Origin: Fuerstiella marisgermanici
GTDB taxonomy: Bacteria; Planctomycetota; Planctomycetia; Planctomycetales; Planctomycetaceae
Assembly (NCBI RefSeq): GCF_001983935.1
Contig: NZ_CP017641.1
Span: forward strand, 5,489,001-5,553,000
Direction: 5' to 3'
DNA length: 64,000 bases
A program made the translations under genes and the position numbers. This document shows positions 1-64,000 of this stretch, piece by piece; within the stretch, counting starts at the first letter, position 1, and each line of letters starts with the position of its first letter. The notes beneath the pieces were generated by a model, which was given only the letters and a program-made list of their open reading frames with translations, did not search any database and was not told the DNA's origin.

Positions 1-270
1 GCCGGTGTGCCCGAATTCCCCGGCACTTTGCACGTGACGGAAATCAGTGAAGCCGCGAAGAAGCACTATCACAAGACGCTTACCGAAACGTACTTCTTCC
101 TCGAATGCGGTCCCGATGCCAAAATGGAACTGGACGACGAGATCATCGATGTCCGTGCCGGCGTCAGTATCGTAGTCCCACCCGGCGTCCGTCATCGAGC
201 GCTTGGAAAAATGAAGGTGTTGATTGTGGTGCTACCGGAATTCGATCCGGCCGATGAGTGGCTGGACTGA
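1..270 (+). CDS. Cupin-domain protein, 5'-truncated by window edge
   Basis: The reading frame is open to the first base of the window, so the start may lie upstream; the first in-window start is a GTG at 7. The visible 87 residues have the small beta-barrel pattern of a single cupin domain: a YFFLECGPDAKMELDDE stretch, then 'VRAGVSIVVPPGVRHRA', where the PPGVxH segment corresponds to cupin motif 2. Small cupins of this kind bind a metal or a small ligand and are often sugar isomerases, dioxygenases or regulators. Nothing here identifies the substrate. The gene converges on the glycoside hydrolase downstream, with only 4 bases between stop codons. Confidence 0.7.
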   Translation, partial: AGVPEFPGTLHVTEISEAAKKHYHKTLTETYFFLECGPDAKMELDDEIIDVRAGVSIVVPPGVRHRALGKMKVLIVVLPEFDPADEWLD

Positions 271-271
271 T

Positions 272-289
272 CGATCAATCATTTGATCG
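272..289. terminator. Short hairpin between convergent genes
   Basis: A 7-bp perfect inverted repeat (CGATCAA / TTGATCG, 4-base loop) lies at the convergent junction of the cupin gene and the glycoside hydrolase, overlapping the last codons of the latter. It may act as a bidirectional terminator. No clear T-tract is seen, so this is an inference from position and symmetry. Confidence 0.3.
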
Positions 290-3200
290 TCGCACCAATG
301 CCACTCGGTCTCCATCGCCATCATGTTGGCCGATTGACCGCACCTTGCCGCCTTCGATGGACGCCACCGACCCGTTCAATAGCTCACCACCGTTTCGTGG
401 ATCAAACCATTTCACGGTGAACGTCCCTGAAGCTGACGTGAGGTCCAGATCTGTGGTGCCACCTTTTGGCAAATAGACGACGTACACCTCGCCAGATTTC
501 GCGAAGCAGTACTTACTATTATCGTGACCTGCATTGCCGACCAGTTCGTCAGCGGGCTGCATGTCGTGGAACGGAATCTTCTGGTCGTGGAAGAAGTTGA
601 TCGCGACGCGGCAATAGTCCCAGCTGCGATCGCGTGAACGCCAGTCCTCGCAGACGAGGTCGTTCTCGACAAACTGGTAGCCGAAGTAGTACTCGACTCC
701 CGCACCACCCCCCATAAGTGTGCCCCACAACGTCTGGTGCCGCACTTCGTGTTCGGTGTAGATCATCTTGCCCGTTCGGTCCTTGCCGTCGAAACCTTTG
801 TAGCCGAGGTCCGGACATTGCCCATGAGCCGCCGTGCCGGATTCGTCGAAGGCCACGATCCACGGCTTGCCGGCCTTCGCAGATTCCGTCACCCACTTCA
901 CAGTTTGGCTATGCGTATCCTTGATCCCACTGTTCTGCAGTGACACGCCCGTCAGTTCGGACCGGTCGCCCAGCAGCGGCTTGTAGACCTTGTCCTGCTC
1001 ATTCGGAAACGTGTGAATCACGATGTTGTGTTTATACGGATCTGCCGTCGCCAGAAAGTGAATCATTTGTTTCTGCTGCTCAGTCGTCTGAGTGTTCTCT
1101 TCGCCAAGGTTCCAGTTCAACGCGAGGTTGTGGCCGTACCTGGCGATCAGTTGGCCGCAATAGGCTCGCCGCTGAAGACCGAAGTCTCCGCCGTCGAGTG
1201 ATTCAGGAACGTTTCCTTTGCCGCCGTTGTGTCCTCGTTTGTGATCGTCGTTTTCGGTTTCCTGCATTTTGAAGTGCAGGTACATGCCCTTGGCGGTGGC
1301 GTGATCGAAAACAATCCCCCACTGGTCCAGCTTGCTGCAGTCGAAGTGCAGCTTGTCATCTCGATGAATGTACGGCCACACGTTGTCGCCGTCGCCTCCT
1401 GCGTTATAGGTAAGAAACGAGAACGCATTACACCCCTTGCCAGAAAGGTAGTTGACCGCTCCGATCAAGCCTTTGCCCTTGCCGTCTTTCCATGTGGGAT
1501 CGCCGTCATTCCAATCCTGAACATGTGGCCCCCAGGTTTTCAGCGGCACTTTGTCAGGCTTACCGGCGATGGTGTTGTCGAAGTCGACATAGCCCAATAG
1601 CGTTTCAGGCGCGTCGGCTCCTGCCTTCAGAAAGTACTTCTTGCTGCCGGCGAACTGGAGATAGTGTTTGCCGACGTACTGCAATCGCCCGTGCGCCCGC
1701 AAGTCGCGACCGGATTTATCCGTGGCGGCGATTTCGAACGAACCGCGTTTGTACTCGCGGGGAGCGTCAGCAACGTCATTCGGGATGTGCAGATCCTTGA
1801 TACGGATCGGACCGACTACTCGGTACTTCCAGGCTCCGGCCAGATCCGGCGACAGGTGGGCTCGCCATTTCGTTCCCGCTTCGGCAGACGTATTCGCCGC
1901 GTCACCATCGGCTGCGAAGTAGCCCGGCACAAGATACTTCGGTGTGCCGGACTCATGAGTAAACTCGACAGCAAAGAAGTAGTCCGTGAACGGATTCGGA
2001 TCGTTGTCCTGTTCGTGAGCGTATGGACCGTCGAGCGTCAGCGTGACCTTGTGCCACTGTTTGAGTTCGCCGGTAATCTTCACACTGCCGTCACCATCCG
2101 GCTGCCGCGGCATGATCAGCGGCAGCTTGCTGACGGGAATCGTCGGGCTACCCTTGGGCTTTGCTTTCCGCGGCGCCTGCTGCGAAGTTTGCGCCATCTT
2201 CTTCAGCAGAGGAGCGGCAGCTTTGCGAGTTGCATCGTTGGCAGGCTCAAACGTCACCGCTGCCCAGCGAGCTCGACTGAATTCCTGACCGTCCTTCGAA
2301 CCGACTTCGGCAGCAACCTTAATCACGGTGCCTTCCGTGAGCTGCACCTTATTCCATGTCTTGTGAAATTTGTCGTCCTCTTCGTACGTTTGCCCACTCA
2401 GCGGACACTTGAAGTCGCCAATCGCTTCTCCATCGGCACTCACAACGTACGTCGATTCTCCATCGTTCTCCCCCACGGCCTGCAACGTCACGTTGTACAC
2501 GCCAGTCGGGAAGGGGAACGTGTTTTCCGCGACGGCCTTCTTTCGCTGGTCCGGATTGATGGCGGCCCACTTGCCTCGATCCAGATAAAACCCGGTGCCG
2601 TCCAGAGACCATTCGGCTGCGGGCATCGTGAGCTGTTTTGCCTGAGGCACTCGGGCATCTGCATCAAGATTCTGCTGGATCCAGTTTCGCAACGTGCTGC
2701 TGCCTCGGCCGTATCCGCCGGGAAGTGGTACCAGGTCGCGGGTTTGAATTTTTGGTGGCTCACCCCAATGAGCGGGAAACTTCTTCTGCGCCTTCACCAA
2801 TCGAAATGCTTTGGGCGGCGTTCCTGCGTGAACCTCGCTGGCCGGACCAACACCGTCGGGGCGTTCGAAGTCGCGGTTTGTGGTCATCAGCCACTTATCA
2901 AACTCGAAGCCATCTTCGCGCATTGAAAAGTGGATTGTGTGTTCGCCCGGTTCTTTGATGTCCAGAAAAATCTTATAAGGCTCGCCGCAGTGTTCCTTTT
3001 CGGTGCGTTGCTTGCTGTCCCACCGCCAGGTTCGTTTCCCTTCGCACCACTGCAACCGCTGACCGCTGGCAGGCCATTCTCCGTCGAGGCCCACATGCAG
3101 GCCGTTGTCTTCACTGCCCGTTGAAAACGCTCGTACCCAAACGTAGTATCGCCCCGGCGTGGTGATGTGAACCTTGTAACTCAGCACCGCCATCCTGCCT

Positions 3201-3544
3201 GCATCCGGCGCAAAGTTCGTGCCCCTGATTAGCTTGTCATCGTGAGTCCGCCGCGTGTCCGGCAGAACTTCGAGATATGCTCCGCCACTGGCACCGGCCA
3301 CGTGAGCCGGGTCGCCGTCAGGTTCGACGGCGGGCTTGTCGTCGGCCGTTGTCAGGTAGAATGCACGCTTGTCCGCTTGCGACTGCTCAATAAAGTGTTC
3401 GGCTTCGACGGCTACGAGGCCTTCCTTCTCGGCGAAGACCAGGCTGCCATCAGCGATTGGCTCAGAAGAGCCTGCGGCGTTGGCAGCCGTCGGACTGAGT
3501 GCCAGGCTTAGTGACAGACAAGCGAATGTGAATTTGTGTAGCAT
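275..3544 (-). CDS. Secreted DUF5060 / apiosidase-like glycoside hydrolase
   Basis: A 1089-residue exported protein. I start it at the ATG ending at 3544 because this gives a signal peptide ([18 protein letters not shown]...ANA), whereas the longer frame adds 46 residues with no secretion signal in front. Order: a carbohydrate-binding-like N-terminal region (about 25-230), a linker and a second beta-rich region, a DUF5060 module (about 483-590, [20 protein letters not shown]), an apiosidase/DUF4038-like TIM barrel (about 615-975, with [10 protein letters not shown] and WIVAFDESG as likely acidic active-site strands), and a C-terminal Collagen_bind_2-like domain (about 1000-1089, [13 protein letters not shown]). 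Such proteins are thought to cleave plant or algal glycans outside the cytoplasm, which fits a marine planctomycete. The substrate cannot be read from the sequence. Confidence 0.85.
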
Positions 3545-3667
3545 GCGATATTGCTCCCGGAACCCGCCCTTGGAATACACCTCTGTTCCAATGTAACAAT
3601 GTCGGACAGAATCTCCACTAACCTCGACGGCCTGCCAGACCGTCCATGATCGAACCGAATTCTTGCC

Positions 3668-4498
3668 ATGCCTGACGATCAAAAACCCATCGTCTGCACC
3701 TTCGAAAGTCGTCGCGCAGACGACATGCGTTCCCTGATTGAACGATTCGGTGGGACACCAGTCGTCGCTCCGTCGATGCAGGAAGTGCCCCTCGAACAGA
3801 ACTCAGAAGCCATAGCTGCGGTTCAAAAAATCATCGCCAATGAAACGCAGTACCTGATTCTGCTCACCGGTGTCGGCGTGGAAGCAATGCTGGAAATAGC
3901 CGCCACACAGCAACTCAAAGAACGATTACTTCAGGTCATGAAGGACATTCCGTTGCTGATACGCGGGCCCAAACCGGCGGCTGTACTTAAGCGATTGGGC
4001 TTACAGTACGCCGTCAAAGCCCCCGAACCGAATACGTGGCGCGAGTTATTAGCAGCGATCGACGGAGCCAGCGTCGCATTGGAAGGGCAAACGGTGGCCG
4101 TGCAGGAATACGGCGTGTCGAATCCGGAACTTTATGACGGCCTGAAACAACGCGGAGCCACAGTGCTGCCCGTGCCCGTCTATCGGTGGGCGTTGCCAGA
4201 CGACCTTCAACCACTCGAATCCGCGATCGAGAAAACGATTGCAGGGCAAACCGACATCCTGTTGTTCACGAGTGCGCAACAGGTCCGCCATGTGTTGTTG
4301 GTGGCGGAACAGCGTGGTTGTCAAAGCGAATGGCTGGAGGCGGCGAACAGGATTCTGGTGGCGTCGATCGGCCCCACATGTTCGGAGACGCTAAACGAAG
4401 TCGGGCTGAACGTTGGCTTCGAAGCCAGCCCGCCAAAGATGGGGCCGCTGGTTCGCGGTGCTATTGCGGCGTTTCAATCCGGCGAGCCGAGCACATAA
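3668..4498 (+). CDS. hemD: Uroporphyrinogen-III synthase
   Basis: The 276-residue protein matches the HemD family in length and two-lobed pattern: an N-terminal '[21 protein letters not shown]' segment, the central '[14 protein letters not shown]' strand-helix, and later '[14 protein letters not shown]' and '[19 protein letters not shown]', the usual second-lobe signatures. The enzyme closes hydroxymethylbilane to uroporphyrinogen III in cytoplasmic heme synthesis. HemD is poorly conserved, so assignment rests on the overall pattern. It is divergent from the glycoside hydrolase (start codons 123 bp apart) and converges on the ABC permease. hemW, another heme-related gene, is 10 kb away and not co-transcribed. 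Confidence 0.85.
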
Positions 4499-4509
4499 GT
4501 CCTCGGCTC
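4484..4509. terminator. Hairpin spanning hemD stop, convergent junction
   Basis: GAGCCGAG (4484-4491) and CTCGGCTC (4502-4509) form an 8-bp perfect stem around a 10-base loop that contains the hemD stop codon. It lies exactly between hemD and the convergent permease gene, a good position for a bidirectional terminator. No T-run follows. Confidence 0.45.
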
Positions 4510-4521
4510 ACCAACGGAAAC

Positions 4522-6918
4522 TCAAATTCCAGCAGCGAGGTTGTTCGCATCGCTGGCGGGAGCATCGAACGACCGGAGTTCTAATTCCCGCTTCTCAACC
4601 TGCTCAGCGCGAAGGTCGCTAATCATGCGAGCGATGAGAATCGCCATGCCGATGCCACACAAAATCAGCGTGGGCATTTCGTAACGAAGCATGCGGCTCT
4701 CTTCGGAGAACACAGTTTCTGAAAAGAACACGCCGTCCGGTTTGATGCCAAAGCCGCCGCGACCGTGAAACGTAGCCATCGTGTTATTCACAAAATGGAA
4801 CGCCATCGCGGGAAACAAACTGCGACTGTGAACGGCCAGCAAGCCAAGCACGAGTCCCAACAGCGCGGCGTTGAATGCCTGTTGCGGAATCATGTGAATG
4901 ATGCCGAACATCAAACTCGACACGATAATCGCGACCTTTAATCGCCCGCCGCGAGCCAATCCGCTGAGGATAAAGCCGCGAAATGCGAGCTCTTCGCAGA
5001 TCGCAGGCGTAACGGCGAACACGGTGATAATCAACCAGCGAGGCAGGTCAGTGGAACTCAACAGCTTCGAAATACGAGCCAGCCCTTCTTCAGGCGGAGC
5101 GGGCAGAAACCCGTATTCGACAACAAAGCTGCTCACTTCGACGCTTAACGGATGAGCCAGCACGGCAAGGCCAACTCCCATCAGCATGGAGCTCAAGGTT
5201 GGCATGCGAAGACGGAAGGTCGCTCGCAGACTGGTCGTTAACAATATGCCCATAAACACCGCAGGACAGGCGATCATCGTCAGCTGCTGAATCACCATCG
5301 TCTGCATGACTCGTCGACCGACCACCGCATCGGTGCCCACAAGGTCGGGCTTCATATATTTCATCGCAACGAACTGCAGGAACAGAATCACGATAAAACA
5401 GAACACAGCTTCCGGAAGGGCTGGAACTGGTTCCTTGTCGCGAGTCAGGTTGCTGAACCACAATCGCACGTCGAACTTTTCAGCTTCGCGGAACAGTACG
5501 CCTTCACTGTTGTAAAGATCGATTGCCCACCACAACGCTAACATGCTGTACCCAAAGCTGGATACCAAAACCGGGATCGCATACATCAGCAAGTCATTCG
5601 ACTGCGTGGCGGTCAGCAGCAAACCTTTCAGCAGCAACGCCACGTTCACAACGGGAATGACGCTGTAAAGGGGCGTGATCTCAATCGCTGGATTCAGGCA
5701 GAACATGGTCAGCCCCAGAATCACCATCAACAACGGCGTAAGATAGTACTGGCCTTCCTTGGTCGATTTCGCGAACGTCGCCAGAGCCAGGCACAACGCG
5801 CTGAACAACGCAGCCAGCGGCACAAGCAGGATCACCAACCACATCAAAGCTGCCGCGCTGGGGAATTCCAGGTTAACAGCCTCTACGGCTCCCGCCCCCA
5901 TCGCAGATGCCAAGTGTTGGCCGGTGAATCCCATGCTTAACAGGTTCATCAGGGCTGTTCCAATACTGAACAGCAGGATCGTCATGAACTTGCCCATCAC
6001 CAGTTCGACTCGGCGAGCGGGACTGATCAGCAGCGTCTCCATCGTGCCGCGTTCTTTTTCACCGGCCCCCAGGTCGATGGCGGGATAGAAGGCTCCGGTT
6101 AACGCCATAATGACGATCATCGCAGGGAAGAGTTTACTCCACACATTGGCCGCCACTTCTTCGCCGCGCGCAACTTCAATCCATTCCAAGCTGGCCGGAT
6201 GTTGTAACTCCGGCCGCAAAGCTGCCTTTTCAAACGTGGTAGCGCGCAGGGCGTCTTCCCAGTTATTTAAAGCGTTGCGGATGCGGCCGAATGCCACCGC
6301 AGACTTGTCGTCGGCGCTGTTGCGAAGAACCTGCAGTTTGGGGACGAACACGGACTCGTCATCACTCACGGACGAATCCGTTTGTAGTGCGGCGATAGCC
6401 TCGGCATAACCATCGGGCACCATGACCAAGACCTGAATACCGCTATCGTTGAGCTCACTGCTGATTTCGTCGCGGATTTGCGCACGAGCGGCTGGATCTT
6501 CTTCTGATTCCGCAGCAGCCTGATACTGCGTCAGCTTCTTGTGCAACTGCCGGCCGCTCTTGAGCAGTTCGGCATCGGACCTTGCCTTGTGCGTTCCGGC
6601 AGGAACGGTTTCGTCTGCGGAGCCCGGAAGATCAACCACAGCGCGGAGACGTTTCGCGTCATCTGCGCCGCCGGGAAACCATTCGTCGCGGATTCCGTCC
6701 TCGCTAAGAAACGCTGGATCCGTTGGCAATTCTTTAGCGTTCAGCACAACGACCGTACGCTTCTGCTCACTGAACGTCAGCATCATCTGCACCACGCCCA
6801 GCCCAAGCATGGGGTACAGCAGCACAGGCAGAATCGTAATCATGAACAGCGTGCGACGGTCGCGCAACTGGTCACGTACTTCCCGCAGGAAAATCAGTTT
6901 GATGTTTTTCCAGCTCAT
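4522..6918 (-). CDS. NatB-like ABC-2 permease fused to CPBP protease
   Basis: A 798-residue membrane protein with two parts. Residues 1-480 are an ABC-2/NatB-type permease: first membrane segment near 25-48, a long extracytoplasmic domain (about 50-260), then five or six helices after '[20 protein letters not shown]' (about 284-303), the standard ABC-2 signature. Residues 500-798 are a CPBP (CAAX-protease-like) domain with EELAFRG (642-648), GIIH (H675) and AFHFVNNT (H708), the glutamate and histidine motifs expected of the metalloprotease. The start codon overlaps the stop of the ATPase gene by 4 bp (ATGA), so the two are translated together and should form one exporter. The fusion physically links export with a membrane peptidase. 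The substrate is unknown. Confidence 0.88.
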
Positions 6919-7670
6919 GATTGTTGGGCGATTTCGGCTTCTCGTTGTTCAATCAGATCGAAAAACAGTTCTTCGACATCCGGTTGGTTATGGCGGTCGG
7001 CAAGTTCCGGCAGTGTACCTTCGTCTACAATTCTGCCGCGATGAATCACTGCAATTCGATCGCACAGCTTTTCGACTTCTCGCATGATGTGAGTCGAAAA
7101 GATAATGCATTTGCCTTGTTCTTTGAGTGTCGCCACCGCCTGTAGCACGTTGCGAGCGACCAACACGTCAAGTCCTGAGGTGGGCTCGTCAAAGATAATG
7201 ACAGGGGGGTCGTGAACGATCGTTCGCGCGATCGACACTTTCTGTTTCATGCCGGTGGACATCTTGGATCCCAGCCGGTCTCCGATCTCGTCCATCTGCA
7301 GCACGTCGAAAATTTCTTCAATGCGAGGCTGCAGTTTGTCTTCGGGAATCCCGTACAGTCGACCAAAGTACTCGACCATTTCGCGAGCCGTCATGCGGTC
7401 GTAGATGCCCGTGTTGCAGGACATGAACCCAATGTTGCGGCGAACGGCGGCCGCATCGTGCATGACGTTGATGCCGGCGACTTCCGCAAAGCCACGGCTG
7501 GGCTTCAGCACGGTGCTAAGGATCCGCAGGCAGGTCGTTTTGCCAGCTCCATTGGGGCCAAGCAACCCGTAGATTTCTCCGGGATTCACTTCAAACGACA
7601 CATTGTCCAGCGCGCGGAACTTGCCGCCGAAGTCGTTGAATTCTTTAGTCAGGCCCTTGACGCGAATCAT
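6915..7670 (-). CDS. NatA-like ABC transporter ATP-binding protein
   Basis: 251 residues from the ATG ending at 7670 ([11 protein letters not shown]), which places the first beta strand correctly; the upstream in-frame extension has no domain content. Walker A is GPNGAGKTT (38-46), the signature region is the degenerate '[13 protein letters not shown]' in place of LSGGQ, and Walker B is '[12 protein letters not shown]'. This 'TGMKQK' form is typical of NatA/CcmA-type exporters. It drives the fused permease-protease encoded immediately downstream (4-bp overlap). A C-terminal '[16 protein letters not shown]' helix ends the protein. Confidence 0.9.
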
Positions 7671-7882
7671 GCGGGGAATGCTCTGGGTGTTGTGCCGAAT
7701 GGTTGGGCCCGTGATCGCGATTCGTTGTTGGATTCGCCAGAATTCCATCGGCCGTCCGGATGGGAAGAAACCCTGTCAGTTTCAAGACATCCAATGGACG
7801 ACCGTTCGTCGCGAGACGAAGCACTTTCAGGCTAACACACACATCGCCGGCGGGCGGGCATTCGGCAAACGTCAGCGCACGT

Positions 7883-9019
7883 TTACGATTGTAGAATCGG
7901 TAGAACCGGGTCAGACGATGCTGACTGGAACTCGTCGGCTTCATCAATGTAATCGTAATAAACGTTGCGTTGCCGAGGAGTGTAACCAGCGTTCTGAATG
8001 CACTGCCGAATTGAATCCACCGTAAGGTGATGAACGGTCCCCGCCTGGGACACCACGTTTTCTTCAATCATCAGACTTCCCATGTCGTTCGCACCGAACA
8101 ACAAGGCCATCTGCCCCACCTTTTCGCCTTGAGTCACCCATGACGATTGGATATTCGGCACGTTGTCGAGATACAGACGACTGATGGCCTGAGTCTTCAG
8201 GTATTCAAACGCCCCCGCGGGCGGAATCTGAGCCATGTCAGTGTTATCAGGCTGAAACGTCCAGCAGATGAACGCCGTGAAGCCGCCGGTTTCGTCCTGC
8301 AGTTCGCGGACTCGTTCGAGATGCTCAATGCGTTCGGCCAGCGTTTCGACATGCCCAAACATCATCGTGGCTGTCGACTTGCCGCCGAGGTTATGCCAGA
8401 CTCGCATAACGTTCAGCCAGTCGTCGGTCAGTACCTTGCCGCGAGTGATCTCTTTGCGGACTCGGTCCACCAGGATCTCACCGCCACCGCCAGGAATGCT
8501 GCCAAGCCCCGCAGCTTTCAGTCGTTCGAGCACCGTTTCCAAAGGCAGTTTGGAGATCTTCGTAAAGTGATGGATTTCCGGCGGGCTGAAACCGTGAACA
8601 TTCACCTGTGGGAAATGCTGCTTCATCGTTCGCAGCATGTCTTCGTACCACTCCAGCGGTAGCTTCGGATGCAGACCGCCCTGCAGCAGAATTTGATCGC
8701 CGCCCAGTTCGACGGTTTCCTCGATCTTCTTCAGCAGCGTCTCCATCGGCAGCACATAAACTTCCGGATGATCGGGCGGCCGATAGAACGCGCAAAAGTC
8801 GCAGACGGCGGTACACGCATTCGTGTAGTTAATGTTGCGGTCGATGTTGTAGGTGCGAAACGGTTCCGGATGCAGTCGGCGTGTGACAGCATCGGCAGCC
8901 GCACCAATGGCGGGAAGGTCGTGCGATTGCAGCAGCGTCAGACCTTCTTCCGGAGTTAGGCGTTCGCCCGCGACGGCTTTGTCAAGCAGTGACGAAATCG
9001 GAGAAGACAAGGTTTGCAT
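7883..9019 (-). CDS. mqnC: Cyclic dehypoxanthine futalosine synthase
   Basis: 378-residue radical SAM enzyme with the [4Fe-4S] cluster motif CX3CX2C at C69, C73 and C76 (NACTAVCDFC). The segments 'GGDQILLQGGLHPKLPLEWYEDMLR', 'HGFSPPEIHH', 'GLGSIPGGGGEILVDRVR' and 'KSTATMMFGHVET' are diagnostic for MqnC. It catalyses the ring-forming step of the futalosine route to menaquinone. The gene overlaps the end of mqnA by 38 bp, so the two are translationally coupled in the order mqnA-mqnC. Other steps (mqnB, mqnD, mqnE) are not in this window. Confidence 0.95.
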   Translation of the reverse strand: MQTLSSPISSLLDKAVAGERLTPEEGLTLLQSHDLPAIGAAADAVTRRLHPEPFRTYNIDRNINYTNACTAVCDFCAFYRPPDHPEVYVLPMETLLKKIEETVELGGDQILLQGGLHPKLPLEWYEDMLRTMKQHFPQVNVHGFSPPEIHHFTKISKLPLETVLERLKAAGLGSIPGGGGEILVDRVRKEITRGKVLTDDWLNVMRVWHNLGGKSTATMMFGHVETLAERIEHLERVRELQDETGGFTAFICWTFQPDNTDMAQIPPAGAFEYLKTQAISRLYLDNVPNIQSSWVTQGEKVGQMALLFGANDMGSLMIEENVVSQAGTVHHLTVDSIRQCIQNAGYTPRQRNVYYDYIDEADEFQSASSDPVLPILQS

Positions 9020-9833
9020 TTTGGTTGACCAGATTGTGTCGAGACGCCAGTTCGTGAAAAAGCTGCAGACCGCTGCGTTCGGCAGCCGTCATCCTGTAGT
9101 GCAGGTTCTTTGTGAGATAATTCAGAGCGACGGTTTCCGCAATACCCAGCTTTGCGGATTCCGATTTCGCGATGTCCGTCACATTGGCAAGGCCACGATC
9201 GCGAGCCTCATTCAATGCGGAAGCGACGCCCGTCGTGTCGGCCGATGTGTGAGCGACCCACATGGCAAAAACAAACGGCAGCCCCGTCCAGTCGTACCAC
9301 ATCTGGCCAAGATCCATCACTTCGACAAACGATTCCTGCGGTGTGTGCATCGCTCGATCGCCGATCAGCAAAACCGCGTCGGCCGCACTGTCGGTTGTCA
9401 TGGAATCCATGGATAGAGGCTCGGATTCCGGAAACGATCCGTAGCGTTCGGCCAGAATCACTTTCGACAACGTCGCGCTGGTGCGAGAACCTTCGTCCAG
9501 TGCCATCCGCCGTACTTTGCCGGGGTGGACGCGACAATAGAGCTTAACGCTCATCACTTCCCCGCGAGCCGCCACGCAGGCGTCTGAAATAATTTCGTAG
9601 CCGGGGCGACGAAAATATTCGATGGACGGAATCAGCGCCACATCCATCTCGCCATCGGCCAGAGAATCGGCCAGCCGGCTGGGGTAGTCGAGTTCAACAG
9701 AAGAACCGGGCAGCAGTTCGGACAGGTCCTGAATCAGCGGACGTGAATTCAAATAGCTGACCGCCCCGAGTCGGACGGACGCCGGTGGACGTGCTACGGT
9801 TTTGGATTTGGCCGAGTCTTGTTGCATAATCAT
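8982..9833 (-). CDS. mqnA: Chorismate dehydratase
   Basis: 283 residues from the ATG ending at 9833, chosen because a GGAG Shine-Dalgarno lies 6 bases upstream; the longer frame to 10049 adds 72 low-quality residues. The family signature 'RLGAVSYLNSRPLIQDL' and 'ELDYPSRLADSLADGEMDVALIPSIEYF' are clear, as are 'LYCRVHPGKVRRMALDEGSRTSATL' and 'WYDWTGLPFVFAMWV', typical of the periplasmic-binding-protein fold of MqnA/MqnD. It converts chorismate to 3-[(1-carboxyvinyl)oxy]benzoate, the first step of futalosine-dependent menaquinone synthesis. It overlaps mqnC. Confidence 0.93.
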   Translation of the reverse strand: MIMQQDSAKSKTVARPPASVRLGAVSYLNSRPLIQDLSELLPGSSVELDYPSRLADSLADGEMDVALIPSIEYFRRPGYEIISDACVAARGEVMSVKLYCRVHPGKVRRMALDEGSRTSATLSKVILAERYGSFPESEPLSMDSMTTDSAADAVLLIGDRAMHTPQESFVEVMDLGQMWYDWTGLPFVFAMWVAHTSADTTGVASALNEARDRGLANVTDIAKSESAKLGIAETVALNYLTKNLHYRMTAAERSGLQLFHELASRHNLVNQNANLVFSDFVTA

Positions 9834-10276
9834 GATCTGCTCCGACCCAACCGTGCCCTCGGCGTTCGGAATTCCCTGATGTCGCTGCTGTCCGGGACGC
9901 TTCCATCGCCGGCTGCCCAAATTTACGGGACGCGAATCTAGTATAGACGGACGCTGAGTGGACTCAACCGGCGGTTCAAAAACCCACGTATTGACGAACC
10001 CTGTAAGCGTTCTATTCGTGAGAATTACAGCGGTTACTGAAGGAATCATCGGGATTCCAGAGCAGCGGATCCGCCCGTTCGCTCAAAAACGGCAGTGAAC
10101 GGCCCTGAACTGCCCCCAGTTGCTTCGTTGGAGCAACATTCTCCCGTGCGCAAGAATTTTCCTCACCGCAGCGTCTGAATGACAGGAACAGAGTCCTCGG
10201 CGAGGTGAGCGGCTCGCCCTCACCGCACGAAGGCAGTTGGAGAGCGAGCGACGCCAAATCATCATGCGAAGATCTG
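9834..10276. other. Intergenic region without a supported gene
   Basis: 443 bp between the mqnA start and a possible gene remnant. Several short open frames exist but none has a convincing start, signal or family resemblance. Around 10200-10225 short direct and inverted copies of CTCACCGC/GGTGAG occur (for example GGTGAG and CTCACC flanking a GC-rich loop), possibly a degenerate hairpin. No tRNA or riboswitch was recognised. Confidence 0.5.
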
Positions 10277-10399
10277 CTACTTCGCGTCCACCAGTTTGAC
10301 GGACTTGATGTAGTCCAGGTCAGGGAAGTTCTTTTTCAGGTAGGCATTGCCTTCTGCCTGAATTGCTCCCTGGTTAGATTCCGCACGACTCCCCCATCA
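10277..10399 (-). pseudogene. Possible remnant: C-terminal tail of a second cyclophilin-like gene
   Basis: On the minus strand a short open stretch of about 40 codons with no start reads ...[22 protein letters not shown]... and ends in a clean TAG (10277-10279). It is bounded upstream by an in-frame stop. From memory, tails of the form GNAYLKKxFPxLDYI occur at the end of planctomycete peptidyl-prolyl isomerases. It is out of frame with, and separate from, the intact cyclophilin upstream, whose own end is normal. The best reading is the end of a deleted paralogue. This is a weak call resting on a pattern recollection. Confidence 0.35.
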
Positions 10400-10412
10400 T
10401 TCGGTTGCAACG

Positions 10413-11027
10413 TTACGGAGCTTTCAGCTCGCCGCAGTCGGCAATCGTAATCGTTGCTGATGTGCGGCCGCTTTGTGAACCGTAGCTTTCGATCTTCTTC
10501 ACGATATCCATGCCTTCGACGACTCGTCCGAATACGACATGCTTGCCATCCAGCCAAGGCGTCTTCACAGTGGTGATGAAAAACTGAGACCCGTTCGTGT
10601 TTGGTCCGGCGTTCGCCATACTTAAGTTGCCGGGACCGTCATGCGTGAACTTGAAGTTCTCATCGGGAAATTTCTCGCCGTAAATACTCTCGCCGCCTGT
10701 TCCGTTGCCGCGAGTAAAATCGCCCCCCTGCAACATGAACTGCTGTATGACGCGATGAAATTTACTGCCCTTGAAGCTTAGCGGCTTGCCTGATTTCCCG
10801 GTCCCCTTTTCCCCCGTGCACAGAGCTCGAAAGTTCTCACAGGTTTTTGGAACGTCGTCGCCGAACAGTCCGATCACGATTCGACCGGCCTTCTCGCCAT
10901 CTATCTGGATATCGAAGAACACTTTCGTTGTGACTTTGCCTTTTGCAGCAACTTCAGCCGATGCACTCGTGCTTGTTGCTGTCAGAGCCAATGCGAACAC
11001 ACTAAGGGCGTATAATCTCTTCAACAT
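10413..11027 (-). CDS. Exported cyclophilin-type peptidyl-prolyl isomerase
   Basis: 204 residues: an N-terminal signal peptide ([24 protein letters not shown]) followed by a complete cyclophilin domain (about 33-203). Visible family motifs are '[15 protein letters not shown]', '[28 protein letters not shown]', '[18 protein letters not shown]' and '[14 protein letters not shown]', which include the catalytic Arg, Gln and Phe of active cyclophilins. It should assist proline-limited folding of exported proteins outside the cytoplasm. It is divergent from birA (130 bp apart). Confidence 0.93.
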
Positions 11028-11157
11028 TTAACTACTCTCGTTTTGGGTTTTAACTCGACTTGGGCGATTGCCTGTCCGGATGTGACAGGCCAGTGCCGAC
11101 GCGATACAGTGTGGAGATTCTACAAATCAAGTCTCCAATTGCGAAGCAGGAATATGC

Positions 11158-11931
11158 GTGTTTGACTTGAGACGAATCACTCGCGAAACCAACGTTCGCT
11201 TTGTTGAGTATCACGAGACTCTCGATTCCACCAATAAACTGGCCGCTGAGCTACTTTCTGATTTGCTGCCGCTTAGCCCATCGCTGGTCCTCACATCGTG
11301 CCAGACAGCAGGGCGGGGGCGAGGTGCAAATACGTGGTGGGCGACACCTGGTGCTCTGACATTTTCGTTGGTGCTTGCGGCCGAGGGACTATCGCTTTCA
11401 ACGGAACGGCTGCCTTTCGTGTCGTTGGCGGCAGGGTTGGCTGTTCGCAACGCGTTGGCGGCATTGGTGCCTGAGAAAGTCGTCTCAGTGAAATGGCCGA
11501 ATGATGTCCTGATCAGCGAACAAAAAGTCTGCGGCATCCTGACTCAGCAGCATGCCGCACAAAGTGAATCAGGCCTGATCATCGGCATCGGCGTCAATGT
11601 GAACAACTCACTGAACGCCTCACCGGACACTGTCCGCCAAAAAGCCACCAGCGTTTTCGACTTGTCCGGCACTCACCATGATCTGACGGACGTACTTGTC
11701 GGCATTCTTACTGAACTGACCAATGCATTAACCAAGCTACGTGACGACGACAAGGCCATCGTTGCAGAACTAAATGCGCACAGCATCCTGAATGGCCGCA
11801 GCATAACAGTGCAGACGGGCGAAACGACGATTCATGGGACTTGTGACCGAGTTGACGACGACGGGTGCCTGCTGGTTCGGGTCGGCAAAAAAACACACCA
11901 GCTGAACGCAGGAACCGTGCTCGATTGGTGA
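11158..11931 (+). CDS. birA: Biotin--[acetyl-CoA-carboxylase] ligase
   Basis: 257 residues from a GTG start; AGGA lies 7 bases upstream, and the ATG at 11154 is in another frame with an immediate stop. The ligase motifs are '[14 protein letters not shown]', '[24 protein letters not shown]' (the biotinyl-AMP binding GRGRxxxxW loop), '[20 protein letters not shown]' and 'GIGVNVNN'. There is no N-terminal helix-turn-helix, so it is the catalytic-only form that attaches biotin to carboxylase carrier proteins and should not act as a repressor. A biotin synthase gene is present near 60 kb. Confidence 0.92.
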
Positions 11932-12044
11932 TTAAACCAGGATGTCCGCTCCCGCTTCCCGATGCGCACACAACGTGTAGAATCCACCGAAAAGCAAACT
12001 CCGGCCGGCAGCGGCCACGATCATCGGAAGAAATTTCGGCGGAC

Positions 12045-13757
12045 ATGAAGAACGATCAAATTGCGGCAACCTTTGAGCAACTGGCAGACCTGCTGGAAAT
12101 TCAGGAAGCAAATCCGTTTCGTGTGCGAGCCTACCGCAGCGCGGCTCGGAAAATTTCTTCCACCGCGGAATCGTTTTCCTCGCTGGTCGAAGAAGGCGCC
12201 GACCTGACTCAGTACTCCGGCATCGGCAAGGATCTGGCCAAGCAAATTGAAGAATTTGTCACCACCGGCCAGCACGCTCAACTGGTGGAACTCAAAACAC
12301 AAGTGCCCCCCGGTGTGATTGACATGCTGCGGATCGCTGGCGTCGGCCCCAAAAAAGTGGCCGTCTTCTTTCACAAGCTGAACCTAACATCGCTGGACGA
12401 ACTCAAAGCCGCCGCCGAAGCCGGAAAACTTGCTGCGCTCAAGGGATTTGGCAAGAAGACGGAACAGTCGATTCTGGAAAACATCGATCTCGCGGCCGAA
12501 GCAGGTCAACGAATCTCCATTGCCCGAGCGCGCGAAGCGGCCGACGCGATCGTGGACGATTTGCTGCAAGTCAAAGACGTCAAACAAGCAGCCGTCGCCG
12601 GAAGTTGCCGTCGACGTAAAGAAACGTGTGGCGATCTCGACGTGTTGGCCACATCCGCCAGCGCGGAGGCGGCCATGGATCGACTCGCCGAAAACCCGCT
12701 GGTGGAAAGCGTTCTGCAGCGAGGCGACACGAAAATGCGAGTCCGCCTGAATTCAGGAATCGAACTCGATCTGCGAGTCGTCCCGGACGAATCCTACGGC
12801 GCGGCGTTGCAATATTTTACGGGATCGAAAGAACACAACGTCGTCGTTCGGCAGAAGGCCAAAGATCTGGTCCTGAAAGTCAACGAGTATGGCGTGTTCC
12901 GCGGTGACGAACAGATCGCCGGTGCGACCGAAGAAGACGTCTATGCAGCGTTGGACCTGCCGTGGATTCCCCCCGAACTGCGTGAGAACCGGTTGGAGTT
13001 CAACTATGTCGAACACGGCAAGTTGCCCGAGTTGGTCACGGTTGCAGACATCAAGGGCGATCTGCACATGCACACCACCGCTTCCGACGGAGCAGCCAGT
13101 ATTCTGGAAATGGCCGAAGCCGCAAAAGCACGAGGGCTGAAGTACATTGCGATCACAGATCACAGCAAGCGAGTCTCCATGGCAAACGGGCTGGATGCCG
13201 ATCGACTGCGAAAACACTGGCAAGACATTCGCAAAGTTCGCGAACAGATCAAGGGCATCGAAATTCTGTGCGGCATCGAATGCGATATTCTGGAAGACGC
13301 CACGATGGACCTGCCGGACGACGTGCTGGCCGAAGCGGATTGGGTGGTCGCCGTCCTGCACTATGGATTGCAGCAGCCGCGTGAACAGATCATGAAGCGA
13401 CTGCTGACAGCCATCAAAAATCCGCACGTCAACATCATCGGCCATCCTACGGGCCGCATGGTCGGCAAACGTGAAGGAGCCGACGTGGACATCAAGCAGA
13501 TGCTGCAGGCAGCCGCTGATCACGGCGTGATGATGGAGATCAACGCTCATTATAAGCGGCTGGATCTGGACGACGTCAACGCGGCCGCCGCGCGTGATCT
13601 GGGGATTCCGATCGTGATCAGCACTGACTCGCATAGTGTCAACGGCTTCGACGTGCTGCAATACGGAGTCGACCAGGCTCGGCGAGCCGGGCTATCCAAA
13701 GCAGACGTGGCCAACACGAAGACGTGGGCTCAATTTAAAAAATTACTCAACAGATAA
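12045..13757 (+). CDS. polX: DNA polymerase X family (Pol/PHP)
   Basis: 570 residues from the ATG at 12045 ([19 protein letters not shown]), the canonical PolX start; the open frame extends upstream over birA but without domain content. Order: an N-terminal HhH-type 8-kDa domain (about 1-130; '[13 protein letters not shown]', '[10 protein letters not shown]'), the nucleotidyltransferase palm (about 170-310; '[18 protein letters not shown]', where GDLDVL carries catalytic Asp residues), and a C-terminal PHP domain (about 335-570; '[13 protein letters not shown]', 'YIAITDHSK', '[11 protein letters not shown]', 'IVISTDSHS') with the metal-binding His and Asp residues of bacterial PolX 3'-5' exonuclease. 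It acts in base-excision and gap-filling repair. Confidence 0.95.
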
Positions 13758-13761
13758 TCGC

Positions 13762-14496
13762 ATGAATCCTTCCACAGTGCAGCGAGTGGCCGTGATCGGG
13801 CTCGGTCGTTTCGGAACATCATTGGCTCGTCGGCTTTCCAGTCACGGAGCCGAAGTGGTGGCCATGGATAATGAAGAGCAGCTTGTCGATGAAATCGCAT
13901 CGGATGTCGCCATCGCCGTGCGATTGAATTCAACCGATGAGGCGGCGTTGCGAAGCCAGGAAGTTGATCGCGTCGATTGTGCCGTAATCGCCATCGGAGA
14001 AAACTTTGAAGCAGCGCTGTTGACGACGGTCATCTGTAAGAAAAATCTGAAAATCCCACACGTCATTTGCCGAGCTCAAACGGAGTTCCATGCTGAGATC
14101 TTTCGCCAAATTGGCGCCGACGAAGTGATTCAACCGGAACAGAACGCTGGCGAAATGCTGGGCCGCCGATTGGCTCACCCCCGCATCAACGACTACATCA
14201 CGCTGGCCGAAGGTTTCACGATTCTGGAAATGGTGGCCCCCACAAAGTTTGTCGGAAAGACGGTGAGGGAAATTAATCTTCGGCCCACCTATCAGGTGAA
14301 CCTGATCGCCATCCGGCGGCATGCCGAAGCGACGGAGCCCAAAACGGCGGAGGTGGGCGATTCAGATCTGCCCGCGCCGCAAGTCGATACGTCGAAGCTC
14401 ATCAGCGTGCCCGGACCGAACGATCGCATCGAAGCGACGGACGTACTGTTGCTGGCCGGTTCTGAAGAATCATTGGCCGGATTGCCGCAGGAATAG
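13762..14496 (+). CDS. RCK/TrkA-type K+ channel or transporter regulatory protein
   Basis: 244 residues from the ATG at 13762, only 4 bases after polX. An RCK_N Rossmann domain begins at once ('VAVIGLGRFGTSLARRLSSHGAEVVAMDNEEQ', with GxGxxG), followed by 'VICRAQTEFHAEIFRQIGADEVIQPEQNAG', typical of TrkA/KtrA, and a C-terminal RCK_C domain (about 150-244) with a hydrophilic insert of about 25 residues rich in E, P and D. These cytoplasmic proteins gate potassium uptake by binding NAD(H) or ATP. No potassium-transporter membrane subunit is encoded nearby. Confidence 0.88.
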   Translation: MNPSTVQRVAVIGLGRFGTSLARRLSSHGAEVVAMDNEEQLVDEIASDVAIAVRLNSTDEAALRSQEVDRVDCAVIAIGENFEAALLTTVICKKNLKIPHVICRAQTEFHAEIFRQIGADEVIQPEQNAGEMLGRRLAHPRINDYITLAEGFTILEMVAPTKFVGKTVREINLRPTYQVNLIAIRRHAEATEPKTAEVGDSDLPAPQVDTSKLISVPGPNDRIEATDVLLLAGSEESLAGLPQE

Positions 14497-14497
14497 C

Positions 14498-15688
14498 GTG
14501 TTGGCTTCAAACGTGCCTGATCGACCGCCCATCCCCAACGTCTACGCCAAACCGGATAACAACCGCAACGCGCCGGCGGCCGTCTATTTCCATGTGCCGT
14601 TTTGCCTGCATCGCTGCGGCTACTGCGACTTTACTTTGGTCGCAAGGCAGGACGAACTGATCCCGTCGTATCTGACCGCGCTGCAGAACGAACTGGCAAT
14701 GCTGGATCGGGTGTACGACGTGGACACAATTTTCATCGGTGGAGGCACGCCCACTCACTTGACGGCTGCTCAACTTGAACAACTGCTGCAACTGATCTCC
14801 AACCACTTTCGATTGACCAGCGGCGGCGAATTTTCCATCGAAGCGAATCCAGACGGACTGGACGATGAACGTCTGGCACCGCTGGCCGATGCAGGAGTGA
14901 ATCGGTTGAGCCTCGGCGTGCAGTCGTTTGACGACAACGTGCTGAAGACGCTCGAACGTCAGCACGCAGGCGAGGAAGCGATCGAAGTGGTGTACCGCGC
15001 GAAGGAACGCTTCGCCAACCTATCGTTGGATCTGATCTTCGGTGTGCCAGGGCAATCGATGGACGTGTGGCAGCAAACTCTGGCGACCGCGATGCAACTG
15101 CCGCTCACCCACGTTTCCACCTATGGTCTGACGTTCGAAAAGGGGACCGACTTCTTCAGCCGCCTGAAGCATGGCAGCCTGGCGGCTGTCCCTGACGAAC
15201 TGGAACGCGACATGTACGGCTTAGCGATATCCGAACTAAATGGCGCCGGATTGCAGCACTACGAAATCTCCAACTTTGCTCGGCCGAGTTCGCGATGCCG
15301 CCACAACCAGGTCTACTGGGCGGCCGACGAATACTTCGCCTTCGGCCCCGGAGCCGCTCGTTACGTGAACGGCATTCGCAGCACCAACGCCCGCAACGTG
15401 AGCCGCTGGATAAACGCCTGGCTGAAAAACGAAGTCGCTTTGCAGGATCATGAATGTCTAAACGCTGAACAGAGTGCGCGAGAAGCAATTTATCTGGGAC
15501 TGCGCCGGGTTGACGGCATCGACCTGGCTAAGTTCGAAGCGAGATTCGGATGCAGCCTGGCAGATCTGGCTGGCGAGAGTCTCGACCGCAACATCGCCGC
15601 CAACAACCTGGAAATCGTCGATGCCAGTTTGCGATTGACGGCGGAAGGCCGCTTTATCGCGGACTCGGTGGTGGCCGATTTTCTGTAG
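14498..15688 (+). CDS. hemW: HemW-like radical SAM heme chaperone
   Basis: 396 residues from GTG 14498, with AGGA 5 bases upstream and a single base after the preceding stop; a second GTG at 14513 is possible. The radical SAM motif CX3CX2C is at C36, C40 and C43 (HVPFCLHRCGYCDF). 'IFIGGGTPTHL', 'EANPDGLDDERLAPLADAGVNRLSLGVQSF' and 'VSTYGLTFEKGTDFF' are typical of HemW, the former 'oxygen-independent coproporphyrinogen III oxidase-like' family, now regarded as heme-transferring chaperones. HemW carries HxxxCxxC and true HemN CxxxCxxCxC; here the motif ends CDF, supporting HemW. Confidence 0.9.
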   Translation: MLASNVPDRPPIPNVYAKPDNNRNAPAAVYFHVPFCLHRCGYCDFTLVARQDELIPSYLTALQNELAMLDRVYDVDTIFIGGGTPTHLTAAQLEQLLQLISNHFRLTSGGEFSIEANPDGLDDERLAPLADAGVNRLSLGVQSFDDNVLKTLERQHAGEEAIEVVYRAKERFANLSLDLIFGVPGQSMDVWQQTLATAMQLPLTHVSTYGLTFEKGTDFFSRLKHGSLAAVPDELERDMYGLAISELNGAGLQHYEISNFARPSSRCRHNQVYWAADEYFAFGPGAARYVNGIRSTNARNVSRWINAWLKNEVALQDHECLNAEQSAREAIYLGLRRVDGIDLAKFEARFGCSLADLAGESLDRNIAANNLEIVDASLRLTAEGRFIADSVVADFL

Positions 15689-16145
15689 CATCTTGAGGAC
15701 GTCACAAAACAGCGCGAGGATCTTCAACAAGATCCACTATGGCCATTCTCATTCATCATGCACGAGTGATGCCACTGTGTTAAACTTCCCCGCATGAACG
15801 ATCTTCCCCCACAGATGATCATCGTCGGCGGCCCAAACGGAGCCGGAAAAACAACCTTCGTGCGCGAGTCGCAGGAACAATTCGGCTACACGTATCTTGG
15901 TGCCGACAAAATCGCGGCGGACATTTGTCCGGAATCGCCTGAGTCTGTCGCTATGGAAGCCGGACGGCAGTTTATCATTCAGATCGCCGCGTTGATCGGT
16001 TCTCGTGAAAACTTCGTGGTCGAGTCGACGTTGTCGGGCCGGAGCTTCCGCAGGTCGATTGAAGCAGCGAGGCGAACGGGGTACGTCGTGGACACAACAT
16101 TCGTCTTCGTCAAGTCGACCGACGCGAGTATCGCTCGCGTTGCTC

Positions 16146-16154
16146 AGCGTGTTC
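16146..16154. repeat. Left 9-bp target-site duplication
   Basis: AGCGTGTTC directly precedes the left inverted repeat of the IS. The same nine bases follow its right end at 17588-17596. Joining them once restores the zeta-kinase reading frame. Confidence 0.95.
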
Positions 16155-16173
16155 GGGTGCATCCGCTGTCTGG
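16155..16173. repeat. Left terminal inverted repeat of the IS
   Basis: 19 bases, identical to the reverse complement of 17569-17587. The transposase ATG lies 98 bp inside it. Confidence 0.95.
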
Positions 16174-16271
16174 GATGTTTTGTTGCAGGTTGAAAAAACA
16201 GGTGTACCCTGATGGGTGATGTTTCCTGCAACAAGAGGCTTGGAGCCTCGCAGACCCAAGGAGGGCACCCC

Positions 16272-17561
16272 ATGAACGTAGAAGTTATCGTACGGGTTGA
16301 TGGTCGGGAAGTCGAAACTCTCAAACAGCAGATTTCGGGCCAGCCGGTTGATATTGAACAGCAAACGGAAGCACTCAAGGATCGCGTTGGGCAGGCCGTA
16401 TTGTCGGAAGCTTTTTTCCGTTTTGATGGGGAACTCAGGCAGCCCCGTTGCTGCGGGCGAGTGATGCACAGGAAAGGAACTCGGTCCGTGCCAGTCATGA
16501 GTCAAAGCGGCGAAATCGACTTCAAACGCCGTCGCTATCGCTGCCCGAAATGCCGTCGGTGCTGCACTCCGGCGGACGCCCTTGTGTGGTGTGGGAAACA
16601 TCGCATTACAAGGCATCTGGGCAAGCAGATTTGTCAGTTAGCCACACTGGAACATTTCACTCGACTGGAACAGCTGATGGCTGATCAGCACGCAGTCCAC
16701 ATCGGCCATGATGACATGCTGCAATTGGTTCACGATGTGGGCACTGTGGTGGATGGTCAGCGTCAGACGGCCGCGAAATTTGCGATGGAAAGTCCGTCCG
16801 CAATCGAGGCCAAAGTGCGGCCGAAGCGGGTTCATGTCAGTTGCGATGGCATCATGTACTGCACCAATGAACGCGAACCGTGTCCCGCTGCCCCCAACAC
16901 CAATCGATTGCTGTGGCGTCAGATGCGAGTCGGCTGTGTGTACTGGCAGGATGAAAACGAATGCTGGCAAAAGCAGGTGGTGTGGGGGCAGGAAGATCTC
17001 GGGACTTTTGCGGCGTCACTGTTTCGACTGGCCTGCGAACACGGCTATCGCGACGCCGACGAGAAGATTTTCATTGCCGATGGAGGGGAATGGTGCTGGG
17101 GCATTCACGACAAGTACTTTGCTGATGCGGACGGCATTCTGGATTGGTATCACGCCTCGGAACACGTGTGGGACTGCGGGAAGGTTCTGCATTCGGCGGA
17201 TGACGTCAAGCCATGGGTCGATGAGGGGCTGGAGTTGCTGCGAACCAAAGGGGGTGAAGGACTGCTGGACTGGCTGCAACCTCAGTTGTCTGGACTGCGT
17301 GGAAGAAAGCGCAAGGCGATGAATTCACTGTTAGGTTACTTCCGAAGTCGAGTGGGCCTGACAAACTATCCCGCCTACCGTGAGAACAACTGTCAGATCG
17401 GCTCGGGCATGATCGAATCCACGGCCAAACAGTTGGTCGGAATTCGCCTGAAAGGCCCAGGCATGCACTGGTCGCCGATTGGAGCATCAGCAGTGACCGC
17501 ACTGAAAGCTCACAACATTAACAACAACTGGCACAACCTCTGGAAAAACCTCGTCCTCTAA
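16272..17561 (+). CDS. ISKra4-family transposase
   Basis: 429 residues from ATG 16272, chosen because AAGGAGGG (16258-16265) sits 6 bases upstream; an upstream in-frame start adds 20 residues with no such site. An N-terminal region with a Cys-rich zinc-binding part ('RQPRCCGRVMHRKG', 'YRCPKCRRCCTPAD') is followed by a DDE-type catalytic core: 'VHVSCDGIMYCTN', 'KIFIADGGEWCWGIHDKYF', 'ILDWYHASEHVWD' and the late 'NNCQIGSGMIESTAKQL' segment where the family's last acidic residue lies. The frame is complete and undamaged, so the element may still be able to move. It ends 7 bases before the right inverted repeat. Confidence 0.93.
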   Translation: MNVEVIVRVDGREVETLKQQISGQPVDIEQQTEALKDRVGQAVLSEAFFRFDGELRQPRCCGRVMHRKGTRSVPVMSQSGEIDFKRRRYRCPKCRRCCTPADALVWCGKHRITRHLGKQICQLATLEHFTRLEQLMADQHAVHIGHDDMLQLVHDVGTVVDGQRQTAAKFAMESPSAIEAKVRPKRVHVSCDGIMYCTNEREPCPAAPNTNRLLWRQMRVGCVYWQDENECWQKQVVWGQEDLGTFAASLFRLACEHGYRDADEKIFIADGGEWCWGIHDKYFADADGILDWYHASEHVWDCGKVLHSADDVKPWVDEGLELLRTKGGEGLLDWLQPQLSGLRGRKRKAMNSLLGYFRSRVGLTNYPAYRENNCQIGSGMIESTAKQLVGIRLKGPGMHWSPIGASAVTALKAHNINNNWHNLWKNLVL

Positions 17562-17568
17562 AAACGGA

Positions 17569-17587
17569 CCAGACAGCGGATGCACCC
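17569..17587. repeat. Right terminal inverted repeat of the IS
   Basis: CCAGACAGCGGATGCACCC, the exact reverse complement of the left end, followed immediately by the second AGCGTGTTC duplication. Confidence 0.95.
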
Positions 17588-17596
17588 AGCGTGTTC
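17588..17596. repeat. Right 9-bp target-site duplication
   Basis: Second copy of AGCGTGTTC; the zeta-kinase coding sequence resumes after it. Confidence 0.95.
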
Positions 17597-17690
17597 GGCA
17601 GGGCGGACATCACGTTCCCACTGAAGATGTGGAACGCCGCTTTCAGCGCTGTCTGACAAATTTTTGGGATTTGTATAGACCTCTGTCTGA

Positions 17691-17711
17691 TCGCTGGTCG
17701 CTGGTCGCTGG
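17691..17711 (+). repeat. TCGCTGG x3 slippage tract inside the stranded toxin 3' end
   Basis: Three back-to-back copies of the 7-mer TCGCTGG. Because 7 is not a multiple of 3, a third copy shifts the frame. Deleting one copy restores a zeta-like C-terminus to the TGA at 17825. This looks like replication slippage. Confidence 0.85.
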
Positions 17712-17823
17712 TGTACAATCAGTTTGGGCGAATTAGTGTTGCCAACGGGGCGTCCGAGCGGATTATGGTTCACAACCAACAACTCTTCGACCTCTTTCAC
17801 CAGCTCAGGGAGCAAACCGAACA

Positions 17824-18093
17824 ATGATTGCCAGAGAACCGAAGAGCGATGAAGATGTCGGGAGCGTGTTAGATCACGACCTGGTGGTTGAACTCATGGA
17901 TCGCGGTGCCAGGCGGGCGATTGAGGAGGCCAGGCGTCGGGGAGTTCCCATTCCGGTTGACGGGGACGACGGCGCGATCCGGTACGAGTTGCCCGACGGG
18001 ACAATCGTCGACGAAGATCCATGGCACGGAAAAAGCACGGCTCCCGATGGTTGGTATGAGCGGTTCGGGATCACGCCGGAGCAGACACCGTAA
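17824..18093 (+). CDS. Small acidic protein, translationally coupled to the broken zeta-like gene
   Basis: 89 residues. Its ATG overlaps the original toxin stop codon (ATGA at 17824-17827), so both were one operon before the insertion. The protein is acidic and polar (EPKSDEDVGSVLDHDLVVELMDRG, then 'GARRAIEEARRRGVPIPV' and 'IRYELPDGTIVDEDPWHG'). No membrane segment or known domain was recognised. It may be the antitoxin or a partner of the kinase, although epsilon antitoxins usually lie upstream; that role is only inferred from the overlap. The frame is intact despite loss of its neighbour and may now depend on read-through from the IS. Confidence 0.7.
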   Translation: MIAREPKSDEDVGSVLDHDLVVELMDRGARRAIEEARRRGVPIPVDGDDGAIRYELPDGTIVDEDPWHGKSTAPDGWYERFGITPEQTP

Positions 18094-18190
18094 GCCCTAT
18101 CCGTCTGTCGCAGCCATGACAATCTGAAGCCGGCGAACTACACTTCGCCCTCTTCAATCGCATGTACAGCGTGGCTCGTCGGACAACATA

Positions 18191-18991
18191 ATGGATTTTC
18201 TGCAGCTTACCGGTAAAAATATTCTCGTCGTTGGCGTTGCGAATCGAAAAAGCGTGGCGTGGCATACTGCTAAACTGCTGCTCGAAGCCGGCGCAAACGT
18301 GATCTTTTCTGTGCGATCGGAAGAACGAGCCACAACGGTGCGGAAGTTGGCTCCCGAATCACGCGTCTTCGTGTGCGACGTTGAGCATCAGGACCAGATC
18401 GATCGCCTGAAGACAGACGTCACTGGCTGTGTCGACGTCTTACATGGCATGGTGCATTCAGTGGCGTTCGCGGACTATTCCGCAGGCTGGCTGCCCTTCC
18501 ACGAAACCCCGCGAGACGCGTTTCTGCAGGCAGTCAACATTTCCTGCTATTCGCTGGTCGCGCTGTCCAACGCGTTTAAGGAATCACTCGACCCGGAACA
18601 CGGCAGCGTCGTCACGATTTCGATTTCGACAACTCGCATGGCAGCCGAGAACTATGGTTATATGGCTCCGGTGAAAGCGGCTTTGGATTCTTCCATCTGT
18701 TTTCTGGCCAAGTCGTTTTCGAAGTTTTCAAAGGTGCGATTCAACGCTGTGTGTCCGGGATTATTGAAGACTTCCGCGTCGGCGGGTATCCCCGGTTATG
18801 TTGATAGTTATCTGTTTGCCGAAAAGGCGACTCTGCGGAAAAAAGCCGTCCAAACGGATGAAGTCGCGTCGGCCGTGGCGTTCATGCTAAGCCCGCGATC
18901 GTCGGCGATCAATTCGCAGGGAATCGTGCTGGACGCCGGCATGGGTACCAACTATTTCGATGACGAGCTGACTCATGACAGCTCAGAATGA
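18191..18991 (+). CDS. fabI: Enoyl-[acyl-carrier-protein] reductase, FabI type
   Basis: 266-residue SDR-fold enzyme. The N-terminus '[25 protein letters not shown]' has the FabI-type dinucleotide loop (GVANxxSxAW in place of GxxxGxG). The catalytic pair is Y155-x6-K162 ([10 protein letters not shown]), as in FabI, and '[22 protein letters not shown]' matches the substrate-loop region. It catalyses the last step of the fatty-acid elongation cycle in the cytoplasm. The glycosyltransferase gene overlaps its end by 17 bp. Confidence 0.9.
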
Positions 18992-20321
18992 CGTTTCACC
19001 AGCGGGTAAGCCGACTCAACGCGCATCCCGCTGGTTGATCGGCATCGTGTTTTGCAGCGTGGCTTTTCGAGTCATCCTGCTGATGTTTCGAGCCGACGAT
19101 TTGCGAACCGATCCGGACGCCTACGTCGCACTGGCAAAGACGGTTCTGGAAACAGGCGGCTTCTGCAAGCCCGGTAGCGTCGAACCCACCGCCTTTCGTC
19201 CTCCGCTTTACCCGATGCTACTGGCCGTCGTCATGTGGACGGGCATAAAGGCTTCGACGGCTGTTGGCCTCATCAATCTGATCGCGAGCGCCGTGCTGAC
19301 CATTGTGACATGGTGGATCGCTCGCGTCCTCGGTCTTCGCGGAATCTGGCCAGGCGTGGCGGCGGCCGTCAGTTGCTGTGATCCGCTGCTACTGCGCTAC
19401 AGCGTTCTGCCAATGACGGAAGTGCTTAGTGCCGCGTTGCTGAGTATGGCATTATTGAATGTCCTCAAACTGTGCCTGAGTAAAACCGAGGACTCAGACA
19501 TTGAGAAACCAGCCAACGCAACAACCGCTATCGTGGCGGGTCTGTGCTTCGGGCTGGCGGGATTGTGTCGTCCCATCGCTTTCGTAACCTGCGCCGTGGT
19601 GAGCGGATATCTGGTCGCACGGAGTCTGTTGTTTCGTCGAGACCACTGCCTTTCCCTGAAGCTGGCCGTCACGCCCGCGTTGATGGCGGCTGTCATTCTG
19701 GCGCCGTGGGTCATCAGAAATTATTATCAATTCGAACGCTTCATTCCCGCAACAACTCACGGTGGCTACACGCTTCTGCTGGGCAACAATGAGACGTTTT
19801 ATGATGAAGTCGTTCTTGCTCCTAAAAACACGGCGTGGGAAGGCGCGAGTCTGGAGAAATGGCAACGACAGCTGGCCGAGCGAATGGCGGCGGACAACGT
19901 CGACACAGCTTCCGAAGCGGAAATAGATCAGTGGATGTACGCCCAGGCAAAGGGCACGATCCTCGCAAACCGCGGCACGTTCGCCAAAGCCTGTTGGCTG
20001 CGCTGGAAGCGTTTCTGGGCATTGCGGCCCACAGTCAATAGCCGGGGCATCCCGCGTTGGTTGGGTCGAGGAGCGGCCGCGTGGTTTGCTGTGCTGTGGC
20101 TGGGCCTGGTGGGCTCGCTCTTCTCCTGCAGCGAACGGCGAGCCCACAAGCAGCTGCTCTGGCTGGCGGTCGCTTCTTTTCTGCTGATTCATACGTTCTA
20201 TTGGACAAACGCAAGAATGAGGACCCCGCTAACCGCCGTGCTTTCCGTTTTGGCGGTGTGCGGCTGGAGATCGTGGATTGACCTGTTGAAGTGGCGGTCA
20301 AAATCGCGAACGTCGATTTAA
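18975..20321 (+). CDS. GT39/ArnT-like membrane glycosyltransferase
   Basis: 448 residues with about ten hydrophobic segments. After the first helix comes '[27 protein letters not shown]', the acidic loop between helix 1 and 2 that in GT-C/ArnT enzymes carries the catalytic Asp, then '[16 protein letters not shown]'. This is the PMT_2/GT39 pattern, which transfers sugars from polyprenyl-phosphate carriers outside the cytoplasmic membrane. The C-terminal third contains a loop domain ('[19 protein letters not shown]'). It overlaps fabI by 17 bp, so it is in the same transcript. The acceptor is unknown. Confidence 0.8.
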
Positions 20322-20376
20322 GCAGGGAAAAGAAGGGCTGTTTCATAAATGTTGCGTGGTCTGTGCAGACAGGTTT

Positions 20377-20441
20377 GACCGCAGAGGCACAGAGGACACA
20401 GAGAAACAGTAACTCCGTGTTCTCCGTGGTTAAATGTTTAG
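20377..20441. repeat. Dispersed palindromic repeat of the 'ACCGCAGAGG(C/A)CACAGAGG' type
   Basis: The sequence GACCGCAGAGGCACAGAGG followed by ACACAGAG, a short A-rich spacer, then CTCCGTGTTCTCCGTGGTTAAA is an imperfect inverted repeat between the glycosyltransferase and the AroDE-like gene. Very similar 'CCGCAGAGGCGCAGAGGACGCAGAG' palindromes are scattered through many environmental bacterial genomes (recollection). No coding capacity. Confidence 0.6.
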
Positions 20442-20506
20442 CCCGCGCACCAACAAAAAACCATTCCACTTAGCAACAACGCCTTCCTGCATAGCCGGCT
20501 TAACAC

Positions 20507-21952
20507 ATGATCTGCATTTCCGTCACGCCCTCTTCCCGCACGCTGGCTCCCGCCGACTTGTTGAACGCGTCTCGCAAAGCCGATCTGATCGAACTGTGCC
20601 TGGACAGCTTCATCAAGACGCCGGAGGTGGCGGCTTTACTGAAGATGTGCGACAAGCCGATCCTGATTTCGTGTCGCCGCAAGCGAGACGGTGGCAATTG
20701 GGCGGGAAGCGAAGAAGAACGCATGCAGCTTCTTCGCAACTCCATCGTCGCCGGTCCCGCGTTTATCGAACTGGACCTGGAAATTGCTAACAGGGTACCT
20801 CGGTTCGGCGAGACAAAACGAGTGATCAGCTACACCAGTTTGAATCGGCCGTTGGGAAAGATCGACGACATCTTTGAGCAGTGTTGGAATGCCAAAGCGG
20901 ACGTCGTCAAAGTCACGTGGCCGACAGAAGATCTTGACGCCGCATGGCCTCTGCTGGCCGCCGTTTCCCAATCGCGCGAATTGCCGGTGGTGGGGCAGGG
21001 GATCGGTAAGTCTGGGCTCACATTTTCGCTGCTTGGCCGTCGCTATGGTTCGCCGTGGATCTATGCCGCATTGGAACGAGGCATGGAGGCGTACGAAGGT
21101 CAGCCGAATGTTTGGCAACTGGAAGAAGACTACTGGTGGGGCGACATCAACAGAAAGACTCGCTTTCTGGGCGTCATCGGCATGGGAGCGGCGGAGAACT
21201 CAACCGTACGAGTTCTGAACGCCGCGTTCCACGAATTAAACAAACCCATCCGCTGCCTGCCGTTGCTGCCCGGGAAGATCGATCGCCTTCCAAAGATGTT
21301 GAGTACTCTGAAAATCAACGGCCTGCTGATCGACCCGCATCATGCGAGCGACCTGAGCGGTATGTGTCGGCCGGGCGACGAAATGGCGGAACAAACGGGC
21401 TTCATGGATTTGGCGATGGAAGGGAAGAACGGCTGGAAGGGCAAAACGACTCTGTTTGACGCTTTGGAAACGGTTGCCAACGACGTGCGAGGCGATCGCT
21501 GGGCGAACGGTCGCGTCGCCACGGTGTTTGGCACCGGTCCAATCGCCGCAGCTGCCGTGCAGTATCTCAAGAACAAGAACGGAGCCGTCAGTGTCGCGGC
21601 CCCATCCGACAACACGGCGATGGCGGCAGCGAAGAAGGCGTCCGTGAGGCATATTCCGTGGTCCGCCATTCATGCGACATCGACGGACGTTGTCATCCTG
21701 GCCGGCGCCGAAATTCGCAGTGGCGTTAACCGAGGCGAATTGAACCCGTCGCTGATTCGCGAAGGCATGACGGTTGTCGACCTGACCACGTATCCACGCG
21801 AATCGGCCTTCGCCGAAGAAGCCCGCGCTCGAGGAGCTCACTACATCAGCCCGCTACAAGTGTTCGCTCAGCAACTAAAAATGCAATTCAAAACACTCAC
21901 GGGACTCGAACTTCCAGAAACCGCGTTCGAACGCGGAATGGGACGGGCATAG
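20507..21952 (+). CDS. AroD-AroE-like fusion, catalytically degenerate
   Basis: 481 residues. Residues 1-215 resemble type I 3-dehydroquinate dehydratase (DLIELCLDSF, 'PILISCRRKRDGGNW', 'ADVVKVTWP' with the Schiff-base lysine K135). Residues 218-480 resemble shikimate dehydrogenase ('RFLGVIGMG', 'NAAFHELN', nucleotide-loop 'VFGTGPIAAAAV', C-terminal 'FAQQLKMQFKTLTG'). Key residues are absent: the dehydratase SYHD motif reads SYTS (108-111, His lost), the dehydrogenase NVTxPxK reads LLIDPHH, and GxNTD reads GKTTL. It descends from an AroDE fusion, but at least the second half is unlikely to work as a standard shikimate dehydrogenase. It may be a divergent or repurposed enzyme. Confidence 0.75.
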   Translation: MICISVTPSSRTLAPADLLNASRKADLIELCLDSFIKTPEVAALLKMCDKPILISCRRKRDGGNWAGSEEERMQLLRNSIVAGPAFIELDLEIANRVPRFGETKRVISYTSLNRPLGKIDDIFEQCWNAKADVVKVTWPTEDLDAAWPLLAAVSQSRELPVVGQGIGKSGLTFSLLGRRYGSPWIYAALERGMEAYEGQPNVWQLEEDYWWGDINRKTRFLGVIGMGAAENSTVRVLNAAFHELNKPIRCLPLLPGKIDRLPKMLSTLKINGLLIDPHHASDLSGMCRPGDEMAEQTGFMDLAMEGKNGWKGKTTLFDALETVANDVRGDRWANGRVATVFGTGPIAAAAVQYLKNKNGAVSVAAPSDNTAMAAAKKASVRHIPWSAIHATSTDVVILAGAEIRSGVNRGELNPSLIREGMTVVDLTTYPRESAFAEEARARGAHYISPLQVFAQQLKMQFKTLTGLELPETAFERGMGRA

Positions 21953-21994
21953 CATGCGTTGCGAACAACCCGATGTCGGGCATATAACTTAGCA

Positions 21995-22576
21995 ATGCCT
22001 TACCGACCTCGCACATTAGTCCTACCCGCCGCCGCGATCATCATTGCGGCTCTTTGCGGCTACCGCATGGCCAATCCGCGCGGCCCGGCAGCTCCTGGAG
22101 AATTACCGCCGGAACTCAGGCCGGCACCGTCGTTCACTCTTTACGATCAGGATTCAACGCTGGTCAATCTGGAAGCGTTTCTGCATCGACACCGCATTGC
22201 GATTGTGTTTTATGACGGCAGCAGAGGCCCTGAGGCCAACCCGGTGCTTATGGAATTGCGCGAATTCCACCCGGCATTGAAGCGTGAGAGCGTGATCGTA
22301 CTCGGTGTTTCGACAGCTCTGCCGCAGGAAAACCGCAACAACAGTTCGCAGCCGTTCCCCTTTCCACTACTGACAGACGCCGCGCCACTGGAAGCAAATT
22401 CGGTGCACCGAACGTGGGACCGACTTCTCGAACCGGCATCCCCCGACATGCCTCCGAAAACGAAGCCAAGCGTCTTCGTTATCGACCGCCAGGGTCTGGT
22501 CGCCTGGGACGGTGATTTCCCAAAGCCCGAGTCGGATGGCGGCGCAGGAATTGTGGCTCGGCTGTTAGGTGGATAA
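21995..22576 (+). CDS. Membrane-anchored or exported redoxin-fold protein lacking catalytic cysteine
   Basis: 193 residues from ATG 21995. An N-terminal hydrophobic segment (LVLPAAAIIIAALCGY) is followed by an AhpC/TSA-like thioredoxin fold: 'PAPSFTLYDQDSTLVNLEAFL', 'RIAIVFYDGSRGPEANPVLMELREFH', 'IVLGVST', 'FPFPLLTDA' and 'KPSVFVIDRQGLVAWDG'. At the place of the peroxidatic cysteine the sequence reads GPEANPV, and the only cysteine is in the membrane segment. A thiol-peroxidase role is therefore unlikely; it could be a structural or binding variant. It follows the AroDE-like gene by 42 bp, probably in the same transcript. Confidence 0.75.
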   Translation: MPYRPRTLVLPAAAIIIAALCGYRMANPRGPAAPGELPPELRPAPSFTLYDQDSTLVNLEAFLHRHRIAIVFYDGSRGPEANPVLMELREFHPALKRESVIVLGVSTALPQENRNNSSQPFPFPLLTDAAPLEANSVHRTWDRLLEPASPDMPPKTKPSVFVIDRQGLVAWDGDFPKPESDGGAGIVARLLGG

Positions 22577-22590
22577 AGCGGTGCAGCCCC

Positions 22591-22622
22591 GACCCCTCCC
22601 ACGATTTATCGTGGGAGGGGTC
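22591..22622. terminator. Perfect 15-bp hairpin, 2-base loop
   Basis: GACCCCTCCCACGAT and its exact reverse complement are separated by TT, just after the redoxin gene. It is convergent with the M56 peptidase gene. GAACGAGCTGAGCGATG follows, a context I associate with a repeated planctomycete intergenic element. It may act as a terminator for both genes, but there is no T-run. Confidence 0.5.
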
Positions 22623-22733
22623 GAACGAGCTGAGCGATGTTCGGGGGAGGGCACCGCGCAGTAAAGGCTTTTCGTGAGTAAACTGCCGTTCGCTGTAAGG
22701 CCCACTCTCGGACATCACCGTGAGTATCCGATT

Positions 22734-25700
22734 TCACTCCAGTTGCAGCGTTCCCAGCTCGACGGCGTCGGCGGCTTCGCCTTCTTCGACCCGCGGCACC
22801 GTAAATTTCACGTCGCGAATCGATCCCGGTGACAACGAATGAACGCTCCCGCTGCTGCGAGTCAAAACCCGCCAGTCCAAAGGTCCAGTCAGTGGCGTAC
22901 CGCTGCTGAAATAAACACTAAGTACGTATCGGCCCGATGGGACATCGTCGATCCGAAATGAGCCGTCTCGATCAACCGTCGCCATGATCGTCGGATATTC
23001 GTCGCGGATGCGCTTGTATTCTTGATATTCCTGTTGCCACTCTTGGCCCTGAGTCGTCGTCTTCCAGGCTTCCCACCATCCGGCTCGCCGTACGGGATCG
23101 TCGGCTACATCGGCCGGAGCATCGTCGGGCTTCGGTGGTTGAAGGTCGGCTTCCGCATTGATGATGGCGAAGTTCCACAACACCTGTTCCTTGAAGTCGG
23201 CAGGTGGCACCAGCCTGCCCGTCACCGGGCGTCCGGTACCGCCGAGGTTGATCGTGGTTGTTTCCCCCGCAACAAATTCCGCTGATGGACGCACTGCGGA
23301 GGCGACGACCGTGGCTCCATCGTTCATCATGAAGTCGATCTGTCGACCAATTCGCGATCGTCCGGGAAACACGCGAGGAAATTCGAAATGACCATTCGCA
23401 TCTGTCTTCGCTGAATTCTGGCTGAAGATGTTTGGCCCAGGCCAATTCGCCCAGAGTCCATTGCCGGACAGGTTGAGTCGAATGTTGGCAGCGGGCTTGT
23501 TTCCAATGCGGTATGTGCCAACGGCTCGCGCCCACGGAGTCAGCGTAAGTATTTCGGGAACTGGAGTTTCAGTACTCTCCAAATGAGCGAACCCGGATTC
23601 GTGCATCACGACGATTTGGAACGGCTCGTCGCGTGAAGCGATCGTGAAGCGACCGTCCGCATCGGATTTCAGCCGGTGAGCGTACGTTTGCGATTCTCCT
23701 ATGTCGCCATTCTTGATGCTGATCTGATTGCTGGCGACTCCGATGACGACTTCCGCTGCGATGGCTGGTGCACCGTCTGAATCCTGCAACTGCACCGTGA
23801 TCTTTTCCGCAGGCTCCAGAGCGAAATCGACTTCGACCTTGCCTTCGTTCGACTTGATTTCCCGCGATGATGCCACCTTGTAGCCTTCCGCTTCGATACG
23901 GACCAGATGGGCGGGAGAAGTGCGGTTTTGTTCAAATGTGTAGGCACCTTTTTGCGCATCGAAGGCGTCACTGGAGTCCCAACGGATTCCCGGTTGAAAA
24001 TCGGGATCGTCGCGTGTTCCAGGAACGACGCGAAACTTGTCGATTGGCTTCTGCGTTTTGGCGTCGGTGACCTTGCCGAAAATCACCAGCATCTTTGGCG
24101 GCGTGAATACGAATTCTTCGTCGCGTGAGAACAACCGTTGGTTAACCAACTGCATGCCGCCGGGGCGACAAATGTCCGCCGTGAATTCGTCCAACGGTGC
24201 TTCGTTCCATTCCCATACGCCGTTTTCGTCGGCGTAGTCGGGCTTGTGATCGAACTCCCAATACGCCTGCCCGCGCCGCCAGTCCTGATAGAAGATGCGA
24301 GCCTTCGGAACACCCTTGCCGTTTTCATCGACGACTCGGATTTTGACATGGCCACCAGGTTTCATTACGAAGTTGACTGGTTCCATGTCCGAGACGACTC
24401 GCACCGTTTGCATATCCGTTGCCTTGCCACTGGCCGAAACCACGATGCGAGCCATCTTTTCATCGCAGCCTTCGAGTTTGTAAACGCCCTCTCTATTGGT
24501 TTTGGCTTCTCGCAGATCGTTGACAAACTTCGTACGAATCAACGCTCCTTCGATCGGCTGCCCGGCTTCGTCGGTGACGGTGCCGGTTACCGACAGGCCG
24601 CGTTTCAGTTGAATTTTCGCGGAAGGCTGAGCGTCGCCTTTAAGCCCAAACGTATCGCGAGCCAGTCGCTGATAATGAGGCTGAAAACTCGGATGACTGA
24701 CTTCAACATGCACATCGCTCTTCGAAGCGGGCACATGTTCGAAACGCCATTTGCCGTCAGCGTCTGTTTTGATTCGCGTTCCGACGCCAAGCCTTGAGGT
24801 GTCACCGGGCCGCATTTTGTGCTTAACGCTGGGTTTGACTTCGACGCCCTCAACCGGCTCGCCGTGTTCGTCGACAACAATTCCGCCGACGATCCAGCCA
24901 GCGTCCAGTTCGGCAATGAACTCGCCGGAAATCTCCGGCAGGTGGTTTCCCGGACTGAAATCCGCCCAGTACGGACCGAAGCCGGAATGCTTAATGCTCA
25001 GATTCAAGCGACCGAACTTTTTCGGCAGTGCGAACGACACCCGGCCGTTCTCGTCTGCAATGACGTGGTTACCATACTGCCCATCCTTCACGTATTCACC
25101 GCGAACAATCTGATCCTTCGTGACAGAAGGGTTCGATCGAATCTGGACCTGCGCTTTTGGCAGTGGCTTCCCGTTCGGGCCGACAACCTTCAGTGAGAAC
25201 AATCGCGATTCGCTTTCCGGCTGCTTCGCCTGCAGATTCGCTTCATCGTTTGACGCCGGTTCATCGGCCACCGCCGTAGCTTCGTCCGCACCGGTCGCAG
25301 GCCAAACGAATGGCCCGGCCAACAACAAGCCGACCGCTCCAATGACGGCCAGAAGTCCTCCGCGAGTAACACGCAAGGGTTCACGCAATGGTTCACCGAA
25401 CAGTCGAGCGATCCGGCGACGCAGTTCTGACGGGGCATGGCCGCTGGCAGCGAGGGACGCGAGTTCCGGCTTCGCGGGACGGTCGTTCGAACAGACTTCC
25501 ACCACTCTTAATAGCGCCGTGGCGTATTGCACCTGTTGCTGTTGGGCCGTGGGACTGGACGCATCGCACGTTAAATCGTCGCAGCAGTATTCTCGCAGAG
25601 TGCTGATGCGGCGAGTCACGTACCACAGCGGCGGATTGTAAAACAGCAGCGTCTCAGCAATTCGTTGCAGCAGGTTGACCCACATGTCGTGCCGCCGCAA

Positions 25701-26513
25701 ATGAGCCATCTCGTGCGTCAGAATCAGGACCAGTTGATCGTGTGTCAGTCCGGTCAATGCCGACGCGGGCAGAAGGATGGTCGGTCGCACGAGCCCCACG
25801 ACTTGCGGCACTATAATGCGTTCGGTCGCGGCCAGAATGGGAATGGACTTCATGGCCCACTGTTCGGCCAACGACTTCAGGGAATTCACCAGCGCACCGT
25901 CCGCAATAACCATAGCCGTACGAACCAACCGACTGGTGCGAGTGACAGCCAGCAGCAGACGAACCAGCATCACCATAACGCCGACGGCATAAGCCGCGAC
26001 CAACCACGGAGTGACCGCCACCCACGTAAAGGAGGTGACGCTTTCCGCTGCGACCACGTCTACTTCGCGGCTGGGGCTTCCAGCAGCTGCTTCCGTGCTG
26101 GCCTGCTGCACGACACCCGCTTCGTCGAAGCTCGCGGCCAGTTCGCTAGTGGTTTTAACTTCGGGTACATGGCCCCGGTTCGTCGATTTCGAATTTGTGG
26201 TCAATGCATGCTCTGCGATGTTCCGTTTGGACGCTGCGGCGAGAAGCTCCGGCCGCGTTGAGGATGATGCGACGGGAGCATCCAACAGCGAACGAGGCAA
26301 CTCAATCAGGCACCATGTCACCGGCAAGGCCAGCAGCCCGGCGCAAAGTGCCGAAACGTGCAGTGCGTAACTGCGCTGTACCGTGAGTCGTCGCCAAAGG
26401 CGTTCGATTATCCATAGCCCGGTGGCCAGCAACGTGAACTGCCACAGGCTGTGCATCAACACCAGACTCAGGCGAGCACTGATCGTCGGATTCACGAATT
26501 CGAATTCAATCAC
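22734..26513 (-). CDS. M56 (BlaR1-like) membrane peptidase with long carboxypeptidase-regulatory-like region
   Basis: 1259 residues from the GTG ending at 26513. I choose it because AAGGAG lies 7 bases upstream and it overlaps the blaI stop by 8 bp (GTGATTGA). The N-terminal part has membrane helices near 15-45, 50-75 and 165-190 and the zinc site HEMAH (267-271), followed by 'LFYNPPLWYVTRRISTLREYCCDDL', all typical of M56/BlaR1. After a helix near 360-385 there are about 850 residues of beta-sandwich repeats of the carboxypeptidase-regulatory/CNA-B kind ('GVVVDEHGEPVEGVEVKP', 'VTDEAGQPIEGALIRTKF', 'FGKVTDAKTQKPIDKF'). BlaR1 proteins sense a signal outside and cleave the BlaI repressor inside; here the sensor is replaced by these repeats. 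Confidence 0.9.
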   Translation of the reverse strand: MIEFEFVNPTISARLSLVLMHSLWQFTLLATGLWIIERLWRRLTVQRSYALHVSALCAGLLALPVTWCLIELPRSLLDAPVASSSTRPELLAAASKRNIAEHALTTNSKSTNRGHVPEVKTTSELAASFDEAGVVQQASTEAAAGSPSREVDVVAAESVTSFTWVAVTPWLVAAYAVGVMVMLVRLLLAVTRTSRLVRTAMVIADGALVNSLKSLAEQWAMKSIPILAATERIIVPQVVGLVRPTILLPASALTGLTHDQLVLILTHEMAHLRRHDMWVNLLQRIAETLLFYNPPLWYVTRRISTLREYCCDDLTCDASSPTAQQQQVQYATALLRVVEVCSNDRPAKPELASLAASGHAPSELRRRIARLFGEPLREPLRVTRGGLLAVIGAVGLLLAGPFVWPATGADEATAVADEPASNDEANLQAKQPESESRLFSLKVVGPNGKPLPKAQVQIRSNPSVTKDQIVRGEYVKDGQYGNHVIADENGRVSFALPKKFGRLNLSIKHSGFGPYWADFSPGNHLPEISGEFIAELDAGWIVGGIVVDEHGEPVEGVEVKPSVKHKMRPGDTSRLGVGTRIKTDADGKWRFEHVPASKSDVHVEVSHPSFQPHYQRLARDTFGLKGDAQPSAKIQLKRGLSVTGTVTDEAGQPIEGALIRTKFVNDLREAKTNREGVYKLEGCDEKMARIVVSASGKATDMQTVRVVSDMEPVNFVMKPGGHVKIRVVDENGKGVPKARIFYQDWRRGQAYWEFDHKPDYADENGVWEWNEAPLDEFTADICRPGGMQLVNQRLFSRDEEFVFTPPKMLVIFGKVTDAKTQKPIDKFRVVPGTRDDPDFQPGIRWDSSDAFDAQKGAYTFEQNRTSPAHLVRIEAEGYKVASSREIKSNEGKVEVDFALEPAEKITVQLQDSDGAPAIAAEVVIGVASNQISIKNGDIGESQTYAHRLKSDADGRFTIASRDEPFQIVVMHESGFAHLESTETPVPEILTLTPWARAVGTYRIGNKPAANIRLNLSGNGLWANWPGPNIFSQNSAKTDANGHFEFPRVFPGRSRIGRQIDFMMNDGATVVASAVRPSAEFVAGETTTINLGGTGRPVTGRLVPPADFKEQVLWNFAIINAEADLQPPKPDDAPADVADDPVRRAGWWEAWKTTTQGQEWQQEYQEYKRIRDEYPTIMATVDRDGSFRIDDVPSGRYVLSVYFSSGTPLTGPLDWRVLTRSSGSVHSLSPGSIRDVKFTVPRVEEGEAADAVELGTLQLE

Positions 26514-26907
26514 GTTTCGTCTCCTTCGCTTTGCGAGCAATCAGCTTGCGGATCTCGGCGAGTTCTTCCAAATCGACGTCGGCTGTTTCCAACAGGTTCA
26601 GGACCATTGCGGATGGTGAACCTTCAAACAGCCGCGACAACAGGTCGCTCATCATGCCACCCATCACGCGTTCTTTAGGAACCTTCGGCCAGAACAAAAA
26701 AGACTTGCCTTCCTTGCGGCGATTCAGGAAGCCTTTACGGTGCATGATGTTCAACATCGTGATGACGGAACTGTGAGCGAGCGGTCGATCAGCGTGCTCT
26801 TCAAGGCGAGCCCTCACGTCTCGCACCAGCAGCGGCGATTCGTGCCACAAAACCTTCAGGATTTCCAGTTCCAGTTCCGTTGGATGTTCAGACTCTGATC
26901 GTGCCAT
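26506..26907 (-). CDS. blaI: BlaI/MecI/CopY-family repressor
   Basis: 133 residues with the winged-helix pattern of BlaI: 'PTELELEILKVLWHESPLLVRDVRARLEEH', 'LAHSSVITMLNIMHRKGFLNRRKEGKSFLFWPKV', and a dimerisation C-terminus 'LLSRLFEGSPSAMVLNLLETADVDLEELAEIRKLI'. It is expected to repress its own operon until the co-encoded M56 peptidase cleaves it. The two genes overlap by 8 bp. A symmetric site lies 25 bp before its start codon. Confidence 0.92.
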   Translation of the reverse strand: MARSESEHPTELELEILKVLWHESPLLVRDVRARLEEHADRPLAHSSVITMLNIMHRKGFLNRRKEGKSFLFWPKVPKERVMGGMMSDLLSRLFEGSPSAMVLNLLETADVDLEELAEIRKLIARKAKETKRD

Positions 26908-26931
26908 ATCTGTTTCCGGCGTACGTCATCA

Positions 26932-26945
26932 TTTAATGAATTAAA
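26932..26945. promoter_or_regulatory. Candidate BlaI operator
   Basis: TTTAAT-GA-ATTAAA is a perfect 6+6 inverted repeat in an AT-rich patch 25-38 bases upstream of the blaI start, within an otherwise GC-rich intergenic region. Position and symmetry suit an autoregulatory operator overlapping the promoter. No second copy was noticed in the window. Confidence 0.4.
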
Positions 26946-27402
26946 CGATCGTAATATGGCCGCGTGAGTGCGTCAAGCAATCATCTAAAGATTTCGTTGA
27001 TGGAAAGACATGGACGGCCTTCCATGCAAGGCTCTGTCCCTGAAAAGGTGAGCGGCAAGGCGCGGGCCGCCAGTGGGACGAAGCCTCGCGGCTGGCACCT
27101 TGCGGCTCGCGAGTTCCAAGGCCAATTTCGCATGGCGGGACAAAGACGAGGCGGCGCAGTTGCTGCCGGATGGTCGATGGTTTCGGCCAGCTCGTCGGGT
27201 GTTCACCCGCGCTGCGTTGAAAACGATGCATAGCATTCGGCAGATGCTGCCACACGTGTGTTTTCGTGAAAGTCACGCGTTGACGTTGCAGGGTGGGTCC
27301 AATTATTCCTACGCGTCTGACGGGAGAGCGGCCATCGTGCGCTCACAGGTCGTCTGCGTGCCGGGCCGCACAACACCTTTGACGCTTTGAGAGAAGGCCA
27401 CC
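26946..27402. other. Intergenic region between blaI and the BBP7 gene
   Basis: About 460 bp of divergent intergenic DNA. Short open frames on both strands have no convincing start or family resemblance. It holds the blaI promoter region at one end and a candidate promoter for the BBP7 gene at the other. Nothing else is supported. Confidence 0.5.
27280..27308 (+). promoter_or_regulatory. Candidate sigma-70-like promoter for the BBP7 gene
   Basis: TTGACG (27280-27285) and TTATTC (27303-27308) are separated by 17 bases, about 95 bp upstream of the BBP7 start. The spacing is ideal but the -10 box is imperfect. Confidence 0.3.
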
Positions 27403-28965
27403 ATGTCTGTACCCCACCCTCGGCTTCGCGGGGCGGCTGTCTGCGCTACGATTTCGTTATTGTTATGCCAACTGTTGCTAACAGACCTGGCCGTCGCAGC
27501 ACCTCAGGGCGCAAGTAAGTCTGTGCCGTTGCCCCTGTACGACGCTTCCGAAGACGGACGTAAACCCTCTACGAACGGCAGGGTCTATGCGTTTTCCAGC
27601 GGCCCGGTCGAACGGCCGATCCGCCAGACGTCGCATTCGCAGTTCAGCACAACTGTTCCGCCGATTCCCATTCCGGCCGAGCAAATCATTCATGACGGCG
27701 GCCCCGTTTACTACGACCAGCCCGCTTCCACTCAGTACTTTAGTGAGCCGGTTTATCGGCCACTGTACCGCCAGCAGGAACAACTGCGTCACCGTTGGTT
27801 TAGTGCAGAAGCGTTGCTGTGGTGGACCAGCAGTGTCGACATGCCCGTCCTGGCAACCACCAGTCCTCAGGGAACGCCCGCAAACGAAGCCGGAGTCCTC
27901 GGCCAGAACACAAGCGTGTTGCTGGGTGGCGGAGACATCTTCGGATTCGCTCAGGGCGGCGTGCGTCTGCGAGCTGGAAAGTGGTTTGACAAAGATGACG
28001 GCAGCGGAATCCTGGCGGAATTCTTTATCCTCGGTTCGCGCGGTGAAAATTATTCTGCCGTTTCCAACGGTGACCCAATCCTGGCGCGTCCGTTTTTTAA
28101 TGCAGGGCCGGGAAACAACTTTCAGGATTCGCAATTAATTGCCTACCCCGGCCTGGCAAGCGGCTCGCTGCGTTTTAACGCCGAAACGCGAATGTACTCC
28201 GTCGGCCTGCAATATTGGGAAGAGATTTACGATTCACGCTGTTGCTGCAATTCGTGCGGCGATTGCTGCGGCGTGCCGTGCGGAAACTCGTGCGGCGATG
28301 TCTGTAGCGCTTCATGTGGTGAAGGTTGCGGCGGAGGCTGCCTATTCGAACAATGGCGAAACAGGGATGACACCACCATCGGCATCATTCTGGGACCGCG
28401 GTTCACTCACCTGGACGACACTTTGTCAGTCCGCGAACGCCTGACGAGTGTGGCAACGGGAAGCCAGTTTGATCTTAGCGATTCATTCAAAACCGAAAAC
28501 TCCTTTCTGGGTGGTGAAATCGGTGTACGAGCTCGTCGGCGGCGAGGCGACCTTACGTTCGACCTTGGCCTGCAGCTTGCCATCGGAGCCACTCACCAGG
28601 AACTGGACATCAACGGACGCAACACAATCACGACCAACGGCGTTCCCACATCATCCGCTGGCGGCTTTCTGGCACAGCAGTCCAACATTGGAAACTATGA
28701 TCGCAATCGGTTTTCGCTCATCCCGGCACTCGACCTGAAGGTCGCTTACGAAACTCGAAAGGGTTGGCGATTCTCAGTGGGCTACAACCTGATGTACTGG
28801 ACCAACGTCCTGCGAGCCGCCGAACAAATCGACACGGTTGTGAATGAAGACTACTTCGCGCCAGCCAATCTGCCGTCGCTGGGAGCCAGTCGGCCGGCGC
28901 CTCTGTTTCGTGAAAGCGACTACCTCGCTCACGGCCTGACGTTTGGAATCGAAAAGCGTTACTAG
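27403..28965 (+). CDS. BBP7-family outer-membrane beta-barrel protein with Cys-rich insert
   Basis: 520 residues. GAGAAGG lies just upstream of the ATG. A signal peptide (about 1-32, hydrophobic CATISLLLCQLLLTDLAVAA) is followed by a low-complexity stretch and then the BBP7 pattern starting 'RHRWFSAEALLWWTSSVDMPVLATTSP' (about 137), 'VLLGGGDIFGFAQGGVRLRAGKWF', amphipathic strands, and the end 'LFRESDYLAHGLTFGIEKRY' with a terminal aromatic residue, as in barrel proteins. Residues 280-313 hold 12 cysteines in 34 positions (CCCNSCGDCCGVPC...) in what should be a loop. BBP7-type proteins are abundant in planctomycete outer membranes; the function is unknown, probably a channel or surface protein. 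Confidence 0.85.
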   Translation: MSVPHPRLRGAAVCATISLLLCQLLLTDLAVAAPQGASKSVPLPLYDASEDGRKPSTNGRVYAFSSGPVERPIRQTSHSQFSTTVPPIPIPAEQIIHDGGPVYYDQPASTQYFSEPVYRPLYRQQEQLRHRWFSAEALLWWTSSVDMPVLATTSPQGTPANEAGVLGQNTSVLLGGGDIFGFAQGGVRLRAGKWFDKDDGSGILAEFFILGSRGENYSAVSNGDPILARPFFNAGPGNNFQDSQLIAYPGLASGSLRFNAETRMYSVGLQYWEEIYDSRCCCNSCGDCCGVPCGNSCGDVCSASCGEGCGGGCLFEQWRNRDDTTIGIILGPRFTHLDDTLSVRERLTSVATGSQFDLSDSFKTENSFLGGEIGVRARRRRGDLTFDLGLQLAIGATHQELDINGRNTITTNGVPTSSAGGFLAQQSNIGNYDRNRFSLIPALDLKVAYETRKGWRFSVGYNLMYWTNVLRAAEQIDTVVNEDYFAPANLPSLGASRPAPLFRESDYLAHGLTFGIEKRY

Positions 28966-28970
28966 GCAAT

Positions 28971-29064
28971 TTACGTTTTGTTGTGGACGGGTCTGGCTCG
29001 TGGGAAACAGCCCACGTAGGACGATAACCGATTTCCGCAGCCACAAGTCAGCGTGAAACGCTGT
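28971..29064 (+). repeat. Dispersed intergenic element, copy A
   Basis: A stretch of about 94 bp right after the BBP7 stop. It shares the core GGCTCGTGGGAAACAGCC and the later TTCCGCAGCCAC..AGTCAG with copy B at 46318, and a diverged version with copy C (minus strand, 40531-40624). The rest of the 28966-29232 gap holds no recognisable gene. Confidence 0.75.
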
Positions 29065-29232
29065 AGGCAATCGATTGGCACCGCAACAACACGGTGACCA
29101 CGTGACCGGTGAATGAATTCAAACAGGCAGGGCTAAGACCGTCCTGCACTGCAACACGATCGTAGATGCTTCGAGGCGGGCCGCTGATTGCGGAGCATTG
29201 ATCGCTGACCATCAACATTCAGGGATGAATTG

Positions 29233-32200
29233 ATGAATACGAAGCTTTGGCTAACCACGTGGAAGAACTCACTGCTGCGCTCGCGCGGACGCAACAGCAG
29301 CCGACGGCACAAAGCCGTCCAGCGGCAAACGGTTGAGGTGCTGGAGCGAAAATCATTGCTGACGGGAGTCGACTGCTTCGGCCAGATCGACGGCGTGACG
29401 TATCACGACCTGGCGGGCGACGGCGTCATTGATGCGAGCGATCCGCGCCTGTCGTTTGCTGCCGATGGTGTGCAGGTGCACCTGTTCGATGCCGGCTTAA
29501 ACGGTGTCTTCGACAGCGCAGGCACAGGTGGTGTGGCGGCAGGCGACGACGTGTTTGTTGCGACCGCTCAACCAGATGTTAACGGTGAGTACTCGTTTGC
29601 TGATCTTCCTGCCGGTACTTACTTCGTCGAACAACCAACACCGGTCGGGTTCATTCAACAAGCGGGCGAAACAGTGTCCGACCCAATTGTGATTACGGCA
29701 CTCGACGCTTCCGGAACGGCAGGCGGCATACTCATTGACGACTTTACTCAGCCCGGCGCCCCCGATCCGGCGCAGATTGTCGTCGCTTCTCCTTCAGGCA
29801 CGAATCCGGAAGCGGACGCAACCGGCGGGCTAGGCGTCCTCGGCACTGAACGCGATCTGTACGCCCAAGTGACATCCGCGAACGGCGGCCTGACACTTTC
29901 GGCCAACAATTTCGGTTCAGAGCTGCTCGAATTCTCGGCCTCCGCAACGGCGACGGGCACCGGGATTGTGACGTGGGACGGAGCCGATGGCGACGCCAAC
30001 GCCGTTGACGTGGACGGATTGAACGCTGCCGGGCTCGACCTGACCAACGGTGGCACGACTACGGGATTCCGATTCGATTATGGCGGTGACAAAGCTGGCC
30101 AAACCATGACGCTGACGGTTTATGAAACCGACGGGACCAGCGTTTCTGAAGCGTTCGTCATTCCGGACACAACGGGCAACCCGCTCGCAGAAGTCTATTC
30201 GCCGTTCACTGATTTCGCGGGATTCGACTTCACTGACGTTGGTGCGATCGAAATGCGTATCGATAGCACCGTGGTTGCGTTCCAGCTTCAGCTTTCGTAC
30301 CTGCGAACAGTCGGACCAACCATCACGAATGCGAACTTCGGAAACGCTCTTCCCATGACGTTGGGGGGAACTGTTTTTGACGACACAAACAATTCAGGAA
30401 CATTTCAGCCGCCGCCTGAAACCGGAATCGATACGGTTGCCGTCACGGTGTTCGAAGACCTCGACGGAAACGGCACGTTTGCGCCATTGGCGACAGGCAC
30501 GACGTCCGGCGGCGGCGACTACGCCTTTACGAATCTGTATCCTGGCGATTACTACGTTCAGGTGGACGCGGCCAACTTTGGCGGCGGCGGGATCCTGGAA
30601 AACCTAAGCAGCAGTACCGGCAACGGTGTCGCGCCAGACCCGGATATCAATCAAGACGACAACGATGACAACGGCGACCACATTGGGGGCGTAACCACTG
30701 CCGCGATTGTCACGCAGCCAGTCACGCTTGTGAACAACGGCGAACCCATCGACGATGGCGACGCAGACAACAACACGAACTTCTCGCTGGATTTCGGCGT
30801 CTTCGGCACGGTTGACGTTGAAGTCGTCAAAACGGACAACGCCAATCTCATCACCGCTGGCAGCGGCACCGGAAACCTCATTTACACGATCACCGCCTTC
30901 AACAACGGACCACTTGATGCCACGGGAGTTTCCGTCACCGATGCGTTGCTGACCAATCTGCCCACTGGCTGGACGATCGAGAGTGTCACGCCATCAGCCG
31001 GCACAAGCTACGATGCCAACAGCGGCGTCTGGACGATTGGTGACCTCGCAAATCGAGTCGACGCGAGCGACGACGAGACACTGACAGTGACGATCACCGT
31101 CGGTCCGTCCGCCGTGGCGACAACGACCACCAACACGGCCACGGTTTCCGCCGTCAACAAAAACGACAGCAACCTGACCAACAACACGGACGACGAAGAC
31201 ACGACCGTCGTTCGCGAGGTCGATGTCGAAGTCGTGAAGACGGACAACGCCAATGTGATCACAGCGGGCAGTGGAACGGGCAACCTGATTTACACGGTCA
31301 CCGCTTTCAACAATGGCCCGTCCGCCGCCAGTGGTGTAGCAGTCACCGATGCGTTGCTGACGAACCTGCCCGTCGGCTGGACGATTGATAGCGTGGTGCC
31401 GTCGACAGGAACGAGCTACGACGCCAACAGCGGCGTGTGGACAATCGGGGACCTCGACGATCGAGTCGACGCCAACGATGATGCGATTCTGACGGTAACA
31501 ATCACCGTCGGCCCGTCTGCCCTCGCCACGACAACAACAAACACAGCCACCGTCAGCGCTGTCAACGAAACCGACAGTGATCCCAACAACAACACGGATG
31601 ACGAAGACACCACTGTGATCCGTGACGTCGATGTGGAAGTCGTCAAGACAGACAACGCCAACCTGATCACGGCGGGCAGTGGAGCGGGCAACCTGGTCTA
31701 CACGGTCACAGCGTTTAACAATGGGCCGTCAGACGCCTCGGGTGTTGCCATCACTGATGCGTTACTAACCAATCTGCCTGTCGGCTGGACGATTGACAGC
31801 GTCACACCGTCGGCAGGCACGAGTTACGACCAGAACACCGGCGTCTGGACCATCGGAAACCTCTCAAATCGAATCGACGCCAATGACGACGAGACTCTGA
31901 CAGTAACGATCACCGTCGGCCCGTCTGCCCTGGCAACAACGACAACCAACACGGCGACGGTTTCGGCGGTTAACGAAACCGACAGCGATCCCAACAACAA
32001 TTCGGACGATGAAGACACCACTGTCATTCGCGAAGTCGACATCGAAGTCGTCAAGACCGACAACCAGGATCCTATCACAGCGGGCAGCGGGCCGGGTAAT
32101 CTGGTCTATACAATCACCGCGTTCAACAATGGGCCATCCGATGCGTCTGGCGTCGCCGTCACGGATGCCCTGCTGACCAACCTGCCCGTCGGCTGGACGA

Positions 32201-35200
32201 TTGACAGTGTTGCGCCGTCGGCAGGCACAACTTATGACCAGAACAGCGGCGTCTGGACAATCGGCAACCTGGCTGACCGAGTCGATGCCAACAACGACGC
32301 GACACTCGTCGTGACGATCACCGTCGGCACGACGGCCACCAATGGCACGACGACAAACACAGCAACCATTTCGGCGGTGAACGAAACTGACAGCAACCCG
32401 AACAACAACTCATTCAGCGAAGACACGTCTGTCGGTCGAGTTGTCGACGTGGAAGTCGTCAAGACAGACAACGCGAACATAATTACGGCGGGCAGCGGGC
32501 CCGGAAATCTGGTCTACACGGTGACAGCCTTTAACAATGGACCGTCTGACGCTACTGGTGTGACGGTCACGGATGCGCTGCTGACCAACCTGCCCGTCGG
32601 CTGGACGATTGATAGCGTGGTGCCAGCAGCCGGGACAACGTACGACGCCAACAGCGGCGTCTGGACCATTGGCGATCTCGACAACCGAGTCGACGCGAAC
32701 GACGATGCAGTTCTGACGGTGACAATCACCGTCGGTCCGTCCGCCCTCGCCACAACCACAACAAACACAGCCACCGTCAGCGCTGTGAACGAAACCGACA
32801 GTGATCCCAACAACAATACGGATGACGAAGACACCACTGTAATCCGCGATGTCGATGTGGAAGTCGTTAAGACAGACAACGCCAATGTGATCACAGCGGG
32901 CTGTGGAGCGGGCAACCTGGTCTACACGGTTACAGCGTTTAACAACGGACCGTCAGACGCTACTGGTGTGACCGTCACTGACGCGTTACTAACCAACCTG
33001 CCTGTCGGCTGGACGATTGACAGCGTCACACCATCCGCAGGCACAACCTACGACCAGAACAGCGGCGTCTGGACAATCGGAAACCTTTCAAATCGAATCG
33101 ACGCCAATGACGACGAAACTCTGACGGTAACGATCACCGTCGGCCCGTCTGCCCTGGCAACAACGACAACCAACACGGCGACGGTTTCGGCGATCAACGA
33201 AATCGACAGCGATCCCAACAACAATACGGACGACGAAGACACGACCGTCATTCGCGAAGTCGACATCGAAGTCATTAAGTCTGACAACGAAGATCCCATC
33301 ACAGCGGGCAGCGGGCCGGGTAATCTGGTCTACACCGTCACCGCGTTCAACAATGGTCCATCCGATGCGACCGGTGTTGCTGTCACCGATGCGTTCCTGA
33401 CCAACCTGCCGGTCGGCTGGACCTTGGTGAGCGCCGTCGGTTCAGCGGGGACGAGCTACGACTCCAACAGCGGCGTCTGGACAATCGGAGCCCTCGCGAA
33501 TCGAGTCGACGCCAACGACGACGCGACACTCACCGTAACGATTACAGTCGACACGACGGCCGCCGGCGGAACCACAACGAACACGGCGACGGTTTCAGCC
33601 GTGAACGAAACTGATAGCAACCCGAACAACAACTCATTTAGTGAAGACACAACGGTCGGCCGGTTTGTTGATGTTCAAGTGGTCAAATCGGACAACGCAG
33701 ATTTGATCACGGCTGGTAGTGGGCCGGGCAACCTGGTTTACACTGTCACGGCGAGTAACAACGGACCGTCCGACGCCACGGGAGTCGCCGTCACGGATGC
33801 ACTTCTCACAAACCTGCCGGTGGGCTGGACGATTGACACGGTCACGCCGTCTGCTGGCACGACGTATGACGCTAACAGCGGCATCTGGACCATTGGAGAT
33901 CTCGCAAATCGAGTCGACGCAAACGACGACAGAACGCTCACGGTAACCATCACTGTCGGCCCGTCTGCTCTGGCGACGACGACCACAAACACAGCGACCG
34001 TTTCCGCTGTGAACGAAACCGACAGCGATCCCAACAACAACACGGACGACGAAGACACCACGGTGATCCGCGATGTCGACGTGGAAGTCGTCAAGACAGA
34101 CAACGCGAACCTGATCACGGCGGGTAGCGGCCCTGGAAATCTGGTCTATACGGTCACCGCCTTCAACAACGGACCGTCGCATGCCTCCGGTGTGACCGTC
34201 ACTGACGCGCTGCTGACCAACCTGCCAGTCGGCTGGACGATTGACAGCGTTACACCGTCGGCGGGCACAACCTATGATCAGAATACCGGCGTCTGGACCA
34301 TTGGGGATCTCGCAAATCGAGTCGACGCGAACGACGACGAAACACTCACGGTAACCATCACCGTGGGCGCGTCTGCTCTGGCGACAACAACAACCAATAC
34401 GGCGACGGTTTCGGCCGTCAACGAAACCGACAGCGACCCGAACAATAATACGGACGACGAAGACACCACCGTCATCCGCGAAGTCGATATTCAAGTCATC
34501 AAGTCTGACAACGAAGATCCCATCACGGCAGGCGATGGGACGGGCAATCTGGTCTACACAATCAGTGCCAGAAACAACGGACCGTCGGATGCTTCGGGGG
34601 TCGCATTGACGGATGCTTTGCTGACCAACCTCCCCACGGGCTGGACGCTGGTAAGCGCCGTCCCTTCAACCGGCACCGCGTATGATCAGAACACTGGTAT
34701 CTGGACAATCGGGAGCCTGGCCAACCGAGTCGATGCCAACGACGACGCCATTCTGACGGTGACGATTACCGTCGGCGCGACGGCCGTCGAAGCCACAACG
34801 ATTAACACGGCAACTGTAACCGCCGTCAACGAAACGGACACTGACCCGAACAACAACTCATTTAGCGAGAACACAACCGTCAGCCGACTGGTTGATGTCG
34901 AAGTCCTGAAGTCCGACAGCAACGACCCCGTGACGGCTGGAACCGGCGACGGCAATCTGACCTACACAATTACCGCTCAAAACAACGGGCCATCGCAGGC
35001 GACCGGAGTCGAAGTAGCGGATGCGTTTCTCGCGAATTTGCCGACCGGAATCACGATCAATTCTGTGCAGGCCCCCGCCGGTACGTCGTTCAATAATGCC
35101 ACGGGTGTCTGGACAATCGGAAGTCTTTCGAATGACCAGCCCCGCGACCTCACTGTGTCACTCACCGTCGGATCGGCGGCTGCAGCGGGGACCATCACTA

Positions 35201-37788
35201 ATGTGGCCAACGTCACGGCTGTGAACGAAACCGACGGAGTACCCGCGAATAATTCAGCAACGGAACCAACGACAATTGTGCGGGACGTGGATCTGGTGAT
35301 CAACAAGACAGATTCCGTCGACCCGGTTCGCTCGCCAGGCCAGATCGAATACGTCATTCGAGTCGACAACAACGGTCCTTCGGATGCCTCCAACGTCACA
35401 GTGACGGACACGCTTTCGTCGCTGGTCGACTACGTTTCCGGAGCGTCATCGCAGGGAGCGACCGTCGAAAACGGTGGCGTTGTCACCAGTACGCTGGGCA
35501 GCATCGCGGCTGGTCAGTTTGCGACGGTTACGATTGTGGTCAATGTGGATCTCCCAATGGGCGGCGTGATCAACAACGTGGCTGCGGTAACGTCCACAGA
35601 ACCAGACCGAACACCGGGCAACAATTCAGAAGACGAGAACACAACCGTCAGCCCCGGCCTGGCGTCAATTTCCGGTGTTGTGTATCAGGACTTAAACGAC
35701 AACGGCGTGCAGGATGCGGGTGAACCGCCGATCGCTGGCACGTTGATCAATCTGTTTGGTGAAGACAATAACGGAAACACGGTCGTCCGAACGACTCGCA
35801 CCGACGCCAACGGAGCCTACCTGTTTGGCGATCTGCTGGCGGGGCAGTATAGCCTGTTCGAAGTCCAGCCCGGCGTGTACCTCGATGGAACCGACACCAG
35901 CGGCACGGGAGCGACCGCAACACTGTTGGACGACGCCTTTGTCGACCTGAACCTTGCCGCCGGAGCCAACGCAGTCGCGTTCAACTTTGGCGAAGGTCGA
36001 CTGGACGAATCCAAACGCAACTTTCTGGCTTCTAACCAGCCGATCGACCAGTTGCTGTTTCGCCAGCAACCGGTCACCGGGACCGCCAGCCTAAGCGGAA
36101 CGGTGGCATTGGACAACAACACCAACGGCGTATTCGACGCGGGCGACACGGGGCTTGCCGGAGCCACCGTGTCTCTGGCGGGCACAGACAGTGCGGGCAA
36201 CACCGTGCTGATCACTCGAACGACCGACGGAAGCGGCAACTATGCATTCCGCGACCTGGCCGCAGGCACGTACAGTATTATCGAATCACAGCCCCCCGGC
36301 TTTTTTGACGGCACAGAACAGCCAGGATCGCTGATGTCAGATTCTGTTGTTGACGACGTCTTCGCCGCAATCGCGCTGCCCGATGGTGGCACCGGAACGG
36401 GCTTCAATTTTCTGGAACTGACCGAACAGAACGTCGTGACCGGCAACCAGCAGCCAGTCCTTGCCGCTTTGTCTGTGCAAACAACGTCGCGGCCCGTATT
36501 GTCATGGGCTCCGGTTGATGATGCGGCGTCATATGAAGTATGGCTGGATCAGGTGACAGACGACGTCGGCCTTGTCTACCACGAAACTGCGGCAACAGGA
36601 ACCTCACTGCAGGTGCCCGTCGACCTGAACCTTGGCGTTCATCGAATGTGGGTGCGGAGCATTGATGCGTCCGGGCAAAAGGGTGAATGGAGCGAACCCG
36701 TGACATTTACGGCCAGCCCGACGCCGGTTTTGCTATCCCCGATCGTCTCCAGCATCGACACGCGGCCCACGTTCACATGGACGAGCGTAGGCGGCGCCGA
36801 AAGCTACGACCTCGCCATCTACGACACGGCTGGCAATCTGATAATGGAAGCGTCGGACCTGACTTCGACCAGCTACGCAAGCCGTCAAACGTTCTCCGAG
36901 GGCAATTACCGAGCGTGGGTGCGAGCTAAGAATTCGGAGCTCACGGGCGAATGGAGTGACGGCGGAGAATTCGGCGTAACCGGAGCACCGTTGGCATTAA
37001 AGCCAGTCGCTGCGTCCGTTCTGGCCGCGCCGCTGCTGGAGTGGTCCGACACTGGAGCTCACGAATACGAAGTATGGATCAACGACGTCACTGGTTCGCC
37101 GCAGGTCGTCGCCGTCGAAACCGTACAAGGCACATCATTCCTGCTACCGGAAACACTGCCCGAAGGGACGTATCGTTATTGGGTGCGGGCCGCCGATGCC
37201 GACGGAAACGCAACACGCTGGAGTACCCCTCAAACGTTCGAAGTTGCGTCAACCACAACGCTGCTGACGCCTGGAGCAACGGCCGACAGCGATCGGCCAA
37301 CGTTCTCATGGACACCTGTCGCCGGAGCAACTCACTACGACGTGTGGGTGTCAGATTCCAGTGGTCTGTTCCTGCGAGAACAAAATGTAACGGGGACCTC
37401 GCACTCGTTTACCACGTCCTTTGCCACGGGCAATTACCGAGTCTGGGTGCAGCCAGTTGGTGTCAACGGAAGGGGAAGCTGGTCCACAGCGACGAAGTTC
37501 ACGGTCGGCAGTTTGGACGCCCCAACCCTGACGACTCCGAGCGGCACAACCACCGACCGCACTCCAACATTCGCATGGTCTGCCGTCGCGGGAGCGTCTC
37601 GCTATGAACTGTGGGTCAACCACGTTGGCGTGACCAATCGAGTGATCCACGAAGAGAGTCTGACAAGCACGTCATTCACACCGACAAGCAATCTCGCGGA
37701 GGGCACCCACAGATTCTGGGTCCGAGCGATCAGTGCAAACGGTGTCCCCGGAAAATGGAGTTCCGCGGTGCAAGTGAATATCGCGTAG
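29233..37788 (+). CDS. Giant DUF11/SdrD-B repeat surface protein
   Basis: 2851 residues from ATG 29233, with AGGGA about 8 bases upstream. The N-terminus lacks a classic signal peptide but has the planctomycete-type 'TVEVLERKSLLTG' motif (about 35-47). Domain order: SdrD-B-like ('VTYHDLAGDGVIDASDP', then 'DLPAGTYFVEQP'), an unnamed beta domain, a second SdrD-B-like module ('GGTVFDDTNNSGTF'), twelve DUF11 repeats from residue 527, two more SdrD-B-like domains ('SGVVYQDLNDNGVQDAGEPP', 'SGTVALDNNTNGVFDAGD') and five FN3-like repeats at the end ('SWTPVAGATHYDVWV', 'YRVWVQP'). Such stalk-like proteins act in adhesion or as cell-envelope scaffolds. No sortase or dockerin motif is present. It has its own transcript, with 267 bp upstream. 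Confidence 0.9.
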   Translation: MNTKLWLTTWKNSLLRSRGRNSSRRHKAVQRQTVEVLERKSLLTGVDCFGQIDGVTYHDLAGDGVIDASDPRLSFAADGVQVHLFDAGLNGVFDSAGTGGVAAGDDVFVATAQPDVNGEYSFADLPAGTYFVEQPTPVGFIQQAGETVSDPIVITALDASGTAGGILIDDFTQPGAPDPAQIVVASPSGTNPEADATGGLGVLGTERDLYAQVTSANGGLTLSANNFGSELLEFSASATATGTGIVTWDGADGDANAVDVDGLNAAGLDLTNGGTTTGFRFDYGGDKAGQTMTLTVYETDGTSVSEAFVIPDTTGNPLAEVYSPFTDFAGFDFTDVGAIEMRIDSTVVAFQLQLSYLRTVGPTITNANFGNALPMTLGGTVFDDTNNSGTFQPPPETGIDTVAVTVFEDLDGNGTFAPLATGTTSGGGDYAFTNLYPGDYYVQVDAANFGGGGILENLSSSTGNGVAPDPDINQDDNDDNGDHIGGVTTAAIVTQPVTLVNNGEPIDDGDADNNTNFSLDFGVFGTVDVEVVKTDNANLITAGSGTGNLIYTITAFNNGPLDATGVSVTDALLTNLPTGWTIESVTPSAGTSYDANSGVWTIGDLANRVDASDDETLTVTITVGPSAVATTTTNTATVSAVNKNDSNLTNNTDDEDTTVVREVDVEVVKTDNANVITAGSGTGNLIYTVTAFNNGPSAASGVAVTDALLTNLPVGWTIDSVVPSTGTSYDANSGVWTIGDLDDRVDANDDAILTVTITVGPSALATTTTNTATVSAVNETDSDPNNNTDDEDTTVIRDVDVEVVKTDNANLITAGSGAGNLVYTVTAFNNGPSDASGVAITDALLTNLPVGWTIDSVTPSAGTSYDQNTGVWTIGNLSNRIDANDDETLTVTITVGPSALATTTTNTATVSAVNETDSDPNNNSDDEDTTVIREVDIEVVKTDNQDPITAGSGPGNLVYTITAFNNGPSDASGVAVTDALLTNLPVGWTIDSVAPSAGTTYDQNSGVWTIGNLADRVDANNDATLVVTITVGTTATNGTTTNTATISAVNETDSNPNNNSFSEDTSVGRVVDVEVVKTDNANIITAGSGPGNLVYTVTAFNNGPSDATGVTVTDALLTNLPVGWTIDSVVPAAGTTYDANSGVWTIGDLDNRVDANDDAVLTVTITVGPSALATTTTNTATVSAVNETDSDPNNNTDDEDTTVIRDVDVEVVKTDNANVITAGCGAGNLVYTVTAFNNGPSDATGVTVTDALLTNLPVGWTIDSVTPSAGTTYDQNSGVWTIGNLSNRIDANDDETLTVTITVGPSALATTTTNTATVSAINEIDSDPNNNTDDEDTTVIREVDIEVIKSDNEDPITAGSGPGNLVYTVTAFNNGPSDATGVAVTDAFLTNLPVGWTLVSAVGSAGTSYDSNSGVWTIGALANRVDANDDATLTVTITVDTTAAGGTTTNTATVSAVNETDSNPNNNSFSEDTTVGRFVDVQVVKSDNADLITAGSGPGNLVYTVTASNNGPSDATGVAVTDALLTNLPVGWTIDTVTPSAGTTYDANSGIWTIGDLANRVDANDDRTLTVTITVGPSALATTTTNTATVSAVNETDSDPNNNTDDEDTTVIRDVDVEVVKTDNANLITAGSGPGNLVYTVTAFNNGPSHASGVTVTDALLTNLPVGWTIDSVTPSAGTTYDQNTGVWTIGDLANRVDANDDETLTVTITVGASALATTTTNTATVSAVNETDSDPNNNTDDEDTTVIREVDIQVIKSDNEDPITAGDGTGNLVYTISARNNGPSDASGVALTDALLTNLPTGWTLVSAVPSTGTAYDQNTGIWTIGSLANRVDANDDAILTVTITVGATAVEATTINTATVTAVNETDTDPNNNSFSENTTVSRLVDVEVLKSDSNDPVTAGTGDGNLTYTITAQNNGPSQATGVEVADAFLANLPTGITINSVQAPAGTSFNNATGVWTIGSLSNDQPRDLTVSLTVGSAAAAGTITNVANVTAVNETDGVPANNSATEPTTIVRDVDLVINKTDSVDPVRSPGQIEYVIRVDNNGPSDASNVTVTDTLSSLVDYVSGASSQGATVENGGVVTSTLGSIAAGQFATVTIVVNVDLPMGGVINNVAAVTSTEPDRTPGNNSEDENTTVSPGLASISGVVYQDLNDNGVQDAGEPPIAGTLINLFGEDNNGNTVVRTTRTDANGAYLFGDLLAGQYSLFEVQPGVYLDGTDTSGTGATATLLDDAFVDLNLAAGANAVAFNFGEGRLDESKRNFLASNQPIDQLLFRQQPVTGTASLSGTVALDNNTNGVFDAGDTGLAGATVSLAGTDSAGNTVLITRTTDGSGNYAFRDLAAGTYSIIESQPPGFFDGTEQPGSLMSDSVVDDVFAAIALPDGGTGTGFNFLELTEQNVVTGNQQPVLAALSVQTTSRPVLSWAPVDDAASYEVWLDQVTDDVGLVYHETAATGTSLQVPVDLNLGVHRMWVRSIDASGQKGEWSEPVTFTASPTPVLLSPIVSSIDTRPTFTWTSVGGAESYDLAIYDTAGNLIMEASDLTSTSYASRQTFSEGNYRAWVRAKNSELTGEWSDGGEFGVTGAPLALKPVAASVLAAPLLEWSDTGAHEYEVWINDVTGSPQVVAVETVQGTSFLLPETLPEGTYRYWVRAADADGNATRWSTPQTFEVASTTTLLTPGATADSDRPTFSWTPVAGATHYDVWVSDSSGLFLREQNVTGTSHSFTTSFATGNYRVWVQPVGVNGRGSWSTATKFTVGSLDAPTLTTPSGTTTDRTPTFAWSAVAGASRYELWVNHVGVTNRVIHEESLTSTSFTPTSNLAEGTHRFWVRAISANGVPGKWSSAVQVNIA
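30811..34890 (+). repeat. Ten tandem DUF11 units of exactly 408 bp, with 3-unit higher-order repeat
   Basis: Units start at 30811, 31219, 31627, 32035, 32443, 32851, 33259, 33667, 34075 and 34483. Each is 136 codons and opens VD(V/I)(E/Q)V(V/I)K(T/S)DN. Every third unit (32035, 33259, 34483) carries 'DPITAG' and ends 'NNSFSE(D/N)T'; the others carry 'A(N/D)xITAG' and end 'DDEDTTV(I/V)R'. Units 2-4, 5-7 and 8-10 therefore make three copies of a 1224-bp block (31219-32442, 32443-33666, 33667-34890). An eleventh unit of 396 bp (34891-35286) and a diverged twelfth (35287 on) follow. Confidence 0.95.
36457..37785 (+). repeat. Five FN3-like repeats at the surface-protein C-terminus
   Basis: Five units of about 85-92 residues, each with a 'RPTFxWxxVxGAxxYxxWV' strand pair and a closing '(G/H)xYRxWVRA' strand. 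They are more diverged from each other than the DUF11 units, implying an older expansion. Confidence 0.8.
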
Positions 37789-37814
37789 CTGCGTGGCACT
37801 CGTTGTCGGTGATT

Positions 37815-38753
37815 TCAGCTGCGACCTTCCCAGGCGTTCCACCAGTCCTGAAACATCTTTAACTGAGCTTCTGCGTATCCCGCCTGGCTGGGGCTGAGTT
37901 TGTCTGTTGAATTGAAGTGCAGCTTGTAGTCGTCGTCGCCCAACAACACCATCAGATATTTGTAGAACAGGACAAGGTCGGGGCCCTCGTCGAAGGTCGA
38001 TAACACAATTAATGCTTCGTCCAATTCCTTCGCCATGCGGCGGGCCTGAACGTCACCTGTCGCCGCCTGTTCGCAAAGCTGGACCAGTCGCAAAACCTGT
38101 TCGGGCAGGCAATTGCCGATGCCCGTGATTGCACCGACCGCGCCACAGTGGACGAAACCGTGATAGACCTGAGTATCAACGCCGGCCATCAACACAACGT
38201 CGTCGTCTGCAGACGTGATGTGTTCGGCCGCGTAGCTTAAAGCAGCCGCTCCGCCGAATTCTTTGAACCCCACCAGCGATGGAAACTCGTTCCGCAAATC
38301 GAAAAACAAATCAGCCTTTGTTTCGAAACCGTAATACGGGCTGTTGTAGATGACGGCCGGTAGATCTGGTGCTGCCGAAAGAATTCGAGCAAAGTGGTCT
38401 CGCTGAGCCGCCGGTGACGTTCCGCGCGAAAGTACTCGTGGAATTACCATCAGCCCGTGAGCCCCGACTTTCTGCGCATGGGCCGCGTGATCTGCGGCGA
38501 TTGCGGAATTCTGAGCTCCCGTGCCGACGATCACTTTCACGCCGCCATCTACCAGTTGCGTCACGCCTTGCTGCCGCTGCTGATCGGTCAGTAAGGGCCA
38601 GTCGCCCATCGATCCGCAGTACACAACGGCATTCATACCGGCTTCCATCAACTGCTTGCCCTTCTTCACCAACGCGGTGAAGTTGGGCGTGCGATCGGAA
38701 TTGCACGGAGTCATCAAAGCCGGAACGCAGCCGGTGAATATCTTCGAACTCAT
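37815..38753 (-). CDS. DapA/NanA-family aldolase or lyase
   Basis: 312-residue TIM-barrel protein of the dihydrodipicolinate synthase / N-acetylneuraminate lyase superfamily. The catalytic Tyr (Y136 in 'AVIYNSPYYG') and Schiff-base Lys (K164 in 'LVGFKEFGG') are present. The substrate-binding loop GTTGE is replaced by GSMGDWP (48-53), so it is probably not a lysine-pathway DapA but a lyase for a sugar acid, sialic acid or hydroxyproline-type compound. It converges on the giant surface-protein gene (26 bp between stop codons) and is divergent from nadB. Confidence 0.85.
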   Translation of the reverse strand: MSSKIFTGCVPALMTPCNSDRTPNFTALVKKGKQLMEAGMNAVVYCGSMGDWPLLTDQQRQQGVTQLVDGGVKVIVGTGAQNSAIAADHAAHAQKVGAHGLMVIPRVLSRGTSPAAQRDHFARILSAAPDLPAVIYNSPYYGFETKADLFFDLRNEFPSLVGFKEFGGAAALSYAAEHITSADDDVVLMAGVDTQVYHGFVHCGAVGAITGIGNCLPEQVLRLVQLCEQAATGDVQARRMAKELDEALIVLSTFDEGPDLVLFYKYLMVLLGDDDYKLHFNSTDKLSPSQAGYAEAQLKMFQDWWNAWEGRS

Positions 38754-38897
38754 GGAATTGGTGCTCTGCTGGTTTTGGGAATCCGTTTAACCCCATCCCG
38801 GGTTCTCTTACGCGCCGTTCACTCACGCCCCGCGCGGGATTGTCGTACACTCCGCACCACGTTTCCAGCGACCCCCATCCGTATTCCGGACCCATTC

Positions 38898-40529
38898 ATG
38901 CAGCCAGATCGTATCGAAGTCCCCACGCTTCGCCGTTACCTTGTCCCGTTCGACCCGAAACGAGTGCCCCACTTATTTGCCGACGTGCTGATCATCGGCG
39001 CCGGCATCGCAGGAACTCGGGCGGCGCTGGAAATCGATCCGTCGCTGCGCACCATCATGGTCACGAAAGATCGCATCTCGCATTCTAACAGCGCGTGGGC
39101 TCAGGGAGGCATCGCGGGAGTGCTGGACCCGCTGGACGAATTCGCCAACCACGTCAACGACACCATTGCCGCCGGTAAAGGCATGTGCGATCGGGATGTC
39201 GTCGAGTTTGTCATTCGAGAAGCTCCCGAGCGTATCCGCGAACTGATCCGCTACGGTGCCGACTTTGATAAGGTCGAAGGCGAAATCGCTCTGACGCTGG
39301 AAGGCGGCCACAGCCATCCGCGAGTGGCTCATGCACTGGGTGATGCAACCGGAAAAGAAGTGATGCGAGCGATGCATCAGACGGCCTTCGATTCGGACAA
39401 TATCGACATCTGGCAGCAAACCTTCACCATTGACCTGCTGTCACGCGACGGCGTCTGCTGCGGTGCTCTCGTCTGGAACCCAAACCACGGGCGTACGTTT
39501 GTGTGGGCCAAGCAAACAATTCTTTGCACCGGAGGAGCCGGCGCACTTTATCGCGAAACAACCAACCCTTCGATCGCCACGGCCGATGGCCACGCGCTGG
39601 CGTTTCGGGCGGGCTGCGATGTGCGCGATATGGAGTTCATGCAGTTTCACCCAACCGTTCTGTACATCGCTGGAAGTTCGCGGCATCTGATATCTGAAGC
39701 TGTACGCGGCGAAGGAGCTCATCTGGTTGACAGCAACGGCTACCGATTTATGGGCGACTACAACGAAGCAATGGAACTTGCCCCGCGCGACGTGGTTAGC
39801 CAGGCAATTACTCAGCAAATGGCAAAGACATCGCATCCCTGTGTGTACCTCGATTTAACACACATCGATCCCGCCAAGATTCGCCGTCGCTTCCCGCACA
39901 TTGGCAAAGTCTGTTCTGAATTTGGCCTGGACATCACCACCGATCGAGTGCCCGTGCGACCGGGAGCTCATTACATGGTCGGCGGCGTGACCACGGACAC
40001 CGAGGGTCGCACTTCGCTACCGGGTTTGTGGGCGGCGGGCGAAGTGACGTCAACCGGCCTTCACGGAGCGAACCGGCTCGCCAGCAACAGCCTGCTGGAA
40101 GGAGTCGTCTACGGGTTGCGGTGCGGTCAGAATGCTTCGAACAAAGCTCTTGATCAGCCAGACAACTTCACAGCTCCCGCGCTGGTTTCGTCGCCCGGAA
40201 TTCCTCACGACAGCGACGAAGCTTTGGACATCACCGATATCCGCAACTCACTGCGTAGTTTGATGTGGCGCAATGTTGGGATCAGCCGCAACGAACCTGA
40301 GCTGCAGTCTGCTCGCCAGCAACTCGATTTCTGGGCCAACTACGTCTGCCGACGCGATCTGCTGACGCCTGAAGGCTGGGAACTGCAGAACATGATGCTG
40401 GTCGGTCGCGTCATGGCAGCCGCCGCGCTGGCACGGCGCGAAAGCCGCGGCGTGCATTTGCGCAGTGACTACCCGGACACCGTTGAAAGCCTGGCAAAGC
40501 ATATCACGGTGAGTGCCACAGACAGCTAA
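38898..40529 (+). CDS. nadB: L-aspartate oxidase
   Basis: 543 residues from ATG 38898; the in-frame upstream extension has no domain content. The FAD-binding GAGIAG (34-39) is followed by 'HSNSAWAQGGIAGVL', 'TLEGGHSHPRVAHALGDATGKEV', 'LCTGGAGALYRETTNPSIATADGHALAFRAG', 'EFMQFHPTVLY', 'LISEAVRGEGAHLVDSNGYRFM' and 'GVTTDTEGRTSLPGLWAAGEV', a nearly textbook NadB. It oxidises L-aspartate to iminoaspartate for de novo NAD synthesis. nadA and nadC are not in the window. Confidence 0.95.
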   Translation: MQPDRIEVPTLRRYLVPFDPKRVPHLFADVLIIGAGIAGTRAALEIDPSLRTIMVTKDRISHSNSAWAQGGIAGVLDPLDEFANHVNDTIAAGKGMCDRDVVEFVIREAPERIRELIRYGADFDKVEGEIALTLEGGHSHPRVAHALGDATGKEVMRAMHQTAFDSDNIDIWQQTFTIDLLSRDGVCCGALVWNPNHGRTFVWAKQTILCTGGAGALYRETTNPSIATADGHALAFRAGCDVRDMEFMQFHPTVLYIAGSSRHLISEAVRGEGAHLVDSNGYRFMGDYNEAMELAPRDVVSQAITQQMAKTSHPCVYLDLTHIDPAKIRRRFPHIGKVCSEFGLDITTDRVPVRPGAHYMVGGVTTDTEGRTSLPGLWAAGEVTSTGLHGANRLASNSLLEGVVYGLRCGQNASNKALDQPDNFTAPALVSSPGIPHDSDEALDITDIRNSLRSLMWRNVGISRNEPELQSARQQLDFWANYVCRRDLLTPEGWELQNMMLVGRVMAAAALARRESRGVHLRSDYPDTVESLAKHITVSATDS

Positions 40530-40530
40530 A

Positions 40531-40624
40531 GCGAATCTCGCTTGCTTGTGGCCGCGGAACAGGCGGTTCGGACGATGGAGGCCGCTTCTCACGAGCCCAG
40601 ACCGTCCACGACAATAAGGATAAC
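40531..40624 (-). repeat. Dispersed intergenic element, copy C
   Basis: Begins 2 bases after the nadB stop and lies on the minus strand. Read on that strand it starts GTTATCCTTATTGTCGTGGA and continues with GGCTCGTGAGAAGCGGCC and TTCCGCGGCCACAAGC, aligning along its length with copy B (46318) and copy A (28971). It is the most diverged of the three. Confidence 0.7.
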
Positions 40625-40670
40625 GACTTTAATCTCGCGCGACGCCGGGGAATCAGCAACCAGACGCGGA

Positions 40671-41030
40671 TCAATCCTGCCCCCGGAACTCCGGTAACGG
40701 ATAGTCCGACACAGGGACGCTTTCTGAAATGTCGTACAGTTCCTGCAGCCGTTGCCAGCCGCGAGTCATAAGCTCTTCCTGCTGAGCGACATAGTCAGCG
40801 TCCAGCTCCGACTTGTTGAACGGACCTTCCACAACGGCCGATTCGAACGCATCGTCTACGATAAACTGAGCCACGACCGGGTTACACCGCAGATGACGTT
40901 CGGGGCTGCCGAGTAATTTCTGCGCATCGATTTGTCCCGTCACGTAACGCAGATACAAGTCGCTCACGCGAATATTGTCGACCTCTTCGCCGCAGACTTC
41001 GCACAGATAGCCCTGATCACATTTTGCCAT
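40671..41030 (-). CDS. Small Cys-containing protein after homoserine dehydrogenase
   Basis: 119 residues, not recognised. The N-terminus has C4, C10 and C13 (CDQGYLCEVCGEE) with a later 'RHLRC' (C49), which could form a zinc site. The rest is acidic and helical ('NKSELDADYVAQQEELMTRGWQRLQELYDI'). It starts 9 bases after the homoserine dehydrogenase gene on the same strand, so the two are probably co-transcribed. No membrane segment. Confidence 0.75.
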   Translation of the reverse strand: MAKCDQGYLCEVCGEEVDNIRVSDLYLRYVTGQIDAQKLLGSPERHLRCNPVVAQFIVDDAFESAVVEGPFNKSELDADYVAQQEELMTRGWQRLQELYDISESVPVSDYPLPEFRGQD

Positions 41031-41039
41031 GCTTGTTAC

Positions 41040-42353
41040 TCAGTCGGCTATCGGCAGTCGTATACTCGCGCCGCGAATGCAGGCCAGTTTGCTCAGTTCC
41101 GTGTCGGCCGCTCGCAAACGACCTTCGGTTGTGGTGTGAGTCATGATCACCAGTCGAGCGGTGCCGTCGCCTGCTTCATCAGTTTCCGGCGTTTCGTCCT
41201 GCCGAACGGAGGAAATACTGATCTCGTTGCGGCCCAAAACGTCGGTAATGTCGGCCAACACGTGCGGCCGATCATCCACGGTTAGGCGCAGGTAGTAGCG
41301 ACGTCGCAATTCTTCTGCGGGTTGCACCGGCCACGGCTCCTGCTGACTGGATCGCAGGATCGACTGGAAGGTGACCGCCGTACGTCCCGTCGCGTAGTCG
41401 ATGATGTCGGCCACAACGGCAGAAGCGGTTGGCAGTTGCCCGGCTCCGGCCCCTGAGAACGTCGTGTTGCCGACAGCATCACCATGAACAGCCACGATGT
41501 TGTCGGCTCCGTCGATCTGAGCGATCGTGCGATCGCAGGAAATAAGCGTAGGCTGCACGCTGATCTCCAGACGTTTGTTCTGCAGCCGCGCTGTTGCCAG
41601 AAGCTTGATTTTGTAGCCCAGATCGGCCGCTACCTGCAGGTCCAGCAACTCAATGCCATCAATTCCCTGCCGCACAAAATCGTCCAGCTTAACGGGTGTC
41701 GAAAAAGCGAGCTGAGTCAGAATGGCCAGTTTTTGAGCCGCATCGGTCCCGTCGACATCCATCGCCGGATCAGCCTCGGCATAGCCCAGCCGCTGAGCTT
41801 CCTTCAGTGCGTCGGCGTAGGCATGCTGTTCGTCCAGCATACGAGTAAGGATAAAATTGCTGGTTCCATTGAGAATGGCTTCCAATGACAAAATCTGGTT
41901 GCCCGTCAAAGCCTGCGTCACCGCGCCGATGATGGGAATACCGCCAGCCACCGCCGCTTCGAAGCCGATCGTGCGTTCATTGGCCGCCGCGCGTTCGAAC
42001 AGTTCGCTGCCATGCGCGTAGATGAGCGCCTTGTTGGCAGTGACGACGTCTTTCCCCGCCGCCAAGGATCGTTTCATGTAGTCGAACGCCGGGTCGATGC
42101 CACCGATCAGTTGAGCCACCAACTGAATTTGTGGATCGTCAATGACGTCATCGATGCTGGTCGAGACCTCAACACCCGCCGGAAGAAATTCACGAGCCTT
42201 GTCCGGATCACGAACGACGACGCGGGAAATTCGAATTTCCCGGCCCGCTCGCACAGCGATGTTTTTTGCTTGAGTCGACAAAATCCGGGCTACGCCGGAA
42301 CCCACCGTGCCAAAGCCGATCAGCGCGATGTTTAGAGGAGAAGTACTGGTCAT
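41040..42353 (-). CDS. hom: Homoserine dehydrogenase with ACT domain
   Basis: 437 residues from the ATG ending at 42353; the longer frame adds 15 residues before a better NAD-fold start (MTSTSPLNIALIGFGTVGSGVARIL). Signatures: 'VTANKALIYAHGSELFERAAANERTIGFEAAVAGGIPIIGAV', 'ILNGTSNFILTRM', 'GYAEADPAMDVDGTDAAQKLAIL' and 'GAGAGQLPTASAVVADI'. The C-terminal 90 residues contain an ACT domain ('YYLRLTVDDRPHVLADITDVLGRNEISISS'), indicating feedback control by an amino acid, usually threonine. It acts in threonine and methionine synthesis. Confidence 0.95.
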   Translation of the reverse strand: MTSTSPLNIALIGFGTVGSGVARILSTQAKNIAVRAGREIRISRVVVRDPDKAREFLPAGVEVSTSIDDVIDDPQIQLVAQLIGGIDPAFDYMKRSLAAGKDVVTANKALIYAHGSELFERAAANERTIGFEAAVAGGIPIIGAVTQALTGNQILSLEAILNGTSNFILTRMLDEQHAYADALKEAQRLGYAEADPAMDVDGTDAAQKLAILTQLAFSTPVKLDDFVRQGIDGIELLDLQVAADLGYKIKLLATARLQNKRLEISVQPTLISCDRTIAQIDGADNIVAVHGDAVGNTTFSGAGAGQLPTASAVVADIIDYATGRTAVTFQSILRSSQQEPWPVQPAEELRRRYYLRLTVDDRPHVLADITDVLGRNEISISSVRQDETPETDEAGDGTARLVIMTHTTTEGRLRAADTELSKLACIRGASIRLPIAD

Positions 42354-42432
42354 GTTCACTTTGTTTTGCAATCTACAGCGGGTGCACCAATCCCTCACTT
42401 AGCAGTCAGGGTGCCGTCATTGATGGGTCGTA

Positions 42433-43218
42433 CTATTCCGGCGAAGTCCCCTTCGCAAGCTCGTCGTCCCATTCGTCCAACAGCGGCCAGTCCACCGCGC
42501 AGGTACCGAAGTCGGCCATGTGCTGGTACCCGTCCAGCCGGTCAATTGTCGACTGCAGCAAAGCATGATCGTTTTTGAACGCCGGCCCGTGGCTGGGCAG
42601 CAACCACTTCACGTCGCTGCTTTGAATGCGTTTGAGCGATGCGATAAATTCGGGAATGTCCGAGCCGTGGTGAGCGTCAATTCCGCCGACGCAGCCGTCA
42701 CGAAAAATATTGTCGCCAGACAACAGCAAGTCTCCGAACCGGAACGAAAGCTGTCCCGTCGCGTGGCCAGGTGTGTCCCACACTTCCAACTGCTGATCAC
42801 CGAGACTCAGCACGTCGCCTTCCTTCACGGTTTTGGCGATTGCCAGAGTCGGCATGTCGATGGAAATCTGCTGAGCCGGAATTTCCGCGTATGAAGCAAT
42901 CCGGTCGCCGTTTTCGAGGATTTTCTTTGCGTCCGGGTGAGCCACGGTTTCCGCAGCCGGCAACAATTCAGCCGCTCGCTTTAAGCCCTGCACGTGGTCG
43001 GCATCGGCGTGAGTCGCGATCAGGTACCGGCAATTGGCCAGTGGGAAATCCATGTCTCGGATCAGGTCAATGATCTCCTGCACGGTGTCTTCGTAACCGA
43101 TATCCACCAACGCCCAATCGGTGTCGCTAAACACCAGATAAACGCAGCAGCCAAAGCGGCGCCGCGCCTGAAAGTTCATTTCGATGACGTTAGGAAACAG
43201 TTCGCGTCGAGTAAGCAT
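42433..43218 (-). CDS. MBL-fold metallo-hydrolase
   Basis: 261 residues from the ATG ending at 43218 ([17 protein letters not shown]), where the beta-lactamase fold begins; the frame extends 43 unlikely residues upstream. The metal motif reads HADADH (70-75), a known variant of HxHxDH with Asp in the second position. '[25 protein letters not shown]' and '[10 protein letters not shown]' supply the later His and Asp ligands. It resembles glyoxalase II-like hydrolases; the substrate is unknown. It lies 79 bp upstream of hom on the same strand. Confidence 0.88.
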
Positions 43219-43461
43219 GAGGTCTACCGAATGGTCTGGCGTAATCGCTGTGGGAGCACCGCGATGCGCTGATGGCCGAATGATCGAATTCCGGCTGGAA
43301 CCGCCAGAATGATCCGGGAGTTTAGGCCCCTGCACACCGTTCGGCAACGGCGTGACCCCACATTCCGCTTTTACTTGAAGGGCGAGCTACGATAACCTGC
43401 CGTGGTTCGACGGCGTGCCGCCGTTGCTTCCTCGATTGGCCCAAACCGCAGAGAAAGCCTC

Positions 43462-44940
43462 ATGTCGATTCAGAAGGCGGAAGAACTTAAGCAAAAATGG
43501 ACCGACAAATACGTCTCAGTGTTGACTGGCGTGGCCGAACTACGCCGATTTGAAGGTCTGGTCGGGCAGGTCAAGACCGTCAACATGAACTGCCGGCTCC
43601 TGGTTCAGTTCGACACGCCCGCAGATATCAGCTGGTACGATATCGACCCGGAGTATTTGCAGATCGCGGCCCCGAAAACAGCAGCGCAGAACGCTCCCAC
43701 TGCCACCGAAAAGCCGCAAACAGCGGCGACCGGATCCGGCCGAACGCCCCAGAAGAGCTCGCCGGGCGCAAAGTCGAAATCGGCTGCACAAGCGAGCGGC
43801 GCAAGCAGCAGTCCGCTGGACGCGATTCGCAAGCAGGCAGCTTCAACGCCGAAGTCACCGCCACCGGCAGGCACCGCAACAAAGCCAGCCGCGAGCCCAC
43901 TGGATGCCATTCGCCGTCAGAATGCAGGCACTGCCGCGACCGCTGAGGCTCCCAAACCAGCGAAAGCAAAATCATCGGCCGGCGCGAGTCCCCTGGATAC
44001 GATTCGCAGCCAGAATGCGGGCAGTCCACTCGCCGCCAAAGCCCCACAACCGCTCGCCGATACGCCTGCCACAGTCGCAAAGAACACGGGCGGCAGTCCG
44101 CTCGATCAAATTCGCAAACAGGCTTCCGCCGCAAGCGAGCCACCTGCCTCAAAAACAGCCGCCCCCAAGTCCGGCAGCCCGCTCGACCAGATTCGGTCGC
44201 AGGCTGCAGCAGGCACTGCCCAAGGCAAGGATTCTGCCAGCGCGGATGCAGAATCGCCGAAGAAGTCTAAAACCGAACCGACCAACGCAGCTGCTCAGCA
44301 AGTCAGTTCGCCGGCAACGCCTGAGGCACCGTCGACGGAAACCACTGCCAAAGCATCTGCGAAGTCCGCCGCCGAAATCCTTAATCTGACCACACCGCAG
44401 CCCGTTCCAAAGTCAGCCGCCAGTACACCGCTCGACCAAATACGAAGTCAGGCGGGCGAAGAACCCGGAACCGGAGCCGCCACCGTGTTCGATCAGGTGC
44501 GGGCTCAGGCCGCGAGTGAACAAGACGCGTCTCCTGTTGCAGAGCAGGGCGGTGCGCCGGCGAATCCCCTGGATGACACCGCCGCATCATCCGGCAACTC
44601 TGCCACCAGCGATCTGGCGGGCGACGAAGATCCCGTTAAACAGACATTTCGCGGCAAGAAGCTGCCAAAGCAGGACGACCTGAAGATCGTCGAAGGAATC
44701 GGTCCAAAGATCGAAGAACTTTTTCACGCCGCCAACATCAACACATGGCAGGCCCTCGCCGCCGCCGAGCCCGAACGCTTGTCACAGATCCTGAAGGACG
44801 CGGGTCCTCGATTCCAAATGCACACCCCCGACACCTGGCCCCACCAGGCTCAACTTGCCGCCGAAGGCAAGTGGCAGGAACTCGAACAATACCAGGACCA
44901 CCTCGACGGCGGCCGGTCGGCACGCACCGACGGGCGGTAG
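43462..44940 (+). CDS. Ala/Pro-rich protein with SPLDxIRxQ motif array and C-terminal HHH domain
   Basis: 492 residues from ATG 43462. Residues 1-70 form a small folded domain ('LKQKWTDKYVSVLTGVAELRRFEGLVGQVKTV...VQFD'). Residues 80-400 are low-complexity A/P/S/K sequence carrying seven copies of a short motif, S-P-L-D-x-I-R-x-Q, near residues 117, 145, 177, 212, 239, 322 (TPLD) and 341 (diverged VFDQVRAQ). Residues 405-480 hold a helix-hairpin-helix-like domain ('DDLKIVEGIGPKIEELFHAANINTWQALAAAEPERLSQIL') of the DUF4332 kind. No membrane segment or signal. The layout suggests a flexible tether with repeated docking sites; the partner is unknown. Confidence 0.8.
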   Translation: MSIQKAEELKQKWTDKYVSVLTGVAELRRFEGLVGQVKTVNMNCRLLVQFDTPADISWYDIDPEYLQIAAPKTAAQNAPTATEKPQTAATGSGRTPQKSSPGAKSKSAAQASGASSSPLDAIRKQAASTPKSPPPAGTATKPAASPLDAIRRQNAGTAATAEAPKPAKAKSSAGASPLDTIRSQNAGSPLAAKAPQPLADTPATVAKNTGGSPLDQIRKQASAASEPPASKTAAPKSGSPLDQIRSQAAAGTAQGKDSASADAESPKKSKTEPTNAAAQQVSSPATPEAPSTETTAKASAKSAAEILNLTTPQPVPKSAASTPLDQIRSQAGEEPGTGAATVFDQVRAQAASEQDASPVAEQGGAPANPLDDTAASSGNSATSDLAGDEDPVKQTFRGKKLPKQDDLKIVEGIGPKIEELFHAANINTWQALAAAEPERLSQILKDAGPRFQMHTPDTWPHQAQLAAEGKWQELEQYQDHLDGGRSARTDGR

Positions 44941-45104
44941 GCGTGGCCAGCACATGAGAAGGAGAAACTGAATCGCCGGCGTTGCTCCCGCTGGTCGCGG
45001 GGAACGTGGCGGGGGAAGTCAGAGAGCCGGAGTCTCCGGTCCGAAATTGGCCTTCTGCGACGGGATGAGACAAGCGCCGAGCCATCCGCTTTCGAACGCT
45101 CGCG

Positions 45105-46133
45105 CTACGACGTCCGGACAACCTTGATCGCGTAGTTGCCCGTGCCGCCGGACGAGTTGTAGTGACGAACCTGCACGAGATATTCGCCCGGCACCAGAGC
45201 GGTATCGATCCGCGAATTGCGGCCCACGCCCCCATCGTCGTCCTGATCGATTAGCACGCTGCCGGAACCAAACAGTTTCATCACCAGGTCCGTCGGCCCT
45301 TCGGTTTCAATTACATAGCGACCGGCTTTCTTTGCCGTGAACGTATAAAGGTCCTCTTCGCCCGGCTGACCGATGTCTGCCGAAAACGCTCCTTCAATAA
45401 CGGGAAGTTCGACAGGCTCGCTTCCGCCGCCACCGCCGTTTCTACCGGGATAGACGCGTGCTGCGAATTCTTTGTCGACGTCTGACAGCACGTCGTTTGG
45501 TTCGGAGTGAAAATCGTTCAGCGTCCATGTTGGCGGAAAGCTGTACAACATGACTGACGCCGGATCGAATTCACTGCCATTGATCTGCGACAGATTATAT
45601 TTGTCGAACATGTTGTGCTGAATTGTGGCCAAATCCCAGTTGTTTGGCGGGCCACCCAACGCCTGAATGACGACCGGCTTGTTCCATTCAATCGGATTAT
45701 CATCCGGATTCTGATGTTCATGAATCATGCCGATCATGTGCCCGAATTCATGCAGCACAACGGCTTCATCCTGCCAGCCAAAATTCATGGTCGGCTGGTT
45801 GCCCGGAATTCCAAGAGCGTCTGTGCCAACGTACGACCAGGCTCCATCGTCATTAAACGCGATCCGGATTTCAGCATTTGGAGCGTCATCAAACGCAAAC
45901 GTCAGATTGGCCTGCTCCGTCCACTGCGGCGCGAATTCGCGGACAATCTGTTGTTGCTGGTCTGTTCCGTTCAAAAAGCGAATGTGCAGCGTTCTTCCGT
46001 TTGGCCAAAGCTTCGCGATTTCAAACGCCGCTCGCGTTGGCCCAATCTGCAGGGCCATGCGGCGGCCGGGAAGTGGGCGATGGATTTCGTTAGGCAGAAC
46101 CCGATCGAAACACACTTTGTCTGTTCTTGCCAT
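45105..46133 (-). CDS. Astacin-like (metzincin) zinc protease with C-terminal PPC-like domain
   Basis: 342 residues. AGGAG lies about 8 bases upstream of the ATG. The zinc motif HEFGHMIGMIH (128-138) is the metzincin HExxHxxGxxH form, with a Met-turn at M195 ('SVMLYSF'), placing it near the astacin/M12A group. 'RFLNGTDQQQQIVREFAPQW' is the usual N-terminal strand-helix. After a Gly-rich linker (about 230) comes a PPC-like beta-sandwich ('FSADIGQPGEEDLYTFTAKKAGRYVIETEG', 'VPGEYLVQVRHYNSSGGTGNYAIKV'). No signal peptide is visible, which is odd for this family. It converges on the SPLD-motif gene. Confidence 0.88.
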   Translation of the reverse strand: MARTDKVCFDRVLPNEIHRPLPGRRMALQIGPTRAAFEIAKLWPNGRTLHIRFLNGTDQQQQIVREFAPQWTEQANLTFAFDDAPNAEIRIAFNDDGAWSYVGTDALGIPGNQPTMNFGWQDEAVVLHEFGHMIGMIHEHQNPDDNPIEWNKPVVIQALGGPPNNWDLATIQHNMFDKYNLSQINGSEFDPASVMLYSFPPTWTLNDFHSEPNDVLSDVDKEFAARVYPGRNGGGGGSEPVELPVIEGAFSADIGQPGEEDLYTFTAKKAGRYVIETEGPTDLVMKLFGSGSVLIDQDDDGGVGRNSRIDTALVPGEYLVQVRHYNSSGGTGNYAIKVVRTS

Positions 46134-46317
46134 ATTCGTCGCTCCTGTGTCGAAAGGACGGAAACTGGTTCGCCTGTCAATGGCGGTCGGAGCTATAAAT
46201 CGCCATTGCGATCACCGATCCGCCAAAAATTCAACCGGCGGTTGGCATAGTGAACGGGCGCGCATGCAAACGTTCACCATAACGTTGCGACGGGAACTGG
46301 GCGGCAGTTCAAGAGCA

Positions 46318-46413
46318 GTTACCCTTTTGTGGTGGACGGTGCGGGCTCGTGGGAAACAGCCTTCATCGTTCGAGAAGCTTGTTCCGCAGCCACCAGTCAG
46401 AGAGATTCGCTGT
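46318..46413 (+). repeat. Dispersed intergenic element, copy B
   Basis: Starts GTTACCCTTTTGTGGTGGAC and contains GGCTCGTGGGAAACAGCC and TTCCGCAGCCACCAGTCAG. It matches copy A over both cores and copy C along the full length, including the start GTTA and the end GAGATTCGCT. Confidence 0.75.
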
Positions 46414-46457
46414 CAATAAATCCCGACGAAAATGGGAGCACCATCCCGTCGCGTGTG

Positions 46458-46495
46458 GCCGGGGTTGGACTGAGCGAAGCGAAGGAAACCCCGGC
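46458..46495. repeat. GC-rich hairpin GCCGGGGTT...AACCCCGGC
   Basis: A 9-bp perfect stem around a loop containing GAGCGAAGCGAAGG. It lies 70 bp downstream of the sulfatase stop in the direction of its transcription, so it may serve as a terminator. Similar hairpins recur in planctomycete intergenic DNA (recollection). Confidence 0.5.
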
Positions 46496-46565
46496 GCTTC
46501 ACTCGTGCCTCGCTGCCAATCCCACAAGAATCTGTTTAGATCAATCTCCGGTCACAACGAAACGA

Positions 46566-48050
46566 TCACTCAGGCCGCCAGGGTTCCGGACCGCCGTCTT
46601 TCAGCGGCCGCAGAAACTTCGCGTCGACGTCTTTGTACCAGGCGTGCAGGCGAGCCTTCATCGCGTCGACCTTGTCGGGCATGTCGGCGGCGAGATCATT
46701 TTGTTCGCCGATGTCAGCGCTGAGATCGTACAGATGACAGCGGCCGTCTTCGAAGCGTTCGATCAGCTTGAAGTTGCCCATTCGCACAGCTGCGCCGGGG
46801 ATGCCGCCCTGATTGCTGTAATGAGGGTAGTGCCAGAAGATGGCGTCTCGTTCGGGCGGTGTGCCGTCTTTAATCAACGGCGCCAGACTGCGACCGTCGA
46901 CGTGTTGCTGCGGCTTGGGCTCAATGCCAGCCATGTCCAGCATGGTCGGGTAGAAATCAGTGGAAACGACCGGCACGTCAGAAGTTGTGCCCGGCTTTGT
47001 AACGCCGGGCCAGCGAATTAGAAACGGTTCGCGAATGCCGCCTTCGTACAACCATCCCTTACCACCTCGCAGTGGCAGGTTGGAAGTCGGCGAACCTTCA
47101 GAAGTGGACAGGCCGCCGTTGTCGGACGTGAAACAAATGATGGTGTCTTCTTCCAGGTTCAATTCCTTCAGCTGGTTCAGGATTCTGCCCACACTGTCAT
47201 CAAGCGTTTCAACCATCGCAGCGTAGGTCGCGTGCTTTTGTACCTGGCGAACAAGTCGCTTGTTCTTGCTGTTAGGGAAGACCTGTTCTTCCGGCGCGAA
47301 TTCTTCGAGATCAGATTCAACCGATTCCGCTTTGCGGCGGTACTTTTCAACCAGATCTTTCGGAGCCTGTAGCGGCGTGTGGACGGTGTAATACGCCATG
47401 TAAAGCAGGAATGGTTCGTCCTTCATTTCGCCGATCAGGCGAGTAGCTTCGTTCGTCAGGCGAGCCGTTAAGTGTTCGCCTTTGGGACCGTCAGAGAGTT
47501 TGGGATTGGAATACGGTGAGAAATAACTTTTCGGGTGGCCTCGATGCTGGCCGCCAACGTTGAAATCGAAGCCTTGGTTTTCAGGCCAGAATTCCTGAGT
47601 GGGACCGAGGTGCCATTTCCCAAGAAATGCAGTCTGGTAACCCGCTTCCTTAAGCGCTTCAGCCATCGTGACTTCGGAAACCGGCATACGATCATTCAGC
47701 ACAGCAGGCCGAAACCGCCCGGCCCGAGCACCGGAGAAAAAATTCGTGGCGTCAACTCGCGACGGATGCTTGCCCGTCATGATGCTGTACCGAGTCGGAC
47801 TGCAAACCGGATTCGCCGCGTATCCGTTGGTAAACCGAATCCCGCTGGCAGCGAGAGCGTCGATGTTGGGCGTTTCATAAAACGTATCAGGATTGTTCGC
47901 CCCGATATCCATGTAGCCCATATCGTCGACAAGAAAGAAGACGAAGTTCGGCGAACGCTTTTCCGCACGTGCTGCACTCGACGACAGAAAGCACAGCAGG
48001 CATGCGAAAACTATCAGTGATGGTTTTCGCCATGAATTGAAGTACGCCAT
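46566..48050 (-). CDS. Exported type I sulfatase
   Basis: 494 residues from the ATG ending at 48050, giving a signal peptide (SLIVFACLLCFLSSSAARA); an ATG 27 bases upstream adds nine residues and cannot be excluded. The formylglycine motif is C83-S-P-T-R (CxPxR), preceded by 'FVFFLVDDMGYMDIGANN' with metal-binding Asp residues and followed by 'MTGKHPSRV'. 'FLGKWHLGPTQEFWPENQGFDFNVGG' and 'TIICFTSDNGGLSTSEG' (DNGG) complete the site. Planctomycetes carry many such enzymes for sulfated algal polysaccharides. It needs a formylglycine-generating or anaerobic maturase elsewhere. Confidence 0.93.
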   Translation of the reverse strand: MAYFNSWRKPSLIVFACLLCFLSSSAARAEKRSPNFVFFLVDDMGYMDIGANNPDTFYETPNIDALAASGIRFTNGYAANPVCSPTRYSIMTGKHPSRVDATNFFSGARAGRFRPAVLNDRMPVSEVTMAEALKEAGYQTAFLGKWHLGPTQEFWPENQGFDFNVGGQHRGHPKSYFSPYSNPKLSDGPKGEHLTARLTNEATRLIGEMKDEPFLLYMAYYTVHTPLQAPKDLVEKYRRKAESVESDLEEFAPEEQVFPNSKNKRLVRQVQKHATYAAMVETLDDSVGRILNQLKELNLEEDTIICFTSDNGGLSTSEGSPTSNLPLRGGKGWLYEGGIREPFLIRWPGVTKPGTTSDVPVVSTDFYPTMLDMAGIEPKPQQHVDGRSLAPLIKDGTPPERDAIFWHYPHYSNQGGIPGAAVRMGNFKLIERFEDGRCHLYDLSADIGEQNDLAADMPDKVDAMKARLHAWYKDVDAKFLRPLKDGGPEPWRPE

Positions 48051-48189
48051 GTTCCGTCGTCTTTCTGAATGAGCCAATCGTGAATCTGAGTGTCCCGTGG
48101 CACGTCCGCTGCCAAGTCGTCGCGTTCCGTTAACCTATTATGCTATGGTGTTTCAATCAGCTTTTGAAACGGCTTCGTACTTCTATGTT

Positions 48190-48777
48190 CTATAGTACGT
48201 CACCGAGTTGCTGTCGCAGCCTGCGAAGGATGCGGCTTCGTGATTGACGGACAGATGCGGCCGACATCGTCAGTTCACGAGCGACTTCGTCGGTTGCAAT
48301 GCCGTCAACAACGGAACGCCAGAACGCCTGCCATGTGCGAGCTTCGAATTCGCTCTGCACCTGCTGCATGGCTCGCGACGTTAGTTCGTGCAACTGAAGA
48401 TCTCCGGTGGGCTCGTCATCCGGAATGGCCATCGGATCGGTCACCTGATTCAAAATTCCAACAGCCGTCGAACCACCTGTGGCGTTTGGCGTTCGTGCGG
48501 CGCGACGAAAGTGGTCCCGCAGCTTGTTACGAGTGATCGTCCACAACCATGCTCGAAACGATCCGGACGTTCGCTGAGGCTCAAAGGTTTCAAGGGAGAC
48601 CGCAGCGGACGCGAAAACATCCTGCACACAGTCGGCAACGGCGTGAGAATCGAGCAGACTCTGCCGACACCAATAGCTCACCAGAGGCCCGTAAAGATCG
48701 ACCAATTCTCTCCACGCCTGAGCGTCATGCTGAGATGCTCGCCGCAACAGACTGGATCGAGTCGCTTGTGTGGTCAT
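48190..48777 (-). CDS. ECF-type RNA polymerase sigma factor paired with a kinase
   Basis: 195 residues. Region 2 is visible in 'AQAWRELVDLYGPLVSYWCRQSLLDSHAVADCVQDVFASAAVSLETF', with 'FRAWLWTITRNKLRDHFRR'. Region 4 is 'FEARTWQAFWRSVVDGIATDEVARELTMSAASVRQSRSRILRRLRQQL'. It is divergent from a Ser/Thr kinase with an N-terminal zinc finger, an arrangement common for planctomycete ECF groups, in which the kinase or its zinc finger is thought to control the sigma factor. No separate anti-sigma gene is nearby. Confidence 0.9.
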   Translation of the reverse strand: MTTQATRSSLLRRASQHDAQAWRELVDLYGPLVSYWCRQSLLDSHAVADCVQDVFASAAVSLETFEPQRTSGSFRAWLWTITRNKLRDHFRRAARTPNATGGSTAVGILNQVTDPMAIPDDEPTGDLQLHELTSRAMQQVQSEFEARTWQAFWRSVVDGIATDEVARELTMSAASVRQSRSRILRRLRQQLGDVL

Positions 48778-49077
48778 GATCGTCTCCGCGGGCCAACGTG
48801 TCTTCGCGCGTCGCTGATCCTACGACAAAATGCTGTCACACCGCAAACGTTCTTGTAACGTGGGCCATTGCCGCACGTAGCGTTTCGATGACGGATGTCG
48901 CACAATTTCCTGATATGAGTCCTTCGTTTAAGCGAGTGCCCACCGGGCGGGCCGTGTGTGTCGCTGCGATTCGCACGGCGCGATGGGCACGCGTTGAAAT
49001 GATCACGGCCACTCTATCGTGATCTGACTTTATTGGGAACTTATTCCGGGACTGTCCCTCGCCAAAGAACCAATTCA
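48778..49077. other. Divergent promoter region of the sigma factor and kinase genes
   Basis: 300 bp with no supported gene. It must hold the promoters for both. I see no obvious inverted repeat or conserved box. Confidence 0.5.
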
Positions 49078-52000
49078 ATGAAGACATCTCGAACGAACAA
49101 AATTCCGCAGCACGCCGCGGAATCAGCGGCCGAATCGGCGGCGTGCATTTCGGCGGAACAGATGCAGGAATACCTTTCCGGCTGGAGTGACGAAGACGAC
49201 CTTCAACGGATTGAAATTCATGTGTCGCAATGTGCGGAGTGTGAGCAGACAATGCGTAATCTCGAAGTCGGGCCGGATACTCTGATGCAGTCGTTGCAGA
49301 GCACAGCGAAGGGCAATACGTTCAAACCCGACAACCAACGCGACGCCGTGAGCGTGCCGCCGAAGGCACAGCTTACTGAAGTCGACGCGGCCACGGCAGC
49401 CGCGCTGGAAAAGGCACGGCGATTGATGGATGTCCCCATGGAATCCGCAGCCGCGAAAGCTCGCGCGGCGTGGCAGCCGGCGGACCGCGATTTCGGTGGA
49501 TACGAACTCACGCAACCGCTGGGGCGAGGCGGAATGGGAGCTGTCTATCTGGCCACTCATCGGCAACTGAACAAACAGGTGGCCATCAAACTACTGCCGT
49601 TGATGTCGGCAGAAGACGTGGCCGGGCGAGCTCGCTTTGAACGCGAAATCCGTGTCGTCGGCCGTTTGAACCATCCGTCCATTGTGGCGGCCACGGACGC
49701 GGGCGAAATCGATGGCACTCAGTTCCTGGTCATGGAATATGTGCCCGGCCTGGACCTCAGCCGACTGGCTCGACTGACCGGCCCGTTGTCGGTTGCCGAC
49801 GCCTGCGAACTCATGCGTCAGACGGCGCTGGGGCTGTCGGTCGCTCACGCAGAAGGAGTTGTTCACCGCGACGTGAAGCCATCGAATCTGATGCTGGACG
49901 AAACAGGGCATATCCGAATTCTGGACTTCGGCCTGGCTCAGTTAAGTTTCTGGGACGAAGCCAGTGCTGATCTCACCACGGTCGGACAGCTTATGGGAAC
50001 ACTGGACTACATGGCTCCGGAACAGGCCGAACACTGCGGCGCGGTGGATTACCGAGCCGACCTGTACGCTCTGGGAGCCACGTTGTTTCGACTGCTGTGC
50101 AATCGTCCTCCGCTGGCCGCCGCGCCCAATCAATCGCCGCTGGAAAAACTGCGACTGCTGGCCAGTCATCAGCCACCGAAACTGAACACACTTTGTCCCG
50201 ACGCGCCCGCAGACCTTGTCGCGCTGGTGAGTTGCCTGTTGGCTCGAAATCCGCAGGACCGTCCCGCCAGTGCGGCTCATGTGGCCGAACAGCTTGCGCC
50301 GTTCGCGACCGATTGCCATCTGGTCAAACTGCTGAACGATGCTCAGAAAAAATCCGAGACGTCGCCCGAACTGCTGGCTCCACTGCCTGCTGGCTTCGCC
50401 GGTAAGCCAGGCTTTCACCGCGCGAATGCTGCGAAGGCATCGAATTCCGGCGGTGGTCGCAAGTGGCTTCGGTGGGTCGCTATGGCTGCGTTGCCGCTGA
50501 TCATTCTGGCGGGAATTCTGATCAAGCTGGAAACAGACAAAGGTCAGTTGGTGATCGAATCAGAGGTCGACAACGTGAACGTGCAGATCGTCAGCGATGG
50601 GAAACCGGTCAGTGGCCTGAGCGTCAATCACGGCACCACGGCGACAAAGCTGAGAGCCGACAGGTATGAAGTCACGATCGACGGGGCCACGGACGGCCTG
50701 ACCATCGACAACAACCAGTTTACTCTGAAGAAGGGTGAAACGGTTGTGGCGAGAATCCGCATGCAGCCTCAGGAACCTTCGCTGGCTACGCAGCAGCCCG
50801 CTGCTGAAACTCCGCCGTCGCCCCCTCCCACGATGAGTGAGCCGCTGTATGAAGGCAAGACGCTGAGTGCATGGCTGGAAATGCTGGCGCGGGAACGAAG
50901 TCCGGCGGGCCTGAAGTCCGCCTTCGACGCATGCAAGGCGCTCGCGAATGCGGAAACGTCGGACAGAATCACGAAGACGATTCTGGAGGTTGTCCCTGGC
51001 CTTGACGGCGACATGAATCTCGGGGGAAGTGGATACTCTGGGTCGAAGTCAACTGATCGGATGGCTGAGGCAGTTCTCAGGAAGGCCAATCCGGGGGCTG
51101 CGTTTTACAGGATCTGGGTGCGTGAATTCGAAGCGGCGGATGAGGACTGGAAAAGGCGGTTGTGGGGCTATGTGAATCGGGGTGTGGCCGACGTGGAAAC
51201 AATGGAGCCGGTCGTCGCCTGGGCCGAGAAGCGATTGAAGCTGCTGCCGACTGGAAATTCGTCTGTCGATGCCAACACGGTGGAGGCGGCCGATTTCTTG
51301 CGAGGTCAGACTCAAAAACCTCGGGCGGTCGATGACCTTTTGTTCGCCGAACGCATCGCCAAAATTCTGAAGAACAGTCCGCACTTGGGACCGGATTGGT
51401 GGTTGAAAGTTCCATTGATCTATCGGAACAGTAAAGGCCATCCCACAGATGGCCTCGACCTTTGGCTCACAGCGATGGAATCAGAAATGATTCGTATTGC
51501 CGTCGGCGTAATTGACGATCCGAAGTCGCACAAGCAGCTTGTCGCCCAAGCCTGCCTGATTCTTGGTCACGGTGCAGAACTTGATCAAACACAACGAAAC
51601 AAAGTCTTGGCCGCCGTTGATCGCAGACTGGTTGATCTCAGTACAGCCCCAGCCGCCATGAGGGAGATCGTCCGGCTCGATGACAATTTCCGCAGTCTGT
51701 CCCTACCGGAATTCAAAGAAATTCGACTGCATGCCCAAGGGGAGCTTGGAACCTATCCAATTTTCCCATTGCTTGATGTCGTCAAGGAACACAATGGTGC
51801 CGAATTGGTTCCGGCCGAACTCAAGTCGTTGTCTAGTTACACAAAAGCTGTTCTTCAGGTCATCACAGAAAGGTCTGATCCACACTCGTCCGGGCAGTAT
51901 GGCCGAAAACTATCAGGCCGGCCGACCATTTCACTGAATTGGCCGGAGCTAACACTCGTTGATGACGGTCGGCGAGGCGGCTTTTCACGAAGCGGCTTTT

Positions 52001-52176
52001 CTTCACAGATGCAAGGGCCGGCTGTTAGCCACGTGTGGGGCAAGCACGAACCAACAACAGACGACTGGCTGAAATACTGCATCCTGCATCACCCCGTTAT
52101 GCAGCAATACTTCGCTGACCTCGACAGCCGGGCAAACGCTGGCAGTGTGTCTGATGTGTCGAAAGAGTCCGAGTGA
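49078..52176 (+). CDS. Membrane Ser/Thr protein kinase with N-terminal zinc finger
   Basis: 1032 residues from ATG 49078 (in-frame TTG 45 bases upstream rejected). Order: an anti-sigma-like zinc finger HxxxCxxC at H48, C52 and C55; a PASTA-less Hanks kinase domain (about 140-415) with the glycine loop GRGGMG (149-154), 'VAIK' lysine (K171), HRDVKPSN (263-270) and DFG (283-285), so it should be active; a single membrane helix (463-483); a PEGA-like beta domain ('VNVQIVSDGKPVSGLSVNHG'); and a C-terminal part of about 430 residues of unknown fold starting 'LYEGKTLSAWLEMLARERS', possibly HEAT-like. The outer part may sense a signal that is passed to the divergent ECF sigma factor. Confidence 0.92.
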   Translation: MKTSRTNKIPQHAAESAAESAACISAEQMQEYLSGWSDEDDLQRIEIHVSQCAECEQTMRNLEVGPDTLMQSLQSTAKGNTFKPDNQRDAVSVPPKAQLTEVDAATAAALEKARRLMDVPMESAAAKARAAWQPADRDFGGYELTQPLGRGGMGAVYLATHRQLNKQVAIKLLPLMSAEDVAGRARFEREIRVVGRLNHPSIVAATDAGEIDGTQFLVMEYVPGLDLSRLARLTGPLSVADACELMRQTALGLSVAHAEGVVHRDVKPSNLMLDETGHIRILDFGLAQLSFWDEASADLTTVGQLMGTLDYMAPEQAEHCGAVDYRADLYALGATLFRLLCNRPPLAAAPNQSPLEKLRLLASHQPPKLNTLCPDAPADLVALVSCLLARNPQDRPASAAHVAEQLAPFATDCHLVKLLNDAQKKSETSPELLAPLPAGFAGKPGFHRANAAKASNSGGGRKWLRWVAMAALPLIILAGILIKLETDKGQLVIESEVDNVNVQIVSDGKPVSGLSVNHGTTATKLRADRYEVTIDGATDGLTIDNNQFTLKKGETVVARIRMQPQEPSLATQQPAAETPPSPPPTMSEPLYEGKTLSAWLEMLARERSPAGLKSAFDACKALANAETSDRITKTILEVVPGLDGDMNLGGSGYSGSKSTDRMAEAVLRKANPGAAFYRIWVREFEAADEDWKRRLWGYVNRGVADVETMEPVVAWAEKRLKLLPTGNSSVDANTVEAADFLRGQTQKPRAVDDLLFAERIAKILKNSPHLGPDWWLKVPLIYRNSKGHPTDGLDLWLTAMESEMIRIAVGVIDDPKSHKQLVAQACLILGHGAELDQTQRNKVLAAVDRRLVDLSTAPAAMREIVRLDDNFRSLSLPEFKEIRLHAQGELGTYPIFPLLDVVKEHNGAELVPAELKSLSSYTKAVLQVITERSDPHSSGQYGRKLSGRPTISLNWPELTLVDDGRRGGFSRSGFSSQMQGPAVSHVWGKHEPTTDDWLKYCILHHPVMQQYFADLDSRANAGSVSDVSKESE

Positions 52177-52259
52177 CGCGATGCCGTTGCCGTTGCCGAT
52201 AATCGCTTGTAACCGTTACTGCGGGAAATCCACGCATCTTTCGCGGCGAAGCCAGCGTA

Positions 52260-52378
52260 TCGTTTAACCCGTAGCTGGAGGCGCAGGCGTCCTCCGATCG
52301 GCGTCCGTGTGTCTTCCGCTTCCGCTGCGACACAGCCGTCCCCAGCAACACCTGCGCCGCCAGCTACAGGTTAAACGA
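52260..52378. repeat. Inverted-repeat intergenic element
   Basis: About 30 bases at 52260-52290 (CGTTTAACCCGTAGCTGGAG then GCGCAGGCGT) are mirrored at about 52348-52378 as the reverse complement with three mismatches, around a 57-base centre. It sits between the convergent kinase and permease genes and could end both transcripts. I associate GTTTAACC..AGCTGGCGGCGCAGG with a recurrent planctomycete repeat (recollection). Confidence 0.75.
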
Positions 52379-52446
52379 CTCGTATCAATCCGGCTGTAGT
52401 AAACTCGACACCCTGAGCCGAAGCCAGTTGACGGACACGCCGAGTG

Positions 52447-54249
52447 TTACCCGGCGTCGTGGGTGGTTCGGCCGAGTGCCACGTCGAAGTCGCTGATGGA
52501 GGGGATGAGCATGGCGATGGCGGCGAAGCCGTAGGCGACGCAGATCCAGAAGCAGACGCCTAGTGTGCCGCCCAGCAGGAAATCGGTGATCGCGTAGAAC
52601 GTCAGGAACGGCAGCATCATGGCCGCAATCGTCAGAGCACTAGACGGATTCTTGTGAGTGAGCGAGCTGTACAGACCAATGCTGCCTAAGCCGATGAACA
52701 CTATGAAGCTCTGCATCTGAATGGCGAACGACGACCGAGCTTCCACAAGCAGCAGCATGAAGATGAAAATGCCCACGAACAGAAAGAACATCGTGCCCAG
52801 GCTGTTGCCGATCGCTGATCGGGAATTTTCATACGTCAACCCGGCGTGCAGACCCAGCATCACTGAGAACAGCGATAGCACGCTGTAGGCAACGACGATG
52901 TAAATCAGATTCTCAACGCTTAACAATGATGATCGTCCGGTCACCAGCATCCACACGATTAAAGCGATGGGCACAATGATCATTTCGCGAGCGTTCCAAA
53001 GTGCGCCCAGGATTTTTCCCGTCATAAATTCTTTGGCGCTGATGTCGGTCGCGAGCAGAATGTCCAGCGTGTTGCTGTCGCGTTCCGTGGAAATCGATGT
53101 GACGGCCTGAGCATTAATCAACAGCAGACTGATTACGCCAATTGCCAGAAACGCGGCGGCACCAGGAGACACCATTCCCAACACGAGTGCGTCTCGATCT
53201 ACGCTGGACGACAGAATGCCGTAGCCGATCAGACCTGCCAGAAGAACGTAGGCCAGTTTGATAACAACGACTTTCCGACCGTATCCACGTGTGACGATCT
53301 CTTTCCACGTGACGGGGTTGTCCCAAACGGCTCGGTGAGTTTTTCGTTGCGGAACAGCTTCAACGGACGGCGTAGAAGCTGCTGCCGCCGTGGTTCCTTC
53401 GGCAACAGTCGCGGATTGATCCAGCGCGGGCTGTTCCATAGCACTCTGACGCAGACTTTGCGAAGGATTCCAGACGCGCAACCGCGCGACCGTGTACAGG
53501 CTTAGCCCAGCGGCCAATGCCAGCAGCACGCACACTGATTCAACCGCGGAAACCCTGGCGATCCCATTCGTCGTCGCGGACAGCGGATTCAGTACGGCGA
53601 ACAAAGCGCGATACGGTGACGCATAGGCTGCCCAGGCTCCGATGGCGGATTCGGCACCGAGCAGCACAACCAGGCCTTCTGCCACGGCGACGAATAACAC
53701 GACGCCAATCACGCTGATCGCCAGCGTTTGGAATGTTTTTTCGCGCCAGAAAGCGACAAAGCATCCCCACGCTCCAGCCGCCAGAGTCGTCGAAACAATA
53801 ATGGCTTCTGCCCAAAACACCTGCGACCACGTGACACCGCCCAGTAGTCGCAATGCACAGAACACAGGGACAGACGCCGCTACCAGAACTCCAACGATCA
53901 GCCAGCTGGCCAGCAACTTTCCGTAGGCCAGTTCACGACTGCGCATGTCCGTCATCAGCAGCAGGATCAGCGTTCGGCGGTCCTTTTCCTGAGCGATGTT
54001 CGCCGCCGTAAACAGAGTGGCGAAGAACATGCCCAGCGTTAGCTGCAGCAAAGCAAGCACGCCGAACACGAAGTTTCCGTAGGTGGCGATGTCGCCGGAA
54101 AACTTGGTGTCCTGAAAGCCGATCGTGGCCTGACGGATGGTGTACATCAAGACCAGCAAGAACGCCACGTAACCTGACCGCAGCAGATAGTGCCGCAGTC
54201 TTCGAGGAGCCGTGAGGGCCTCTCTGGCAAAAATCGGACCCGCAAACAC
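52447..54249 (-). CDS. Double ABC-2 type permease
   Basis: 600 residues, about twelve membrane helices in two similar halves. Each half carries the same cytoplasmic signature before a helix: 'EKDRRTLILLLMTDMRSRELAYGKLLASW' in the first and 'ERDSNTLDILLATDISAKEFMTGKILGALW' in the second. This marks a tandem fusion of two ABC-2 permease modules. A charged linker (about 265-310) separates them. It is the last gene of the ATPase operon, 45 bases after the preceding gene, and may form a second membrane pore using the same ATPase. Confidence 0.85.
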   Translation of the reverse strand: MFAGPIFAREALTAPRRLRHYLLRSGYVAFLLVLMYTIRQATIGFQDTKFSGDIATYGNFVFGVLALLQLTLGMFFATLFTAANIAQEKDRRTLILLLMTDMRSRELAYGKLLASWLIVGVLVAASVPVFCALRLLGGVTWSQVFWAEAIIVSTTLAAGAWGCFVAFWREKTFQTLAISVIGVVLFVAVAEGLVVLLGAESAIGAWAAYASPYRALFAVLNPLSATTNGIARVSAVESVCVLLALAAGLSLYTVARLRVWNPSQSLRQSAMEQPALDQSATVAEGTTAAAASTPSVEAVPQRKTHRAVWDNPVTWKEIVTRGYGRKVVVIKLAYVLLAGLIGYGILSSSVDRDALVLGMVSPGAAAFLAIGVISLLLINAQAVTSISTERDSNTLDILLATDISAKEFMTGKILGALWNAREMIIVPIALIVWMLVTGRSSLLSVENLIYIVVAYSVLSLFSVMLGLHAGLTYENSRSAIGNSLGTMFFLFVGIFIFMLLLVEARSSFAIQMQSFIVFIGLGSIGLYSSLTHKNPSSALTIAAMMLPFLTFYAITDFLLGGTLGVCFWICVAYGFAAIAMLIPSISDFDVALGRTTHDAG

Positions 54250-54294
54250 AGATGACTCCGGCTAGTAAAGCAGCGTTGTACTCACACCCTCGAA

Positions 54295-55683
54295 CTACAG
54301 CCCCTGACGCAATTCCCGCGTGAATAGCTGATTGATTTCTTCCTGACGACCTGCGTTTTCAAGCATCAGTGATTTCAGAGGATAGTCCGCCGGGATCTCT
54401 TCGCCGTTGATCTGGTGAATTCGTCTCCAGTAGATAACCGCCAACATGCCCTCTTCGACGTAGGCATCATGGTAGACCAGAGCAGGGTACTTGCGAAGCA
54501 CCTGCTCAAATTTTGTCATCCCTTCTTCGAACAGCTTTTGAGCATTCGACGGCTGCAATTCTCCACTGGCGTCCTCTTCGCCGGACGTCTCACCTCTGGC
54601 GAACGCGAGCTTACCATTGTAGATCGCTCGATGAGCTTCCACCGTTAACGGGTCGCGTTCACAGTCGGCCAACATCTGCCAGAAGGTGTAGTTGACCATC
54701 TTGACGTTTTGTGCCCAGACAGATCGCTGCTTCTCCAGAGGAACTCCGTTTTCTTTGGCCAAAGCTGCCAGTTCATCTTCCGTACAATTCAACTGGTACT
54801 TGATGTCGTTCAACCCGAAGTACGGCTCTTTCCCGTAGACGTCTGTCCATTCCGTGTAGGCATCGTCCCACGCCGCTCGGTTGGTTTCGTCGAATATGCC
54901 GTCTTCCTGCATGGCTTTGGCATAGTCGAACAACGACCGCGAAGGCCCTTGCCGGGCAAACACGTGAGTCATGCCGTCGATTTGGTACTGACGGTCTTTT
55001 TCGTTGGTGATTTCAAACCAGTCGTGAGCAACCTGATAGTTGTCTTTGCCTTCCGGGTTAATTTCCGGATCGGCACTGCCGGCAAACGTTTCCGTGTCAG
55101 GATCGCTGCGGAAGAATTTGCGGAAGTATTTCTTCTCGTCTGAGTTTCCAATTTTTCGACCGGTAAAATCGCCAACGTTGTGATACAGAAACGTGGACGT
55201 TTGATTTCTATTGGTGCCCAACTGCAGAAACTTCAAGCCTTCCTTCACCCAGTAGAATCGGTCGGCCACCTGGTCCCATTCGCGCGACACGTTGAAGGCG
55301 AGGTTCCAGCCCTGGAACTTCCAGATTTCCACATAGTGCGGCTGCAGCTTGATGATGGAATCGACCGTGGTCTTCAGCTTGGCCCAGTCTTTCTTTTCCT
55401 GATAGTCCAGCGCCTGCAGATGCAATACGCCCGCCGCAGGACCTCGCAAGCCCAGTAACACCAGGTTCATCGCGGCGCTGGACGGATCGATTTCGCCCAG
55501 CGTGCTTTCGCCGAGGTCGTACTTCACTCGCATTTGAGCCAGCACGCCACCGGACACGGACGCTCGGCTGCCGGGAATCACGTCCTCAGACGTGGGCGCA
55601 CCGAGCCACACGATGGGGATCAGCAGCACAAGAATGCAGCCTGCGTAAACCAGTTTTCGTTGTCGAGAAGTAAGGTCGTTCAT
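54295..55683 (-). CDS. Membrane-anchored protein of unknown function in the ABC-2 operon
   Basis: 462 residues from the ATG ending at 55683, whose start overlaps the permease stop (ATGA). One N-terminal helix (KLVYAGCILVLLIPIVWLGAP) anchors a large, mostly helical and charged domain that should lie outside the cytoplasm. 'LHLQALDYQEKKDWAKLKTTVDSIIKLQPHYVEIWKFQGWNLAFNV' resembles a TPR-like pair. No known domain is assigned. Tight coupling to the two permeases suggests an accessory subunit of the exporter. Confidence 0.8.
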   Translation of the reverse strand: MNDLTSRQRKLVYAGCILVLLIPIVWLGAPTSEDVIPGSRASVSGGVLAQMRVKYDLGESTLGEIDPSSAAMNLVLLGLRGPAAGVLHLQALDYQEKKDWAKLKTTVDSIIKLQPHYVEIWKFQGWNLAFNVSREWDQVADRFYWVKEGLKFLQLGTNRNQTSTFLYHNVGDFTGRKIGNSDEKKYFRKFFRSDPDTETFAGSADPEINPEGKDNYQVAHDWFEITNEKDRQYQIDGMTHVFARQGPSRSLFDYAKAMQEDGIFDETNRAAWDDAYTEWTDVYGKEPYFGLNDIKYQLNCTEDELAALAKENGVPLEKQRSVWAQNVKMVNYTFWQMLADCERDPLTVEAHRAIYNGKLAFARGETSGEEDASGELQPSNAQKLFEEGMTKFEQVLRKYPALVYHDAYVEEGMLAVIYWRRIHQINGEEIPADYPLKSLMLENAGRQEEINQLFTRELRQGL

Positions 55684-57977
55684 TTCGCTTCCAACTCCCT
55701 GAATTTCAGGCAGGCCGCACCAATGATCACACACGGAATAAGAAAGCCGACAAACGTCGCGATCGACGGCAGCACAGAACTACTCCAAGGGACGTCAAAT
55801 CCGTTTTCGATATACTTCGAGGCATCGCTGAAGACACTGAAGTCAGGAATGATTTTGCTGGCTCCTCGCAGCATCGCGATAAAGCCACTGTCCACGTTCT
55901 GAATCAGATTTTGCCCCGCCTCGCTGGCGTCCAGTCCTACGTTAGGGTTGCGATGCTGAAAGATCAATACCGCCGATTCGACAAGCCCGCCACCTTCTGC
56001 TTCACCCGTAATAATTTTCAGCATCAACGCGTGGAAGAACTGACCGATGACAAACACGGTTAGTGTGAAGAAGAACGAGACCGGCCCCTTCACGACGCAA
56101 CTGGCTGTGACTCCCAGAACCACCACAAGTGCCAGCATCAGTCCAATGTTCAGAATGGCCTTGCCGTAGCCGACCGCGAATGGTTCATCACGCAGACGGA
56201 TAAACAGGTCAGGGCGAGCCATCCCCAGATACATCTGACCGTTCAGGCACGCCACTTCCACTCGCAGGTTGCCATCTGTTGCGATGTCTTCGAACAGGTC
56301 CACTTCCAGAACCCAACCCGCCGGGTCTCGCGAAATCAGCTTTTCTTCGCGGACAATCTTGTCGAAAAACTGCAGCCACCGCGAACCGTCTGCCACGGCC
56401 AACTTGCCATCCGTCACCTCCAGCGTGCCGGCATCCAGTTCGGCCTGCAGCACGTCCGTCAGCAGTTCGGCGTTGACCAGCGAAATGTTTTCAGCCTCAG
56501 CAAGATCGTCGGCCAGCGAAGGTGAAAGTTGGTCACCATCCAGCAGCTTGCCCTGTTCATTCCATTCGGCCACAACTTTGGTCACGTAGCGCGCCGTGGC
56601 TTCGTAGTCGGCGGCGTAGGTCATAGTGCGAGGGTAGCTGATTTCGTCATCACCTTCGTGGTATTCCGAAACACGAAATGGTTCTAACGGCACTTCAATG
56701 GCCGGCATGGCTTCCTGCAAATCAGCCGCTCGATCACGGATAACATCTGCTAACGCCGCACAGGCGCGAGACATTTCTTCGTAGGATCCGGAATCTCCCG
56801 GCGTCACTAGAGCCGCCTTCTGCCCCAGGACTTCGAACGCCCCCAAGACGTCAGAAAAGTCTTCGCTCATCGCACGCCGGAAGGTGGGCACAACTTGATT
56901 AGCGCAGGAGAGCGCAACTCGTTGGCAGTCAATTGGCGGAAAGTCGGCCTCAGACGTCACCATTCGGTCGGCGACAGAATCCAGAAAGTCGGCCGCGTTC
57001 TGAAACTGCCCGGCACGCAGAGCTTCTGCAACTTCTGAAAAGCTGGCCCCCACGCCAAACGAGGAGAACGCTTCTTCACGCAGATTGTTGACCAGCGTGT
57101 ACTGAGCTTCCAGGCCCTGCTCGATACTTTCTTCGCTGCCCTTAACCGTTCGGAACGCTTCAAATCGCGATTCCAACCGCAGGCTTTCCCCGACGCGATC
57201 TGGTGTGACCCCGGAAAACAACCACACGGCACGAGCCCGCGAATTGCCTTCGACGAATGATCGGTACAACCATGGATCGCCAACGTTGATACCTTTTTCC
57301 TGAGGAACACCGGACCGGTCCAGAAAGTACAGCGTGCCATACTGTGGCACTCGACACGCCAGCGGATCTTGTTTCTTACCATCTTCGGTGACGACCGTTG
57401 GATATTGACGCTGAATCCAGATGTAACCCACCACCGCCATCAGCAGCAGCACAATTGTGGACATGAACGAAAACCCGAGCATCCGCCCCAGCACGATTTC
57501 AACTCGTCGCACAGGCTTCGTCACCACGGTGTGCAGCGACCGCACGCGAATGTCTTCCGGGATTCCCCAGCAGCTTAAGAACATCACTACGGGCAGGATA
57601 AGCCACGAAATGGTGGTCAGCATAAACGTCACATGCACCGTCCGCTGCAGATCGACTCGCTTGTTCGAATCGGCCAAGAACCAACCGCCGAACATCAACA
57701 GCAGTGCAAACACGACGAACACAATCAGTGCCTTGCGTCGCATTGCCTCCTTCAAAGTCAGACCGGCCAGCGCGAAAATTCGTCGTGGTGAGATTGTGAA
57801 CAGCTCTTTAAAGAAGCTGACAAACCCATTCGAAAACAGGTCGCCGCCGCGGCTGCCGCCGGACAGAAACGCGCCGACAAGGCCGAGCAGGACACCGACC
57901 GCCACAAGGGCACCCACAAGCTGCAGCCAGCCGGTGAATCCTTGAGCGAGGTCAAAAGGAGTGGGATTGAAATCCAT
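55680..57977 (-). CDS. ABC-2 permease with a large extracytoplasmic domain
   Basis: 765 residues. Helices near 15-35, 60-75, 85-110 and 125-150 are followed by the ABC-2-like 'PEDIRVRSLHTVVTKPVRRVEIVLGRMLGFSF' segment, a long soluble insert of about 400 residues rich in E and D, and further helices in the last 170 residues ('LALVVVLGVTASCVVKGPVSFFFTLTVFVIG'). The insert resembles the periplasmic domains of large ABC-2 exporters. It follows the ATPase gene by 150 bp and overlaps the next gene by 4 bp. Confidence 0.85.
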   Translation of the reverse strand: MDFNPTPFDLAQGFTGWLQLVGALVAVGVLLGLVGAFLSGGSRGGDLFSNGFVSFFKELFTISPRRIFALAGLTLKEAMRRKALIVFVVFALLLMFGGWFLADSNKRVDLQRTVHVTFMLTTISWLILPVVMFLSCWGIPEDIRVRSLHTVVTKPVRRVEIVLGRMLGFSFMSTIVLLLMAVVGYIWIQRQYPTVVTEDGKKQDPLACRVPQYGTLYFLDRSGVPQEKGINVGDPWLYRSFVEGNSRARAVWLFSGVTPDRVGESLRLESRFEAFRTVKGSEESIEQGLEAQYTLVNNLREEAFSSFGVGASFSEVAEALRAGQFQNAADFLDSVADRMVTSEADFPPIDCQRVALSCANQVVPTFRRAMSEDFSDVLGAFEVLGQKAALVTPGDSGSYEEMSRACAALADVIRDRAADLQEAMPAIEVPLEPFRVSEYHEGDDEISYPRTMTYAADYEATARYVTKVVAEWNEQGKLLDGDQLSPSLADDLAEAENISLVNAELLTDVLQAELDAGTLEVTDGKLAVADGSRWLQFFDKIVREEKLISRDPAGWVLEVDLFEDIATDGNLRVEVACLNGQMYLGMARPDLFIRLRDEPFAVGYGKAILNIGLMLALVVVLGVTASCVVKGPVSFFFTLTVFVIGQFFHALMLKIITGEAEGGGLVESAVLIFQHRNPNVGLDASEAGQNLIQNVDSGFIAMLRGASKIIPDFSVFSDASKYIENGFDVPWSSSVLPSIATFVGFLIPCVIIGAACLKFRELEAK

Positions 57978-58127
57978 GATTTACGTTGTCCGGAAACTCA
58001 GAGTGTGGTGAGATCCCACGTGATGATCGATTGTCTGGAATGGCAAAGCGTCAGTGCCGAGCTATTGGGAAGAGGCCGTATACCCGCAGGACGCCGCGTG
58101 GCTCGCCTGCAACGGCATCCCAGCCGC

Positions 58128-59096
58128 CTATTTCGCGTCGCCAGTTTCGCCTGAAGAATCTGCCGTCGTCGTCTCCGCTCCGTCAGACGCTGCCGGTTGA
58201 GTGGCCGCCATTTCTTCCGCCGTGAATCGTCGTCCGGGCCGTTCGCCACTTTCCCGCACCGTCCGCAGGAAGAGCTCTTCGAGGTCCGCTCGCGGTTTCT
58301 GAATCGAAGTCTCCGTCATGCCGTGCTTGGCCAGCACCTGGCGAACTTCTTCGATCGCTTCGTCACTAAGATTGCCGGTCCGAATTTCTGTCTTCTCACG
58401 CAGTTCCAGAAGCTGATCAACTTCGCCCAGGACTTTCAGCTCACCCTGGAACAACACGGCAATCCGGTCGCTGACGTCCTGCACGTCGGCCAGTTGATGG
58501 CTGCACAAAACGACGGTCTTGCCTTCGTCTTTCAGCCGCAGAATCAGGTCCTTCATTTCGCGAGTACCGATCGGGTCCAGACCACTGGTCGGTTCGTCCA
58601 GTAGCACAAGGTCCGGGTTGTTGATCAGCGCCTGAGCCAATCCGATTCGGCGGGTCATCCCCTTGGAATATTCTTTCAGCTGACGACGGCGAGCTTGGTC
58701 GAGCCCTACCATTTTGATTAGTTCGTCCGCCCGTTTGGCTCGTTCTTCGCCAGACAGCTTGAACAGTCGCCCGTAGAAATCGAGCGTTTCGTCGGCATTC
58801 AAAAATCGGTACAGGTACGATTCTTCCGGCAGATAGCCGATCCGCTCATTCTTTTCGACGTCGGACGCCTTCTTACCCAGAATCGTGATGTCGCCGGAAG
58901 TCGGAAACAGCAGCCCCAGCAGCATTTTGATGGTCGTTGTCTTTCCCGAACCGTTCGGGCCAAGCAAACCGAACACCTCGCCACGCTTGACGTCAAGGCT
59001 GAGGCTTTTGACGGCCTGGACCTTTTTCCGCCCCCAGAAATCGCGATAAACCTTGGACAGGTTTCGGATTTCGATCACATTTTCCTGACTTTGCAT
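58128..59096 (-). CDS. ABC transporter ATP-binding protein of the ABC-2 operon
   Basis: 322 residues from the ATG ending at 59096 ([22 protein letters not shown]). Walker A is GPNGSGKTT, the signature is '[18 protein letters not shown]', and Walker B is '[13 protein letters not shown]' with an H-loop 'VVLCSHQ'. The C-terminal 70 residues form a variable domain ending '[20 protein letters not shown]', an unstructured acidic tail. It should energise both downstream permeases. The upstream frame to 59183 has no domain content. Confidence 0.92.
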
Positions 59097-59231
59097 GCCT
59101 TCAATCTTCGCCGCTAGTGTTGAAAAAGCCGGTGGCCGAGCGATTTTTGCAGGGTTTTCTTGCCAACCGGCACCCTGCCGCATATTCGGTTACGCTAAAT
59201 GCCAGCCGCCCGTTTGTGGAATTCACAGAAA

Positions 59232-59510
59232 TCAGTCGTCATCGTCATCGTGGTCGGCTGGCAGTCCCGGCAGCTTGTTTAATGCCGCCACAAAGCGAGC
59301 CTCATTGAACGTCTTTTGGTCCCGGACCATGACGTTCATCTCACACAGCAGTACCGTCGCCAGCATGGGCATCACTTCGTCGTGCGAATGCCCTTCTGAC
59401 AGCAAACGATCGTAGGTCAGCTTCGTCTCCGGTGGCGTGCCGTCGCGCATCTGGTTTTCGAGGACTTCGAAAACAGCGTCGTTAACAGATGCGGAATCGT
59501 CACAGGACAT
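59232..59510 (-). CDS. Small acidic protein after bioB
   Basis: 92 residues from the ATG ending at 59510 (MSCDDSASVNDAVFEVLENQM). It is helical and acidic, ending in DHDDDDD. The middle 'PPETKLTYDRLLSEGHSHDEVMPMLATVLLCEMNVMVRDQKTFNEARFVAALNKLPGLP' reads as a small helical domain of unknown type. It starts 28 bases after bioB on the same strand, suggesting co-transcription. No function is assigned. Confidence 0.75.
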   Translation of the reverse strand: MSCDDSASVNDAVFEVLENQMRDGTPPETKLTYDRLLSEGHSHDEVMPMLATVLLCEMNVMVRDQKTFNEARFVAALNKLPGLPADHDDDDD

Positions 59511-59538
59511 GGCGGAGTGGCCTTCAACTTGGTTCGCT

Positions 59539-60630
59539 TTAACCGCAGCAGGCCGAATTGGACTCGCTGCCGCACCCGTCCGGCGTCGCCTGCTGAAACT
59601 GCTCCAGCAACTTTTCAGACTCGTAATCCCCGGCTGTGATTTCAAAGCCCAGATCGCGAATCATGTTGAAGTCGTCCATCGCCGCCTGACCGGGCGTGGT
59701 CAAATAGTCGCTGACAAACATAGAGTTCGCCGCATACAAGCCCATCGCCTGCATGCTTCGCAGATTCACTTCGCGACCGCCCGCAATGCGGAGTTCGGTG
59801 GTCGGGTTCGTTAGCCGGAACATTGCCAGAACCTTCAGGCAGTACCGAGGATCGAGCGTCACCGGTCGGCCCAACTGAGCTCCCTCAATCGGGATCAGGA
59901 AATTGATTGGGATCGAAGCCACCTGCAATTCGGCTAGCTTCAACGCCACGTCGACCACGTCTTCATTGGTTTCGCCCATGCCAACGATCATGCCGGCACA
60001 CAGTTCCAGACCAACGTCGCGGCAGGTATCGAGCGTCTTCAGGCGATCCTGAAAGGTATGAGTCGAAACGATTTCATCATGAAACCGTTCGCTGGTGTTG
60101 AGATTATGATTGACTCGGTCCACGCCGGCCGCCTTCAGCCGTTCGGCCTGATCCGGCTTCAGCAGTCCCAGACACGCACAGATGTGCAGTCCGAATTCCT
60201 GTTTGATGCCCTTCACGACGTTGCAGACGTGATCGACTTCCCGATCTGACGGGCCTCGACCGCTGGCCACAATGCAGTACGTGCGAGCCTTACTTTCGAA
60301 AGCTTTGCGAGCCCCATCCATCAGTCGCTCGGCATTCAGCATCGGATACTTGTCGATGGCCGCTTCCGAACCCTTGGCCTGAGAACAGTAGCCGCAGTCT
60401 TCGGGGCACAGTCCACTTTTAGCGTTCTTTAGATAGTACAACTGCACCGAACGACCGAAGTGCTCCCGACGAACTCGGAAGGCGGAGTCCAGCAGAGTCA
60501 GCACCTGATCGTCATCCGTGTTTAGCACGCGAAGCGCGTCGTCTCGCGAAATCTGGCCGCCATTGAGAACGACGTCCGCCATTTCGGCAAAGGATCTGTG
60601 GTCAGCCAGCGCTGCGGTGTCAGTGGACAT
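59539..60630 (-). CDS. bioB: Biotin synthase
   Basis: 363-residue radical SAM enzyme with CX3CX2C at C75, C79 and C82 ('SGLCPEDCGYCSQ'). Further BioB motifs: 'YCIVASGRGPSDREVDHVC', 'LHICACLGLLKPDQAERLKAAGVDRVNHNLNTSERF', 'CAGMIVGMGETNEDVVDVALKL', 'IPINFLIPIEGAQLG' and 'IAGGREVNLRSMQ' with the conserved arginine of the second cluster. It inserts sulfur into dethiobiotin. birA is also in the window; the other bio genes are not. Confidence 0.96.
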   Translation of the reverse strand: MSTDTAALADHRSFAEMADVVLNGGQISRDDALRVLNTDDDQVLTLLDSAFRVRREHFGRSVQLYYLKNAKSGLCPEDCGYCSQAKGSEAAIDKYPMLNAERLMDGARKAFESKARTYCIVASGRGPSDREVDHVCNVVKGIKQEFGLHICACLGLLKPDQAERLKAAGVDRVNHNLNTSERFHDEIVSTHTFQDRLKTLDTCRDVGLELCAGMIVGMGETNEDVVDVALKLAELQVASIPINFLIPIEGAQLGRPVTLDPRYCLKVLAMFRLTNPTTELRIAGGREVNLRSMQAMGLYAANSMFVSDYLTTPGQAAMDDFNMIRDLGFEITAGDYESEKLLEQFQQATPDGCGSESNSACCG

Positions 60631-60889
60631 GCCATTAAGGCTCCGAATTGGGTAATTTCCGTAGACTATTGTTGCCGCGTGAGTCTACCGTCACTTCAGC
60701 CGCGTTCAACGGCTCGGTGGCTCGACTCTCCAGCAAATCCCGATTCGCTGCGGCGTCGCCCGAATTTACGCGTTCCCCACGTGGACACTTGACGCATAAG
60801 CCCGGTCGCACCATTCTGGACCGTAGCTGAGATGACGGTGCAGCCGCTATCAGACGAATCACTGGCGATGGATTTCGGGAGCCGAAGTC

Positions 60890-61354
60890 TTGGCAGACGA
60901 ATCTGAAAACTCGCAATCCGACGACGTTGCGGTCAAAGCCAACGCAGATCCGGCTGCAGAGCTCGAGATTGACTCAGAACAGCTCCGCGACGGCACGCGC
61001 CGCGAACGCAACTTTTTGCTGACGATCTGCTCGGTTTTTTTGGTCATCCTGGCGTATCAATATCTCAGCTTGGCCCTGAAAAAGCCGGAGCCGCTGCCCT
61101 GGAAACCTGGCGAATCCGCGCAGCTTTTCCGGGTGGACGTGAACACCGGCACATGGATTGAATGGTCGCAGCTGCAGGGGATCGGGCCGTCGCTCGCCCA
61201 CCGGATTGTGGCAGATCGCTCCGCCAATGGCCCATTTCAGACCATCGACGACGTGCAACGAGTTCACGGAATCGGCCCCATGACGCTGGACCGAATTCGC
61301 CCGTGGCTGACAATTACGCCTGAAAGCCCCGCCCCACCTTCACAAACCGATTGA
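60890..61354 (+). CDS. ComEA-like helix-hairpin-helix protein with one membrane helix
   Basis: 154 residues. The start is probably TTG at 60890, since no in-frame ATG precedes it and GGAG lies 8 bases upstream. After an acidic N-terminus, a helix (about 41-60, FLLTICSVFLVILAYQYL) is followed by a DUF655/ComEA-type double HhH ('LFRVDVNTGTWIEWSQLQGIGPSLAHRIVADRSANGPFQTIDDVQRVHGIGPMTLDRIRPWL'). Such proteins bind DNA at the cell surface or envelope during competence, but this length and context do not prove uptake. No other competence gene is nearby. Confidence 0.82.
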   Translation: MADESENSQSDDVAVKANADPAAELEIDSEQLRDGTRRERNFLLTICSVFLVILAYQYLSLALKKPEPLPWKPGESAQLFRVDVNTGTWIEWSQLQGIGPSLAHRIVADRSANGPFQTIDDVQRVHGIGPMTLDRIRPWLTITPESPAPPSQTD

Positions 61355-61583
61355 GTGCAACTCGTTTCACAAGACGTGAAGCTTTTTGCACGAACGTCAC
61401 GACGTTTCCTGGCGTCCGGTGGATTTCACGCCACAGGCAGCGACTGGGCCGTTAAAAACCGCGTGCGGACATGCTATGCTGCGGAAATTGGGATTTCGCC
61501 CGCTTTTGGCGCACTCGGCGAGCCGTCTCTTCGGCCGCAAGTAATCAAAATATTCACAGAGTCCAGCAAACGAATTTTGTAAC

Positions 61584-62570
61584 ATGAAGTACGACGTATA
61601 CGGCGTGGGAAATGCCCTTGTGGATGTTCAGGCTCAAGTCGCCGACGCACTGCTCGCTGAATCAGGTTTCGACAAAGGCATCATGACGCTGGTTGACGAT
61701 GCTCAGCAAAAATCCCTTCTGACAAAGCTAAACGGCCTGCCACTCAATCGCTGTGCCGGCGGTTCCGCAGCCAACACAATCGTCGCGGTGGCAGACTTCG
61801 GCGGCAAAGCGGCGTACGTCGGCAAAGTCGCGGCCGACGAAACGGGCGAGTTCTTCCTGAAGGACATGCGTGACATGGGCGTCACCATCGAAGTGCAACA
61901 AGCGAAGGATGGCCAGACAGGAACCTGTGCCGTTCTGATCACCGAAGACGCTCAACGCACGATGATGACGAACCTGGGCGTTTCTGCCACACTGACTGAA
62001 GCGGATGTGGACGAAGCCGAACTGAAGCAGGCAAAGTACGTATATATCGAAGGCTACCTGCTAACGGGCGACACCACCAAGGCGGCCGCCTACAAAGCGA
62101 TTGAACTGGCAAAGAAAAATAACGTCAAAGTCGCCTTCACGGCATCCGATCCGTTTTTGGTGAACATGATTCGCGACGAAATCTGGGACCTCGTGAAAGG
62201 CCCGGTGGACCTGTTCTTCTGCAACGAAGAAGAAGCGAAAAGCCTGACAGGCAAGGATGATCCGATCGAATGCGCGGCAGAGATACACCGTCACGCAGAA
62301 AACGTGGCCATGACGCTCGGACCAAACGGTTCGATCGTGATGCACGGCGGCGAGGCGATTGCAATTGAAGGAGTTGACGTAACCGCCATCGACACCACGG
62401 GCGCTGGTGACATGTATGCCGGCGGGTTGCTGTACGGCATCACAAATGGCATGTCGTGGAAGCAGGCCGGGCACCTGGCGTCTCACGCAGCCGGACGCAT
62501 CGTCAGCCAGCTAGGGGCCCGCATCGAACGACGATTCACGGCCGCCGAAATCGCGGACCTGATCAGCTAA
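61584..62570 (+). CDS. PfkB-family sugar or adenosine kinase
   Basis: 328 residues. PfkB motif 1 lies around '[42 protein letters not shown]', and motif 2 is '[17 protein letters not shown]' with the catalytic Asp in GAGD. '[17 protein letters not shown]' is also typical. It is closest in pattern to bacterial adenosine kinase-like proteins. The first residues, '[18 protein letters not shown]', match that group well. The gene starts 229 bp after the HHH protein. Confidence 0.88.
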
Positions 62571-62649
62571 GGTTTTCCTGCGTATTCAGGGCAAATCTGT
62601 CCAACAAATCGCGGCCCGCCAGCGTAATCAATGCTGAAAGGCCTGAGAA

Positions 62650-63297
62650 ATGCTGTCAATGACCGAATCGGACGCGAATTACGGATCGTCCGAGACACAG
62701 CCGGAATCTGATGATTCCGTCATGTCTCAGGTCACCGATGCGCGGCTGGTTGATCAGGCAAGACACAATGATCCGGACGCGTTCGGCATTTTGGCTCAGC
62801 GATATGAACGGCGTGTCCTGAAGGTCATTCGCCGCTTTATTCCGGACCGCGATCTGGCGATGGATCTGGCTCAGGACACGTTTCTGAAAGCCTTTGATCG
62901 GCTGGAGCAGTTTGACCCGTCGAGACGTTTCGGGCCATGGCTGTTTCGTATCGCCGTGAATACGACCTACGATCACCTTCGAAAAATCAAACGCAAGGGG
63001 CGATGGGCCCTGTTTAGCGAAGCGGGCGAAGACCGCTTGCCAGACCCGGAAGCACCGGACCCGCGCGGCAATCTGGACACGTCTCAGGAAGTCCGGTCAG
63101 TGCTGACCGACATCCCGGAAGCGTATCGAACAGTATTGGTGTTGCGAGACCTGGAAGGGTTTTCGACGTCAGAAGTTGCTGCAGTTACGGAACGCAGTGA
63201 AGCCACAATTCGTTGGCGATTGGCTGAAGCTCGCCGCATGTTTAAAGACGCATGGGAACGGCGACAACGTTGTATTGATGAGGAACAGTTGGGTTAA
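62650..63297 (+). CDS. ECF-type RNA polymerase sigma factor (RpoE-like)
   Basis: 215 residues. Sigma region 2 ('DPDAFGILAQRYERRVLKVIRRFIPDRDLAMDLAQDTFLKAFDRLEQF', 'FGPWLFRIAVNTTYDHLRKIKRKGRW') and region 4 ('IPEAYRTVLVLRDLEGFSTSEVAAVTERSEATIRWRLAEARRMF') are clear. A second ATG three codons in (62659) is possible. The anti-sigma-type gene begins 4 bases after its stop, forming a standard sigma/anti-sigma operon. Confidence 0.93.
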   Translation: MLSMTESDANYGSSETQPESDDSVMSQVTDARLVDQARHNDPDAFGILAQRYERRVLKVIRRFIPDRDLAMDLAQDTFLKAFDRLEQFDPSRRFGPWLFRIAVNTTYDHLRKIKRKGRWALFSEAGEDRLPDPEAPDPRGNLDTSQEVRSVLTDIPEAYRTVLVLRDLEGFSTSEVAAVTERSEATIRWRLAEARRMFKDAWERRQRCIDEEQLG

Positions 63298-63301
63298 ACA
63301 A

Positions 63302-63880
63302 ATGCAAAATCAATCAACAGCGTGTGGTGATACACGTCACCTTATTCACCTGGCCGTAGGCGATGACACTCAGCCGGACGAAGAAGCCCGTCTGCTGGAT
63401 CACCTCGAAACGTGCTGCGACTGCCGTTCGTATCACGCGGGCATGGTGGATGCCATGCACGTGTTGGAGCAGGTGCGCGATGAAGACAGCGTGGATGTTC
63501 CGGCCGGAGCTGTCTGGGCCGGAGTTTCTGAACGTCTCGCTTCGCGCGGCAGTCGTGCAGCGAATGTACCGCAGCGTCGCCGCTTCAATGGCGCTGTGGC
63601 CGCCTTGTGTGCGTGCTCACTGACGCTTGCCTTGGCCACGATCGTACAGCAACTGCCGATGAACTCGCAGGAAACCGCTGGAAACGACGCATGGGCTCCG
63701 ATGTCCGCTATGAACGTGGGACTTCAAAACGACGCAGCAGTTCCGTCTGGCAGCACGATGAAGGTTCTCAGGTTCCAGCAACCTGATGGCTCAATCGTTT
63801 ACGTAAACGCGGCCAACGGGCAGGTCGTGGCTCCCGACTTTTTCCAAGTGACATCCGGCGATCAGAGCTTAAACTTCTAG
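63302..63880 (+). CDS. Zinc-finger anti-sigma factor, membrane-anchored
   Basis: 192 residues from ATG 63302. The ZAS-type motif is 'LLDHLETCCDCRSYH', with H and C residues in the HxxxCxxC arrangement (about 34-41). A predicted helix (about 100-120, GAVAALCACSLTLALATIV) anchors it, and the outer region is short ('VLRFQQPDGSIVYVNAANGQVVAPDFF'). It should sequester the ECF sigma factor encoded just upstream until an envelope signal arrives. Confidence 0.88.
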   Translation: MQNQSTACGDTRHLIHLAVGDDTQPDEEARLLDHLETCCDCRSYHAGMVDAMHVLEQVRDEDSVDVPAGAVWAGVSERLASRGSRAANVPQRRRFNGAVAALCACSLTLALATIVQQLPMNSQETAGNDAWAPMSAMNVGLQNDAAVPSGSTMKVLRFQQPDGSIVYVNAANGQVVAPDFFQVTSGDQSLNF

Positions 63881-64000
63881 CCGGCAGCCGCCACGGTGCG
63901 CCCATCCGTTGCTGAACGCGAACGTTTCTGCGCGGGCCGAAGTCGTCCTTGGTGCGCTACGCCTCAGCGGCAATGCGTCACCGCGCAGAACCCTGGGCTT
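63881..64000. other. Window end, no supported gene
   Basis: 120 bp after the anti-sigma gene with no convincing frame start or repeat. Confidence 0.5.

Follow-up and report, generated by a model that had tools for sequence, protein, structure and literature searches.

The Locus and Its Motif Array

The window, by which the whole analysed stretch of 64,000 nucleotides is meant, contains on its plus strand a gene for a protein of three parts: a small N-terminal domain (ND), a long tether with repeated short motifs, and a C-terminal HHH domain (Table 1). The start of the reading frame was set by homology, as homologues start at the same methionine, and an in-frame GTG is located at 43402. On the minus strand, long antisense open reading frames run across the array region (43628–44152), probably as a result of codon composition.

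Table 1. Features of the gene and its product; positions are those of the window.
Feature	Position	Strand	Basis
P0001 ORF, 492 aa: N-domain, motif array, and HHH tail	43462..44940	+	ORF list, homology
N-domain (ND), residues 1–70, predicted SH3-like barrel	43462..43671	+	AlphaFold pLDDT by tens 84–97; without Pfam/NCBIfam match
Motif 1, SPLDAIRKQ	43810..43836	+	motif scan
Motif 2, SPLDAIRRQ	43894..43920	+	motif scan; model helix 148–153
Motif 3, SPLDTIRSQ	43987..44013	+	motif scan
Motif 4, SPLDQIRKQ	44095..44121	+	motif scan; model helix 213–220
Motif 5, SPLDQIRSQ	44176..44202	+	motif scan; model helix 241–246
Motif 6, TPLDQIRSQ	44425..44451	+	motif scan
Motif 7, TVFDQVRAQ, distinct last motif	44482..44508	+	motif scan; Phe-type recurs in long relatives
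C-terminal HHH domain, residues 403–484	44668..44913	+	HHH_5, protein-O match, AlphaFold

The original prediction described seven near-identical motifs between 43810 and 44508, and seven copies could indeed be placed there. Six of them fit the strict form [ST]PLDxIRxQ, which did not occur once in 20,000 shuffles of residues 71–395 of the protein. The seventh is divergent and cannot be called near-identical. The spacing of 20–80 residues that had been given proved slightly too narrow: the motifs start 19–83 residues apart, and the linkers of the A/P/S/K tether, rich in Ala, Pro, and Lys, are 10–74 residues long. A Phe-type last motif is present in six of the seven long relatives listed, including PIFDQIRRQ (L019), TIFDQVKVQ (L021), and SIFDHIRAQ (L024); the last motif of the long relative L023 is TILDQIRAQ.

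Compared at their seven fixed positions, the six strict copies give 105 codon pairs, of which 53 are identical, 47 synonymous, and 5 replacements. Because synonymous differences so outnumber replacements, the array is maintained as protein and not as DNA. It had also been stated that the motif is held while the linker varies. This is borne out by four HHH-bearing relatives, in which 59–75% of the motif residues but 28–41% of the linker residues are identical to those of the window protein. None of the proteins read combined a kept linker with a lost motif; loss of the array went together with loss of the tether.

Both domains said to flank the array are modelled with confidence by AlphaFold, the HHH helices at a pLDDT of about 83–94 by tens. 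The tail matches HHH_5 with an E-value of 7.5e-5, under the Pfam cut-off (23.6 bits against 27), and protein-O (8yy9_O) with an E-value of 5.5e-6. Sequence similarity and helical fold agree on the assignment.

Distribution of the N-Domain Family

No ND matched a Pfam or NCBIfam family (12 domains were scanned in one search, 3 in another), in keeping with the initial impression that no described family was involved. Within the scope of these searches, the ND with its disordered array is, as judged from sequence, a so far undescribed family of Planctomycetia. A single-sequence query found the ND in 14 of 294 phylum-wide genomes, all in the same class. Profile searches found it in 130 of 150 genomes of the bacterium's own family (f1) and in 56 of 119 genomes of a second family (f2).

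Two ND copies are carried by seven of the eight genomes of the genus. In the genome of the window (8.9 Mb, one contig), the second paralogue is shorter and has an SPLDKIRA array without the HHH domain, and the window gene is the long paralogue with an added HHH tail. The short paralogue (L018, 8975–9736) lies near genes that resemble a type VI secretion cluster and near a gene for a putative HEAT-repeat protein. The HHH domain had been taken as part of the protein, which holds in the window. In the family, it is an optional addition, occurring in 4 of 80 named relatives that were retrieved (L019–L022; of the remaining 76, 4 are cut off by a contig end) and absent from the long Fuerstiella forms L023 and L024.

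Among 131 ND proteins, some of them counted under two identifiers, 108 have three to five motifs, 127 have at least two, and the pattern used detects none in 3. The repeats take two general forms. SP-type repeats include SPLDxIRxQ, SPLELARQQGAA, and SKIELARLQGA, and ST-type repeats include STADILAAARGKK and MSVEEMLAAARG. Both types share the same C-terminal alignment place (SPLDIIRAQGAFKG and TTAEIIALARQQGAFKG), and alignment on the Arg gives L-x-x-[IA]-R following a Ser or Thr for each of them. This Arg is found, to two decimals, in all 271 unique SP-type windows, for which the search pattern itself demanded Arg or Met at that position. Two proteins of one genus, L005 (G137, 224 aa) and L006 (G194, 169 aa), have three and one internal motifs, respectively, and near-identical ends. 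At the sequence level, their difference is a natural contraction or expansion of the array.

A Matching Array on the Rieske Subunit

The planctomycete search also showed that the motif is not private to ND proteins. The Rieske Fe-S subunit of a cytochrome b complex bears an array of the same type ahead of its membrane helix. It was discovered through the neighbouring genes: at five loci, a Rieske gene beside cytochrome b encodes STADILAKIRAAK-type repeats. The Rieske protein of the genome of the window has five motifs before the membrane helix, its Rieske domain matches PF00355 above the cut-off (E 1.5e-9), and its gene adjoins one that reads as cytochrome b. The tail is probably cytoplasmic, since a twin-arginine-like SRRGALG precedes the membrane helix. 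In 39 genomes with both proteins, the Rieske subunit has a mean of 3.9 motif-like windows (range 1 to 5). In one genome of a third family (f3), a distant Rieske protein lacks the array and the ND protein carries one motif.

In seven genomes of one genus (g321), the Rieske and ND genes are about 4–7 kb apart and do not form one operon where read (L038). Gene neighbourhood was otherwise dropped as a guide to function: the neighbours vary by genus, and a putative LarC-like gene occurs in 24 of the 81 loci compared. The first Rieske motif contains Cys in some f2 genomes (ILAACR), and a Cys occupies the corresponding place in the last motif of many f2 ND proteins (ILAFCR, VSYCRQVDGG); examples are at L106, L180, L177, and L117. 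At L162 (2553–6707), the Rieske and cytochrome b genes are followed by a gene for a 1384-residue protein with an apparently helix-like long N-terminus and many predicted CxxCH haem motifs. The literature matches listed for Rieske with planctomycetes and for multivalent motifs with Rieske, judged by their titles and opening abstract lines and with subscription journals mostly outside coverage, report no Rieske extension of this kind. The words N-terminal, disordered, and extension are absent from an anammox Rieske paper (PMC12954380).

The motifs are largely confined to these two kinds of protein. In the 294 phylum genomes, an ST-type profile (E <= 1e-4) gave 33 matches in 12 genomes, all in ND or Rieske genes; the 12 genomes are all among the 14 with an ND, of which two are missed. 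An SP-type profile (E <= 1e-3) gave 40 matches in 12 genomes, 38 of them in ND genes and two of them weak single matches, one each in two genomes without an ND; four of the 14 ND genomes are missed. In the genome of the window, the strict SPLDxIR codon pattern occurs at 11 sites, of which the window gene accounts for six and the paralogue for three, with the other two elsewhere; the control gave one. Because the matches are so confined, low-complexity sequence alone is insufficient for the signal. It is very improbable that the arrays are products of low-complexity slippage that tend weakly to form helices and bind nothing. The linker composition and the unequal array lengths within one genus (G137 and G194) would suit such an origin, but the excess of synonymous codon differences in the window gene, the better conservation of motif than of linker, and the Arg of the SP-type windows, even with a pattern that demanded Arg or Met, all speak against it.

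Co-Occurrence and Covariation of the Two Arrays

The 150 genomes of the bacterium's own family comprise 113 with an ND and the arrayed type of Rieske, 3 with this Rieske alone, 17 with an ND alone, and 17 with neither, so that 113 of 116 Rieske-bearing genomes also have an ND. The association gives a Fisher p of 1.7e-10 by genome and of 0.055 by genus, the latter being weaker because absences are concentrated in a few genera. In 30 hand-picked genomes, the Rieske protein accompanied the ND in 9 of 10 f1 and 5 of 10 f2 genomes, the remaining ND-positive genome belonging to f3; it was found in none of the six f1 and three f2 genomes that lack the ND.

The 17 genomes with an ND alone have lower ND domain scores (Mann-Whitney p 0.010) and hold six of the seven lowest. 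At most one motif was counted in 4 of 13 of them and in 1 of 34 genomes with the Rieske protein (p 0.017), the former counted by eye (G412, G525, G530, and G430 were left out) and the latter by script; the single exception, G105, has two motifs by eye. At least two motifs are retained in 9 of the 13, and two genomes (G458 and G445) are without an array. The ND proteins of these two are 81 (L323) and 71 (L327) residues long, and both genomes are without an arrayed Rieske.

The motifs of the two proteins can also be compared for likeness. In 39 of 42 pairs (G416, G478, and G479 were left out), the best motif score within a genome averaged 27.8 versus 23.1 (sd 0.77) after permutation, and the mean score was 12.4 versus 9.9, with 0 of 5000 permutations as high in either case. 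The f1 family alone (34 genomes) gave 24.5 versus 20.9, again with 0 of 5000. Part of this likeness is shared by close relatives: where Rieske cores are at least 80% identical (50 ordered pairs), the centred best score is +2.3, compared with +4.7 within the genome, where it is negative in 11 of 39 cases. When partners were swapped with those of the nearest relatives in 30 pairs, the genome's own partner had the better mean score in 22 and the worse in 7 (sign p 0.008); by best score, it led in 17 pairs and trailed in 11 (sign p 0.34; Wilcoxon p 0.009). These pairs are not fully independent, and all covariation statistics were computed without a tree. Matched examples of ND and Rieske motifs are KSPAEIMAAIRANKKA and KSPAEIMAAIRANKAA in G448 and LSTAEIIELARQQGA and LTTAEILAQARQQGA in G266. 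Different codons are used for 23 of the 61 residues shared in five chosen pairs, and the likeness is consequently not the result of very recent DNA copying. As sequences, the two arrays vary together from genome to genome, but unevenly.

Fold Predictions and Possible Functions

All four motifs of a short relative are helical in its AlphaFold model; the model of the window protein has three of its seven motifs as helices, and no docked motif was seen in either. Sequence searches with the ND in Pfam, NCBIfam, and PDB returned nothing usable, and a Pfam scan of 12 NDs (E up to 5) listed no PetP, NdhS, PsaE, or FTR among its 7 families. The predicted fold resembles NdhS, FTR, PsaE, and PetP, among others, which are cytoplasmic or stromal subunits of electron-transport complexes. 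The fold search identifies no more than a common barrel; nothing matched at E <= 0.001 with Foldseek alone, and the KOW domains from Spt5 and NusG score almost level with the electron-transport SH3 folds. This near-tie would allow the ND to be a KOW-type domain that faces RNA or the ribosome in translation or transcription, with the Rieske likeness reduced to a shared helical tag of little meaning. A putative release-factor-2-like gene lies at most two listed genes from the ND gene in 4 of 19 f2 and f3 regions (L151, L152, L156, and L161; three f2, one f3), which fits such a role. The 12-domain Pfam scan listed no KOW profile and ribosomal L21e once (E 0.097). A KOW role is distinctly improbable, as it leaves unexplained why motif profiles are confined to two protein kinds (two weak matches apart) and why the arrays track each other.

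The motif itself might have a known counterpart. The family profile weakly matches a region of N-WASP in PDB (3m3n_W, E 0.0053; 2vcp_D, E 0.14), in which LLDQIREG is found next to PLD-IR-type repeats. The N-WASP region matched is presumably the tandem WH2, and the motifs could on these grounds be WH2-like and bind a bacterial actin-like filament. The WH2 consensus ends in LKKV, an end that the internal repeats do not have, and the linkers are alike in composition, which may inflate such matches. Pfam WH2 did not match the window protein, three full proteins, or ten motif peptides, although HMMER filters can drop weak short matches. Filament binding of this kind is hardly probable at all.

The suggestion that the repeats are docking sites is partly supported by these sequence comparisons. 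The ND protein may be a multivalent cytoplasmic scaffold that shares a docking code with the Rieske complex, a reading to which we give about an even chance. Such a scaffold would consist of the compact SH3-like ND, the disordered tether, and the repeated motifs modelled as helices. One receptor would read both arrays, and the simplest candidate is the SH3-like ND itself. With the ND as the receptor, the protein would cross-link copies of itself and several Rieske tails, and Rieske complexes would become clustered or tethered on the inner side of the membrane. The HHH tail of the window paralogue might connect the scaffold to a further partner. The chief difficulty is posed by genomes that have arrays but not this Rieske protein, in which self-association or another client would have to suffice. 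The lack of a docked motif in the models also counts against the scaffold reading.

It is also possible, if on the unlikely side, that both arrays are read by a third protein, such as an assembly factor, a localisation hub, or a protease adaptor. The ND protein and the Rieske subunit would then be clients that need not touch. The same covariation and exclusivity data would fit, the models contain no sign of a docked motif, and arrays that persist without this Rieske protein need a receptor other than the Rieske complex. Against this stands the need for an extra unseen component when the ND is already present in nearly all Rieske-bearing genomes of the family.

The scaffold reading can be extended to a docking code of Planctomycetia that organises the respiratory chain. 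A PetP-analogous SH3-like subunit would read helical arrays on itself and on the cytoplasmic Rieske tail, cytochrome b complexes would be cross-linked into clusters or condensates, and the HHH tail would join a second respiratory complex. In this full form, the proposal is unlikely. With matched arrays on two unrelated protein kinds, peptides, a candidate receptor domain, and the Rieske tail are open to direct testing.

Comparison with Known Systems

PetP, which has an SH3 fold, belongs to the cytochrome b6f complex of cyanobacteria (PDB 2n5u; PMC9342900, as far as the accessible part goes). Any likeness of the ND to PetP would lie in the predicted fold: there is no sequence-family match, and other SH3-like folds score as well. 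The ND protein differs from PetP in its motif array, in the HHH tail found here, and in having no known contact with the complex.

The PopZ helix MEEILASIRR resembles the ST-type motif. PopZ of alphaproteobacteria has a short helical client-binding segment and a disordered linker to other parts, according to the portions of PMC9512792 and PMC5182065 consulted, an arrangement comparable with the predicted helices and tether of the ND protein. PopZ has a single such helix in place of an array. No match to its conserved C-terminal DUF2497 was obtained in the window protein (E up to 1), nor in the Rieske protein of the same genome and two ND proteins (E up to 10).

Protein-O of the Dinoroseobacter RC-LH1 (8yy9_O), part of a bioenergetic complex, likewise ends in an HHH-type domain, which is carried by a long flexible loop; its N-terminus, unlike that of the ND protein, is membrane-anchored, and the part of PMC12079452 available mentions no motif array. 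That part reports an HHH-type domain on NADH dehydrogenase (complex I) and ATP synthase subunits E as well and calls the function of the HHH tail obscure. If the scaffold reading is true, it would provide the first functional setting for this tail.

CsoS2 and EPYC1 are disordered proteins whose repeated short binding motifs gather copies of one enzyme. They differ from the ND protein in motif and client, and their array binds the enzyme, whereas here, the presumed client has an array of its own. Multivalent motif scaffolds as such are thus already known, and what is added is, on present sequences, an ND family that is unexpectedly linked to a subunit of the respiratory chain. To our knowledge, no soluble multivalent scaffold that clusters respiratory complexes has been described in bacteria. 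The tag array shared by the ND protein and the Rieske subunit suggests such a system, in which an undescribed docking code would gather respiratory complexes.
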